64,000 nucleotides of DNA. Origin: Periplaneta americana. Taxonomy: Eukaryota > Arthropoda > Insecta > Blattodea > Blattidae. The notes below the pieces were generated by a model. It ran no database searches and was not told the origin of the DNA. It saw only the letters and a list, made by a program, of their open reading frames with translations. The stretch's first letter is position 1. Each line of letters starts with the position of its first letter. The stretch lies in the NCBI RefSeq assembly GCF_040183065.1, contig NC_091131.1:10820800-10884799 (forward strand), in the 5' to 3' direction. Shown here one piece after another: positions 1-64,000 of the stretch. A program made the position numbers and the translations under genes.

Positions 1-288
1 GTGTGATGAAGAGTTGTGTCAAATAGTGTGTGTGTTCTGAAATTGATCTGTGTATTGAGAATTTGATTAGGGTGTGTTTTAGTGTGTCATATTTCATATT
101 GGTCTAGTGTGTTGAGTTTTTGGTTTTTGGGTTGTATGTGTAGGATTTCCATGTCTGTATTTATGTTATTGTATGTGTGGTTAGCATTAGTTATGTGTTC
201 GGCATATGTAGATGTATTGTGTCCTCTGGTTATTGCTTTATGTGTTCTTTGTATCGAGTTTGGAATGATCTGCCTGTCTGTCCAATGT
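1..288 (-). pseudogene. Inverted fragment of Penelope-like endonuclease
   Basis: Read on the minus strand, this segment closely matches plus-strand 1088-1382: the last half of the GIY-YIG endonuclease and its 3' flank. It begins just inside the YIG half of the motif, so it is 5' truncated. A CAA codon (minus strand, 120-122) stands where the other copy has a TAA stop, so the two copies carry different lesions; a 3-base deletion further on creates a TGA here. Inverted 5'-truncated pieces joined to an element end are a known habit of Penelope-like elements. The left end runs off the window. Confidence 0.8.
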
Positions 289-403
289 AGAGATAACGCT
301 GAGATCTAGTAGTCTCTGAGGATGGTGTCAAGTAACACCGAAACAGCTGTAAGCCACACATGCTTACATAATTAACACGAGTAAGATCGCCATTTAATCA
401 ATT
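289..403 (+). repeat. Penelope-like element 3' repeat, copy 1
   Basis: About 115 bp nearly identical to 1412-1530 (both contain gatggtgtcaagta and accgaaacagctgtaag, and end in tcgccatttaatcaatta). The pair forms direct repeats either side of the endonuclease body, like the pseudo-LTRs of Penelope-like elements. Copy 1 is fused directly to the inverted endonuclease fragment to its left. Confidence 0.75.
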
Positions 404-698
404 ATTTACTTTCAATTTCATTTCAAATTTTTCACATTTATCTTTAGTTAACAATAGGTTGGAAAATATTACTTTTGCTGGCAATAAATAAAGAATTGGT
501 ATATGAAAACAATTAAATAAAAATTAAATTGCATTTTAAACTTCCAAAATCTGCATATCTATACTATCAAAGACATAAGAGATGGTTGTCCCCTATCACC
601 AATATTGTTTAACATTTATGTTAATAAAATTACTGATTAACTTTGTAGCTTCCTTACTGTGTTAATATGAGGAATTTACCTGGCTGACTAGTTTCGAA
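404..698. other. AT-rich spacer inside the Penelope-like element
   Basis: AT-rich sequence between the first 3' repeat and the endonuclease frame. Apart from the reverse transcriptase fragment at 575-640 I see nothing identifiable. The segment near 680-700 (ctggctgactagtttcgaag) may belong to the Penelope-like element itself. Confidence 0.4.
575..640 (+). pseudogene. Reverse transcriptase fragment (LINE-B type)
   Basis: A 21-codon stretch reads IRDGCPLSPILFNIYVN and then KITD before a stop. RDGCPLSP followed by LLFNIY is the conserved block after motif A in non-LTR reverse transcriptases. It matches the equivalent block of the LINE-B copy at 4081-5205 (RQECPFSPLLFNIYMN), and not Penelope reverse transcriptase as far as I can judge. 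It is a short relic. Confidence 0.6.
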
Positions 699-1411
699 GT
701 GATATTCTTCCATGTTGAATCTTTCAACATACCCATGAGCCAACAACACTACAATGAAGAAGTGAACACAATCAAATACATAGCACAAGAAAATGGTTAC
801 AACCCAAACATAATAGACAACATCATAAGGAACACAAAACAAAAACTCAACAAACACAAAAACACACAAAACACAACACAAACACAAGAACACAAGAAAT
901 ACATCACACTAACATACGAAAACAAAAACACACACAAGATCGCATCCTCATTCAGAAAACAGAAATACAACATAGCATACAGAACAGAAAACACACTACA
1001 AAGACATCTCAACACACAAACAACACAAACAAATAAATACAACCACACAGGCATATACAAACTCACATGCAATAGTTGCGACAGTTTCTACATTGGACAG
1101 ACAGGCAGATCATTCCAAACTCGATACAAAGAACACATTAAAGCAATAACCAGAGGACACAATACATCTACATATGTCGAACACATAACTAATGCTAACC
1201 ACACATACAATAACATAAATACAGACATGGAAATTCTACACATACAACTCAAAAACTAAAAACTCAACACACTAGAACAATATGAAATATACAGACACAC
1301 TAAAACACATCCTAATCAAATTCTCAACACACAGATCAATTTCAGAACACACACACCATTTGACACACCTCTTCATCACACGAACGCACACACACAACAG
1401 GCAGAGAAGTT
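699..1411 (+). pseudogene. Penelope-like element GIY-YIG endonuclease region
   Basis: The open frame 699-1259 (186 codons) carries a GIY-YIG nuclease domain in its C-terminal half: GIYKLTC at residues 118-124, a CxxC pair (C124, C127), FYIGQTGR at 130-137 and a following R-x3-H (R142, H146). In Penelope-like retroelements this nuclease follows the reverse transcriptase and nicks target DNA. Only the linker and nuclease remain; the RT is absent upstream. The Met used as start is arbitrary. The TAA at 1257-1259 looks like a C-to-T nonsense change, because the inverted copy at 1-288 has CAA there and the frame goes on coherently (LNTLEQYEIY, later FRTHTPFDTP) to about 1411. Confidence 0.8.
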
Positions 1412-1530
1412 GAGATAGCGCCGAGATCCAGAAGGCTCTGAGGATGGTGTCAAGTAGCACCGAAACAGCTGTAAGTCGCACATGCTTACATAATTAACAC
1501 GAGTAAGATCGCCATTTAATCAATTACTGA
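1412..1530 (+). repeat. Penelope-like element 3' repeat, copy 2
   Basis: Partner of 289-403 (about 115 bp, only a few differences). It directly follows the end of the endonuclease frame and marks the right boundary of the Penelope-like element. Confidence 0.75.
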
Positions 1531-2403
1531 TATTCTCCATTGTCCGAAGCCTAGTTTAATAAAATTATCTCCGAATGGAATGACAAAGAAAAGGAAATAA
1601 TAATACTCCCACAAATTGTGATATTAAATAATATTTTTTTGTTATTTTTTTTTCTGATTGTCAAATGTTGACAGCAAATCCAGAATACTAATTAATTACA
1701 ATAGTTCATACATAAATTAGAAAAAATGTCTTTAAAATATAGTTTAACAGAATGGCATCTAGTTACAGATTAAGGTCAAAATTATGCCATATAGAGGATT
1801 AGATCCAAAAAGGTCCAAGGTAGTTATAAAAAACATCAGGCAACAAAAGAAAAACAGAGAGAGAGAGAAAGAGAGAACACTATAAACCATGCTCAATAAA
1901 AAAAATACTAATATTATTATAGCTGTTTTCACACTTCTTGGAATCAGTTCCCCAACATGATTTATATGTTCTTCACCTTTAACTTTAGTATTTCTTATTT
2001 TGTCTTCCTTCTTTTCTTTCCTCTTCCTCATCTTTGGCCATTGCATATTTGGTTCCGGTTCATTTTGATGATCATTCATTTGTAAAGCGAAATATTTAAG
2101 CAATAACACCGACAATAACAGCTAATATGGCGATGAAACAAAAGAAGAAAACTCTAATGCTATCTTCATAATATTTTCTAACAAGAACCGGATAAGTTTG
2201 TGACTTGTCCGTCTTTTGATAGAAAGATGTTGGACTAATCCGCTTTTTGCAGAAACATTACATTTTCAAACACTCATTTCGATGGCACAAATCCGGTTTT
2301 TTTGTAGAAACTTGTTATGTCAGTAGATGTCGTTTGAAATGAAGTGAAGAGAACTGTACTATGCTCAAAATTTGAATTTTTGGACTTGTCCGGTTTTTGC
2401 TAT
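1531..2403. other. AT-rich DNA, no gene recognised
   Basis: Contains a GA-rich tract near 1855-1875 and three loosely spaced copies of a ccggttttt-like motif between 2190 and 2400. A minus-strand frame at 1759-2115 (118 codons) has a charged N-terminal half and a hydrophobic C-terminal half, but I see no family match and no support that it is a gene. Confidence 0.4.
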
Positions 2404-2439
2404 CAACCCTTCAATTGCAGTGAATTATAAAGATTATAC

Positions 2440-3722
2440 CAGTGGCGGCTCCTGCATATTTCTTAAGAGGAGGAAAGAAGTTAACAGCGCAAAATGACAC
2501 CTTCTTGAGAGAAACATGCTACAAATTAGCCTACATGCATACATGTAAGACCAGGTAGTGTTAGGGTTGATCTTCCCTTTTGTACAGCAATAATCTGTTT
2601 TTGTAAACTGAGTTTCCTAAATTGTCGAAAATATAATATGTTTTCACTTCCATTCATTGTTGAATAATTGCACAAATTAACAATTACAAGGAAATTCACA
2701 ACCTCGCAGCATTTTTCACGCACACTACAGCATCACACGTGTTGGTAGAGACCAGCTACTAACACGTAACCGGAACCGTTTTACGGAAATGGGAATGAGA
2801 AATAATCTGTTAGGAAAGCGAGATAACTGCACCCACCCACATGGTCTGTGTTGCCATATGTACATTTTACAAGTTCAGTATCAAATGCTTTGGAAGAATG
2901 TCAGTTCTTGTAAAGTCATACTACCATTATTGTTCAAAGCTGCCGGTGGCCGATTAATTTTTTTATGTTAAAAATAATGTAGTTTGCAGTACCTTCAATT
3001 TCAAATATATTTGAACAAAACTGACAACTTGGCTGTTGTCCTGTCTAGTAGACAATGAATGGAAGTGAATTTCAGAGAAAAAGATCTGCAATACTAACTT
3101 AGAACTACTTCCTCTTTGTTTTATATAAATCCAACTTCAACTTTCAGATATCCTCGAAAGTTTCAAACCATGAACATAGCTTATATAAAATGCAATGAAT
3201 ATATTTTGATATATAATTAAAAAAAAAGTTTATATGGTGTCTTTCATAGCTTTGCGTTAAAACTGTTTTTATTGTGTCTCCTCCTAGATGACGTGTTATA
3301 GTCTGGTTGAATGCAAGATCGCTAGATGGCAGCAGTAGCGAGCTTGCTGCACGACCAGTCTGTTTCTATTTCCCGCCCATGCGCTGATTCAGAGGAAGAT
3401 CTCCTCCCTATCCGTTCATTTACTTGCTTTAAAACTCTGCTTCTTTCTCTGGCCGCTAGTGCGCTGTTGTCTATGTGTGTTAACTGCAGTAAAGGAGGAA
3501 TGGATTGACTTTCCTCCACACAAACAATCTCGCATCCTTCTCACAGTTTTCTAGCAGCACATGAGTGCACGTAGTTTAAAACTCGATCAACAGAGGTGAA
3601 CTTAAAAATTATCGAATCTTCCTCGAAATTCAAGGCATATATTTCATTTGGTATTTACTTTCAAAAGAAGAAAAATGTGAGGAGGACGTTCCTCCCTTCC
3701 CTCCCCCGAGGAACCGCCACTG
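2440..3722. mobile_element. Non-autonomous hAT element, 1283 bp
   Basis: The ends are inverted: CAGTGGCGGCTCCT at the left and the complement of CAGTGGCGGTTCCT at the right. The flanks are an 8-bp target-site duplication with one mismatch (gattatac 2432-2439, gattacac 3723-3730). An 8-bp duplication and CAG-starting ends are hAT hallmarks. No transposase motif is visible inside; a 16-bp inverted pair (around 2646 and 3053) and a GC-richer stretch at 3300-3540 are the only internal structure. It is inserted in a minus-strand LINE, right at the catalytic YVDD codons. Confidence 0.88.
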
Positions 3723-3730
3723 GATTACAC

Positions 3731-3928
3731 TGTCATCTACATAGGGTACTGAGTCAGAGACTTTTCTGATGTAGTTGGAATGTCTGAAGTATGAATGTTC
3801 TAGAGCAGAGTCCTTAACACTGAACCTTGTGGAATGCCAGCCTCCATAGAGTGAGCGAAGGATAACACCATGCCTTCATTCATGGAAAAGAGTGATTTGT
3901 TAGATAGGAAGCTTTTTTTTAAATTTTC
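3731..3928 (-). pseudogene. LINE-F (jockey-like) reverse transcriptase fragment
   Basis: On the minus strand the sequence reads SFLSNKS, then AGIPQGSVL, then (after frameshifts) DIPTTS and YVDDSVI. These are conserved blocks of jockey/CR1-type reverse transcriptase: the PQGSVL loop and the catalytic Y-x-D-D. The frame carries stops and shifts, so it is dead. The coding trace continues for a few codons on the other side of the hAT insertion (2404-2431). The endonuclease part of probably the same element lies at 5210-5690 on the same strand, which is the right order for a minus-strand LINE. Confidence 0.7.
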
Positions 3929-3934
3929 TATGTT

Positions 3935-4080
3935 TTTAGTTAGTTATTTAACGACACTGTATCAACTACTTGGTTACTTAGTGTACGTGGGTTTGATGAT
4001 AGCAAGATGGTATTTGGTAACATGAGGCCGAGGATTCGCCATAGATTACCTGGCATTCGCCTTATGGTTGGGGAAAACCA
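3935..4080 (-). mobile_element. SINE-F 3' fragment
   Basis: Matches the 3' half of SINE-F seen at 31158, 32476 and 35206: ttatttaacgac, gtatcaactactt, then gaggccgaggattcgcc and ggttggggaaaacc. It stops before the tRNA-like head and abuts the start of the LINE-B copy, so it is truncated at its 5' end. Confidence 0.75.
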
Positions 4081-5205
4081 TTATGGTAATCCCTGTTGCT
4101 ATAATTATTATAGCCACAATGAAACTTTTGATAGAAAAACATCTTGAATTTAATATCGAAACACATATTGCATTCATTGATTTCAAGAAAACTTTTGATA
4201 AAGTAAACTGCAACAAACTGTTAGAAAAATTGACATGTGACCATATTTCACAACAAAATATTTTTAACTTATACACAGAAACAATGATTTCTGTCAAAAT
4301 TGTTGATATATTATCTAATTGGCTTGAAATTTCTTTTGGAGTTAGACAAGAATGTCCATTTTCACCTCTTTTATTCAACATTTATATGAATGGAACACTA
4401 CGTGACTTTAGGTGACATATATTTATCAACCGAAATTTATGTTCGGATACACTAATCTTCACAGATGAATTTTGGTCTTATTAGCTAGTTCTAAAGATGA
4501 CTACAACGATCAGTCTATAATTTAAAATTAATTACTGACAAATGTTACATGGAAATTTCCACTGACAAAACTAAAATAATGGCTTTCTGTGGCAAAGAAC
4601 CAGTACCAAGTAAAAATTTGTATTAATGATAAAATGTTAGAAAGAGTTACGGTAATGAATTCAATTATCTTGACTTTAAACTATCATTTTTAAGAGATTT
4701 AGATACTGTACTCCTGAAAACAATTTTAAATTTAATAAAGCCATGGACATCATTAACAGTATAATGAAATTTTCCCTAGTCCCAAAACATACCCATTGTC
4801 ATCTATACAAAACCCTAGCAAGACCAGTCCTTTGTTATGGCCGTGAAGGTTGGACTTTAAGAAAAAATGATGAAAAAATAGAATTACTGCAAGTGAAATG
4901 AAGTTCATGTGCTGAACAGCTGGCTATACCAAATGTGACCACAAAAGAAATGAAGATTTCCTGTAAGAACTTGGAAAGGAATCAGTACAGCATTATATAC
5001 ACCGATACCAAGATAATTGGCACTGTTATGTCAAGTGTACCGTAGGCTATGCCTAGAACAAGGATTCCTCGAGTATTCTTGAATACAGACCAGCAGAAGT
5101 AAGATCACTAGGACGCCCTGTGAAGAGATGGAAGGGAAATTTTGTAGACTGGAACAGTTCTTTTTAGAACTGTACCCTATTAGTAAGATGATAATGATAT
5201 GATGA
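4081..5205 (+). pseudogene. LINE-B reverse transcriptase pseudogene
   Basis: Degenerate 3' two-thirds of a non-LTR retrotransposon. An open part at 4068-4415 gives HIAFIDFKKTFDKV (motif A, catalytic D) and RQECPFSPLLFNIYMN. A broken FxDD motif lies near 4461 (TDE/DD, one inserted base). Further on come TKIMAFCGKEPVPSK, ARPVLCYG and WTLRKNDEKIELLQ, and finally YRPAEVRSLGRPVKRW near 5085-5150. Many stops and frameshifts interrupt it. A better preserved stretch of the same family is at 20742-21661. RTE-like affinity is my inference from the GRP-x2-RW tail. The 3' end is rich in gat repeats. Confidence 0.8.
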
Positions 5206-5209
5206 TTAT

Positions 5210-5690
5210 GGTCATCCTACTGCTACTGGAATTAGCTTGTGGAACTTTTTAACTTGGTCTAGGATTGATTTTTTCTGGAATTTCATATTCATAACACTAT
5301 GTATTTGTTCATTAGTTGTGTACCAGTTGATATTGTGAATTATTGAGACCCATTTTGTTTTGACTAGTAATCTGGAAAGGTTGCTATAGCTGAAGAGGCT
5401 GAAAAATAATCTATAAATGAGATAACATGGTTGTGATCTGATGGCAGCACGAAAATTGTTTCAGTATGTAGGTGTTTAATAACAGTATTAACCAGAGCAA
5501 TATCATTTTATTCTGTAACATCAGACATATTTGAAGACTGGACATAAAAAAGGCTGTAAGTGCCAAGATCTTTAAAAATTTGTTCTTCCAAGAAAAAGAA
5601 TCTACTGGTATGTCTCTGGCTCAATCCACTAAGAAAATTGACAAGTCTTATTATAATTTTATTTAGAGCCTAGCTTCTTCCATAAATGTG
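5210..5690 (-). pseudogene. LINE-F endonuclease fragment
   Basis: Minus-strand translation gives FKDLGTYSLFYVQSSNMS, NDIALVNTVI and then LPSDHNHVISF. The SDH block is the last conserved motif of the APE-type endonuclease of non-LTR retrotransposons. Stops interrupt the frame. Strand and order fit the reverse transcriptase fragment at 3731-3928, with LINE-B and a SINE now lying between them; intervening coding sequence must have been lost. Confidence 0.6.
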
Positions 5691-5904
5691 CAAAACGTAT
5701 GATATTACATTACTACTTGCACAAGAAAATTCTGTTTCCTATGGATTGTCTCTTTGGTACCATAGGAGGAGTTATGGGGGGGAGGGGCACTGACCCCCAA
5801 ACTTGTCTGAACTCTTTTTTTTTTTTCTATTAACGTTAGAAAATATTGAATTCAAAATCTCTATTTAGCTTTTGTTTATGATTAAGTTTCTGTGCTTAAA
5901 TTTA
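5691..5904. other. No gene recognised
   Basis: Short AT-rich stretch with a G-run followed by C-run (about 5765-5800) and a poly-T of 13. Nothing identifiable. Confidence 0.4.
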
Positions 5905-5908
5905 TTAA

Positions 5909-6140
5909 TTGAAGCGTCGGCTGGAACAACGTTCTAAGTTACAAAATTTTCATTCGGCATGTTTCCGTGTAATAATGTTGTATGTCATGTTACCTTGCTA
6001 TACTCCTTGGCTTGGAACTGTCCATCAATGCATACGTGAAATTTGTCCACTCAAAAGTTTGCTACCCTATAACAACAACGTTGTACGTGTACACATTTTA
6101 CCAAATGTAACTTATAACGTTGTTCCAGCCGACGCTTCAA
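5909..6140. mobile_element. 232-bp MITE with 36-bp inverted ends, TTAA site
   Basis: The ends TTGAAGCGTCGGCTGGAACA and its complement are inverted repeats, matching over about 36 bases with one mismatch. TTAA flanks both sides (5905-5908, 6141-6144). A TTAA duplication is typical of piggyBac and some other DNA transposons, but the ends lack the piggyBac CCC start, so the superfamily is open. An 85-codon frame crosses it and has no known features. Confidence 0.8.
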
Positions 6141-6144
6141 TTAA

Positions 6145-6474
6145 TGTCTTCAGATCATATGTCTAGACTGTAATAGTTATTTTAAATTTCTGAATGTATA
6201 AGAATTTCTGTACCTCATTTGAGGAATGGAAGCACTGTAATGTTTCTTTTGTAACAGCCTGTACTCATGTGTTAGAAGTCTGCAGGTGTTCAGGCCGCCA
6301 CTTGGAGAAATATGAATAACATGCTGCAGAACAATGCATAGAAAAGATAAGTGATCCTGGTATAATGTGTTAACCTAAAGATGAGATTAAATAAAATAAT
6401 TAGAGTTTACATTTCATATGATATCTTCAGAAGGTAAGCTTCATATAAAAAAGTTTCTGTTAGCACTGTTACAT
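6145..6474. other. No gene recognised
   Basis: AT-rich DNA between two MITEs; nothing identifiable. Confidence 0.4.
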
Positions 6475-6482
6475 AGTCTTAT

Positions 6483-6686
6483 CAGTGGCGTATACTGGTT
6501 AAAGGGTTTGGGCTACCGCTGACCCTTTTATTACACAAAATATATCTAACAATTACTTTAATTTTAATTACTATGGTAAAACTAATAATACAAAATTATT
6601 ACATTATGTTATATTATAAACTTTTTCTTTTGTAATTTCCTTGGGCTACCGCCGGTAGCCCCGGTAGCCCGCAGAATACGCCCTTG
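6483..6686. mobile_element. 204-bp hAT-type MITE
   Basis: The ends CAGTGGCGTATACTGG and the complement of CAAGGGCGTATTCTGC are inverted. A perfect 8-bp duplication (agtcttat, 6475-6482 and 6687-6694) flanks them. Internal gggctaccgc motifs occur inverted near both ends. There is no coding capacity. Confidence 0.9.
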
Positions 6687-6694
6687 AGTCTTAT

Positions 6695-7065
6695 TGATGC
6701 ATGCATATGTTTCTGTATGAGAGAGAAATAGAGGGAGATTGTTTTAAGTTATGCCCTATTATAATTTGTACTTGACCTACAGTTCAAGTCCTATAGCCTA
6801 CAACTCAGTCCAAAAGATTGCGGATATGGATGTAACACTATATGGTAAGAAACATGCTCCTTGAAAATACTTTTATTAAATGATCATATTCCGATATGCT
6901 GTATCACGGTCAAGCTATTATGGGGGAGGAGGTAAATGATGTCCCCCTGTAACCCCGTTAAATGGGGATTCCATGGTTTGCTTCGCCCCCCCCCCCCCTC
7001 CAAGGAAACGGTTCTCAATCCTCGTTTTATTATGCTGGCTATTATAAGCTTAAGGAATTTGAATG
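6695..7065. other. No gene recognised
   Basis: Contains a C-homopolymer of about 13 near 6985 and a G-rich patch near 6920; otherwise AT-rich and unassigned. Confidence 0.4.
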
Positions 7066-7200
7066 AGTGTTTATTTATTTATTTATTTATTTTGTGGTGT
7101 CAATAAAGACACATGTCATTACAAGTGCCAGGTCACATGAACCCTTGCTTTAAAAAGAATTGGGAAATAATTCAGCCAGAGTCCTCTACTGGAACTCAAA
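7066..7200 (-). repeat. Possible LINE 3' tail
   Basis: A (TTTA)n run at 7066-7091 is followed by ttttgtggtgtcaataaag and aagtgccaggtcacatg. Read on the minus strand this is a short hairpin-like 3' UTR ending in (AAAT)n, resembling the tails of the LINE-C copies. No coding trace is attached. Confidence 0.45.
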
Positions 7201-10197
7201 CCATTAGTAAAGTTTCTTTTCCTGCCACTAGATTGCACGAGACTGTATCTCCTGTTACATTGACTGTCTGAAAGAGCAATGTATCTTTGGTCAGCGTAAC
7301 AACATTACGAAATTCATTTTATTCTGATGATAGGCTCAAATTGTGCATCAAAAGGATGATAATTTTTACGCACTGTTAAATTATTGTAAATAATTATTTT
7401 ACTTATTTTGCACTGTATGTCACTATGATTATGTTTTTATTTAAAGTGAAGTTTTGCTCATACGTTGGTTGGCAAGACTGTCTTACGACACGAGATGTGT
7501 TTACATCTCATAGAGAAGATAATTTAGTTTTCACTGGACTGTTGTGGATATAGGAGGGAGTTAGTTACGTGTATGCTTGTTTGTTTGAAACTGTAATAAT
7601 TAATAAGGTGCTTTGTGTATTTTAAAAGTGAAATTGTGGTTTGTGAAAAACAGACTTTAAAGAGCTATTAACATTTCGTTGAGGCGTACATTAATGTAAG
7701 TAGATATTCACTTCATTGTGTAGCCAGCATTTGTGTTTTCAGTTCCTGAGTAGTGGTTGATAGATTTTTGAAAATAGTTGTGCATTATTTTGAAATTATA
7801 TAGCATTTGTGTACAAGCATCTGATGTGCATTAAACTAATTACGAAATTTTAATGAAATAGTGGAATATCATGAGATATTATGAAACTTCCGTTAATTTC
7901 TTTTATCTAGTTTGGTATTGGAGTGCCTATTGTGAGTAGCTATTTTATTTATTAAATTAGTAGGCCTGCCATTGATTAAATTTACGCGTGTGAAATTTAT
8001 TTTTCCGTAATTATTTAGACATCATTGTTCTCTATCTAATATGATATCCATATCCATAATGGAATCCATTCATATATCAACATGATTAAAAATGTTCTGC
8101 TGCGTTTCGAATCTTTATCGTTAGTTAGGTACTGAGAAAATTGTCACTTGAATTAGATATTTTCCGCCATTAATATGATATGATATCTGTAAAATAACAT
8201 AAGCTTAATTCTACTGTTTTGCTGTAGATGAAGTTTGAGGATGAAAACTTTGATACATAAGTGAAAAATATAGTCATTTTATGTGGTGGCCTACCAAATT
8301 TTTTCCTTTGTTTCAAATAAGTTAGACTGTTCTAAAGATTTATTTTTCTCATATTAGGCCTAGTTAATGGAAGTCGAATTCTTGATATTAGATTGAAATA
8401 GCCATATTAGGTTTCAAATGCAGACAAAAATAAATATCTTGTTTATATTTGATTGTACCTACCTTAGAGAAAGTACCTTTCTTATATGTACAGCAACATA
8501 ATGTTTTCATATGGTACAATGTGTTCCTAAATATCATGGTTATTATAAACCATTGTAGGCCTAATTTACTTATTTACAAAATTGTTACACTTATTGGAGT
8601 AGGCCTACATAAAATAAATGGCAGAGCAGAGTTGAATTTGGTTTTGGTGGAAACTTAATCTCTTCTGTTGTAAATAGGTATCAAGGTGTCATTTTCGCAG
8701 CTTGGTGTGTTTGATATTTATCTTTGGTGGTAGTTGTTATTTTCCGATAATTTTATGAAGCTGAAACAATAAACAATAGATTTATCAGGTTAAATATCTT
8801 ACATTCTTGCTCATTTTACTGCCATTACTGAACAGTCTAAGTAGAGATACATTTATTACCGGTAGTTTAGAATAATTTATATTTATAGTGTTTATGAAAT
8901 TCTCATATATAGGTCTTAAACAGCATTTCAATCTTTTCTCTTCACACTACTTTTTGTATATTTTCTATATCAATTTAGCTGAATTAGATTTGTGTCTATA
9001 TGGAAACGCCTTATGCAAAATAACAATTAGCCTATTTCCTGTTAAGAATCGTTAATCTTATGATTTTTACACATTTTTAAAATAAGTTTTGTGCAATTAG
9101 TGACTGATTTTTAAACAGGTACCGACACCATTCAGGAATGTCAAGAATCCGGTTTTTATTTGTTGAAAATGTGTAGGAAACATATTTGCGATATACTGTA
9201 CGTATTTAAAACTATTATTTAGCATTGTCTTTATCATTTGCTGTTAGAAAGCAATTTTTATCGGAGAAACAAAAGAGATCACTGTTTTCATGCCTTATCA
9301 AGCTGTGGGAGAGATAACGTTCCCCTTTTTTGCCATCTGTGTTCTCTCTGACCCAATGTGATATGTGAAGCTCACAGACCTCCCACGGACAAACACATGG
9401 CTTGGGACTGACAAATCATATTGCTGGAAATCTTTGTGAACTGCTTTTTCTCCTGAAAATCATTGTTTCGATATATCAATGCAGTCTTTTGTTTCTGGGA
9501 TTTTAATAACTATTATGCGGTGGGCCTATATGCATTTTGTTGTCCAGGTTTGTTTTGACCAAATGGGACTGTTTTTTTTTTAAACAAAATGTTCATTGTT
9601 AGGGACATTTCTTGATATATTGAATAATTTTACCACATTATGTAATGGCTTAAGAGTTCTGTTGTTAGTGTAAATTAATAAGTGAAGCTGTTTTTAGATG
9701 TTTTTGTTTTTTGACTAGTTTGTTTAGGCCTAGGCTACATCGTATTTCTATAATATGTTGTTTACTTACTGAACATTTAATTTATTGATGAAGTTTGGCG
9801 TTAATGCAGATGCGGGCACAGACATTTGAATAAAATACAGGACCTATGGACAGAAAATACATAGACATTTAGAAATCGTTAAAATAGGTCATACCTTTGA
9901 GACTGAAAACATAATATGGTGATTGATAGAACATTTTTGGTCAAAAGGAATAAAAATGAACCAGAATATTAACTTTAGGTTTGGGATATCAAGAAAGCAG
10001 TTCACATGGTAAATGGTTATTGATTAATACGGGTAAATTTGAAGCTGACCACGATTTTTAAAGTAGTCTTACTACCTGTACATTAAAAATATACCTTCAT
10101 TGAATAAATGAGATTAAAGAAGACAGTGTGTGACGAATAATAAATACGATCTTGTGTCTCCATAACTAAGAGAACTATAGGATTGGAGCGGAAAAAT
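7201..10197. other. 3 kb AT-rich DNA, nothing identifiable
   Basis: No frame longer than about 70 codons shows family features, and no inverted-repeat element or SINE head was found. It could be intergenic or intronic. A somewhat GC-richer patch at 9290-9440 stands out but has no recognisable content. Confidence 0.45.
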
Positions 10198-10205
10198 AAG
10201 ACGCC

Positions 10206-10386
10206 ATAGTCTAGTATATACAGTCACGAAGCTTGAGTTGTGAGGGTGCTAGGAACAAAAGACTGTGCCGGTAATATTTCGCATTGTCTGTAATGAGGCG
10301 ATATTAGCGATCCTAGTGGTCAGCAACTATCTATGGATGCATATTTACTACGTATTGAGCTTCGTGACTGTATATACTAGACTGTG
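10206..10386. mobile_element. 181-bp MITE with 8-bp duplication
   Basis: The ends carry AGTCTAGTATATACAGTCAC and, inverted, its near-perfect complement (about 27 matching bases). The flanks repeat aagacgcc (10198-10205, 10387-10394). The 8-bp duplication suggests a hAT-type non-autonomous element. Confidence 0.85.
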
Positions 10387-10394
10387 AAGACGCC

Positions 10395-11427
10395 CAGCAG
10401 ACATTTTTACATGTAACTTATTGTGCTGATCATAATTTAAATTTTAATATAGCCTGTTTTACAGTAAAAGAAACCGACAAAGAATTTAGGCATTTATGTT
10501 TAATGTATATTAAATCAGATGAAATAGCATTACCGGTAAGCGAAAATAAAAGAAAACAGTGAAGGAAATAAGCATTTGTTAAAAATATGATAAAAGTGCA
10601 TCCAACGGCATGCTATGGAAGTTTGGAGAAAGATTTATTAATTATGTAGATTAACTATTACCGGTACCTCGGTTTATATCGAGTAATAATGTATGAAAAA
10701 TAGATTTTATGTACTAATTTTTGTGTGGAACAGATTTGTTATGTCTCCGCATTTGTGTTAATACTCGTATATATTTTAACATACCCGTATGTTACAAGGA
10801 AAGGCAATTGATTTAAATTAATTTATTTTTTCTAAGTTGTGTTCGTGCAGTTGTTCCACGTTTGCAGTGCGATGTAGTTGATTGGGCGTTATTTTGCACG
10901 TTACGAGGTAGGTAAAATTAGGAGGAGGTTGGAAGGGGGCCGTTAATTTGGTTAGTGTAAGTGATCTAGGTTAGCATAGATTTGCTTATTTTATATAGAG
11001 TGCTATATATTTGAAGTTCGTATAGATAAATAAAATTATAATTATTTCAATAAATGATTTGTGTCAGAATATTGTATACTTGAAATTGTGTTGAGAGTGA
11101 AAATACACATGGTTAACCGTACCCTACTCGTATATGAATCTTTTTTATTACATAATATTTTTACTTCATTTGTTGTTGGGACATGATTACATACTGATTG
11201 AAGAATTGGGTATTAACTTAATCTTAAAATCCTTTTCCTTTGAACAATTTTCCAAAAGCGCTAACTTTCCTATGTCATAAAACCTTCAGTCAATTGAAAA
11301 TATCAATCTTTCTTATTTTTGTAGTATTTTTACCCTTCTCTTTTGTTAATTTTTTGGGTTTTCTCCCTTTTCTTCTCACATTTTTTGTATTTCTGTTAGT
11401 TTTACATTATACAGTACTTAGGCTATA
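10395..11427. other. No gene recognised
   Basis: AT-rich; the frame at 11240-11428 is a hydrophobic low-complexity stretch without support. Confidence 0.4.
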
Positions 11428-11435
11428 GAAATAGT

Positions 11436-11654
11436 GGTAATTAGCAAGGGACCCCCGGTCTTTTATAAAGTATGTGGCTAGATTAGTGGGTTAATTGAGG
11501 GGATATCTAAGTGACGTGGGGCCGAGAAATATGTGAAAAGATTTCAATGATTTAAGATCCTCTGCCTCACGTAAATTAAATATCCCTTCATTTAACCCAC
11601 TAACCTTGTCACGTAGCTACCTTGTAAAAGACCGGCGATCCCTTGCTAATTACC
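11436..11654. mobile_element. 219-bp fold-back MITE
   Basis: Two arms of about 88 bp are inverted: ggtaattagcaagggac at the left end, and the complement of ggtaattagcaagggatc at the right. They enclose a short centre. The flanks gaaatagt (11428-11435) and gaaatggt (11655-11662) form an 8-bp duplication with one mismatch. Almost the entire element can fold back. Confidence 0.85.
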
Positions 11655-11662
11655 GAAATGGT

Positions 11663-12290
11663 GTAACTCACCTTTTAAATTAACCATTGGCCTAGCTTGG
11701 ATGCACCCAGATTCCATCCGAGAAACTTAGGTTACTGGACCAATGTTTTCCACTGAGCTAACACGTTATTGACAAACGAACAATCGAATATAACTTAAGT
11801 ATGACGTATGGTCATGGAAGCATCTACTTCTCGAGTACACGTGGTCGAAGCTAATAATTGAGTTACACTACGCGGAATCAACATTTCAACTTTGTCACGT
11901 GAAAGTGACACGGCATAAATAGCAATATGTAAATAAAGGAATAAATTATTACAATAAATATTTTTAATAATTATTAAGATAAATATAAGCTATGTAGAAA
12001 ACTTAGTTACAATTCGATAGAATCGATCATTGATATCAGGAATATTATATCCATATACTTAACTTACTTCGTGTGATGATGTCTTAACTAACTAACGTCT
12101 TAAACATGTAGCATTTTTGGAAAATTATAGTGCCATACTGTCTAGAGTAATTTTATTGTTGCAAGATTCTTTCATTTACCCTATTCGTCTTGAGTCTCAT
12201 CTTTACCCATCTTTCCCTCCTACTTTTTACAAGACACCAGAATTACGGATAAAGACCACAGTGTAAGATATAACTATCAAACTAATATTA
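11663..12290. other. No gene recognised
   Basis: AT-rich; no feature supported. Confidence 0.4.
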
Positions 12291-12292
12291 TA

Positions 12293-12401
12293 TATTTATT
12301 AATTTGTCCTACAGAATAATATCTGTAACATTGAATTTTTCTCCTCAAATATTAATAGTCAATATTACAGATATTATTCTGTAGGACAAATTAATAAATG
12401 T
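12293..12401. repeat. Hairpin with about 36-bp arms and SINE-A tail motif in the loop
   Basis: The left arm tttgtcctacagaataatat and the right arm atattattctgtaggacaaa are exact complements within a longer 36-bp near-perfect inverted repeat. The loop contains gaatttttctcctcaaatat, the same sequence that follows the tRNA-like head in SINE-A at 12690. It may be a small MITE that captured, or landed around, a SINE tail. Confidence 0.75.
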
Positions 12402-12574
12402 ACAATATTCTCATAGCTGCAGTGCATATATTTGTACAAATTACTGTGCACGCAACTGCGGAATCCCGGCCAAACAAGTCACTCAGCTGAGTGTGCTCCT
12501 AGTATAATGGCAGTTGACATTGGACATATACGTCAACATATATACCTAACTTGGAGTCAGGCCACAAAGGGAAA

Positions 12575-12722
12575 CATTGAAGGAGGAGGGTTCGGTCCGG
12601 TACTGTGGGTTGAATTCGGCGTAGCTCAGTGGTCAGAGCGCTTGGTACGTAGAACCAAGGACCCGGGTTCGATCCCCGGCGCCGGAGCGAATTTTTCTCC
12701 TCAAATATTAATGATCAAACTA
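12575..12722 (+). mobile_element. SINE-A, tRNA-derived
   Basis: A tRNA-like head occupies 12615-12688 with box A (tagctcagtggtcagagcg) and box B (gggttcgatcccc). It folds as a cloverleaf: acceptor TTCGGCG/CGCCGGA, D stem GCTC/GAGC and T stem CCGGG/CCCGG. The anticodon arm folds as a 6-bp stem with a 7-base loop ACGTAGA, lacking U33. A 5' extension (ggaggagggttcgg) is shared with the copy at 13903-14045. The body is gaatttttctcctcaaatat. The extension, the body and the abnormal anticodon loop argue for a SINE and against a tRNA gene. Confidence 0.85.
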
Positions 12723-12724
12723 AT

Positions 12725-13405
12725 GTTTTATAGTGAGCTTGAAATAACATTGCAATCCAGTTTCAGCATCGTGATTCTCTCAGTTTGGTCGGGTATATGA
12801 AGTAAGATGCATTTCTTTTTTCAATTTAGGCCTAGCTAGCCTACATGTGAAAATGTCAAACAATATGTCTTTTATGTTATAATCATTATCTTACTATTAT
12901 TCACTGATAAATGACAAGTGCTTGATAAAGTTAAGGTGATTCAGTAACACAACTTTAATCTTCGATCAGAAAGATAGCCATAGACATATTGCTGAGTGGA
13001 ATCGTCTCCGCCATAATTTGTCTTGAAATTGTTCCCCGCGTGTGAAGTAACCAGACCGGCGGCGTTCGCACGACGTATGGGCTGAAGATGAAATAATTTT
13101 GTTCAAAATTATTTTATATCACCCGTTAATGTACTCGTCAAAAAGAATTCTAAACCTAATGGCCCAGTCATGTATTAGTAGAATAGCTGCTTACTGCAAC
13201 TCCTTTCAGGAGTATGGAGCGCGCATCAACGCGATTTCTCCTCTGAGATTTGGGAGATTTTTCCTACATCATCTTCTATCTTTTTCCTGCTCTTACTTCT
13301 TAAGTCGGTCTCAATGATAAAATATTCATATTGGGAGGATTGATAAGATTTTAACTCACCATGGGTGACAGTGGATTTCATGAGCTTCATATAGTGTTAT
13401 TATGT
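12725..13405. other. No gene recognised
   Basis: Nothing identifiable between two SINEs. Confidence 0.4.
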
Positions 13406-13413
13406 ATGTCTTT

Positions 13414-13887
13414 GCCGCATCTGTGGCTACAGGCACTCTGGCCTTCCATCCAGGCAGCCCGCGTTCAATCCCCTGTCAGGTCTGGGTGGTATTTGTGGTG
13501 GAAAAAAAATAAGACGTTGCAGAGGGGTTTCTCAGGGTACTCCCGTTTTCCCCTTTATCCCACCAACACTCCACTTTCCCCACATTTCATCTATCAACTG
13601 CAATAGTAAAAATAGGCAGGGGTTGTGTCTGGGGTAGTACAGGTTTCCGATGCTGACATAGTTTCTAAGGGCTTGGGGCTCCGGGTTCTGGGATTCGAGC
13701 TCGTCAGCCGATGAGACATTACCTGTAGAGCCCAGAAAAGATAGCACGCATGTCAGCGTCGGATTCATAAATGTCACCCAGACCGTCATCGGATATAGGG
13801 TATACAATGAGCCTAAACGGCATAAGTGCAACGATTCATCCCGGATCCAGCCCCCGTGAAATGAATGAATGAATGAATCAATCAATC
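13414..13887 (+). mobile_element. SINE-B, 474 bp with GAAT/CAAT tail
   Basis: An 8-bp duplication atgtcttt (13406-13413, 13888-13895) flanks the element. It begins gccgcatctgtggctacagg, has a box-B-like cgttcaatcccctgtcagg, a long body with tgcagaggggtttctcaggg, and ends in (gaat)n(caat)n. The simple-repeat tail and the duplication fit SINE or LINE-type insertion; the weak tRNA-like head suggests a SINE. Confidence 0.8.
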
Positions 13888-13902
13888 ATGTCTTTTGCTT
13901 AT

Positions 13903-14045
13903 TAATGAAGAAAAATTCTTTCCGGCACCGGGAATTGAACCCAGAACCTTCAGCTTGGCGCGATGAGTGCTCTTACCAGCTGAGCTAAGCCGAGATCTAG
14001 TTCACAGTGATGGCCGAACTCCCCTCCTTTGTATTGATGTATGTT
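13903..14045 (-). mobile_element. SINE-A, tRNA-derived, minus strand
   Basis: Minus-strand reading gives the box A region ggcttagctcagctggtaag, box B ggttcaattccc and the same body gaatttttctt. The 5' extension (ggaggggagttcggcc) lies toward 14045. It abuts a second SINE-A in the opposite orientation, giving a head-to-head pair. Confidence 0.85.
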
Positions 14046-14160
14046 CGGCCGGCAGAATCGGATCTCGGCATAGCTCAGATGGTAAGAGCGCTCAGCGCAC
14101 CAAGCTGAGGGTCCTCTCCGGTTCCGGAATGAATTTTTCTCCATTAATAAGTATCTACAT
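14046..14160 (+). mobile_element. SINE-A, tRNA-derived, plus strand
   Basis: The box A region ggcatagctcagatggtaag lies at about 14068. Box B is degenerate (ctccggttccgg), followed by gaatttttctcc. It starts where the minus-strand copy ends. Confidence 0.8.
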
Positions 14161-14559
14161 CAGCGTTGTCAGACACAGCCTAAACGGAGCGGAGCGCTCC
14201 ACTATAACTCGTTGCGAGTTCCGGTGCTTCCACAGACATAAGCAAGTTCACGCTCCGACTGGACGTCTCTAGCACCACAACCGGTTTCGGAGCTTACAAC
14301 TCTGACACTACTGATCTACATGATGACTACATAAGTCACTGATTACACAACATTTAATAGAGGACGGCGAAGTCCTTATATGAAAATATATAGTCTATGT
14401 CCTTTGCCTTATCTTTTTCTATTGTTGACAGAAAATGTCAAGTTTGTAGCTAGGTCTATTATTATTGTTTGCTAGGTGGGTCCCTAAGGCATGAAATGCT
14501 GTTCAGAAGTGGGAAAGGGTGAAGTTTTTTTTATTTTACTAATGGCGAATACTTATAGT

Positions 14560-14960
14560 CGCGACGCTGTTATTCCCGGCGTGATTCCTCCTCTTTGCTT
14601 ACGTCTTAGGAAGTGAAGGCTCTATAAAATCTAGGTAGGTAGTATCGTTCGCCATTTTTGTTCTTTCGTTGCCGAGCTACCATATGAGGAATCTATTTAC
14701 CACACCGTTAAACATTATCATGTCGTAAATTCTATGATAATAAATAAAATGCACTGTAATTCAGCAAATAATGTCCTCGTGTGCTTTCTGCGAACGCCGA
14801 CGAAAGAGCTAAAATGGCGGGCGATTATATTAAGTATTTATCGAGCCTTAGGAAATTCATAACGTCTTCAATAGCGAATCATAAGACGCACACGTTTAAA
14901 TGTAGGTGACCTGCAACGTGATTGGCTGCCGGAAATTAGAGCGACGGGACTATAGGTAAT
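14560..14960. repeat. Imperfect inverted repeat, possible MITE
   Basis: cgttcgccatttttgttctt near 14650 pairs imperfectly with aaagagctaaaatggcgggc near 14807, and the flanking parts (tgaaggctctataaa and tatttatcgagcctta) also pair. The boundaries and the target duplication are not clear. Confidence 0.5.
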
Positions 14961-14999
14961 TCACTCGTATGAAGCCGGTTATGTAGATCAATTTACCGA

Positions 15000-15228
15000 C
15001 AGAATCGTTGCCCGGGGTGCGTTATAGGAGGCTGGTCTACGCTACACCCACTATGATGAGTTGATTATGAAGATTTGTTGGGATACCACAAGGGAACTGG
15101 AGCTCCCAGAGAAAACACCCATGTTACCTGGACCGGCTTGCTCAACACAAGTTATAAATCTGGGATCGAACCCGGTTCTACAGGATTATAATCCAGCGCT
15201 CTAGCCACTAGACCACCACGGCGGCTTG
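15000..15228 (-). mobile_element. SINE-C, tRNA-derived
   Basis: On the minus strand: gtggtctagtggctagagcg (box A) and gggttcgatccc (box B), then ttataacttgtgttgagcaa and ttctctgggagctccag. The same body follows a box B at 47795-48010 on the plus strand, so this is a dispersed family. Confidence 0.8.
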
Positions 15229-15229
15229 G

Positions 15230-16399
15230 CAAGGGTGATTATCCAATGTTCTCAGAGATATTAAAAATTTTGGGAAAGTATGTGACTAAAGGCGAAACGA
15301 AAAAACTCTTTTAAAACAATGGAAATCTCCCTCTCCTTCTACCTAAAAAAACATTTAGATCGCAGAAACTAGGTGGAGAAACTACGGCTTCATTTTTGGT
15401 GGTGCACAAGGAATTATCGTAGTTGATTTCCTGGAACATAGTGCCTCTATAAATGTTGAATATTCTAACCTGAGACGGCTACAAGAACGAAAGTGAAGAT
15501 TTTAAGGAAGCAGAGCAAGGAAGCGTTTGCAACTTAAATGACATTGCAAGACTATGAGTCAGAACTGTTGTGTCATCCACGATGTTCGCCAGATTTGGCT
15601 TCATCAGACTACTCCATCAAGCAAACTCCTCAGGAATTTTATTAAAGAGACAACGCAGAGAATAAGTTAACTGATTTCAATCTCCTTTAAATTCAGAGGA
15701 CCCAAAAATGAGCTGCCAGGGTATTTATATTTAATTCAATATAATTCCGGACGTTGTAACATTTTATGTGAGGAAATTCCTTCTCCTATCCAAGGCATCA
15801 CTAATCATTGATACCCATGATATGTACAACGAGGGAGATAATACTGTAGTTGAGCGAATCGAGTATTTTCTAAGTCAAAGAATACCACACTGCGCATGCT
15901 CCGAGACGAAAGTTTTGGTTCGTGTGATGGCGAGGTATTCGCTTCGATTTCTGTGCTGAGGGAATTCAAATTGTAGCCTCATATGAACCGCGCTCCAGAT
16001 CTTGAACATTTTCGTCCGCTCAACAATTATGTCCCTCACTGGTTGCTGTACGTGTCTTTTTAGACGACAGTCATCTGTCAGTATCTCCTCTACTAATATA
16101 AGGGATTTAGTGAAGTCAGTCTGTGGACCTTCACTAGTAATTTAGCCTGTAAAGTTTTATTATAGCTGATGCTTCATCGAGCCATCTGAATTAAAGAATT
16201 TGGTTTCGTAAACCCACTGAGCTGCCGAGAAGGCCGATAAAGGACTCTTATCGAATATGAGTGAATTTCATCCCCATTACCAGCGAAAACATAAGCGTAT
16301 TCGTTACCTGTAGCATTAGTGAGCCCAGAAATCAACAAGAGATGCATCGTTTTCGCCCTCCAGAACGTTTCTTAGTCGAGTGGTCAGCTGACGACACAT
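15230..16399. other. No gene recognised
   Basis: No supported feature. Short frames at 15768-15959 and 16261-16491 show no family traits. Confidence 0.4.
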
Positions 16400-17115
16400 A
16401 CTTACTTACAAAAATGGCTTTTAGAGAATCCGGAGGTTCATTGCCGCCCTCACATAAGCCCGCCATCGGTCCCTATCCTCAGCAAGATTAATACAGTCCC
16501 TACCATCATATCTCACCTCCCTCAAATCTATTGTAATATTCTCCCATCTACGTCTCGGCCTCCCCAAAGGTATTTTTTCCTCCGGCCTCCCAACGGCTAC
16601 GGCTACGGCTTAACGTACGTAGAAATTTTCATTCTCTTGTTCTCCTTTTCCAAGTCCTTCACACTTCTACACCTACCTACCTTGCCTCCCGTTTCAGTTA
16701 CCTATCATCATATCATAATCTCTTCACACGCACGCAAAATAGCCATACCAACACATAAGACATCATCGTATTCATCATCATACACAATCTCGCTCTCGCG
16801 GAATACCCTACCCAGTGACATCAGAGACTGTCGGAATTTAGTAGCGTTAAAAAACAAGCTTATTAAGCATTTTCTTACTGCGTAGAGTAAGTTTAATTTT
16901 TATTTAATCAATAAAAGAAAGCTTCTCTCTTCTTAACTTTTACAATAAACTCTCTAGCTTTTATTAATCAGTTAATCTTTTAGTACTTTGATTTTTATTG
17001 TATTTGTAAATTTAATATTAATTGTAATTATAATTGTAATTGTATTCTTAATATTGTAGTTGTAATCACCTGGTAGAGGGGAAGAGAAGACCTGATGGCC
17101 TTATCTCTACCAGGC

Positions 17116-17146
<31 letters not shown>

Positions 17147-17676
17147 ACACTCTATATGCATTTCTGGATTCGCCCATACGTGCTACATGCCCTGCCCATC
17201 TCAAACGTCTGAATTTTATGTTCCTAATTATGTTGGGTAAAGAATACAATGCGTGTAGTTCTGCGTTGTGTAACTTTCTCCATTCTGTTGTAACTTCATC
17301 TCTCTTAGCCCCAAATATTTTCCTAAGCACCTTATTCTCAAACACCCTTAGCCTCTATTTCTCTCTCAAGGTAAGAGTCAAAGTTTCACACCCATACAGA
17401 ACAACCAGTAATATAGGGCCTAACTGTTTTATAAATTCTTTCCTAAGCTTTTTTGAGAGCAGACCGGATGACAAAAGCTTCTCAACAGAATAATAACAGG
17501 CATTTCCCATATTTATTCTGCGTTTTATTTCCTCCTGAGTGTCATTTATATTTGTTACTTTTGCTCCAAGATATTTGAACTTTTCCACCTTTTCAAAGGA
17601 TAAATTTCCAATTTTTATATTTCTATTTCGTACAATATTCTGGTCACGAGACATAATCATATACTCAGCTGGCGAC
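16400..17676 (-). pseudogene. LINE-A 3' end, split by LINE-C
   Basis: Minus-strand C-terminal part of a non-LTR retrotransposon protein. In order (high to low coordinates) it shows YMIMSRDQN, FEKVEKFKYLGAKVTN, VVLYGCETLTLTLRE, then KVLRKIFGAKRDEV, RRLRWAGHVARMGESRNAY, and after the insertion GRPRRRWE and the end of the frame near 16415. Both the frame and the DNA are interrupted at 16597-17144 by LINE-C; joining the flanks restores the LINE-A order. A frameshift lies near 17355. The 3' tail is a (TAAG)n run, on the plus strand cttactta near 16401. This part of the protein follows the RT domain; an RTE-like clade is inferred. Confidence 0.85.
16597..17144 (+). mobile_element. LINE-C 3' end inserted in LINE-A
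   Basis: Frame 16637-16885 ends with ARKIAIPTHKTSSYSSSYTI, LPSDIRDCRNLVALKNK and a stop. This matches the C-terminus typical of CR1/jockey-like LINEs (xWNxLPxxIRxxxxLxxFKxxL). Here the usual WN is replaced by SRN. The 3' UTR ends with a hairpin (17070-17113, ctggtagagg / atctctaccag) followed by seven AAAT repeats. It is 5' truncated and sits between two halves of a minus-strand LINE-A. Confidence 0.85.
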
Positions 17677-18155
17677 TCTATCTCTCCATTATCGCCATAC
17701 TATCGTTAGGATCCGGAAGGTTCATATTGTACCTTAGAAGCTTCATACCGGATCTTAGTCGCCATCTCATTGCCTTTGAATAGCTTCTGTAGTTCAGAAT
17801 TGAATTAAATGTATAGCCTATAGCTGTTGCCATCTAAATACACGGAACTTGTTGTGGAACTCGTTGTACATTTGTCGGCTGCATTTGAAAGTAGCATTAT
17901 TTGCTGTGTGTCTAGTCGTTGCGTCACTCCAGCCAATCAACTATACACAAAGGTCTGGCAGTGAGTTGGCACAATGCTTGCCGGTCTGTTGTCCTGGAAG
18001 TGTAACTTTTCTTAATGCTATAATTGTGCATATAGGTAAGTTGTACTCTTGAATATTAGAATATGTTTCAGGGCAATTTTGTAGGTAATCATTCAGGTAT
18101 ATTTCTTGTTTGAATACTGAGAATAGAATCTGTCGATTATTCTTACAATTTGTTA
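17677..18155. other. No gene recognised
   Basis: Unassigned DNA between the split LINE-A and the mariner-like element. Confidence 0.4.
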
Positions 18156-18342
18156 TACAGGGCTTTGATTTCAAATATTCCCAGTCAAAATAACTAATTA
18201 TTTAAACTGAATTTACTTAAAAAAAACACGGCAATTTAGATATTGAGGGGAAAGTATGAAACGAAGCTTAATTGCATTTTAGATTTCACCTCCATCCCCA
18301 GTCTCCCCCTTTTAGAAATTCCAAATGGCACTCCTATTTTTT

Positions 18343-19055
18343 ATCTAAGTATATGATTATGTCTCGTGACCAGAATATTGTACGAAATGGAAATATAAAA
18401 ATTGGAGATTTATCCTTCGAAGAGGTGGAAAAATTGAAATATTTTGGAGCAACAGTAACAAATATAAATGACACTCGGGAGGAAATTAAACGCAGAATAA
18501 ATATGGGAAATGCCTGTTATTATTCGGTTGAGAAGCTTTTGTCATCTAGTCTGCTGTCAAAAAATCTGAAAGTTAGAATTTATAAAACAGCTATATTACC
18601 GGTTGTTCTATATGGTTGTGAAGCTTGGACTCTCACTTTGAGAGAGGAACAGAGATTAAGGGTGTTTGAGAATAAGGTTCTTAGGAAAATATTTGGGGCT
18701 AAGAGGGATGAAGTTACAGTAGAATGGAGAAAGTTGCACAACGCAGAGCTGCACGCATTGTATTCTTCACCTGACATAATTAGGAACATTAAATCCAGAC
18801 GCTTGAGATGGGCAGGGCATGTAGCACGTATGGGCGAATCCAGAAATGCATATAGAGTGTTAGTTGGGAGGCCGGCGGGAAAAAGACCTTTGGGGAGGCC
18901 AAGACGTAGATGGGAAGATAATATTAAAATGGGTTTGAGGGAGGTGGGATATGATGGTAGAGACTGGATTAATCTTGCTCAGGATAGGAATCAATGGCGG
19001 GCTTATGTGAGGGCGGCAATGAACCTCCGGGTTCCTTAAAAGCCAATAAGTAAGT
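18343..19055 (+). pseudogene. LINE-A C-terminal copy inside the mariner-like left repeat
   Basis: A 13-bp duplication actcctatttttt (18330-18342, 19056-19068) flanks this 5'-truncated LINE. It is the best preserved LINE-A copy here: one frame without stops gives KYMIMSRDQNIVRNGNIKIG, YGCEAWTLTLREEQRLRVFE, RRLRWAGHVARMGESRNAY and GRPRRRWEDNIKMGLREVGY, ending AAMNLRVP at 19039. The tail is taagtaagt. The apparent 255-codon frame starting at 18272 is chimeric: its first 24 or so residues come from the transposon repeat. No RT catalytic core remains, so it cannot be active alone. Confidence 0.9.
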
Positions 19056-19246
19056 ACTCCTATTTTTTGTACTTATAAATGAAAGAGCAATAAATTGTTT
19101 ATACACCTCATTCATTTATTTCGCATCTTTTGTTTTATATCGTTGTCTGGCAACCTCGATTGTTATGTTGATTAGAGCTGAAGCTACAAATACCATTGGG
19201 CATTTCTTGTAATAGTAGTTGTATTCGTGTATTAAATTATTGTAAA

Positions 19247-19889
19247 ATGATGTATACCCTTCGAGAGAGAACAGACATCATATTTATTTATGAAAACAAT
19301 TGTGCTCGTAGAACTGCTAGAGCTTTCAACGAGAGGCATCCTGGGAAAAACAAGCCACCGATATGTTATAGATCTAATACGGAAATTTGAAGAAACTGGT
19401 TCTGTGTGCAATAAAGCAAATGGTCAACCTAGAAAATTCGATAAAACTTCGCAGATTGAAATACTAGGTCATTTCATTAACGAACCCACCACCTCCATTC
19501 CAAAAGTATCTGCTGTAACAAACATTTCTCTTGGTTCCATACATAAAGTGCTGAAAATAAACAAATTCCCCCTCCCCCTACAAAATAGTCACCAACAGCT
19601 CAGCGAAAACGATTTTGATAGAAGAGTAGAATTTTGTGAACAGATGTCTGAGAGAATTGAAAATGATCCAACTTTGACAAACAATATTTGCTTTAGTGAT
19701 GAAGCGACTTTTTTTTTTAAACTGGGTTTGTCAACAAACACAATTGTAGGTACTGGGACATTGAAAATCCTCATGTGTTTCATGAAGATAATACCCAATT
19801 ACCTCAGAAGATCAATGTATGGGCTGGAATTTTTGGGGTTGATATTATTGGACCGATTTCCATTGAAGAAAACCATTTTACAATAATTT
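19247..19889 (+). pseudogene. Mariner-like transposase, frameshifted and truncated
   Basis: The start [15 protein letters not shown] (Met at 19247 or 19250) is followed by [16 protein letters not shown], a paired HTH region. A frameshift near 19350 moves on to [17 protein letters not shown] and SVxxVTNISLGSIHKVLKI. The block ICFSDEATFF carries the first catalytic Asp. A second shift in the T-run near 19715 gives NKHNCRYWDIENPH and INVWAGIFGVDIIGP. The frame stops at 19889, before the second Asp and the last acidic residue. Two shifts and a missing C-terminal third make it inactive. The family is Tc1/mariner in the broad sense; the exact clade is not settled. Confidence 0.85.
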
Positions 19890-20241
19890 AATACAAGAAC
19901 ACAACTATTACAAGAAATGTTCAGTGGTATTCGTAGCTTCAGCTCTAATCAACAGTAACTTCACAATACTCGAGGTTACCAGGCAACGATATAAAACAAA
20001 AGATGTGAAATAAATGAATGAGGTGTATAAACAATTGAATGCTCATTCATATTTAAGTATAAAAATATAGGAATGCCATTTGAAATTTCTAAAGGGGGTG
20101 GCTGGGAGGTGGAGGGTGAAATCTAAAATACTATTAAACCTGGTTTCAGACTTCCCCCCTCAATATCTAAATTGACGTGCTTTTTGTTTGAATTGAATTC
20201 AATTTAAAAGATTGGGAAGTTTTGAAATAAAAGCCTTGTAT

Positions 20242-20741
20242 AATAAAAAAATGATATTTATGGAGTATTCTATTATTAACAAATTTGTCAGTTGATATTG
20301 GGTAAAGTGTGTGTACTACGTCAGCTCCTCTTTACTGTTTGATGATAATGATGATAATAATCATCATATTGCGAGAGATCACTGAGCTGTTACTCTGAAT
20401 AGGGTGTAGTGACGTCATCTTTATGAAAAGGGAATTTATGGAATCATTGCTGCTTTCCTTCTGCAGCAGCATTACAAAGACTGGGTTTGTCGCCCTTCTC
20501 TTTTCATTCTGCCCATCTTTCTCCCCATCCAACCCTTCTCCCCTTCGTTCTTCATCTGCGTCTCCGTTCTTTCTCGTCACCCTCTTTTACTCCCCTCCTT
20601 CATTTGTACCACAAGGTGTAGGCATGGCCTGCTTAGTACGTATTTATTGGGTCCTGTAAGTGATGCAATAAACTCCATTTTAACCTACTGGTATTAGGAG
20701 TACTTTGTTGGGGCTTTCGTAACACGAACTCAGAACCTAAA
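20242..20741. other. No gene recognised
   Basis: A short gat/aat-rich patch near 20341-20372 and a pyrimidine-rich stretch (20500-20600). Overlapping short frames have no recognisable domain. Confidence 0.4.
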
Positions 20742-21661
20742 GTAATAATGAAATATGTTAACATAACAAACAAAACAAAGGTAGTGGATTTCTGTGGCAA
20801 AGACTCTGTACCATGTAAAATTTGTATCAGTGGGAAAAATTTGGAAAGATTCAGTGGATTTAAGTGCCTTGGTGTCAAGTTATCGTTTTTGACAGATCTT
20901 GATATTCCGTATAAAATTCTTAAATACAACAAATTATTATGGGCGTCATTAGTAGTCATGAAACCAAATCTAGTCCAGGACTCACTCGAACACGATTGTG
21001 TAAGACCTTGGCAAGATCCGTTCTACATTACGGGTGCGAATCACGGACTCTAAGAAAAAGCGATGAAAGAAGAATTACCTCTAATGAAATGAAATTTATG
21101 CGCCGAACAGCCGGCTACACAAAGTGGGACCATGAAAGGAATGAAGACATCCTGCAAGAACTAATACTAGAATGTACAGACGTGGACAAATTATTAACAA
21201 AATGGACGATTTTTATGATAATTCTGTTTACAAAATTGTCAACTGCATTGAAGAGTCAAATTTTGTAAAAATATAAAACAAAAACCTTCAGTTTTGCTAA
21301 TAATTTGTAAATATGCAAAAATATCAACTGTATTCCAAATTGAGGAGTTAAATTTTGAAAAATATACAATACAAATCTTCAATTTTGCTAATAATTTGGA
21401 AATACACAAAAATGTCAACTGTAGTCTAAATTGAAGAATCATATTTTGTAAAAAATATATAATAAAAATCTTAAATTTTGCTAATAATTTGTCCACGTCT
21501 GTATTCATCACTATCAAGATAACCGGCACCCACATATCCACCGAATGTCCAGAACACGTATTCCTAGAGCGAGCTTGAACTATAAACCTCCAGGCAATAG
21601 ATCAGAAGGACCTCCTGTGAATGTCGAAAACTTCCGTAGATTGTAACAGTTTGTTAGGATG
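20742..21661 (+). pseudogene. LINE-B copy, split by a MITE
   Basis: Reads KVVDFCGKDSVPCKICISGK, then after a shift LARSVLHYGCESRTLRKSDE and MKFMRRTAGYTKWDHERNED, ending LILEC at the MITE. Beyond the MITE it continues IHHYQDNRH, RTRIPRASLNYKPPGNRSEG. Deleting 21177-21501 plus one TA joins these in frame. It is the same family as 4081-5205. The 3' end is a gatgatgat run into which a hAT element is inserted. Confidence 0.85.
21177..21501. mobile_element. 325-bp Tc1-type MITE with internal tandem repeat
   Basis: The ends CAGACGTGGACAAATTATTA and its complement match over about 27 bases with one difference, flanked by TA (21175-21176, 21502-21503). Inside are three tandem units of 85, 91 and 88 bp, each beginning tcaactg and each ending in gctaataattt, so the right terminal repeat is itself the end of the third unit. 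Confidence 0.9.
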
Positions 21662-21669
21662 ATGATGAT

Positions 21670-22464
21670 TAGGCCTAGGATTTTGATGACCTATAAGTCA
21701 TGAAAAAATGTCCTTAAAACAATGCGTTTATGACCTAAAAGTCTTTAAAAATGCCCTTAAAATGCCCTAAAAATTGATCTTACATAATTGGCTTAGTAGG
21801 AAAAGAGGTTTTCTACTACTTAATATTTAGACTAGTAATTAAATTAAATTTTCCATAATTTTTTCTAAGTAGTACACTTTAATTAATTATTTTACCTGAT
21901 GTAGTTTCCATGTATGATCGTTCACCTCTGCTTTGACATATGGACGTGAGGTCAGCAGGCAGCTGGTCGGTCTTGGCCCTTCATGGGCTGTAGCGCCATG
22001 GATTTACTTTACTTTTAGTTTTCATGTAGTCTACCACAAGGCCACTCTTATTCGGAACTGGCAGGTATAATTAGAGGAGTTTATATTGAAGGGGTGGTTG
22101 GACTGATCCATTACGTGGGGTGTACTACGTTAAAATGGCAATATTTGTGTAGAAAAACGAATAAAATATTATACAAAATAATGGGTATTAATGGACAAAA
22201 TATGTAAAGAAAATATCAAAGGAAATAAACATTGTTTTACATTAATAATGGGGATTTATGGCCAAAATTAAATGAATATGCCTAAAAATTGACCGAATAA
22301 CACAAAAGATGCTCTTATGACTTGAAACAGGCAAAAATGCAAACAAATGCCCTAACAAATATGTTTTAAAACACTCAGTTTATCACATAACATATAAATA
22401 CTAAAGCAGCTATGTTTCTGGCTTACTAGAAAAAAGATGCAATTTCATCAAAATCCTAGCCCTA
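21670..22464. mobile_element. Non-autonomous hAT-like element, 795 bp
   Basis: The ends TAGGCCTAGGATTTTGATGA and, inverted, TAGGGCTAGGATTTTGATGA are flanked by atgatgat on both sides (21662-21669, 22465-22472). The duplication is low complexity, so it is weaker evidence than usual, but the inverted ends are clear. No transposase is visible. A SINE-I fragment lies inside (21915-22012). Confidence 0.8.
21915..22012 (+). mobile_element. SINE-I 3' fragment
   Basis: gatcgttcacctctgctttg, gacgtgaggtc, gcagctgg and gctgtagcgcc match, in the opposite orientation, the 3' part of SINE-I at 27290-27542. The head is missing. Confidence 0.65.
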
Positions 22465-22645
22465 ATGATGATAATAACACAAACTTTTAGCAAAAATATC
22501 CTTCATTCCAATTTTTTGTGTTCTAGCAATATAAGTGCTAAAATTATGAACTCCTTAAGATCGATAATAATAGACCTCCTCGCACGTTAAAAAGTTCAGG
22601 TGTCTGTCGAATTCATTGGCATTGCTGTTCACCTCTCTGTCCGAG

Positions 22646-22876
22646 CTGATTGAGGTTCTGGCTGATATGTACAGCTATTATCAGGCAGTAGGCTACATCT
22701 CACTTGACGATATGTGTCAGAGGAAGAACAACTGTTTGTATGCATATGAAATCTGATTAGTGTAATATGTAGCTAGTCGGCGATGTATGCAATGGAGGGG
22801 GAAAGGAACTGGCCACCCTACCTCATCTCCTGACTTAGGTGTCTTATTGGTGTCACTTATGAGGTTCAAAGAGTCT
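22646..22876 (+). repeat. Dispersed repeat J, copy 1
   Basis: Shares ctgattgaggttctggctga, tgtgtcagaggaagaac, tgcaatggagggggaaagga and actggccaccctac with 41889-42142 and 56341-56611, all on the plus strand. It is probably a SINE by size and single orientation, but no clear tRNA-like head is visible. Confidence 0.8.
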
Positions 22877-22879
22877 TAA

Positions 22880-24532
22880 CGTAAGCAATGGTCAGACTAA
22901 GTCTACAGTTCTCCAACCAGGAGATCAACCGTGAAAGGAATGTGCTTACTATTGCGTCATCTATTGGAGCGAAGTAGATAGATAATATTACCGTTATAAC
23001 GTCAGTTTAAATAAAATGCGCTCTCCTGCATATATTATTTCCTGTATGGAGGGATTAAAAGACCAGGAGATTAACCGCGATCTAATTTTGTAACTAGGGT
23101 AATATAAATATGTGTGTATCAATGTTATCGTTTGAGATGTGAGAGCTAGCCAATAGAGATACGAGTACCCACGTGAGTGACCTTATGACATCAACATTCA
23201 TTCACAGCATTACCCCGCTGCGTCTCATTCCCCAGAGACTTTCTGGTGGTTGGAGTACAGTAATGTGAGGAAAGAAAAAAACTATTGAACTTTCTATTTA
23301 TTATTTACAAAATACTGAACAATCAGCAGCAAGAGTTTTCATTTTACAGTGTTTACATTTTATCCTTATCCAAACAAAACACCCTGTACTTGTGTTTCAT
23401 TTCGTATAAGAAATCAAGAAAAAAAATCTTACTTCTCCACAGCTTCAGATAGTTGCCAACTAGGCGAGACAGGACTACAGCCAAAAGAGACTGAGTTCTT
23501 TAAGTTATTTATTACACGAATCCACTTTTTATTATGGTGCACATTCGGAGGAGTAGGGCGGAAAATGATTCATATTCATAATCGGGAGTAAAAGCATCAA
23601 ACAAGCTTAAAACTAAATAAACCTTTGATAGATGATTTAACATTCTCTAGTTAATATTTTATCGAGCTAGAACATAAAAATTGGACTGATACCTACTGAG
23701 ACACGCATTTCAAATTCCATGAAACCATTTCCTCAATGTTGGGGAAATGAGACGACGCAGGGAAGAAAGAAGACATTATCCAGGCAGGCAGGCAGTGTCC
23801 AGGAAATGCCGCCACATGCGAGTTGGCTTTGGTTTACTTTTAGTTCTGGATTCGATTCAAGTTCTTCAGGCGTTGACAGCTGTATACAACATCTTCATAT
23901 GAGTCAGGCTGAACCCGTCAATCCATCAATCTCATACAGCATCTCACTTCCTATGTTTTCACAGATGCATTGTGCTTCTTGCATATTCTGTGTTTACATT
24001 GTTGCAACTCGTAGGTGTGTGGTCGTACCAGTTCAGGGAGAAACCGACAGTGATTATTCAGAAGATGTTTGTGCTGGACGTCTTCCGTTGCTGGCGAAAT
24101 ATAAAAATTAGGACGCTTCGAAGGTTGTTCTTTCTTACAAGTCTTCGGATGAAGGATGTACTACCTTTTGGGGTCATTGTCAGTGTACAGAAGAAAAATA
24201 ACAAAAAATATAAGTGAAAGTGTATTAGGACAGTATAAAATAGCAATGGGATCAATTGATCCGGTATATATTGACGTAAGTACGTTTCTGTTCTTAAGTT
24301 AATTTAAGGAAATAATTTGTTATGGACAACCATACTATCTGTACACAGAATGATTCAACACTCAAGCTATTATTGTTAACGAGTTGCAATGCATTTATTT
24401 GTACTATTACGAGTATATTAGCTGGACTCAACACTGGTTACAATACAGCACAAGTAACTTTTCTGTATATTCTGGAGAGATTACACCTTCTGTCAGTTAA
24501 TATTGTTTTCTATGATGAAAACCCAGGTCCCT
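22880..24532. other. No gene recognised
   Basis: Includes a 130-codon frame (23719-24111) and smaller overlapping frames without recognisable domains. Two similar short stretches, accaggagatcaaccg (22917) and accaggagattaaccg (23063), are of unknown meaning. Confidence 0.4.
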
Positions 24533-25600
24533 AATAGAAACAACAACAACCAAATTTCTTGGCTTACAAATCGATAATGTGTTAAATTGGAAAAATCATA
24601 TTAAAGAAATTATCTCCAAACTAATTCAGCATGTATTGCTATTAGATCTTTGCAAGAGGCAGTAAATATCAATACCTTAAAAACAATATACTTTGCATAC
24701 TTCCGCTCGGTAATGAGTTTTGGAATGATATTCTGGGGAAATTCTACAGACAGTAACAGTATATTCCTACAACAAAAAAGAGTACTTAGAATAATAATAG
24801 TGTCAAATGTAGGGAATCGTGTAGGATTATTAAAAAAAAAAAGTAGAAATAATGCCTATGGCTTGTAAGTATATATTTTCATTAATAATCTTCCTTGTAT
24901 GTAATCGTGAAAACTTTGTAACTAATTCAACAGTTCATAGGATATACACGTCAAAAATGACTTTCATACTCCATCGGCAAGTCTATCGTGCTATCAAAAA
25001 GAAGTGCGTTATATGGCAGTAAAAATGTTTAATAGCCTCCCTATCGATATAAAAAATGAAACTCAAAACATAAGATTATTTAGGACCAAATTAAAGAAGT
25101 ACCTAATTTCTCACGCCTTCTATTCTGTAGGTGAATTCATGACATTCAACAACGTTTCATGAATATTTCTGTGTTGCATTAAACCTTTGTGTTATACTAG
25201 TAGACTATATTGTAAAACTCTTCTGTAACGTTAACGTTATGTTTTATTTAACGACGCTCGCAACTGCAGAGGTTATATCAGCGTCGCCGGATGTGCCGGA
25301 ATTTTTTCCCGCAGGAGTTCTGTTACATGCCAGTAATTCTACTGACATGAGCCTGTCACATTTAAGCACACTTAAATGCCATCGACCTGGCCCGGGATCG
25401 AACCCGCAATCTTGGGCATAGAAGGCCAGCGCTTTACCAACTCGCCAACCAGGTCGACCTCTTCTGTATATATTTCCTGTGACTGTAATTAAGACTATGG
25501 GTGCTGTTAACATTTTTTTTTTTTCGTTTGACATGTTCCATATTGTAGCTGTGAAACAATATACGAATACCATGGAATGTGAATAAATACATTTCAGTAC
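24533..25600 (+). pseudogene. LINE-D 3' end, split by SINE-E
   Basis: A degenerate LINE C-terminal region: TTTTTKFLGLQIDNVLNWKN and HIKEIISKL, then INTLKTIYFAYFRSVMSFG and IFWGNSTDS, later KMFNSLPIDIKNETQN and FRTKLKKYLISHAFY. The order (FLGxxID, ...SFGxxxWG, ...FNSLPxxIK) is that of the region after the RT domain in jockey/CR1-like LINEs. Several stops and frameshifts interrupt it. The 3' UTR (25470-25600) contains a stem around ccatattgt and acaatat..atgg, then aataaata. A SINE sits in the UTR. Confidence 0.75.
25228..25458 (-). mobile_element. SINE-E with 10-bp duplication
   Basis: A 10-bp duplication ctcttctgta (25218-25227, 25459-25468) flanks the element. On the minus strand the head reads gttggcgagttggtaaagcg (box A) and gggttcgatccc (box B). 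The body follows with gacaggctcatgtcag, and the tail is gcgtcgttaaataaaac. The tail resembles those of SINE-F and SINE-G. Confidence 0.92.
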
Positions 25601-26149
25601 CCATGAAATTGAAAAAAGACGAGAAATTGGGTAGATAAAAAAAAAGATGATTGAAACCCGTTTAAAACATTAATTTATATGTATAAAAAGTATACGTGGC
25701 AACACACGAAAGACTTTCACAGGATTCGAAAAATAAGCAAAAGTGAAATAGGAACCACTTTTTTTGTTTTAGCGTCTCAAATTTATTGGCGCTACGAGTT
25801 CAATGACTCTAAAGGGAAATTTTGAGATTTCACTTGCCTTTGGGAATCCCGGAATGTTGGTGGAGTGGTGGTTAGCATTTTTCAAGCGTTTCCTAGAAAA
25901 CATCTCTATTGCCTTATGTGGAAACCGCGGTTCAGTGGTACTTGTAGTTATAGAAATATTAACGGAGATGGAAAAGTCGTGCAAAATATGGAAAAAAATA
26001 TAGAGTTTTCTTTTATGAAATATGAAAATTTTACCAAAATATTGAAAGTATGACATTTTTTGGCGTTAATTGCGTTCTTTAGCTACGCCGTGAATCGTGA
26101 AAATGCTTGTTCTCATACCGCTAGCAGGAATGCAAAATTTTGCCTGTCA
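25601..26149. other. No gene recognised
   Basis: Overlapping short frames on both strands at 25769-26056; no domain recognised. Confidence 0.4.
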
Positions 26150-26845
26150 CTACTTACAACAGTTAGACTATACTGCGTACTGTGTACTCAGCTCTGTTTC
26201 AATCAACAATTCAGTATGGTATTTTAGGTTGGGGAGGAATGGCAAAATCGACTCTCCGTCCTTTAAATTTGCTCCAAAAAAGAATTATCAAAATTTGTCT
26301 ATATAAACCTTTTGATTACCCAACAAAATTAATTTTTCAGGAATTTGGCGTATCAAATCTAGAACAAATTTATAAACAAAAATTGCTGATTTACTTCCAT
26401 AAAAACCACAATAAATTTAAATTTGATCCTCATGAATACCAGACGAGACAAAACTACAGTTTCTTTCTAAATACTCCCAAATGCCACACAACTGCTGGAT
26501 TAAAACACAGCAGAAATTTTGGACCCAAAATATATAATACATTAATTAGAGCTTACCCTGAGCTAAGTACACTTAACACACACAGATTTAAGAAACAAAT
26601 CAGATTTTGTTTAAGCTAATTGAGTTAAAAATTGATACTCTAATATTCATGTACTTTTGTATTTTCTATTTGTATATAGACACTATTATTACATGCTGTA
26701 TTATTTTACCATTTATTAATGTGATTGTGCTCAATGAACTCTCTTAATTTTGTGATATATTTTGTATAACTGACCTGAACTGCGCCCGAGCACGAGCTTC
26801 TGCTCTTTCGGGCTGCAATGCCTAATGTAGCTCAAGTGTAAAGTA

Positions 26846-26876
<31 letters not shown>

Positions 26877-26880
26877 TCTT
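26150..26880 (+). pseudogene. LINE-E 3' end
   Basis: Frame 26182-26619 gives YSALFQSTIQYGILGWGGMA, LNLLQKRIIKICLY, HTTAGLKHSRNFGPKIYNTL and ends RFKKQIRFCLS. This is the standard C-terminal tail of CR1/jockey-type LINE proteins (QYGIxxWGG, LQKRxI). The 145-codon part is intact, but upstream RT is missing, so the copy is 5' truncated. The 3' UTR has a hairpin (cccgagca / tgctctttcggg, 26788-26816) and ends in (AAAT)n at 26849-26876. Confidence 0.85.
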
Positions 26881-27276
26881 AATCACAGTGAACGCCTGAA
26901 ATTTACTAACATATTATATACACTTAACAAAACACTATCTTGTTAAAATATTGTTCCAGTATGCGAATTAAATCTTCTTTGTAGCATGTTTTGCTTCTTA
27001 GCTAATGGTTCTTTGTGTTGATGTTAAGTGTCTGGAAAGTGGAGATGTTTGTATATACATAATAGTTGGTAGAGTGCCACGGCTTTTTATATCCCTGCAT
27101 GCGGGAGGTTTTTGAGACACTTGAAAGAATTGCATTGCAAGGCTAAATTATTGCTGTAAAATATTTGATTAAAATTGATGTAATTTTATATTCTCGTATT
27201 GACTCACACGCGTTTAAACTCATTCCAAACTTACACCAAACTATGACTGATTTCACCGAGCTTGAATTAATTTATC
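26881..27276. other. No gene recognised
   Basis: AT-rich; nothing identifiable. Confidence 0.4.
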
Positions 27277-27542
27277 AATCAATCAATCAATCAATCAATC
27301 CGTGGTGCGACAGCCGTGGAGGATCGAGAGCTTCCAGCTAGCTGCGGTCTCATGTCCACATACTTCAGCAGAGGTGAACGATCATCTAACAAGAATGCAA
27401 ATGTGTGCTGGGTGGGCACCGGTCCAATACACAAGCCGAAATTTCATGAGCGAATTTTTTCCCCCCAGGGACTCGAACCAACGCTTATTCCGAAACGTGA
27501 GTCCAGGTATGATGCCTTAGACCACGACGCTACGGCGCGGGA
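27277..27542 (-). mobile_element. SINE-I, tRNA-derived, with ATCA-repeat tail
   Basis: On the minus strand a tRNA-like head begins near 27540: gccgtagcgtcgtggtctaa, with box B ggttcgagtccc. The stretch between boxes A and B is longer than in most tRNAs, which may point to a class II (Leu/Ser-type) ancestor. The body contains gatcgttcacctctgctgaa and the tail is a gattgatt run (27277-27300). A 3' fragment is at 21915. Confidence 0.8.
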
Positions 27543-27544
27543 TG

Positions 27545-29260
27545 GCTTGTATCAATATAGAATGTAAATATAATGATCAATTTTATGAATGCTATTGAAC
27601 ACAGAGAAATCTGAATTAAAAAAATAAAGCGACTCACGAACATACGACACACTACCTCATACGTTTCCTTTATCGGGTTGCAATTCATATTAGGCCTAAG
27701 TACTCCTCTTCATAGTTTATTTTCTTGAAGTAAGCTATTATCGATGACATAATATGTACATAACTTACATGATTTAATGTGAACTTAAATAAGATAGATG
27801 GCCATGTTTAATGTTATGGATTATACATGCAAGGTGCAATAATAATTATGAAAGTGAGTCATAGCCTACATAATTTATTATTCTAGAAGTGAAGCATTTG
27901 ACTTCATTTATAATTTTAAGTGAATACATAAACGTCATTTATTTTGCACAAACGTACGTGAAACAACTACATGCATATTGCAACAATTTGTTTTTCTATT
28001 TACGAAAGTTGATATTTGGAAATATGTAAATGTTTAAATATATGGGTAGTTTATAATGAGTCTCCAAGCATATTCCTCCCTTTTAATTTAAAATCTTAAG
28101 ATCTTGATTATATTTTGTTCATCAGGGCTCAACAAATGTGTTTACAACTAACGAGCGGTAATCCTGTAACAATGAGGGCGCTTTCAGTACCTATCTGTGG
28201 ACAAAAGAGCAGAAGAAATTTCTATGAAAATTGCAGCGAAAAGTATAAATCAATCTGCATATTAGGTCTACTACTACTACTGCTGCTGCTGCTGCTTAGG
28301 AAAATGTTTTTACGTTATTATTAACTTCAGTGTTTCGTTTGTCAGTTTATTCTACGAAGTATACACAAAAAATCATGAAGAAAATTGTGTGATGTGTCTT
28401 GAAATGGAACGCTTTAGTGTGGTTGTAATTTCAAATAAAGACCCATTATTATTATTTTTTTTTACAAAAAATCGTATATCAGTTACGTTTTTTTCTAGAA
28501 AATTGTCTAGTAGATGCAGAATGTGAACAAAATCCGTCAAATGGCATGGGAAAACACACTTTTTCGTGATGAGCGTTGCTGAAATCTTCTATTTCTGCGA
28601 AAATCTCGGAATCGATTTTCTATACGATTACATTACTTCCCTAATGGTTCGAATAAGTGAGAAAGTAATAAGTGAATTTAGGACGATTTGATTCTATTAC
28701 CTTGTGCCTACCAACTAGTCTTTGATTTCAGCTACTCGGCTATCCTGAAATAGACTATGAGATGCAGCTGTTGTCTAGTATAGAAATTTAACATTAAAAA
28801 GACTGATAATCTGCTTTTAGAATCTTGATGTCTGTACTGTACTCTTGAAAGCCTATAACTCGGTGTGAGAATCATTGAATTATCTCGTTTCCGGTTTGCG
28901 ACCTTCCCTTGTTAGAAAGGAAAGTTCGTTGCTTATCGTTATGTTAAAACGCTGTGTAAGTGTACCACGTCTTCAAATAATTTCACACTTTTTTTACCGT
29001 AATGAAAACACTTTGATGGCTATTATAACATTCAGACCCATCACATCACACTTTCTGCACAGCCTGAAGACTCTGAGGGCACTGCAACAATCATGCCAGC
29101 TGTTCAACACTTTTCAAATGACAGTGAAAGTACTTTGCTGCGAATGGCATTCATTTACCTCGCAGCTGTTTCCTTTAAAGAAATAGCTAAGTGAATGATA
29201 CAGGCAAAGGAATGAAAATGGCGGTTTTTTTAGATTATATGCAACAATCTGATTTGACAC
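27545..29260. other. No gene recognised
   Basis: AT-rich; contains a triplet run (ctactactactactgctgct) at 28268-28296 and aaataaagacccattattat at about 28434, which may be a degenerate retroelement tail. No supported gene. Confidence 0.4.
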
Positions 29261-29271
29261 TTGCCATTAGA

Positions 29272-29872
29272 CTTGGAGCTCATATGTTCAGTTTTCTCAG
29301 CCCCAAATTCCCTTGCAAAGACACGTTTTCGCTTATCTTTTTAATATTTCTTCACTCGTTTTTCCATTGGCATTGGCATCGAGGTGAAATAAGTGGCCAA
29401 AAGGCTTGGAGCTCATATATTCAGTTTTCTCAGCCCCAAATTCCCTTGCAAAGACACGTTTTCGCGTACCTTTTAAATATTTCTTCTCTCGTTTTTCCAT
29501 TGACATTGGCATCGAGGTGAGATAAGTGGCCAAAAGGCTTGGAGCTCACATATTCAGTTTTCTCAGCCCCAAATTCCCTTGCAAAGACACGTTTTCGCGT
29601 ACCTTGTAAATATTTCTTCTCTCGTTTTTCCTTTGACATTGGCATCGAGGTGAGATAAGTGGCCAAAAGGCTTGGAGCTCACATATTCAGTTTTCTCAGC
29701 CCCAAATTCCCTTGCAAAGACACGTTTTCGCTTACCTTTTTAATATTTCTTCTCTCGTTTTTCCATTGGCATTGGCATCGAGGTGGGATAAGTGGCCAAA
29801 AAGCTTGGAGATCACATATTAAGTTTTTTCAGCCCTATATTTCCTTGCAAGGACGCGTTTTCGCGTACCTTT
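29272..29872. repeat. Tandem array of a 133-bp unit (about 4.5 copies)
   Basis: cttggagctcat (aagcttggagatca in the last unit) starts at 29272, 29405, 29538, 29671 and 29804, an exact spacing of 133 each time. Units are over 90 percent alike by eye. The last unit is partial and runs straight into a LINE-A copy. The unit is related to single dispersed copies at 31398 and 43205 (label R133), read on the opposite strand. Confidence 0.93.
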
Positions 29873-30350
29873 CTGAAAGTTAGAATTTATAAAACAGTTA
29901 TATTACCGGTTGTTCTGTATGACTGTGAAACTTGGACTCTCACCTTGAGAGAGGAACAGAGATTAAGGGTGTTTGAGAATAATGTTCTTAGGAAAATATT
30001 TGGGGCTAAGAGGAATGAAGTTACAGGAGAATGGAAAAAGTTACACAACGCAGTGTATTCTTCACCTGACATAATTAGGAACATTAAATCCAGACGTTTT
30101 AGTTGGGCAGGGCATGTAGCACGCATGGGCGAATCCAGAAATGCATATAGAGTGTTAGTTGGGAGGCCGGAGGGAAAAAGACCTTTGGGGAGGCCGAGAC
30201 GTAGATGGGAGGATAATATTAAAATTGATTTGAGGGAGGTGGGATATGATGGTAGAGACTGGATTAATCTTGCTCAGGATAGGGATCAATGGCGGGCTTA
30301 TGTGAGGGCGGCAATGAAGCTCCGGGTTCCTTAAAAGCCAGTAAGTAAAG
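29873..30350 (+). pseudogene. LINE-A C-terminal copy
   Basis: Starts inside the LINE-A protein at KVRIYKTVILPVVLYDCETW and goes on in one frame: LRVFENNVLRKIFGAKRNEV, a small deletion after WKKLHNA (AELHAL missing), SWAGHVARMGESRNAYRVLV, GRPRRRWEDNIKIDLREVGY, ending AAMKLRVP at 30334. The tail is gccagtaagtaaag. It is 5' truncated and fused to the 133-bp array. The 180-codon frame starting at 29792 is chimeric, its first residues coming from the array. Confidence 0.85.
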
Positions 30351-30937
30351 TTTGTAATTTCAGTATTGTTTGTTTTGCCGCATACTGCACTTTTGGCACC
30401 TCTCATTGTTTTGTGGCGTAAAACTTTCCTGTTGTACCATGCACCCACTGAAATTTGTTTCATTTCACAGTAATCAAATGTTAAAGAAGCATTTTTCTTT
30501 CATGAAATTCCTTAGTTTGCTTCAAGTAATACAATCAAAAAACTTTTTCACAATATGTGATGCATTTTGTAAGCCATTATTAATTTTTATTGCCCTTTAT
30601 AAAGGACTTTGCCCCCTGAGCTCTTACGTCACTCTGTAATTTAAAAGCAATGCGAATTATTCAGTATTTGTGTTCATGTGTTGACAATGGCCTTCTCCGC
30701 TCTTTCCATCCCATCCCAATTTCTCCGCCGCTTTCTATGCATTATTTCATTGGGAGACTTCCGTCCATTCTTCTGCTTGACGATGAAGCGTGTAGTCTTG
30801 TATTTAAAGTTGCTGCACATGACCTTTTGACCTACCGCATGTTTGCTTACTAAATAGGTTAGAAGCTAGATTAACCGAGCATTTCCTTTAAGCTCCTGTA
30901 TTATAGGGGTTTCATTAGTAAGAAAACTTCTTCGGTG
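30351..30937. other. No gene recognised
   Basis: Two short plus-strand frames without domains. Confidence 0.4.
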
Positions 30938-31065
30938 GTCAAGTGGTTACGGGCTAGTTTTTGTGTCTGAGGTTCGTGGGTTGAATTCCGGCCGAGGACG
31001 ATAAACTCCTTAACGTTATTTTCAAAGATTGAAGTACCCATAGGCGTGGATTTACGGAATGTAAA
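30938..31065 (+). mobile_element. SINE-H, tRNA-derived
   Basis: A tRNA-like head, ggtggtcaagtggttacggg (box A region) and gggttgaattccggccgagg (box B), is followed by gattgaagtacccatagg and gtggatttacggaatg. A single copy is seen here, so its repetitive nature is inferred. Confidence 0.65.
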
Positions 31066-31157
31066 ACAACAGGCAATAGGCGAACAAACGAACTAGTGGA
31101 GAAGTTTGAATGAAGTGACGGACGCCAGACTACTGTCTCTTTGCCTCCATGTTTTCT

Positions 31158-31383
31158 TTTACTTAGTTATTTAACGACGCTGTATCAACTACTAGATTTT
31201 TTTAGCGTCGATGGGATTGGTGATAGCGAGATGAGGCCATAGGTTTCCTGACATCTGCCTTACGGTTGAGGAAAACCTCGGAAAAACCAGCCATGTAACC
31301 AACCCAAGCGGGAATCGAACCCACGCCCGAGCGCAACTCCGGATCCGCAGGCAAGCGCCTCAGTCGAGTGAGCTACGTCGGTG
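31158..31383 (-). mobile_element. SINE-F, near full length
   Basis: On the minus strand: tRNA-like head with box A near 31375 and box B ggttcgattcccgc near 31315, a body with the complement of ggttgaggaaaacctcgg, and a 3' tail whose plus strand is gttatttaacgacgctgta. Related copies are at 3935, 32476 and 35206. Confidence 0.85.
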
Positions 31384-31397
31384 AATTGAATTGAATT

Positions 31398-31640
31398 GAA
31401 AGAGGAGACGTGGGAGGAGAAATTTAAAAGGTACGGAAAATGCGTCCTCGCAAAAGGTTCGGGGCTGAAAGAAACTGAATATGTGAGCTCCAAGCCTGTT
31501 GGCCACTTGTCTCACTCCGGGTTACGCTGCTCCACTGAAGGAGCTGTAGAAAATTTTGAAGGGAAAGTCGAAAATGGACGTAACCTCTTAGGTACCACAT
31601 ACGTGAGGGGAGTGAAATGTGATCAAACTGATCACAGGAC
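31398..31640 (+). repeat. R133-related dispersed copy
   Basis: atatgtgagctccaagcc and tggccacttgtctcac are the reverse complement of the 133-bp array unit at 29272. The similarity to 43205-43450 continues into gaaggagctgtagaaaattt and gaaaatggacgtaacc, so the ancestral repeat is longer than one array unit. Confidence 0.75.
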
Positions 31641-31830
31641 AGGACGAAGAAGAAATGACGGAAGGTGTAACTCTGCACATTGAAAGGAACTTCGTCATTT
31701 CGCAGTAGAGGTGGAGTCGAGAAGACTCGTTTGTTTGCTGTTCGATCGGAGGTGTAAGCTGCCACATTGAAAGGAGTTTTGACATTTTGCAGTGCAGCTA
31801 CGCCGATGGCTGCCTCCGTGTTCATTTGGA
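31641..31830. repeat. Local imperfect duplication
   Basis: ggtgtaactctgcacattga at 31663 and ggtgtaagctgccacattga at 31751 begin two similar stretches of about 50 bp (ending cgcagtagag and tgcagtgcag). Origin unknown. Confidence 0.6.
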
Positions 31831-31915
31831 ATCAGTGCAGTTTATTTTGTTCCTCATATTTTGCATTCACTTTTCATATTCTTATAAAATAATTCTTACA
31901 ATAATGGCTGTAATG

Positions 31916-32036
31916 TATTTAAATGTGAGCATTCACAATTAACTACTGTGAATGCTCACATTTATCTACGTTTATTTTAACATTATTTCCGTCCTCGTTC
32001 TCGTTTCCGTTCCCGGTTTATTGTGAACTAGCCTTT
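31916..32036. mobile_element. Fragment of the Harbinger-like family
   Basis: A perfect 17-bp inverted pair (aaatgtgagcattcaca / tgtgaatgctcacattt) is followed by cccggtttattgtgaac and tagcctttag. The latter matches the right end of the element at 50684-51549. A proper left end is missing, so this is a right-end relic. Confidence 0.65.
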
Positions 32037-32121
32037 AGCTTGTAGCGTGACTCCGTTAAAATTTCGAGGGAAACAACCGGTCGGCATTTCATAAGGGACT
32101 TTATTATGGCAATATACATGT

Positions 32122-32334
32122 CTATAGAGTGTTAGTTGGGAGGCCGGAGGGGAAAAGATCTTTGGGGAGGCCGAGACGTAGATGGGAGGATAATATTAAA
32201 ATGGATTTGAGGGAGGTGGGATATGATGGTAGAGACTGGATTAATCTTGCTCAGGATAGGGACCAATAGCGGGCTTATGTGAGGGCGGCAATGAACCTCC
32301 AGGTTCCTTAAAAGCCAGTAAGTAAGTAAGTAAT
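32122..32334 (+). pseudogene. LINE-A short 3' copy
   Basis: Begins at the YRVLVGRPEGKRSLGRPRRR block and ends in gccagtaagtaagtaagtaa. The Trp of DQWRAYV is changed to a stop (caatag near 32265), so even this stub is broken. Confidence 0.85.
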
Positions 32335-32475
32335 ATACATGTCTAATTATTGTTATTTAATTAATTCGAATATTGGCCCTAAACAGGAGAATTACAATCT
32401 TATTGGCGACATATGTTTGTGACCGGTCACAACATGGTACATAACGTATTGACGTATTTTTTAACGTGGATTGTA

Positions 32476-32711
32476 GTTTTTTTTTTATTTTAGACGCTGT
32501 ATCAACTACTAGGTTATTTAGCTTCGATGGGATGAGTGATGCGAGATGAGGCCGAGGATTCGCCATAGATTATCTGGCATTCGTCTTAAAGTTGGGGAAA
32601 ACCTCGATAAAAACGCAACCAGGTAATCAGCCCAAGCGGGGATCGAACCCGCGCTCGAGAGTAACTCCGGATCGGCAGGCAAACGTCTTAACCGACTGAG
32701 CTATGTCGGCG
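32476..32711 (-). mobile_element. SINE-F, near full length
   Basis: Same arrangement as 31158-31383: plus-strand agacgctgtatcaactacta at the tail, gaggccgaggattcgcc in the body, and the box B complement gggatcgaacccgcgc, then ctgagctatgtcggcg at the head end. Confidence 0.85.
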
Positions 32712-32714
32712 GCT

Positions 32715-33345
32715 ACTATCACATGTAGGCCTATATGTATTTAAGCTATAGGCTACAATGTGGAATTCATCCGTAAAGTTTTAAAATTTATTTTTAATTC
32801 AATTTTCATCTGTACAGGAATACGTTTCCTTGTTAAATATACATTGTAGATTCCTTCATTTAATAACAACGTAAATGTCCACCAGACAGAGTACTTAATT
32901 TCCTGTCAGTAATACCGACGGGACGTATGTGGTTAGCCACGCTGCTAATACTGAATTAAAATGATGTCGTACCATTCACTCCATGGAACAGTGAAGGGAA
33001 AATCAGATTAAACTGGGCATTCGGAATCACATTCGTTCACATTCAGAAAGAATTCTTAAATCAGGCCGTTAGGAAGCGAGAGACTATAAGTTGCAGGTAA
33101 CCCCTGGCCTTGCAACCGGATCGCAATTCTGCTGTCATTCTGGCGAAATCGTTGTTTTGCGTGAGCAGTTGTAATTATGTCTCCTAATGAAAGTAAAAGC
33201 TTGGGCTTTAATCAGCAGACATTAAAATTATGAGGAGGAAAATTGTGTTGTCATAGCAGTTGTATGAACGTTTACATTGCTTTCATCGTTAGATTAAGAT
33301 TTTCTTAATGTAGGTTTCCGTTTATATTTTGTGAACTTTAACATT
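32715..33345. other. No gene recognised
   Basis: No supported feature. Confidence 0.4.
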
Positions 33346-33347
33346 TA

Positions 33348-34953
33348 CAGTGTCTATCATCCTTATTCGTACATATCTAATTTAAACTAATAAGACAACA
33401 TTATGTACAAAATAATTATACTCATATACTAATAGTAGTTTACCATGCTTTAAAACCATTTCTTAGAACGTTAATTTACAACCAGTTTTTATTTTAAGCT
33501 CTAATTAACAAAAATATTAATAAATACATTACTTTGAAAGTAAAACTGTATGTCATTTATATTCGTACACTTGAGTAATTTTGACTTATTCGGGGGTGCC
33601 GTGCCTTAATGGTAACAACGAGTGTGCATTACCGCGTGCTCTAGGGTTTGTTTTGCTTCAGCAGTCAGTTCTGTTCAAAATGGGCAAGTCGAAGGAACTC
33701 AGTGCCGAGCTGAAGGAGACGATAGTTAGACTGGCTCTTGAAGGTTATTCTTTACGGAAAATAGGCAATATAGTAAACAAAAGTCATTCCACGAAACAAT
33801 ACGTGGTTAATAAATTCAAATACCGTGGATTTACTGCAAATCGGAAAAGAAAACCAAAAGAAAAAATATTAAATGAGAGGGAAAAAAAGGTTTAAAATAA
33901 GACAGATAATATCAAATCCACGAAACCACGTTCTCTCATGACAAAAACCACAAGGAAGACTGTTAGTGTAACAACGGTGCGGCGTGTCCTATATAAATAT
34001 GGATTTCATGGTAGAAGGATAAGAAAAAGGCCCTTTGTAAGTAGAAAAAAATCGAGCTTTAAGAATTAAATTTCCTAAAGTTCATGTAAATTAGGAGCAA
34101 GAATTTTGGGACAGTGATGAGACCAAGATTAATCTTTTCGGATCCGATGGTGCCCATAGAGTGTGGAAAAAGAAGAATGAGGCCGATAAAGTAGATAACA
34201 ATCTTCCCACTGTGAAACATGGAGGTGGCGTCATAATGATTTGGTGCTATAAGTCCTCGAAAGGCGTGAGTAACATCGACTTAATTGATGCAATTATGGA
34301 CAATGTAATCTATAACAACATCCTGAAAAATAATGTCAAGGAAAGTGCAATAAAATGGATTTGCCGTCTGTTTACATTTTCCATCAAGACAACGACAGCA
34401 AACATACGGCCGAAATGAACAAACACTGGTTGATATGGAACGTCCCGAAACAACTCCATACTCCTCCTCAATCATCCGATCTGAATCCCATCAAGCATTT
34501 GTGGTCCAAACTTAAGGAAAATATACATAAAAATACAATTTCGTCCAAAGAACACCTCAAAACTGTTGTGCTGGAAGAATGGCGAAATTTCACTCGGCAG
34601 CAATGCAAAACGTTCGTAAATTCCATGCAGAGAAGGCGTCAGGCAGTGATCAAAGCCAGAGGATATGCAACCAGGTATTAGAACGTAATTGTTTATGTTA
34701 TTTATGTATAGTTATGTAATTTTGTTACTAACTGTACGAATATAAATGACAAGTAGACAAATTATATATTTTGTTAAATTTCGTTTATTTACGTGTTTAT
34801 GGTATATATGGAATTTACTTTTTGTTTTATTTGTATTCATAATGCTACTGAACAGAATTTTCAAAGAGAAATATAATACTTTCATTTCATGTGTCTTTTA
34901 TCACCAAAGTTGTTGCATATTTTCACCTGTACGAATAAGACTGATAGGCACTG
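33348..34953 (+). mobile_element. Tc1-like element, 1606 bp, inactivated
   Basis: TA flanks both sides (33346-33347, 34954-34955). The outer ends read CAGTGTCTATC and CAGTGCCTATC and share cttattcgtaca. A second copy of a related motif (gtcatttatattcgtaca) lies about 200 bp inside each end (33551 and, inverted, 34732), giving an IR/DR arrangement as in Sleeping Beauty-type Tc1 elements. The transposase frame between them is broken. Confidence 0.93.
33680..34681 (+). pseudogene. Tc1-like transposase, frameshifted, catalytic Glu changed
   Basis: The start MGKSKELSAELKETIVRLAL lies at 33680; an HTH region GYSLRKIGNIVNKSHST follows. Stops and shifts occur at about 33893, 34070 and 34330. The catalytic core is readable: SDETKINLFGSDG (first Asp at 34116), PTVKHGGGVIMIW, HQDNDSKHTA (second Asp at 34388) and DLNPIKHLW. 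Counting from the second Asp, the DD34E glutamate position falls on the Lys of PIKHLW (codon aag, 34493-34495); the family has PIEHLW. The end is ARGYATRY at 34681. Several independent lesions make it non-functional. Confidence 0.92.
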
Positions 34954-34955
34954 TA

Positions 34956-35194
34956 TAACGAGATTGCTTTCGCTAATTTGACAAGCATTTTTAATACTGT
35001 ATGTCGGCTCAACTTTCGTATTTGATGCAGTAAAAATATTCATAATAATTAGACCTACTTTATTTATTTATTTTTTCCCCCATTATTATTGTGTCGTGAC
35101 TGGCGGCATTTAGGTTTCAGCATTGAAGAGTAAGATCGGGGATGATACAAGTGGCAAAATACGAGTACGTAACAAATACAATATTTATTTTCTT
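34956..35194. other. No gene recognised
   Basis: AT-rich; nothing identifiable. Confidence 0.4.
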
Positions 35195-35205
35195 TCTAAC
35201 GTTAG

Positions 35206-35455
35206 TTTTTTTTTAATTTTAGTTGGTTATTTAACGACGCTGTATCAACTACTATGTTATTTAGCGTCGATGAGATTGGTGATAGCGAGATGGTATTTGG
35301 CGAGATGAGGCCGAGGATTCGCCATAGATTACCTGGCATTCACATTACGGTTGGGGAAAACCTCGGAAAAAACCCAACCAGGTAATCAGCCCAAGCGGGA
35401 ACCGAACCCGCGCCCGAACGCAACTTCAGACCTGCAGGCAAGCGCCTGGCGTGGC
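35206..35455 (-). mobile_element. SINE-F, 250 bp, inserted at the edge of SINE-D
   Basis: An 11-bp duplication tctaacgttag (35195-35205, 35456-35466) flanks it. Minus-strand head, body and tail as in the other SINE-F copies; plus-strand markers are ggttatttaacgacgctgta and gaggccgaggattcgcca. Confidence 0.92.
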
Positions 35456-35705
35456 TCTAACGTTAGTCCTAGGTTCGATCTCCAATGGGGTTGTGGATTT
35501 TCTCTCTTGATCTGATTCTTTCGGCCGCAGTATGGCTCCAGGGCTTACTAAAAATTGAATATCAGGGTTATTTTCTTGGGAATGAAGGTGGCGGGCACGT
35601 AGGACTGATATCCCTACTGCCATTAATGCCGATTGTACAGGTGTGTGCCTTAACTTTCCCCCACTCTATGTGCCTCCATGGCCTGTGATGAGAATGACTT
35701 CAGCT
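35456..35705 (+). mobile_element. SINE-D, 5' part unclear
   Basis: A box-B-like sequence (aggttcgatctcc) is followed by gtggattttctctcttgatc, ggtggcgggcacgtaggac and tgcctccatggcctgtgatg. The body is one I associate with cockroach repeats from memory. The SINE-F insertion interrupts the head side, and box A is not visible. Confidence 0.6.
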
Positions 35706-35709
35706 TTAC

Positions 35710-36420
35710 CACCTTGCGTTAGTTACTGTTTGTCTCGTAAAGAGAAATCGAAATAATTACATATCTGATGAATTTAAGCATTTAATTTGTAGTAGGCCTA
35801 CTCTGTACATCTTGGCAAGGGCAAAGATATGTTCAGATCTATTTTTTCTCATGTTTTTATATTATGATATCTAATTTCTAGACAGAGGGACTGAATTATT
35901 TCCAGATACGCGTTGAAATAATCATTTGACAAGTAACAAAATGCAGTAATGAAGTTTTAGTTTAAATATGTTTTTTTAACGTGGAAGAAAACTGTGCATA
36001 CGCTGTTGAAGTTTTATGAAATGCCACACCGTAGAGTAAATTGTACAGTTTGTAATGTGACGGAAATTGTATTTTATTATAAGAAAACTTGAATTTTCAT
36101 ATAATGACGTACAAGGAAGTAAAAGAGCTTAAAAACGATGAACATTCTAAAATAAGGTAGGCCTAGTCAATAAACTTAAAAACGACAACATTGGCTTCAA
36201 AGTCATATCATTTGGAACGTGTTATTATGCAGTAATTTGTAGCTTATGTGGTAATTTTGGCAGCTGTTTGATAGATCATTAGGTAATATCACAACAGTTC
36301 TCATCTTGACGATAATTTGTGAGCGGCTTACGCGATTGAATTATCCAAAGAGATGAGAATTCACATGATATTTGAATAAGAATATTTAGCGAATAATAAT
36401 AAAAAGAAGATAATGTAATT
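35710..36420. other. No gene recognised
   Basis: AT-rich; nothing identifiable. Confidence 0.4.
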
Positions 36421-36701
36421 ATTCAGTAGAACCCCTATTATCCGTGGTAATGAATGGGGTTGACTGAACGGTTAATCGAAAAAATCGGATAATCCTTACC
36501 ATAAAATATTTTCGTAAATTAAGTGAATAATACTGAACTTTCGTCATTTTCTCCGTTGTCTTGTGTTTAATATGTTTGGTTGTGAATCAGAAGTTCATTA
36601 AATTAAGTTCGGTTGTCAACAACGTGTTTTTAAGGGGTAAGAAAATTCCTTTTAATGGCTCTCAGCAGAAAGATAGGAATAGTAAAGGTCTCATGTTGTA
36701 G

Positions 36702-36838
36702 ATTTACATACTGTATACACTTCATCCTTGATTTTTATTAAATCCCGCACAGTTGTAACATCAGTCTCGTATTGTGATGCGAGATGACCGACAATTTCTC
36801 TTTCCTCAAACCACTTAATTATTTGCATTTTGTTCGAT
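36702..36838 (-). pseudogene. Pogo/CENP-B-type HTH fragment
   Basis: The minus strand reads QIIKWFEEREIVGHLASQYE followed by TDVTTVRDLIKIKDEVYTV and a stop shortly after. The pattern xIIKxxEExExxxxLAxxYxxxxxTVRDIxKxKxxI is the N-terminal DNA-binding HTH of pogo/Tigger/jerky transposases. About 40 residues are left; no DDE core is present. The inverted repeats around it agree with a pogo-like source. Confidence 0.75.
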
Positions 36839-36937
36839 ACTTAACACTACACTTTTTTTATACGCCTGGAATACATTTTATATAGACGTTATAGAGTACG
36901 GCAACACGAACAGTAAATCAAAACTGTGTAAGTGTAA

Positions 36938-37198
36938 TTTTTATTTTATTTTAGTAGGTTATTTTTACGACGCTTTATCAACATATCTGGTTATTTAGCG
37001 TCTGAATGATATGAAGGTGATAATGCCGCTGAAATGAATCCGGGGTCCAACACCGAAAGTTACCCAGCATTTGCTCATATTAGGTTGAGGGAAAACCCCA
37101 GAAAAAACCTCAACCAGGTAACTTGCCCCGACCGGGAATGGAACCCGGGCCACCTGGTTTCGCGGCCAGACGCTAACCGTCACTCCACAGGTGTGGAC
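36938..37198 (-). mobile_element. SINE-G, 261 bp, inside the pogo-like element
   Basis: An 11-bp duplication tgtaagtgtaa (36927-36937, 37199-37209) flanks the element. Minus-strand head with box B near 37135 (plus strand ccgggaatggaacccgg). The body has plus-strand ggggtccaacaccgaaag and gttgagggaaaacccc, and the tail is attttagtaggttatttt. Confidence 0.93.
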
Positions 37199-37379
37199 TG
37201 TAAGTGTAAATGCTTTAAATAATACTCTCTAGAAAAGATACGTATACTAACATATTGAACAATAGTATCTACTTCATAATTATGTTTATGTAGAAAAAAA
37301 AAAGGAGTGAGAGAAAGACAGTCGGATAATCCGCCAATCGGTTAATAGGGTGACGGATAATCGGGGTTCTACTGTATTA

Positions 37380-37880
37380 CTATTAAATAAGATATTTGAG
37401 TTGCTAACTTAGTCATTGGCCGACATAGCTTTGGCTTCCTGCAATATGAAATTCATGGGTAAACATTTGACAGTAGCTGTAGAAATTATGATTGGTGAAA
37501 CAGCAAAATTCAAAATGAAACGTATTTTAGGTTATGAGATTTTATTTTGAACTAGATGTAGTAAATTATCGACACGACGAGAACTCATGTGATATTTGAA
37601 TAAGACTATTTCGTAATAAAATGTAAAAATACAGAAAGAGATTACATTATAAATTAAGATATTTAATACTTACATTTGCAAGCACGTTATCACGTAATAT
37701 CACGGCCCACCGTATTGTTAAAGAAACAATGAAAATATTTAACATCTGAACATCAGGTACGACAAGATATTAAACAAATGCGCATCATGTGCGACAAGAT
37801 TACAGTTAATTGGCTTTGATTGGTTGAAACTCAACAGATTGTTGTACTTCATTGGTGCATTGGTACATCAGCGAATAGTC
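37380..37880. other. No gene recognised
   Basis: AT-rich; short similar stretches (acatctgaacatcaggtacg and gcgcatcatgtgcgac) are of unknown origin. Confidence 0.4.
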
Positions 37881-37886
37881 AATATG

Positions 37887-38390
37887 CAGGGTGTAACAGG
37901 ACTTCACCGACAAACTTTGAGGAATGGTAGGTCACACAGTGAAGATCATTTTTTTGTTAAGGGACGTATGCTCGATGACACGTCCTTTAGGAACTATGCA
38001 TCCATAAAGTCGGATCTCCGATAATTTTCTTTTTACAGAAATGAAATGTAATTTTCCATGCATGTTCTGGCAATTTACAACAGCTCTGTTACAGTACCTC
38101 ATTACATTTTTGACAACTTAGCAGCATTCACCATACAACTCTGTTAAGCATGGTAGTTGTGTTGGATTGTTGGATGGTAAGACAGATTGAAGATGCACCA
38201 GACAGACCAATAACAAACTACAGCAGTGTAACAGAGATGATAAGAACTTAAGGCGCACACTTATGCAAGTTACGTGATGCGTAACTCATGAAGTACGTGT
38301 CATCGAGCATTTGTTCTTTAACAAAAAGTGACCCTCTCTGTGTGACCTATCATTCCTCAGAGTTTGTCGGTGAGGTCCTGTTACACCCTG
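37887..38390. mobile_element. 504-bp MITE with about 100-bp inverted repeats
   Basis: The left end CAGGGTGTAACAGGACTTCA and, inverted, CAGGGTGTAACAGGACCTCA begin repeats that stay similar for about 100 bp, through gctcgatgacacgt on both sides. The right flank is TA; the left is TG, possibly a changed TA. It is of Tc1/mariner type by end sequence and TA site, with no transposase. Confidence 0.88.
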
Positions 38391-38399
38391 TATAACATT

Positions 38400-39620
38400 G
38401 GACAGTGAGTTAACGAATTTAATTATGTAGGTTATTTGGCGTTGTATGGGATGAATAATAACTGCAACGCATTTATGTGGTGATTTGATTTTGTGTGATA
38501 TTGTTAGTATGTTTCTTACTGGAGACGTTTAAATTGAAAGCTTGCTTAGATAGTCAGCTCTTTCTTTGAATTTGTTTTCGATAAAGAGAATATGATTAGA
38601 ATAGGATTAGTAATGAATGGATTAAAACAAATCGTTTATGTAGTTGAATAGATTATTGCTAGTATTGTACAGTCTTCTTTCCGGAGACAGTCTGCTATTT
38701 CTTTAACATTATTCGTGGCCCAGGGTTACTTACGTTAGTATACACAATAAATTGATCGTTTTAAAATATGTTCCTTTTAATGCATTTATACAGTGATTTG
38801 TTTTTTGTGTTAATGCTGACAGCTGTTTTGTTAGGTCAGTTAATAATATAGGTACTTTGTTTACATAGTGTACTGTTTCTTTTAGTATCGTTTTGTTTAT
38901 GGTATTCGTTTATTCTAGTATTCTCGTGACATATTGTTATTTGCTGATGTTGAGAGCAGTTCAATAAATTATTTGTTATTGTGTATAAGTGGTAATCGGT
39001 TAACGACTTCGATTAAGCGGATTGTTGTTTCCTTGGCATTGTTTTGGTCACAGGATTTATATAAACGTAGGAAGTGCAGATATCAGCCCGTCAGAAGACA
39101 ATGGGTGTGCTATCATTAAGAATAAGTGCAGTGAGTCATGGACGAGTGTAGAGCAACACAGTATTACGGGCGATCGGGTATAACGACGTAGTCCGTCTTG
39201 ATTAGCACGTCTGTTGTGCAGGCGCCACGTGTTGGCGTATGTGTATTCAGATGAGAAGAGCAATTAAAGTAAAAGTCTTAGTTAGGTACCGTAGCTTCAG
39301 TCTGCGTGTTTAACCTATAAATTGGCCCGCCCGCCGTACTTAGTAGTAATACTGGTTTATGTTGACTGGATGGAAATGAACAGTTGGTTTCGGGCCAGTT
39401 GCGGGACTCATACTTTCCAAACAGATCGTCTTTAGTTTCAGGAAAACAAGAGAGTGCTAAGCTAAAAATTAAATATTGAATTTACAGAGTTCATGTGAGG
39501 ATTTGTTCGTCTCTTCAATGAGAGAAACTGAGTGATTTCTTCTTTCTCGATTTTACAGCCAGGAGTGAGTTTGATGTCTCTCATATCCTTATTTACATAC
39601 CTTTCTAATTTTTTTTTCTT
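38400..39620. other. No gene recognised
   Basis: Nothing supported. The stretch 39100-39300 is a little richer in GC but shows no domain. Confidence 0.4.
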
Positions 39621-39624
39621 TTGC

Positions 39625-39838
39625 GTTTTCCCGCAGAAAAAAGACAAGATTAGAGGAACAAAAGAGCAGGAAAAAATAATACTCAGAAGAAAGGAAGGAA
39701 AAGGGGACAAGGATAAATTATAGAGAAAGAAGAGGTATGAAGGAAAATTAGAATAAAGGGAGAAGATAATAATCAGGGAGCAAGAATAAATTAATGGAAA
39801 ATAACAAAGAAGAAAAATAAATAGAGTAGAACTTGATT
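39625..39838. repeat. Purine-rich strand tract
   Basis: About 200 bases that are overwhelmingly A and G on the plus strand (gaggaacaaaagagcagg, gaaggaaggaaaagggg). Similar tracts lie at 42630-43075 and 43620-43800. Confidence 0.7.
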
Positions 39839-39854
39839 ATTGACTTCATCTATA

Positions 39855-40050
39855 CCGTAGAGTGGGGTGACTTTGAACGCTGAGGTGACTGAACAGTAAT
39901 TTAGCTCCTTTCTAAATTAAATGCTGTAGCCAATTGCGAAAAAAACTGTTTAAGTTGTCAATAAATTAGTTCAGTTTTTTCGCAATAGGGTACAGCATTT
40001 AATTTAGAAGGGCGCTAAATTACTGTTCAAAGTCACCTCGGCGTTCAAAG
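39855..40050. mobile_element. 196-bp fold-back MITE
   Basis: Nearly palindromic: ctttgaacgctgaggtgact at the left pairs with the right end (complement ctttgaacgccgaggtgact), and the arms go on for about 90 bp to gcgaaaaaaactg. Its limits follow from the empty site in duplication copy 2 (cattta-tatgtgtctcc). TA lies at both edges. Confidence 0.88.
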
Positions 40051-40173
40051 TATGTCTCCGCTGTAACAATGTCAAAGTCTACTGTTGCATTCGGGCCATA
40101 ATATTTATTTATTTAAACTTCACACCACCAACAGAAACAAGCTTCCATTTATAGATAGCTTACATTGATACAG

Positions 40174-40380
40174 TTTCGGGTTCGATTCCCGGTCGGGGCA
40201 AGTTACTTGGTTGAGGTTTTTTCCGGGGTTTTCCCTCAACCCAATATGAGCAAATGCTGGGTAACTTTCGGTGTTGGACCCCGGATTCATTTCACCGGCA
40301 TTATCACCTTTATCTCATTCAGACGCTAAATAACCTAAGTTGTTGACGAAGCGTCGTAAAAATAACCTACTAAAATAAAA
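40174..40380 (+). mobile_element. SINE-G, 5' truncated, 207 bp
   Basis: A 12-bp duplication acattgatacag (40162-40173, 40381-40392) flanks the element. It starts inside box B (tttcgggttcgattcccgg) and contains ttccggggttttccctcaac and cggtgttggaccccgg. It ends aacctactaaaataaaa. Duplication copy 2 has the empty site. Confidence 0.93.
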
Positions 40381-40590
40381 ACATTGATACAGCTTATATA
40401 CAAATACATAATAGTGGAAAAACAAAACAAGCAGCACCAAGAAAGAAAGAAGGATAGATAATAGGTGTTAGAATATAATATTGCAGTTAATATTAGTGTC
40501 AGATGTCAATATAATAATGCAGAATTGTTTAAAAATTAGAGTAAAAACAATATAATACACTTATTCATAATTTAAATACCTAAGGAAATA

Positions 40591-41151
40591 TAGTGAATAA
40601 ATATGGGAAATGCCTGTTATTCGGTTGAGAAGCTTTTATCATCCAGTCTGCTGTCAAAAAATCTGGAAGTTAGAATTTATAAAACAGTTATATTACCGGT
40701 TGTTTTTTATGGTTGTGAAACTTGGACTCTCACTTTGAGAGAGGAACAGAGGTTAAGGGTGTTTGAGAATAAATCCGTAGGAAAATATTTGGGGCTAAGA
40801 GGGATGAAGTTACAGGAGAATGGAGAAAGTTACACAACACAGAACTGCACGCATTGTATTCTTCACCTGACATAATTAGGAACATTAAATCCAGACGTTT
40901 GAGATGGGCAGGGCATGTAGCACGTATGGGTGAATCCAGAAATGCATATGGAGTGTTAGTTGGGAGGCCGGAGGGAAAAAGACCTTTAGGGAGGCCGAGA
41001 CGTAGATGGGAAGATAATATTAAAATGGATTTGAGGGAGGTGGGATATGATGATAGAGACTGGATTAATCTTGCTCAGGATAGGGACCAATGGCGAGCTT
41101 AATGAGGGCGGCAATGAACCTCCGGGTTCCTTAAAAGCCAGTAAGTAAGTA
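40591..41151 (+). pseudogene. LINE-A copy between duplicated segments
   Basis: Starts at INMGNACYSVEKLLSSSLLS and continues VRIYKTVILPVVFYGCETW. A small deletion near 40770 (ENK|SVGKYLG) shifts the frame. It then continues with RRLRWAGHVARMGESRNAYG, GRPRRRWEDNIKMDLREVGY and DQWRA, after which a lost base makes a stop near 41102. The tail is gccagtaagtaagtaagtag. Confidence 0.88.
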
Positions 41152-41505
41152 AGTAGAACTCGATTATTGACGTCATTTATATGTGTCTCCGATGTAACAA
41201 TGTCGAAGTCTACTGTTCCATTCGGGCCATAATATTTATTTATTTAAACTTCACACCACCAACAGAAGCAAGCTTCCAATTATAGGTGGCTTACATTGAT
41301 ACAATTTGTATACAAATACATAATAGTGGAAAAACAAGCAACACCAAGAAAGAAAGTAGGGTAGATATTAGGTGCTAGAATATAATATTGCAGTTAATAT
41401 TAGTGCCAGATGTCAATTAATAATGCAGAATTATTTAAAAATTAGAGTAAAAACAATATAAAACACTTATTCGTAATTTAAATACCTGAGGAAATACAGT
41501 TTCAT
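41152..41505. repeat. Local duplication copy 2 (empty sites)
   Basis: Follows the LINE-A tail directly with tagaactcgattattgacg and ends aggaaatacagt. It lacks both the MITE and the SINE of copy 1, so it records the pre-insertion sequence. Confidence 0.85.
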
Positions 41506-41885
41506 ATGAAATGTTTTAATTTATAAACTGAAATCTAATTGAGACCCACAGTTTAAAGACAGAGAGTTGTGTTACACATAACAAACAATGGAGAGTTCTT
41601 GAAGAAAACAGTTTTAGGAATTGGAATAACAAAAGGTTGCCTATGACGTAATTCTGTTCTTTTTACATTGAACTGAATGCATTTAAGAAAATCACAATTA
41701 TTCAGTATGCCCTTAACAGTCTTATAGAGTAAAATTTTTGCCATTTATTAATCGTCTGAAATTTGCTTTTCATAAGACGACACGGGATGTTTTTTAAAAT
41801 AAAGATAACGTACAAATCTTTTTCTGTATCCTTTCTATTTGCATCTGATGGACTGGAACTGAGGTGACCATATTATAGACGCATA
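41506..41885. other. No gene recognised
   Basis: AT-rich; minus-strand short frames without domains. Confidence 0.4.
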
Positions 41886-41888
41886 TCC

Positions 41889-42142
41889 TCTGATTGAGGT
41901 TCTGGCTGATATGTACATCTATTATGAGGCAGACAATATGTGTCAGAGGAAGAACAATTGTTTGTATACATCTGAAGTCTGATTGGTGTAATGTGTTATT
42001 AGTCAGCGATGTATGCAATAGAGGGGGAAAGGAACTGACAACCCTATCCCAATATCTCCTGGCTTAGTTGCCTCATAAGAGGTGCATTCTTCGTATTACT
42101 TGTGAGGTTCAGACCTGTCTTCGGACAGTTGACTAAACAACA
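41889..42142 (+). repeat. Dispersed repeat J, copy 2
   Basis: ctgattgaggttctggctga near the start, tgcaatagagggggaaagga, and an end gacctgtcttcggacagttg then actaaacaac. It is the same family as 22646 and 56341. Confidence 0.85.
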
Positions 42143-42144
42143 AC

Positions 42145-42625
42145 TCAAGTTTACCGCATCATCACAATCAATTTTTCGCGGTCATTCAGATAAAAGCCGA
42201 TTATCAGCATCATAATCGATGTCATCTTAATTCTCCGTGACATTTAATCTTTGAGTTGATAAAATTCCCTCGTGACGGAAACGGTTCTGTATAGTTTTAG
42301 TAGTCTCTCGTCTCCATGCTTTTCCAATGTATTGGATTGCTTCCATCAGTGTCACATTATCTTGCTACTTGTCGATGTATCCTATCATTATTATTAATAG
42401 AACGGGTTAGTTTGCGGCAGTGGCATTTTAGGATTCTTATTACTTCGTGATTCATGGGCTGCAATGACGTTATATAGTATATAGGTAGATTGTATTTATG
42501 GCATTAATGTCGTATTAAGCATAAGGCAGAAAACTACGTGCCTTATGAGGAATTAATTGGTACTACAGAATATTTTATGATGTTGACGAGGTGTCGTATT
42601 TAAACCGTTATAACGCTATTCAACT
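42145..42625. other. No gene recognised
   Basis: Nothing identifiable. Confidence 0.4.
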
Positions 42626-42629
42626 GTGG

Positions 42630-43075
42630 TCAGAAAGAAGGTAGAATGAAAAGAACAGAGAGGAAGGAAAAATAATGAAAATGTAAGAAGAAAATTAAAG
42701 AAAGGACAGAAGGAAATTAAAAAGAAAAAATGAATAATAGGAAAAAAGAGAAAGAAGGCAAAGAATTGAGAGAACAAAAATAGAGACGAGGTGAGCAAAA
42801 CCTGAGAAAGAAAGAAACAAAACGTAAAAGAAGACAACACATAACGCTGTAGAAAATAACAAATAAAAATAAACAAAAAAAACGAATGAGAGGGAAAAGT
42901 GAGAGAAGGTGAAAAAATGAAAAATCTGAAAAGAATATGAAGAAAAAACACAGAAAACAAGAAAATTGGAGAAGAGATACAAAGAAATAGAAAAGAAAGG
43001 ACAAAGAGAGGAACAGAAAGAGAAAAGGAAAACGAAAAGAGTAAGGAAAAAAGTAACAGAGGATTTAAGGAAATC
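42630..43075. repeat. Purine-rich strand tract, about 450 bp
   Basis: The plus strand is almost free of C and T (gaaagaaggtagaatgaaaa, gaagaaaacacagaaaac). Long minus-strand frames here are rich in F, S and L only because the complement is pyrimidine-rich; they are not genes. Confidence 0.8.
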
Positions 43076-43204
43076 CCAGTGATTTCTTGAAACGTCTATA
43101 GGTGTTCGAATTAAAGTAATGAACTACGATAGGCTATGTACTTTAACACTGCACTGTACTGGTTTTTATTTGATATTCATGTAAATGCATAAACCATACG
43201 CTCA

Positions 43205-43450
43205 ATATTGTCATGACTACTGTGTGGAAAATGTCAAGGTCAGTGCGGAAAATGGGAGAAAAACCATTTCAAAGGCATGCGGAAATGTGTTCATGCTAAG
43301 GAATTTGGAGCTGAGAAAATCTAAATATGTGAACTCCAAGCCTGTTGGCCACTTGTCTCACACCGATTTCGGCGTTCCACTGAAGAAATATGAGATAATT
43401 TTAAAGGGAAGAGCTGAAAATGGACGTAACCCAGTAGCTGCCACATGAGG
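43205..43450 (+). repeat. R133-related dispersed copy
   Basis: gtgaactccaagcctgttgg, ccacttgtctcac, and gaaaatggacgtaacc match 31398-31640, and the first part matches the complement of the 133-bp array unit (gaatttggagctgagaaaat). Confidence 0.75.
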
Positions 43451-43619
43451 GGGGAAATAAAACGTCGAGGCAACATTAAATTTAATAGAGAATAGAGCGG
43501 ATTGCGTGGAAAACCACTTACCGTATAATTCTGTTTCCATGTTACAACGAGTGACGTCATCGTATTACAAGAAAGTGGATAATTTTATCCATATAGGATT
43601 CCGTTTAAACGCTTCACGT

Positions 43620-43800
43620 TAGAATTAAATGAGGCAAAGAAAGGAACGAAAAAGGAGAAGAGAACAGAAGACTGAGGGAAAGAGAGAACAAAAGCGAATA
43701 AGAAGTGAGTAGACAAATGAGATGAGAATATAGCCTAAAGGTAGCTGAAGAAACATAAGAAGGACACAAGGAAAAGGAAGAAGAGGGAAGGTAAGAAAGA
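43620..43800. repeat. Purine-rich strand tract
   Basis: gaggcaaagaaaggaacg, ggagaagagaacagaagac and gaagaagagggaagg: a third tract of the same type in this neighbourhood. Confidence 0.65.
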
Positions 43801-44313
43801 ATCTTGGCTAGCTTAGTTCGAATTCCGACTAGGGCGTGGGTATTTCCGTCTGTTGTTATTCACTCACCACCGCCTCATCGTCTGCACGGAACAATAGGAT
43901 ATAAAAGTGGAAGAACGGCGAGGTCCTCCCTTGCAGTTGCACTGCACAGGATAATTGCTGCAGAGAAGAAGAATGTGATCCTCGAATCCAGACGTCTTCG
44001 CCCTTCCCCGTTAATTTTATGGCACGGATTACACGAACAAAGGACCCGATGTCAGATAGTTTGGGCGCTGCTAATCGAAATCATTGAAAAGGTGAGATCC
44101 ATGCACATACCTACTGTGTAGTATGCTTTGTCGTAGTTAAATTGCTTGTTAATTATTACGATTTTTAATCACTTAATTAACGACACTGAACAACTGCACA
44201 GGCAGAAATAGCGAGAGGGTTTTCTGGCGATGAGTTCAAGGATTTGTCATGGAATTGGCTGACATTGGCTTATTGCTATATAACGTAGATGGTACAATGT
44301 CGTTAATAATAAT
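43801..44313. other. Unassigned; possible SINE traces
   Basis: A box-B-like gttcgaattccgac sits at 43815. At 44175-44280, ttaattaacgacactg and gcgagagggttttctggcg recall a very diverged minus-strand SINE-F. A 105-codon frame (43804-44121) spans part of it without a known domain. Confidence 0.4.
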
Positions 44314-44498
44314 CTTACTTACAAATGGCTTTTAAGGAATCCGGAGGTTCATTGCAGCCCTCACATAAGCCGCCATTGGTCCCTATCCTACCATCATATC
44401 CCATCTCCCTCAAATCCATTTTAATATTATCCTCCCATCTACGTCTTGGCCTCTCCAAAGGTCTTATTTCCTCCTGCCTCCCAACTAACACTCTATAT
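44314..44498 (-). pseudogene. LINE-A 3' end, split by a hAT
   Basis: Plus-strand cttacttacaaatggctttt is the complement of the LINE-A tail; on the minus strand the GRP-RRRW block and the preceding residues can be followed to about 44498. The last 8 bases are the target duplication of the hAT, and ctctatatgcattt, the next LINE-A bases, continues at 45485 before similarity is lost. Confidence 0.85.
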
Positions 44499-45484
44499 CA
44501 GCCGTGGCGAGAACGTGACTCGCGAGACATTGTGGCTCGCAGTGATAGCTGTGCATTTCGCTTGCTTGTAACCTCCGCCAACCCCCACCCTCTCACTCAC
44601 TGGAGTCAAACTCCGTTCCATTTGTATTTGTCTCTGACCTGCGAGTGGCATGTGTCTGTCTCGAAACCATGTACAAAAATTCCAAGTAGGATGGGAGGAC
44701 GCATTTTGTTTTCTGTCAATATCATGAGAATATTAAATGTATGATTTGTTCACAAGTTTTACGAGGAAAACGGTTGTATAACATAAAACGGCATTATACT
44801 ACATGTTACTGATGAAACATTAAAAGGTTAAGTGTTATTGTTGTTATCATCATTATCATCATCATCATCATCATCTCTGTACGTCGACCCTTTTTCAGCA
44901 GATGTACGAATAATGCGGTTAGCTCTTCAATTTGAACTCACTGATTTACAATGTGATGTCAAATGAAAGCTAGATGTAAGGACTTGACAAATGTTGAACT
45001 TTCAAATCTTTGCCAAAAAATAAATATACGAAGCTTCGTTCTTTCGCTTGCTCTGTTGAAGCCATGTTCGCTACAACTTACGTTTGTGAAAAATTATTTT
45101 CAACAATGAAAATAGTAAAAACCAAATTTAGATCACGACTGACAGACAAATACCTTCGTGATCAACTACGACTGGCAGTAAGTGACGTAATTCCTGATTT
45201 TGAAACTTTGTCGCAGAGACATTTTGAAGACAGTTAATTTTAGGTTGTGATATTGTTCATTTATTGTTCATTTCTTTCTTCGTTACACGTACTAAACATT
45301 CGTTTGTAGCCTTGTACTGTATAAAATTATATTTAAGTGCTGGACGTAATGAAAATGGAAAATCCGTTAATAAGTCAGACAGTTGCTTCACTTCCCCTTC
45401 GGGTGTCCGCCTCCCTCCATAGGTGCTATGCACGTTGCAGGTTACACAGTGGCTCGGCGCACGATTACATTTTCGCCACCGCTG
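44499..45484 (+). mobile_element. hAT element remnant, 986 bp
   Basis: A perfect 8-bp duplication ctctatat (44491-44498, 45485-45492) flanks it. The ends CAGCCGTGGCGAGAACGT and, inverted, CAGCGGTGGCGAAAATGT match well. Inside lies the C-terminal part of a hAT transposase (45010-45237). The N-terminal and catalytic parts are deleted. Confidence 0.93.
45010..45237 (+). pseudogene. hAT transposase C-terminal dimerisation domain
   Basis: A 75-codon frame with MFATTYVCEKLFSTMKIVKT, KFRSRLTDKYLRDQLRLAVS and PDFETLSQRHFEDS before the stop. The pattern GxxYxCExxFSxMKxxKxxxRSRLxDxxLxxxLR is the C-terminal dimerisation region of hAT transposases, in the form found in GTF2IRD2- and ZBED-like relatives. 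Family members are many hundreds of residues long, so this is only the tail end of one. The Met is not a real start. Confidence 0.88.
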
Positions 45485-45499
45485 CTCTATATGCATTTG

Positions 45500-45942
45500 A
45501 ATATGAATAATGAATAATGGCATGTTTTACACACGAAAGTAAAATAAAGAATCTGCTCGTCTTGGCATGGAACTAGTCATAGGAAGGTTGGAAAAAGAAA
45601 ACGGTGCGTTAATGAACTGATGAAAGCAAGAACTTTGATAATCCAGAAGCACTCGAGTCTCTACAAGTCTCAAGAGCATGCTTATGTTAGAAGTTGTACT
45701 CTTGGGCAGAGCCTCTGAGATGCCCATTTGTTGTGTGAACGTAATTCCGCTTCAAGAATGCAGCTGTGATGGAAGAACAGGTTACAAGTACGCAAAAGCA
45801 GCTATCAGTGCCCTCTACGTCTACGCAAACAAACAGCGTATGTTATTTTCTGTAGGTACTTCATAATGCGTTTCATTTTTCTCTCTGTCAGCTTTCTTTT
45901 TTCTTTCTACCAATCTTCAGTTTCTTTCTCTTTCATTCTCTA
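45500..45942. other. No gene recognised
   Basis: Low-support short frames; a pyrimidine-rich lead-in to the satellite begins near 45880. Confidence 0.4.
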
Positions 45943-46079
45943 TCCATGTTTTCTTTTCATTGCGGTAAGTTAGGTTTTCATATTATCATAATTATTGCTT
46001 TCTTTATTTTTTGTTTCCCTCCCATTATGTCTGTTTTTATACAATTCCTTGTATTTTTTCTTCCCATTTTATTTGTCAG

Positions 46080-46110
<31 letters not shown>

Positions 46111-46273
46111 AATTTCTTTCTCTTTCATTCTCTATCCATGTTTTCTTTTCATTGCGGTAAGTCAGGTTTTCATATTATTATAATTATTGCTTTCTTTATT
46201 TTTTGTTTCCCTCCCATTATGTCTGTTTTTATACAATTCCTTGTATTTTTTCTTCCCATTTTATTTGTCAGTT

Positions 46274-46306
<33 letters not shown>

Positions 46307-46469
46307 AGTTTCTTTCTCTTTCATTCTCTATCCATGTTTTCTTTTCATTGCGGTAAGTTAGGTTTTCATATTATCATAATTATTGCTTTCTTTATTTTTT
46401 GTTTCCCTCCCACTATGTCTGTTTTTATACAATTCCTTGTATTTTTTCTTCCCATTTTATTTGTCAGTT

Positions 46470-46502
<33 letters not shown>

Positions 46503-46663
46503 AATTTCTTTCTCTTTCATTCTCTATCCATGTTTTCTTTTCATTGCGGTAAGTCAGGTTTTCATATTATTATAATTATTGCTTTCTTTATTTTTTGTTT
46601 CCCTCCCATTATGTCTGTTTTTATACAATTCCTTGTATTTTTTCTTCCCATTTTATTTGTCAG

Positions 46664-46694
<31 letters not shown>

Positions 46695-47026
46695 AGTTTC
46701 TTTCTCTTTCATTCTCTATCCATGTTTTCTTTTCATTGCGGTAAGTTAGGTTTTCATATTATCATAATTATTGCTTTCTTTATTTTTTGTTTCCCTCCCA
46801 TTATGTCTTTTTTTTTTTACAATTCCTTGTATTTTTTATTTGTCAGTTTCTTTCTTTCTTTCTTCAATTTCTTTCTCTTTCATTCTCTATCCATGTTTTC
46901 TTTTCATTGCGGTAAGTTAGGTTTTCATATTATCATAATTATTGCTTTCTTTATTTTTTGTTTCCCTCCCATTATGTCTGTTTTTTTACAATTCCTTGTA
47001 TTTTTTCTTCCCATTTTATTTGTCAG

Positions 47027-47057
<31 letters not shown>

Positions 47058-47220
47058 AATTTCTTTCTCTTTCATTCTCTATCCATGTTTTCTTTTCATT
47101 GCGGTAAGTTAGGTTTTCATATTATTATAATTATTGCTTTCTTTATTTTTTGTTTCCCTCTCATTATGTCTGTTTTTATACAATTCCTTGTATTTTTTCT
47201 TCCCATATTATTTGTCAGTT

Positions 47221-47273
<53 letters not shown>

Positions 47274-47510
47274 AATTTCTTTCTCTTTCATTCTCTATCC
47301 ATGTTTTCTTTTCATTGCGGTAAGTTAGGTTTTCATATTATCATAATTATTGCTTTCTTTATTTTTTGTTTCCCTCCCATTATGTCTGTTTTTTTTTACA
47401 ATTTCCTGTATTATTTTTTTCTTCCCATTTTTTGTCAGTTTCTTTCTTTCTTTCTTGCTTTCTTTCTTTCTTTCTTTCTTTCACATATTTAGTTTTCTCC
47501 TTCTTTCTTT
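45943..47510. repeat. Minisatellite, about 8 units of about 190 bp with internal (TTTC)n
   Basis: The marker tccatgttttcttttcattg recurs with its ATG at 45946, 46138, 46334, 46530, 46722, 46893, 47084 and 47301 (spacings 192, 196, 196, 192, 171, 191, 217). Length differences come mostly from the (TTTC)n inside each unit. The 369-codon frame 46383-47492 (F, S and L with repeated HCGK and FHIIIIIAFF) is a by-product of a repeat without stops. Confidence 0.96.
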
Positions 47511-47790
47511 CAATTTATCTTCTTTATGTTCTTATTCCCGTCCTTCCGTTTTATTCTTCCGTTCGTGTCTTTTATAAATATGTCATTAATTCTTATCCTT
47601 TGCTTCTTTCTTCATTCACTTTTCTATTTCTTTTACTTTACTTTTCTTTACATTTTTATACCCTATTTTCCCTTATTTATTTTCCTCCGCATTTCTCAGT
47701 GTCTTTTCGTCCGTTTTTTTCTTCCATTTTCCACTGTTTTTTATGTCTCTCTATTTCACTCTTTTTGTAGATTTATTTCATTTAACTAAC
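47511..47790. other. Pyrimidine-rich decay of the satellite flank
   Basis: T/C-rich sequence with scattered ttctttc blocks, without regular units. Confidence 0.55.
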
Positions 47791-47794
47791 ACGA

Positions 47795-48010
47795 TAATCC
47801 AAGCGCGCTAAGCTTAAAAGCTAAGGGACCCGGGTTCAAATCCCCGTAGATCCACCCTGAATTTATAATTTGTGTTGCGCAAGCCCGTGGTGCAGGCAAG
47901 ACATGGGTTTTCTCCAGGTACTCCGGTTCCTCTATGACATTTCAACAGTTCTCCATAATAATTCATTATGAGTGTAATCCCAGTTCACATAATATAAGAG
48001 ATTGATCAAT
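47795..48010 (+). mobile_element. SINE-C, tRNA-derived
   Basis: Partial head with box B gggttcaaatcccc, then ttataatttgtgttgcgcaa and gggttttctccaggtactcc. This matches the minus-strand copy at 15000-15228. The 5' half of the tRNA-like head is degenerate. Confidence 0.75.
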
Positions 48011-48285
48011 CTTATGGGCTTCGAAGGCAACAACTTTTATCAATTTTACTATGCTACCATCTAGGGACTGCAGAAAAAATCACGTTATAACTCTCATTTG
48101 AATTGCATGGAACAACTGTACTTCATCTAGCGATCTTGGTGGTTGTTCCCTTACCATGTTACCGTTCTTAACATGGGGATTGCCAGTCTATCATAGGCTA
48201 TATGTGATGAGAAGTGTATTTAAAACGTTCGAGTTAAATAATAATTTACAACTGGAGTTATTACACGATGTTAATATTATAAAAA
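48011..48285. other. No gene recognised
   Basis: Nothing identifiable. Confidence 0.4.
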
Positions 48286-48288
48286 TGT

Positions 48289-48917
48289 TTATGCTCGACC
48301 ATGCCGAAATGTAGTAATTATACACCTGGTAGCAGGCCTTTAATGCATGTCATTAAAGTACACCTACTCATTAAAGGTCAGGTCTTTCAGCCAATGACGA
48401 CTCAGGTTACAACTGTTCAGCTAATGCTACCGTTATAAAACCCCAAGTATCGATTATTCTCGGATATGCAATAGAAAGAGAATTAGCGAAAAGTCACGGA
48501 GGCTGGAAATCCAATACTGTCGCAGAAGGTTATGTTCTGTTACTATAATAATTAGCGTTAATTGTAAATAATATTAAAATAAATTCAATTTTTCATCTCG
48601 TTTTTCATTGTCTAATTTAATTTCAATGTTATCTCTGTAGGTTCTTATGGCCTTGCAAGGTCAGTGTGGACATCTGTTCCTCGGAAAAAATCAATACTTT
48701 CGCGTCTGCGCACATCTCACAACATACGGGACATTGCTAAAAATTAATAATATCAAGTTAGAAATATGGTCGACCATAAAAAGTCGTATGAAACTCGCCT
48801 ATAATGGTAATTAAGAAGCTCGTATGAAAATTATGAAACTCGCTTGCGCTCGTTTCATAAATATCCGTACTCACTTCTTAATTACCTTCATTATAGGCTC
48901 GTTGCATAATGTACTAT
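48289..48917 (+). repeat. Dispersed repeat X, copy 1
   Basis: About 630 bp matching 60619-61237 in reverse: atgctcgaccatgccgaaat at one end, ggatatgcaatagaaag, tactataataattagcg, ttcgcgtctgcgcacatctc, and a terminal hairpin region (cctataatggtaattaag / cttaattacc..attatagg) at 48800-48895. No coding capacity. The class is unknown. Confidence 0.85.
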
Positions 48918-49015
48918 AAGGATGGAATATGTAGCAAAACAAAATCAAAATTAAATGTGTAGAAAAAAGTTACTTATATCTAATTACTGAAATTGCAGAA
49001 TAATTATTGTTATAA

Positions 49016-49498
49016 ATGTATGTACCAGTTGTTCTTTATGGTTGTGAAATTTGGACTCTCACTTTGAGAGAGGAACATAGGTTAAGGGTGTTTGAGAATA
49101 AGGTGCTTAGGAATATATTTGGGGCTAAGAGGGATGAAGTTACAGGAGAATGGAGAAAGTTACACAGAACTGCATTGTATTCTTCACCTGACATAATTAG
49201 GAACATTAAATCCAGACGTTTGAGATGGGCAGGGCATCTAGCACGTACGGGCGAATTCAGAAATGCATATAGAGTGTTAGTTGCGAAGCCGGAGGGAAAA
49301 GTACCTTTAGGGAGGCCGAGACGTAGATGGGAAGATAATATTAAAACGGATTTGAGGGAGGTAGGATATGATGATAGAGAATGGATTAATCTTGCTCAGG
49401 ATAGGGACCATTGTCGGGCTTATGTGAGGGCGGCAATGAACCTCCGGGTTCCTTAAAAGCCAGTAAGTAAGGAAGTAAGTAAGTAAGCGTTTAAACAA
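49016..49498 (+). pseudogene. LINE-A C-terminal copy
   Basis: One frame: VPVVLYGCEIWTLTLREEHR, VLRNIFGAKRDEV, then RRLRWAGHLARTGEFRNAYR, VPLGRPRRRWEDNIKTDLRE, ending AAMNLRVP at 49456. A deletion after KLHRTA removes a few residues. The tail gccagtaagtaaggaagtaa runs to the SINE-G start. It is 5' truncated. Confidence 0.88.
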
Positions 49499-49514
49499 AG
49501 AAAATGCACGGAGA

Positions 49515-49785
49515 AAGTCCGCACTTGTGGAGTAACGGTTAGTGCGTCTGGCAGCGAAACCAGGTGGCCCGGGTTCGATTCCCAGTGGGGACAAGTTACC
49601 TGGTTGAAGTTTTTTCCGGGGTTTTCCCTCAACCCAATATGAGCAAATGTTGGGTAACTTTCGGTGTTGGACCCCGGACTCATTTCACCGGCATTACCAC
49701 CTTCATCTCATTCAGACGCTAAATAATCCGAGATGTTGATAAAGCGTCGTAAAATAACCTACTAAAATAAAAAAATAAATAATGC
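49515..49785 (+). mobile_element. SINE-G, full length
   Basis: The head agtaacggttagtgcgtctg has box A character, box B is gggttcgattcccagtgg, the body contains ttccggggttttccctcaac and cggtgttggaccccgg, and the tail is gcgtcgtaaaataacc then actaaaataaaaaaa. aatgcac flanks both sides (about 49502 and 49790) as a possible short duplication. Confidence 0.88.
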
Positions 49786-49789
49786 ACAT

Positions 49790-50680
49790 GGAAATGGTCT
49801 ATAAACTCGTTTCTTAGCCAATACACCACGAGGTTCTAACAATCATTCGATAAGGAAAGCCCTGTCAGAGGCTGTTATTTTAGGTTAAAGTGAAATAGGA
49901 TTGCCACTTCAAAGTAAATTGATCATCTTTATTTGAATATACTATCATCTGTGTATAGCGATGGACTTTAATAGCACAAGTCCTTTTTATCAAAATTGAA
50001 ATCTTGCCGAGCGTAAAAACAAGCTGTAAATACAGTTTCAAAATCCATATGGAAATATGGCCACAAATGTGCGGTTGAACTTATATTCCGGAGAGATCGG
50101 ACTGCCAATTTATCTTTCCATGAGTATACTTGTTTCTTACGGGGTCAAATAATAATGACTGATGAAAGAAAGTCTGTCCGCCAGAACTCGATGCTTACGC
50201 ACTGGTCGACTTATTTACAATTCTTTCGAAACGCACAACTGACGCCTTTCAAGAGAGATGTTTGCTTTGCAGGAAAAGGCAGAAAGTTTAACGACCATCC
50301 AAACATCTTCCTTGAATGCGAAAGTGCAAGCCTGCGATCTGCTGTTTGAATAATCCTTCGTGAAGATGGATTCCGTGTTCTGTGTAGTGGGTAAACTGTT
50401 CAGCGCAAACACACGCCTCGCCGCGTAGAGTTCACGCCACCAATATTCACTTCGTCTCAAAATAATTCCCGTTCATTAAATTCCGAGCACGCAGCCGCCT
50501 CCGGGAAGATTATTGACCCATTTCGCAGAGGCGCTGTTTGCAAACTTATGCAAATGACTCCATACAGCTGTATGGAAAGTGGCGTTCAGAATGCCCTCCA
50601 GAAGTGAGAGTGAACCCACTTTTCCAGAACTCTTCATGCCGTATTAGTGGAGATGAAAACAGAACGAAGAACGTGTATGG
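49790..50680. other. No gene recognised; GC-richer patch with palindrome
   Basis: 50150-50640 has higher GC than its surroundings and short frames on both strands without a domain. It holds an octamer-like atgcaaat (50549-50556) and a perfect 16-base palindrome ccatacagctgtatgg (50560-50575). It could be a conserved non-coding element or an old repeat. Confidence 0.4.
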
Positions 50681-50683
50681 TTA

Positions 50684-51549
50684 AGGCTGGATCACAATAA
50701 ACCGGAAACGAGAATCGGAACGAAAACGGTAAAGTTGTTAAAATGTGAGCATTCACAATTAACGAAAAGCTTGCCGGAGGCCGGGATCGGGAACGGAGAG
50801 TTGGCCAAGTTTCAACTTTGGCGTTCACGTTTCCGATCACAGCCCACTAGATTCAGTCTATTGCCATCTAATAGCTATTTTGTCGTCGTATATTTTGTAG
50901 CAAGAAGACCGTGACATAACCCATGCATTATTTTGTTCTGTGCTGTGCATCATGGAGCAAGTTTTATTTGATGAGATTCTAAAATTGAGTGTTGAGGAAA
51001 ATCCTCACGTTTACGATGCGCCTCGTATAAAGATGAGAAAATGAAGGAGAATACGTGGCTTTCAATAGCTGCATCTTTGAACATCGATCGGAAGCGAATC
51101 ATATTTTATTACTGTATTGGTTGTATTACACACTACATATTCATGCTTCAATTCAATAACTACTGTTGTGTTCATTTTTGTTCTATTACAAATGTTTCTT
51201 CTCTAATTATTTTACGTTATGGTAGACTTAAAATAGGTTGTGATAATAAAGATGCTTGGGCATATATATAGTTCCGTACCTAATGGAATGTTTCAGTTGA
51301 AATTTCGAAGTTTGTTAACCTGTGTTTATGTTGGATGCCTTGTACTCATGAGAGAACGCCATTGGTCAATTATACACAAATAACATCAGAATGCGTAATA
51401 TCGACTTTACATATCGTTATTGACATGCATATCGATATGCATAGTCGTCTACGTTCTCGGTTTATTGCGAATCAAAAATTTTCATATTCACATCCACTGC
51501 TTCTCGTTTTCATTCTGGTTCTCGTTCCCGGTTTATTGTGAACCAGCCT
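50684..51549 (+). mobile_element. PIF/Harbinger-like element, 866 bp, deleted
   Basis: TTA flanks both ends (50681-50683, 51550-51552). The ends read AGGCTGGATCACAATAAACC and, inverted, AGGCTGGTTCACAATAAACC. A 3-bp TTA duplication with such ends fits PIF/Harbinger. It carries part of a MADF-type DNA-binding protein, the kind of second gene these elements have, but no transposase. Confidence 0.88.
50952..51088 (+). pseudogene. MADF/Myb-like DNA-binding protein fragment
   Basis: MEQVLFDEILKLSVEENPHV then YDAPRI, and after a one-base shift near 51030 DEKMKENTWLSIAASLNID. This is the MADF pattern: an acidic helix, a short aromatic block (xxLYD), then KxxxWxxIAxxLxI. In PIF/Harbinger elements a Myb/SANT/MADF protein assists the transposase. 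Only the first 45 residues remain and the frame is shifted. Confidence 0.8.
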
Positions 51550-51552
51550 TTA

Positions 51553-51954
51553 GTCTCGTCTGTGACTCCGGTGGTAGGGCATTCGGCTGCAAGTTCAGAG
51601 AACACGTGATCTAATCCTGGAAAGGAAGTTGCAGTTTCTACTGCTTGTAGCCTTGTACTCAATTTAACAGGAATGTGGGTTCCAGTATTGGTAATCCTGT
51701 TAGCAAAGATTCCCTTCTTCACTGGAATTTGCCTTTTCATGCCCGAGTTGCCCTCAGCGTAATATTGTTTATTCAACCAAGTGCCGTAATATAAATTCTG
51801 CTCTTGAGACGAAACTAATATTATTTTTACGGTTACATCATTTCCTCTAGTGAAAATATATGGAAATAGTCTTCAGAATATTATACCAAATGATTACGAA
51901 CAAGGTAAGATTTATCAGTGATAGCAATGATTGATTTTAATTAATTTATTTAAT
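51553..51954. other. No gene recognised
   Basis: Nothing identifiable. Confidence 0.4.
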
Positions 51955-52188
51955 TATTTATTTAATCTGACAGGATTAAGGCCATAAGGCCTTCTCTTCC
52001 ATCCCACCAGATAGCACATATAAATACAACAAAGAAGTACAGACGCTGGTGAAAATAATACAAGTTAAATTAAAGCCCTATAGGGGGTCAACAGGGTCAA
52101 AAGAACACTATACAGCTCTCATCGAGCTAATACAAGAAAAAAAAAAAAGAAAGAAAAACAGAGATAGCAATGATGATAGTGATAACTG

Positions 52189-52234
<46 letters not shown>

Positions 52235-52567
52235 CATTACATATTAATTGTCAATTTTACAACAGCATAGTTACAATATTTACTAATATCATGGGTTAAG
52301 CCGAAGTTGCGCAACCTGACAGATGTTCAAAAAGCAATTCCATGAACTAGAATGTGGTTTTTTAATTTAAATTTGAATTTTGATATTGTCCGACAGTCTC
52401 TGACATGGCCAGGGAAAGAGTTCCAGAGGCGTGGAATAGATATGCTGAAAGATGAGGAGTAGATGGATGTTCTGTGCAACGTTTTTAAGGAGCGTTAATC
52501 GTTAAGAGTTAAAAATGGCAATTTTTGTATGTTTGCTTACATTAAAGAGCTTTCTGTCATGAACAGT
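51955..52567 (-). pseudogene. LINE-C 3' end, minus strand
   Basis: The minus strand (about 52490 to 52327) reads LHRTSIYSSSFSISIPRLWN, SFPGHVRDCRTISKFKFKLK and NHILVHGIAF before a stop. It is the same C-terminal block as at 16637-16885. The 3' UTR holds an (AAT)n run (plus strand 52184-52231) and ends with a hairpin (51967-52010) and a (TTTA)n run. The frame is truncated upstream, where a MITE is inserted. Confidence 0.82.
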
Positions 52568-52809
52568 AATTGAATCGGTCGGAGCTAAAAGGAATTAAGT
52601 CACTTTTCACAACTTCTCAGGAGAAGCAAAAAATATTACACTAATAACACAAATATTATATTTTTATGTTATAGAAGACAAAAGAATATTTAAAAGTCTT
52701 AGTTCCTTCTTCCACCGTTCGATCCGCATGTCATCAATTGTTCAAATTGTAGCATAACCCAATACTTCATATTTTGACTTAATTCCTTTTAGCTCCGACC
52801 GATTCAATT
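52568..52809. mobile_element. 242-bp MITE with 34-bp inverted ends
   Basis: AATTGAATCGGTCGGAGCTA at the left and its exact complement at the right; the match runs for about 34 bases with no mismatch. It abuts the LINE-C coding trace. A target duplication is not evident beyond the palindromic AATT. Confidence 0.85.
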
Positions 52810-55099
52810 GTATGTTTATTTCGAGAATATTTATATATTTCAGTGAATATGCTTGTTCAAATCGTGGCGCCATAATGACCAATTATCTCAATGAACCGTA
52901 AGTAATGTCATTAATTTCAGGCGGCTATTCTTTGAGATATTTAAATAAAAAGTTTAATACAATTTTACTGGTTTTTGTTTCTTTTTCCGGGTAAAAATCG
53001 TTTTATATGAAAGATTTCATAACGTGTTTTGGGAACGCCATCGATTTCATTCCCAGTATGCTCACTCAGTTTAAGAGAGCAGTGTATTATGGTAATCAAT
53101 GATTGAAAGAATTTTCGGCAATTTTTTTTTTTTCCTGCGGAAGCAGTGATACAATATTCTTGAAAAAGAAAATATTTCATCCACTGCTGAATGCCTTTCT
53201 AGAAATTACGACAAGATGAAAAATGTCTCTGCCAGGACTCGAACTGGATTTTACCAGCAGAGCCTGAATTAAATACGTGACTTTGAAGTTCGTATGCTGA
53301 TAGGAGTTGGGTATTCACATATCGGCTTCGTTAGAGCTGTACGTGACAGGAAATTCCTTGGCCGTTGTATGAAAGAAGTTGGTATGAGAACGAAAATACT
53401 TGGAATTTTATAGCGTATTTCCTAATGCTGATTTATTATTCAGTGGCTTTCCTTTACCTTCTTTCGTAAAGTCAACCTATGAACCGCAATGGAAGCTTGA
53501 TCTGCAGACCATGAAACTACGAGATTCCCTCGTCTGCATTAACCAGGCGTACGAGACTGGCGTTCTTGTGATATAGCATGTTTATACAGGATGTAACGGA
53601 AAAGTGGGCAAAGCTTCAAGTATGGATTCCTCACACATAATGAAGAAAAAATCCTTATATCAACATGGGTCCGGAAATGCTTGGTTCCTGAGTAGGGTTT
53701 GCAAGTATGATCATAGTGTACTCCTGTAGACGTTAGTTTGCTGGAGTTACTTTGATGCATTCTGTTTACATTTCCTTAGCTGAACGGTACAAAATGTTCA
53801 CCTCCTGTCTGAATACAAGCCGCATCATGTATTTCGCCTTATATTATTGTGGTTTTCAGTCTCCAGTACTGTACTGGATTTCTACCGCGTCCTTAATTAT
53901 TTATACGAATAGGTTTTAGTGACATTTTTGTTTTACAAGTTAGTTATTACAAAACATGATTTTAACTTGTATATTGTAACGGACGTAATGTATCAGTTTG
54001 AGAGCCTACTACGAAGATGTCAGTTTTAAAAATAATGTAATATACGATAGTGATATCTGACTGTTTAGAAAATTAAGTATTCCAGACACAAGGCCTATGA
54101 AACTTTTAGTTTATGGTAATGAAAGTGAATGATTATTATTGATTAGTTAATTGGATACATGTATCAAACATTTGAAAATCTTCTTTATAAGATAAATCAT
54201 CATTTTAAATTTACAATATTGTAAAGTAAAGTTATGTCATTATTTTATGTAAAAGTATGTTTGTTTACGTGATCTTTTATGGATTTCTTTATCTCTTATT
54301 TTTAAGAAAGTCCGCAACACTAGCGAGAACCAAATTCCTTCAAGGCTCCCAATTGCAGAGTAACAGTAGCGTTCAAGTAACATCCCCACATTTGCGCCAC
54401 GTAGTAGCCACTCTTTGTATTAAGTGAAATTTCTCTCACTTGAATTATAATGCCATAAATCCTAAGACAGACATGGGCATACGGGAGGGGAGGTAAAACT
54501 GATCGAATTCATTCTTTCCACAATATTTCGGACGTAGCTGCTGTGTTTACATCAACGGGTAACTACTGTCTTCCTCCGACGAGTTTAGCGCTGGGACCTG
54601 AGGTATTCTTGCCATCGGTGCGGGGGGTTGCAGGTAGATTCTTTTGTTGCTACAGCCAAGCCGAGCCGAGCGGAATGGGAAATATTAATCGTCCAAAAAT
54701 ATGCAGTCTTCAGTTTCTAGTAGTGTGTGAATATTTCATATACATATTGTTTACCTAGGCCTATATGGTTTTGTTATTAATATATTAAATATATTGTTGC
54801 AATTTTTGCTCAAACATCTCCCTGATGTTAGCTATGTTAATATTACATGAATTACTCATATTAAATATTTCACTGTTACAAATCATTTTTAAGGAAACGT
54901 GCTGTGGAAAAGTTTTTGGTTTTATTCTATTGGAATTTTAGAATATGTGTGATTGGTTTCGCGAAAAACAGATTCCTATAATGTCATGCGAAAATCATTT
55001 GTTGATACCTTAAAATACAAATCAAGTAGTTTAGTTTCTACTTCTCAAGTAAGTTCAGCAGTTCAGTATATTTAAATTGATTACTTTACAAATTTAATT
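52810..55099. other. No gene recognised
   Basis: A box-B-like ccaggactcgaactgg (53234, minus strand) and a stretch from 53585 (tacaggatgtaacggaaaag) that could be a transposon end without a partner. cagacatgggcatacggg at 54470 also resembles a hAT end. None can be confirmed. Confidence 0.4.
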
Positions 55100-55290
55100 C
55101 AATTCTACTAATTACTAAATTGTATAGTATGATTCTACTTTTCATTTATATTGTTGTAGTTTTATTATGATTTTTCTTTTGATTTATTTTATTGTATTTG
55201 TATTTCTGGTGGTGTGATTGCCTTAACTTCACCAGAATAAATAAATAATAAATAAATAAAGTAAGTAAATAAATAAGTAAATAAATAAAA
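55100..55290 (+). mobile_element. LINE-C 3' tail
   Basis: T-rich UTR, hairpin ctggtggtgtgattgcc/ttcaccag (55206-55235), then a run of aataaataaat. It resembles the end of the copy at 16597-17144. No coding sequence is retained. Confidence 0.65.
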
Positions 55291-55471
55291 TTTTCTACAA
55301 TACCTTTCTTCTCTGAACACGTAAGTACGAATGGTTGTATATCTCGCCAAAAATACGTTAGAAAACTAATAGGCATACTGCTCTCGTAAATTGGGCGAAT
55401 GTTTTCAGTATGATTGTACTTCCTTCCAGACTGCCGCTGTCACTGTCCCCTCCCGCTCCAGTACCGCGCTA

Positions 55472-56105
55472 GACTAGTCGGAACCGCATTCCTCTCAGCA
55501 CTAGAGTCAACGGCAATTCGGAAGGCGGTTGTTTGCTACCGTTTGCGTCGAGAGAGACAGATAGAGAGAGCAAGGCAGCGTACAACATTGCCACATCGTA
55601 CTTCACGAGCACGTGCAATACAAATAGCGCAGGAGAGAATTTAAATTATCAAAAGACCTTAGCCGTTGATTACTGTAAGCATGACACCAAACCAACCCTG
55701 TTTCCTTCACTAACAATATTCTTTGCACGGTTCTCAATCCCACACCACATGCCTCTGCAGTCGTTTCTTGCATGTTGGCAACGTTGCTGCCAGCATCAAA
55801 ATGGCCGGCAGCGTTCTGCTCGTTAACGTTTTTAAAATAATTATACATCTTAAACACTATTTTCCACGCCTGCCTGTGTAATACTTGTCTTTTTACAGTC
55901 TCTTCTTCCATTTATTTACCTTACATACACACAGTAAATGTTAGTTTTACGTATTCAATGCATTGAAACACTCGCACGTGAACAAACGAACTCGGGAAGT
56001 GCTTGTTATAGACTGATTCTGATTGGTTCTGCTGTACAAACTTGTGATGCCAAAAATGCTACGGCGCATATAGAAGCTAACCGCCTTCCGAAATGCCGTC
56101 TAGTC
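55472..56105 (-). mobile_element. TIR element with transposase N-terminal fragment
   Basis: TA at both edges (55470-55471, 56106-56107). Inverted blocks are gactag at the ends and ttcggaaggcggtt (55518) against aaccgccttccgaa (56079). The left side carries about 34 extra bases between the two blocks. It encloses a minus-strand HTH fragment (55603-55911). Confidence 0.65.
55603..55911 (-). pseudogene. HTH N-terminus of a transposase
   Basis: The 102-codon frame begins MEEETVKRQVLHRQAWKIVF and continues KMYNYFKNVNEQ, TTAEACGVGLRTVQRILLVK. A helix-rich start followed by TxxxCGVGxRTVQRI resembles the N-terminal HTH of several insect Tc1/IS630-like transposases. The rest after residue 70 loses resemblance, and no catalytic residues are present. 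Confidence 0.6.
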
Positions 56106-56109
56106 TAAA

Positions 56110-56340
56110 CTCCTCAGAGGATGACAGTACTATACATGAATTTGGCTTCTTTTCCGCTTAGGGATGTGCAAAATTATTGCGGCATGTCATTACATTAAAC
56201 ATTTCAAATTAAGTCAAATATGTAATGTAGGCATTCATATGGTCACTGTGACTTATAAACAATCACCTGTAAGCTCCAAATCGCCTTTAGTGTTTGGCGA
56301 GGACGAATCTGTATTAAAATGAATACTATTACTACCACTT
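56110..56340. other. No gene recognised
   Basis: AT-rich; nothing identifiable. Confidence 0.4.
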
Positions 56341-56611
56341 CTGATTGAGGCTCTGAACGATACCTAGGCCCACATCTATGAGGCAGTACATCTCACGTGA
56401 CGATGTATGTCAGAGGAAGGTCAATTGTTTGTATACATCTGAAGTCTGATTAGTATAATATGTTACTAGTTAGCGGTATATGCAATGGAGGGGGAAAGGA
56501 ACTGGCCACCCTACACCATTATCTCCTCGCCTAGTACCTCATGAGTGATGCCTTGTTGGTGTCAATGTGGAGTCCAGACCAGACCTGTCTTCGGACAGTT
56601 AACTAAACAAC
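56341..56611 (+). repeat. Dispersed repeat J, copy 3
   Basis: ctgattgaggctctgaacga, tgcaatggagggggaaagga, actggccaccctacacc, and the end gacctgtcttcggacagtta then actaaacaac. It is the most complete of the three copies. Confidence 0.85.
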
Positions 56612-57009
56612 TATTACTACATAAACGTATAGCAGTTACGAGATGATAGGCTGTTAGACATGTAGGCTTACGCGCAGTAATGTTCTCAGACATAGGTACT
56701 TGGATTCAAAGGTTGCCAGCATCTTAGCAGTGGAATTGCGTAAGTTAGGAGACTTGTCATTAGGTAATAATTATACAATTACTTGCCGGTTTTACCTGAC
56801 ATTTGAATAAGGGTATTGTTCTCTATGATACGGCTATGTGTTTGAAATGCGATAAATTGATCGGACTGCATTTTCAACTAGTAGTGATTGTGGGTTGGCT
56901 TTTCCATTAACAAATTATTCTTGTAGATTCTTGGAAACTTTCTCAGTATTTCAACTTGGACATCAGTAATGTTTTATATGAGGCATTGAGGTTTACCTTT
57001 ATTCCCAAC
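56612..57009. other. No gene recognised
   Basis: Nothing identifiable. Confidence 0.4.
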
Positions 57010-58200
57010 TAGCCGTACCCGTGCACTCCGCTGCACGCGTTAGAAATAAATATAAAGTAATTACATAATTAAAATAGGACATTTGATACAGGGAAGATTC
57101 GTGTTTGATAGAAGGATAAATCGTTTAATATGTTACTTAATTTAAATTGCATCCAAATAATTAAAATGCGGTCATTTTGGTCCAGAGACACTCATTTGGT
57201 GCAATGACAATTCCTTTAACATGTTTCTTAATTTTTATTACATGCAACCATAGTTTAATGAAGATTGACATCATTTAGATTTAATATGTATATTTTATTT
57301 TACTTGTTATATGTTTCCATTGAATTATGGTAATAACTTAATTTTAACCCTTGTTTTCTACGTATTCAATAAATGGCGCTTGGCCCACTATGGTTCTGAA
57401 CCCTTCAGATAACTTAAATTATATTATATAATATTACATATTATATTATATTATATTATATTATATTATATTATATTATATTATATTATATTATATTATA
57501 TTATATTATATCAGATTTACTGTAATAACATTATAGCATTATGTCCATCTAGAGAAACTACACTTTCCAATGGTGAAATAATAATTAATTATACAAATCG
57601 GTTAATTTAGCTTCCGATATTCATACAAACACAGAAACATTCTCTGTAGGCTATCTTTCATAGCGTTCGATTGTTGCTGTCCAAGGCCCCTTATAGACGA
57701 AGTCATTTGTTTTTTAATTCATTACACGGCCTTAGATGGCAGTTATTTTAATTTTAAAACTCATTTATGTCATTAAATATCAGTCCTATCAAAATTTTTC
57801 AAGGAATAAAACTTATGACAAATTATTTTTAAAGAAACTTTTGTTATGTAAAATTTTTCGCAAAAATCAATAATAAGCGAAATATTTCGATTTATTTAAT
57901 TCAGGTCCCCTTATAACCCCCCTTTTAAATAATATATTTTGAATGCCATATAGCCTAAAATCTAAGTTAGAACGAACTTAATTTGTATTCCAATTTTCAT
58001 CGAAATCCGTTCAGCCATTATCGCGTGAAAAGGTAACAAACATACAGACAGACAGACAGACAGATACAAACAAAAATTTCAAAAAAGCGATTTTCGGTTT
58101 CAGGGTGGTTAATTATATATGTTAGGACCAATTATTTTTGGAAAATCGAAAATTACCAGAAAAATTTCGGCTATAGATTTATTATTAGTATAGATATAGA
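57010..58200 (+). repeat. Dispersed retroelement-like repeat with TTATA microsatellite
   Basis: Starts tagccgtacccgtgcactcc and ends near tttattattagtatagat. It includes gaaatccgttcagccattat, a (GACA)n run at 58047-58065 and gcgattttcggtttcagg. I recall this arrangement from arthropod non-LTR or SINE-like repeats, not from a search. A (TTATA)n block of about 90 bp lies at 57418-57511. No protein can be read. Confidence 0.6.
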
Positions 58201-58491
58201 TAACAAAATAGTCTTGTTACCGTGTTTCTTGGAAATTAAAACGAAACCTACACTTTGTTCGTCATATTTCACCAATTTACACACCTCTGATTAGAACGAT
58301 ATGGTACCGAATTTAACCTCTGCTGGTTGTACGTTACACACAGACAAGTAGAATATTTGTGAAGGAAGAAATGAAGGAGTGGTGAATATAGTGCCCGTGC
58401 ATGCCTTAGGAGAAAAAAATGTGCTTCGAAATGCTTTTAGAACTGAAGTTCTTTAGGTTTTCCATGCGATTTGCGTCATTTGTCGAAACTA
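58201..58491. other. Downstream flank of the split reading frame
   Basis: No feature; on the minus strand this would be the 3' flank of the frame ending at 58492. I see no clear AATAAA on that strand here. Confidence 0.4.
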
Positions 58492-59784
58492 TTAAGTTTG
58501 GTTAGTGTAAAAGTTTGGCCGTTTCTTTAAACACTTTCGCACCTGGTTCTTCAATTTTTTTTTTCTGAAGTTTCTGTGTGTTTTTTTTTCTGACAAAGTT
58601 TCATACTTTTTCTTCTTTCTGTCTTCACTCGCCATGTAGGTTGTCCAGCACAAAAATAGGCTCTTCAGATTCTCTGCAGGTTCTAACTTCCCAAGTAATA
58701 TATCCACTTTTGCAGAAAGTTGTGCGGTAGCATATTGGGGTAGGGCATAGTTGCGCCCCACGGTCAGATAAAATGCAGCAGATAAAAAAGGGTCTCTATT
58801 TTGTGGGCATAGTTGCGCCTCGTTCCCATCAGGTAGAGAAAAGGGGATGGCATAGTTGATCCCCGATGAAATAGGTAGAGAAAAAGATACTACGGAAACT
58901 CGAGCCTCGTAATCAACCAACCTTATTGATTTCTTATTCGATTTAATATTCATTATCGATACCGTTAAAATGAACACCATGAAGTTGGCAATATTTTATT
59001 AACTGTTTTTCTACTGTTTATGCAGTGATTATCGATAGCCTACCGTTAAAATGAACACCATGAAGTTGGCAGTATTTTATTATTGAAATGAGTGAGCCGT
59101 TGGAATATGGGGGCTTAGCAGTCTTTGACATTTTATTAATGATTTTCACACCGTCTGTGGCGTATAGTGAGGTTAATTTAAAATGAATGTTAAGTTTAGT
59201 GAAAAGGGTAAAGAGTTAATAATTCACAATGGTTCTGAGTTTCAATTTTCGAAACCCTGTACCGTAGGGTTAAGATATCGATCTACAAACAAAAAATGCA
59301 CTTGATTTATTGTTTGTGATCGATAAAAAAAAGTGTTATTTTAAATAGTAAAATTGATCATATACTAGGCCTACCTGATTTCAATGCAGCTATCACTATA
59401 ATATTTGTAAGTCATTTGTTTATATTATGACAATCACTTTCGTTTGTACTATGTACATCGGGACGCAACTATGCCATGTCCATTCTGCTACCTGATTTCT
59501 TCGGGGCGCAACTATGCCATGTCCCTTCTGCTACCTGGTTTCTTCGGGGCGCAATTATGCCATGCCTAGGCCTCCCAATTGACCGCGGGGCGTAACTATG
59601 CCATACCGGCATATTGACATCCTTTAGGAAGTAATAGTTGATTTAGTTGTCGTGCAGTGTTCTTCGTGAAAAGTGCTTCGAACAAAATAACTTCCTTGTC
59701 ATTGCTCGTCAGTATCTTTATGCGTCTGTGAACAGATACAATCACAATTTTTAATACTCCGCAAGGTGAAAGAAGTATTCGTAG
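58492..59784 (-). pseudogene. Unrecognised lysine-rich reading frame, split by a DNA element
   Basis: On the minus strand an open frame starts after a stop at 59785-59787: SVHRRIKILTSNDKEVILFE, ALFTKNTARQLNQLLLPKGC, QYA. It is then broken by an 871-bp element with an 8-bp duplication. Past the element it continues in the same frame: TAQLSAKVDILLGKLEPAEN, LKSLFLCWTTYMASEDRKKK, ending KKRPNFYTNQT and a stop at 58492. The rejoined part is about 140 residues, mostly helical in look with a basic, lysine-rich tail of about 45 residues, perhaps nuclear or nucleolar. A plausible splice acceptor (tctgttcacag, AG at 59726-59727) could make it a terminal exon. I do not recognise the family; it could also be a relic of another transposon. 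Confidence 0.55.
58738..59608. mobile_element. 871-bp DNA element with subterminal repeat arrays
   Basis: An 8-bp duplication gcatattg (58730-58737, 59609-59616) flanks it. The ends are roughly inverted (GGGTAGGGCATAGTTGCGCC against CGGTATGGCATAGTTACGCC). The core ggcatagttgcgcccc occurs three times near the left end (58744, 58807, 58849) and four times, inverted, near the right end (59464, 59506, 59549, 59590). A 45-bp stretch (taccgttaaaatgaacacca) is duplicated at 58960 and 59040. There is no transposase, and the superfamily is uncertain. Confidence 0.85.
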
Positions 59785-59787
59785 TTA

Positions 59788-59927
59788 GTGGCTGATTTTG
59801 TTCAGAAAAACATTTTAAAAAATCCGTGACTCATTTAGATTCAATTTCCGTGCGTACTTGGCTGCATGTAGTTAAATTGTTTTGCTTGACGCTAAACTTA
59901 TCGTAACATGTTGCAATTTTTCGCTTC

Positions 59928-59962
<35 letters not shown>

Positions 59963-59964
59963 CA
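59788..59964. other. No gene recognised; (TAA)n
   Basis: If the frame at 58492-59784 is an exon, this would be intron or upstream sequence. It ends in a (TAA)n run at 59929-59962. Confidence 0.4.
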
Positions 59965-60093
59965 TAATAATTCTTTATTTATACTGGCAGAGTTAAGGCC
60001 ATAGGGGCTTCTCTTACACTCTACCAGGTCACAAAGTATACAAGCAGTTAAAATTTAACAAAAAGTTAAAGAACAGAATACTAACATATTACA

Positions 60094-60175
<82 letters not shown>

Positions 60176-60560
60176 GCATAATAAAATCGACACTAAACAA
60201 CATGAAAATAATACAGTAATAGAAAAAAGAAAGTAAAATATTGAAATATAGTAAAAGCAACTCATTTAGTACAAATGATTAATATGGAAAACGTAAGGTA
60301 GAATATAACAAAATGGAATGTAATAAAATAATAATAAAAAAGAATGGAAATACGAATATTAAATAAAATTCACAATAAAAAGACTATGATAATAAATTCA
60401 TCGGCTGATAAAGAGAAAAAAAGGGGAAAGGAAGGAAAGAAATATATAGCCTATATTTTTACAAAACTATCGTAGAGAAAAGGGCTTATAACTGAAAGGA
60501 ATCTGAATTGAGAAAGTGCAATTTTAATTCTTCACTATGTAAAGAAATCACATCTGAAAT
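59965..60560 (-). pseudogene. LINE-C 3' UTR, minus strand
   Basis: Plus-strand hairpin ctggcagagttaaggcc / ctctaccag (59984-60027) with a (TTTA)-like end outside it, then an AT-rich UTR with a large (TAA)n block at 60088-60176. Near 60480-60550 the minus strand gives a weak RIKIALSQFRFLSVISPF-like reading. It is mostly non-coding. Confidence 0.65.
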
Positions 60561-60618
60561 AACAAAAGCAAGGTACACACTAGAAGACGTTTTGCCAAAA
60601 TTTTCTCGTGGATCTTTA

Positions 60619-61237
60619 ATAGTACATTATGGAACGAGCCTATAATGGTAGTAATTAAGACGCTAGTATGTTTATGAAACTAGCACAAGCGAGTTTCATA
60701 ATTTTCATACGAGCGTCTTAATTACTACCATTATAGTCAAGTTTCATACGACTTTTTATGCTCGACCATATTTCTAACTTGAAATTACTCATGAGTAGTC
60801 ATGTTATTCTTATCTGACTGAGGAGTGGAACTGACCTTGTGCAATACCTCTTAAATTGTGAGATGTGCGCAGACGCGAAAATATTGATTTTTTCCGAGAA
60901 ACAAATGTCGACATTGACCTTGATATAATCTAGAGAGTAAAATAAACATTAATCTTGATATAACCTTGAAATTGAATTAGACATTGAAAAACGAGATGAC
61001 AAATTGAATTTATTTGAATATTATTTACAATTAACGCTAATTATTATAGTAACAGAACTAGTTGTCTTTCGATTGCATATCCGAGAATAATCGATACTTG
61101 CGCTTTCATATTGCTACAATGGTATTTCCTGATTGGTGGAACACCTGAACTTTAATGAATAGGCGTACTTTAATGAGGTCCATTAAAGGGCTCCTGCCAG
61201 GTGTATTATTACTACATTTCGGCATGGTCGAGCATAA
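60619..61237 (-). repeat. Dispersed repeat X, copy 2
   Basis: Reverse complement of 48289-48917. It contains acgagcctataatggtagta, gagatgtgcgcagacgcgaa, cgctaattattatagtaaca and catttcggcatggtcgagca. The hairpin region is at 60635-60740. Confidence 0.85.
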
Positions 61238-62094
61238 AATAATAAAAAAAAACAGGGTCATATAATGACATCTCCGTTTCGATTCTTGGAACCGAATATG
61301 CTGCCTTTTTAATATTTTTCATTTTCTTTTGCCATTTTGCAATTTATTTATACCAGCAGTTGGAAAATGAATATCGTAGAAGGTTGAGTATAAGCCTTTG
61401 AATAATTCTTGAAGACTACGAGGGTGAGAACCCAGTCTCTGTGCCCTGTCGCTTTATTGACAGAACCTACTCGGCTCCATTTCTGCGTGGGGGTGAAGTT
61501 AAACTACTCCTCCGGGTAGAACGAAGTTGCTACTAACTCGTGTAAGAACGTGCAGCCGTCCCTGGACTCTGTCCAGATGGCTCGAGCGTGTTCAAGTGCA
61601 GGGATGGATCCCCGTCGTCCTGACACATCCCACGCGATGCAGCACGTACGCAGGCTGTCACTATTGATTCTGCTGGGATGTTACATGCAGCAGTCACCTT
61701 TTATCTCTACGCATTTAATGTTACAGATGTTTTTGCTACCGATGAGAAGGTGGGAACATGTATGGATCAGTTACAAAGTAGACAACACGGAATAAACAGT
61801 TGACAACGGACAAAATTTTCATACCCTGTGGTGCAGGATTTCTTAAAGCACTCACGTTTCACTTGTCATTCTATCATTGCGTTTTGTCCATTTTATCATC
61901 ATTTAATCGTCTTCTCATGTCATCTGTAGTTTGAATGAAGCATTATTTGATAAATAACCATTGTGTGCAAGTATACAGCGTGTTTCAGGAAGTTTTACCG
62001 CCATTTTTCTGAAGTGGCTTGGAACATATTTTCCTAATAAAGTTTTTTTTTCAGATCTCACATAATTCAGGAACATGTTGGTGTGAAGAGAGCT
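61238..62094. other. No gene recognised
   Basis: A GC-richer patch at 61430-61690 with a frame 61550-61795 lacking domains. tacagcgtgtttcaggaag at 61976 resembles a mariner-type end but has no partner. Confidence 0.4.
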
Positions 62095-62102
62095 CTCAAA
62101 TG

Positions 62103-63388
62103 CAGTAGCGGACGGTGGGTTGAAAGTTGGGGAGGCCAAGCCGTGAATGACGAGAATATAAAAATATAAGGCCTGTGACGTACCTCATTACCAGGCACAG
62201 AAGTTATAGGTTTTAAGAAATTAAAATTAGGTTTTCCAGTTTATGTTTTAGGATTTTAAACCTTATGTTTAGGAATTTATATGATTTTACGGGAAAAAAA
62301 ATAAAAATAAACAACATACTATTAATATATTACAACGGCTTGGTAAAGATCGCCGCTCTTTAGGACATTCCAAGTCCTAACCTACGAATTAGGTCTTTTT
62401 AGGTCATATTGAATTAAAGAATGTTACTCTTTGCTACATAAAACGAATAAGAAAAGCAATATTTCGAGAGTAACGAGATAGCAACAAAATTGATTCGAAC
62501 CTAAGAATCCGGGCCTTGCTCATTACTATTACATAGTCTAATTTTACAGCAAATTAACTCGATGTTCCTCTTTCTTCGCAAACCGATCAAATAGGTCACA
62601 ATATACTGAATAACTGCTACTAGAAGAAGCTAGAGTCAAATCTGGATTTGTTTCTAAACTCTCGATATATTTAAACTGCTGAATAAGTAAATACATCTCG
62701 TGACACAAAAGAATGACCTAGATGTTGATACAGCGTCTTAAAATAACCCAATAAAATAAATAATTAAACACAAAAGAATAAAATAACAAGAACACACGCA
62801 AATAAGAGAAAATCAAACAACATAAATGAAAACTTTTACGCAGGGAGAGAAAACTAACAACACGTGACTCAATTTTCTAAAACCAAAAAGAGAGAGCTTC
62901 CCAATACAGCCGAAACCAGCCGTGACTATAAGCAGTACAGTTGTCAGCGGTGGGTAGGACGTCTCCAAATCGGCTCCCCTCGCGCGTTCTATCAAGTTTA
63001 AACACTCCCCTAACCAGCTATCTTATTGGTTGAACTGCTGTTGTCATGGTTACCGGGGAGTAGCGTCATGTAGCCGACTCCTCTCTCCCGCTCTCGCATA
63101 GACACTGCAGGCTGCTAGATGTCGACTATACAGGTTACAGCGCTATCTATTATTTGTACTATCCACAGTATAGCGAGCGGGCATCACCAACTGGATGTGG
63201 TCGACTTTACGTAACTTACATCTTAGTCGTAGTGAATAGTAAAATTAATATAAAAGGAAAAATGTTCGTCATTTGCTATAACTTGTCTGTGATCTTAATT
63301 CAGGTGGAATTAATACTGCCATATTGTGTTCTGGTAAAATATTAGGGGAGGCACGGCCTCCCTTGCCTCCCCTGAAAATCCGCCGCTG
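62103..63388. mobile_element. Non-autonomous hAT element, 1286 bp
   Basis: A perfect 8-bp duplication ctcaaatg (62095-62102, 63389-63396) flanks it. The ends CAGTAGCGGACGGTGGGT and, inverted, CAGCGGCGGATTTTCAGGGG share the CAGnxGCGGA start; both have ggggaggc-like sequence a little further in. There is no transposase. It contains a SINE-G tail piece. Confidence 0.9.
62722..62765 (+). mobile_element. SINE-G 3' tail fragment
   Basis: gttgatacagcgtcttaaaa and taacccaataaaataaat equal the last 40 bases of SINE-G (compare 49730-49775). Only the tail is present. Confidence 0.65.
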
Positions 63389-63399
63389 CTCAAATGTCA

Positions 63400-63570
63400 G
63401 CACATGATTATTGCTTACGGGGTTGGATGAAGGAGTGAACATGACATAACACAGGACTTTACATTGACAACGGAGAGACATAGATGGCAAACGAGATTCG
63501 AACCCACGGCCGTCACCTCTTTACAGCGTTAAAGGATGCATCTCGGCCTGCTATACTTTCCTGCTGAAGA
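63400..63570 (-). mobile_element. Degenerate tRNA-derived SINE
   Basis: The minus strand has box-B-like gggttcgaatctcg (near 63495) with gccgagatgcatcc upstream and tttgccatctatgtctctcc downstream. A single copy, so the call is tentative. Confidence 0.5.
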
Positions 63571-64000
63571 TAATCAGTACATAGAAAGTAATAAAGCATT
63601 CGTGGCTCTGCAAGATAACAAACATCAGCATGATCGCAGGCTGTTATTACGCGGATAATCCAGCGGCCTTGGTTGCTCCATATCCTGCAACACTGCTGCA
63701 TGTTTTCGCTTCGTGGAGTACGAGTCTCTTCCCACGGGGAAAAGTGTTCGTCTACCGAAACGGTTAACCGCAGTGAGATAAGACGTTGCAGACGCACCGT
63801 CAATCAGTCTCTCCTTGAATGCGTGCTTCACAGCGAGCCTCTGAAATCTGCTGAACTTCGAGTTTCACAGTTCCTCGACCTTCATATCAATTCGCAGACG
63901 TACCACGAACTAATTGTTTATGAAAGTTGAGTGTTTGCAGGAAGGATCACAGGAGGCGCTTCTAAAGTATAAATGTCTTGGTTTCGATGCAAAATACATA
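63571..64000. other. No gene recognised
   Basis: Overlapping frames of 60-96 codons on both strands show no known domain. Confidence 0.4.

Follow-up and report, generated by a model that had tools for sequence, protein, structure and literature searches.

The closest described systems for the element reported here are the miniature inverted-repeat elements (MITEs) of animals, which are non-autonomous. The 871-bp element is likewise shorter than 1 kb and has inverted ends, a target duplication, no transposase frame and many similar copies; it differs from MITEs in that its terminal motif recurs in 43-bp subterminal repeats, which beside some copies make up arrays reaching about 1.3 kb. Target duplications of 8 bp are made by the transposon superfamilies hAT, P, Merlin and some Mutator, which the element resembles in making an 8-bp duplication and from which it differs in that no transposase was found in it. 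In large insect genomes, fairly young transposons are commonly nested in older dispersed repeats, and the nested insertion described below is therefore of little importance in itself. The sequence that received the element belongs to an old family which can be compared with the unclassified Periplaneta-specific repeats, given as 15% of the genome in PMC12774602. Like these repeats, the family is dispersed, old and unrecognised by protein families, and it differs in that only six copies of it were found, a number to be read as a lower bound.

The window is the whole stretch of 64,000 nucleotides of Periplaneta americana DNA that was analysed (C15:10820800-10884799), and the genome that was searched comprises 3,231,669,367 bases in 91 contigs. 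We consider it probable that a MITE-like copy inserted at this locus into an old dispersed repeat copy that was no longer coding, and that the open frame reading across the insertion results mostly from the sequence being A-rich and poor in stops. The features concerned are the following, in window coordinates:

58220-58400: distinct high-copy repeat, about 180 bp long, bounding the old repeat on the low side (from the best 40 of 573 candidates)
58415-58737, minus strand: old repeat copy, downstream part, holding the lysine-rich half of the frame and running past the stop at 58492; aligned to C10 (from about 58652 down), C17, C11 and C9
58492-59784, minus strand: rejoined open frame, 137 codons after removal of the element and of one duplication; broken in related copies
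58730-58737: target site duplication GCATATTG, low-coordinate copy, 8 bp, exact
58738-59608: non-autonomous DNA transposon copy (MITE-like), 871 bp, from the ends as read and from genome copies with matching ends
58738-58766, plus strand: terminal inverted repeat, arm 1, 29 nt
59458-59564: 43-bp subterminal tandem repeats within the element, which repeat the terminal motif GGCATAGTTGCGCC
59580-59608, minus strand: terminal inverted repeat, arm 2, 29 nt
59609-59616: target site duplication GCATATTG, high-coordinate copy, 8 bp, exact
59617-59751, minus strand: old repeat copy, upstream part, holding the first part of the frame (frame start 59784); aligned to C11 and, from 59617 to about 59646, also to C17

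A first-pass annotation of this DNA had described an 871-bp insertion with an 8-bp duplication, and this description was borne out, the same 8 bp being found without mismatch on both sides of the element. The two 29-nt inverted ends are imperfect (25 of 29 positions agree). Inside the element, the only frame of at least 100 aa in the ORF list of the window is one that enters from the flank, and it has no match in Pfam. With its inverted ends, a duplication of constant length, many copies and no transposase frame of its own, the element meets the usual description of a MITE. To our knowledge, its ends, CGGTATGGCATAG and GGGTAGGGCATAG, match no family end, and the terminal-base and duplication pattern typical of hAT was not visible by eye in these ends and in the eight duplications described below. 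In the literature, no paper was found with the letters of the terminal motif, and the word cockroach was absent among the matches listed for transposons with an 8-bp duplication and an inverted repeat.

When the segment 58492-59784 was compared with the genome, 2273 candidates were obtained, of which the best 40 were scored; all 40 match the 871-bp element (the window's own copy and 39 others). Among these best 40, the 39 other copies show 88-95% identity with matching ends, and 37 of them span at least positions 181-1040 of the query, in which the element occupies 177-1047. Direct duplications of 8 bp were seen by eye at all eight element loci that were fetched (five exact, three with one mismatch); the eight were the best-matching loci, and that of the window is one of them. 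The window copy is 2.4% away from the majority of these eight, a value that is biased downwards since they are the closest copies, and by this measure it appears to be fairly young. As a separate observation, some element copies adjoin arrays, as long as about 1.3 kb, of the 43-bp subterminal repeats, as if a transposon end seeded satellite-like growth; the family could serve for studying the expansion of the subterminal repeats of DNA transposons into arrays. The places noted for such arrays are:

C9:153659616-153660683
C15:162183815-162184782
C14:14972972-14974321
C5:175257744-175258499
C1:32021765-32022130

At another locus (C8:66508698-66509833, L005), one element copy appears, by eye, to be nested in another member of the family, internal element sequence being duplicated over 8 bp with one mismatch.

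The sequence on both sides of the element belongs to a dispersed family with at least six copies on six contigs and with different truncations, a lower bound, as the search reaches fairly similar copies only. The five copies other than that of the window lie on C8, C9, C10, C11 and C17 and are about 59-76% alike. By tblastn, the 137 residues of the rejoined frame found in the genome, besides themselves, C10:160033456 (58% over 55 aa, one stop, E 2e-5), C17:27282137 (41%, two stops, E 0.06) and two further places at E of about 2.4, and a composite of three translations found C11:157417232 (E 0.03, four stops). Comparison at the DNA level confirms C10 (72%) and C17 (68%) as relatives of the flank, the similarity to C17 running beyond the stop of the frame. 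The alignment to the C11 DNA extends from 59751 across the joint as far as about 58417; it scores 102.5, where the best of 40 shuffles scored 26.5, and has a gap of about 20 nt starting a few bases past the joint. The alignment to the C17 DNA also crosses the joint and scores 29.5, the best of 300 shuffles of the 9.9-kb C17 stretch having reached 20.5. Since C11 and C17 both align across the insertion point and lack the element, they are related sites without it. No similarity was found in C17 upstream of about 59646 (128 of 300 shuffles were as good) or in C10 at the joint (192 of 300); a lenient alignment had reached further upstream in both copies, and the stricter, shuffle-tested limits were adopted.

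Both candidates returned by a DNA search with 58405-58737 were matches (the window itself and C10), and all six candidates returned with the C10 copy as query were matches as well, namely C10 itself, C11, the window, C8, C9 and a short stretch of C6 (query 400-481) that we left out of the copy count. The C8 and C9 copies were confirmed by alignment, C8 matching C10 at 73% and entirely beyond the stop. Also left out of the count was L014, whose tblastn E value is 2.4 genome-wide and 1e-5 in an unfiltered search of that single locus, and whose DNA score of 22.0 compares with a maximum of 21.5 in 40 shuffles. Two other tblastn candidates, L013 (E 2.4) and L039 (E 0.75), had no DNA support and were dropped. 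The DNA queries had to be short, longer pieces of C11 and C10 and the first query from the low-side flank having been dominated by unrelated high-copy repeats. The repeat at 58220-58400 is of this kind: all 40 scored candidates (the best 40 of 573) match, these being the repeat itself and 39 others at 82-86%. The repeats that bound the family in the window, in C10 and in C11 are three unrelated ones and therefore mark no common end; among the six copies, neither the family's own ends nor its mechanism were found.

The rejoined frame runs on the minus strand from 59784 to 59617 and then from 58737 to the stop at 58492, its lysine-rich part being the downstream half. It had been reported to continue in the same phase across the element; it is indeed open once the element is removed, with 137 codons and not 140, and the join lies, as had been stated, in the codons for CQYATAQL (reading ...KGCQYATAQL...). 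The downstream half is open even in the filled site, without any excision, because the frame continues into the element to 58995 (167 aa). When the window is taken as an empty site, it contains 16 frames of 137 codons or more, which together occupy 12.8% of it (12.1% if the rejoined frame is left out); by eye, several of these 16 are transposon or low-complexity sequence. When the 1 kb around the joint was shuffled by dinucleotides, a frame this long crossed the joint in 7 of 3000 cases, and shuffles of the segment of the rejoined frame gave a stop-free minus-strand frame in 0 of 3000. The rejoined frame is therefore longer than expected by local chance, yet it is not rare in the empty-site window. 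Three-base periodicity is unremarkable in the joined frame (42% of random window stretches are as high), and the corresponding proportions are 3.65% for the upstream 168 nt alone and 63% for the downstream part alone. We would urge caution: in A-rich sequence, a frame that stays open across the site of an excised transposon says little for the presence of a gene, and uninterrupted copies in the same genome provide a quick test of such frames.

The protein had not been recognised from its letters, and the searches agree with this: Pfam contains no family matching the 137-aa frame up to E 10, and none matching its halves. Four matches were obtained in PDB with the rejoined frame, the best at E 0.2, and are taken as chance. 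The peptide pattern of the frame fits 26 stretches in virus contigs and 145 stretches in prokaryote contigs, and tblastn confirmed none of them in either collection. With pieces of the C11 copy, all Pfam matches stayed under the cut-offs; the best of them, TRSP (19.9 bits against a cut-off of 25, E 0.0007), was also taken as chance. At gathering thresholds, Rfam gave two tRNA matches, both elsewhere in the window.

The alternative that survives best, which we nevertheless regard as unlikely, is that the members of the dispersed family are decayed copies of the last exon and 3' untranslated part of a real gene; the rejoined frame would then be the one that originally coded, lost long ago in most copies, and the transposon would have struck a copy already dead or dying. 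Conservation of the frame, as compared among the paralogues of this one genome, offers this reading several points. The length of the lysine-rich half is a multiple of three in the window (153 nt), in C10 (141 nt) and in C17 (150 nt), and is 151 nt in C11; of five copies, four retain a tandem stop, and the frame stays open over 137 codons in the window copy. In five of six pairs, the 150 nt preceding the stop are slightly more alike than the sequence following it (identity 0.60-0.75 against 0.59-0.69 over the six pairs, and about 0.45 when shuffled). In a simple neutral simulation of protein similarity, the rejoined frame was the best conserved of the three frames, the observed value being reached in 59, 33 and 30 of 1000 runs for three pairs. 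The sum over six pairs was reached in 0 of 600 runs for the rejoined frame, but frame 2 beats the same null as well (1 of 600), a null that spreads mismatches evenly and takes the pairs as independent.

Against a coding origin, the frame is broken in all four other copies that cover the lysine-rich half: C10 and C17 have a stop within it, C11 has a 1-nt gap, and C9 has non-triplet gaps together with stops and has lost the stop motif. Moreover, the longest open run through this half lies in another phase in each of them (69 codons against 37 in C10, 52 against 44 in C17, 85 in C11 and 53 in C9). No excess of mismatches at third codon positions was found in the window's own comparisons, the three positions giving 28/102, 26/102 and 29/101 against C17 and 22/90, 20/89 and 24/89 against C10, and counts for the lysine-rich half alone being flat (10/14/11, 17/16/21 and 18/17/17). 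Among the six pairs, four are about flat, C17 against C11 has a third-position excess (13/14/23) and C10 against C11 shows the opposite (13/18/8). A search of the genome by tblastn found no parent gene of the rejoined frame. Homology also continues past the stop at only slightly lower identity (54-58% after the stop in an earlier, gappier alignment). The first-pass annotation had proposed a real terminal exon hit by an insertion; the insertion stands, with its exact duplication and with sites lacking the element on C17 and C11, whereas the exon is not supported, in view of at least six degenerate dispersed copies, the absence of a protein family match and a reading frame that none of the four covering paralogues has conserved.

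We give little credence to the proposal that the flank family goes back to an unrecognised gene of Blattodea, that copies of its lysine-rich last exon were scattered through the genome, and that the window copy kept its frame longest until the transposon struck. It is more improbable still that the window copy was a functioning last exon, recently broken by the transposon. The frame is open and in phase on both sides of the element, the element copy is fairly young by its 2.4% distance from the majority of eight close loci, and the minus strand has at 59726-59727 an AG (CT in the plus strand) that could act as an acceptor; against this, the stretch round that AG aligns poorly between copies of the old repeat, no upstream exon was seen in the ORF list of the 64-kb window, and the missing parent gene, the lack of third-position excess, the four broken frames, the result for frame 2 and the longer runs in other phases all weigh here too. 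The least credible reading, pure chance in unique sequence without relatives, fits the 12.8% of the empty-site window covered by frames of this length and is refuted by the paralogues, the flank having clear relatives elsewhere in the genome.

The insertion of a MITE-like copy into an old, no longer coding repeat would have proceeded as follows. A repeat or pseudogene family may have spread long ago and then decayed, and one copy of it would have become bounded here by the unrelated high-copy repeat at 58220-58400. The MITE, whether before or after this, entered the copy with an 8-bp target duplication, most likely by cut-and-paste and presumably moved by a transposase supplied in trans. We infer that the old flank family derives from a transposon and does not represent a set of pseudogenes. 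Counting against this explanation as a whole, six copies found are few for a transposon family, and there remain the three-base signal of the upstream 168 nt and a frame longer than in local shuffles. As the other copies found do not preserve the frame, it is most likely ordinary genome debris and not a freshly broken gene.

Some observations concern the neighbourhoods of these copies and the rest of the window. The region C17:27267400-27307000 (L020, L016, L018 and L019) contains a row of five exons on the minus strand, each encoding seven C2H2 zinc fingers; a link between the flank family and this array was considered and rejected, the C17 copy lying on the opposite strand to the array and no second copy occurring in that 39.6 kb. 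At L015:8313-8795, a frame resembles by eye the membrane-spanning part of a plexin, about 3 kb from the C10 copy and on the other strand. In the window, pieces of a Tc1-like transposase are found at 33575-34681, with HTH_38 and DDE_3 above their cut-offs in separate frames and a helix-turn-helix (HTH) of the Sleeping Beauty type just under its cut-off. Finally, a repeat of about 620 bp occurs at 60617-61242 and at 48288-48917, the two being 71% alike within the window and 75% alike with L015.
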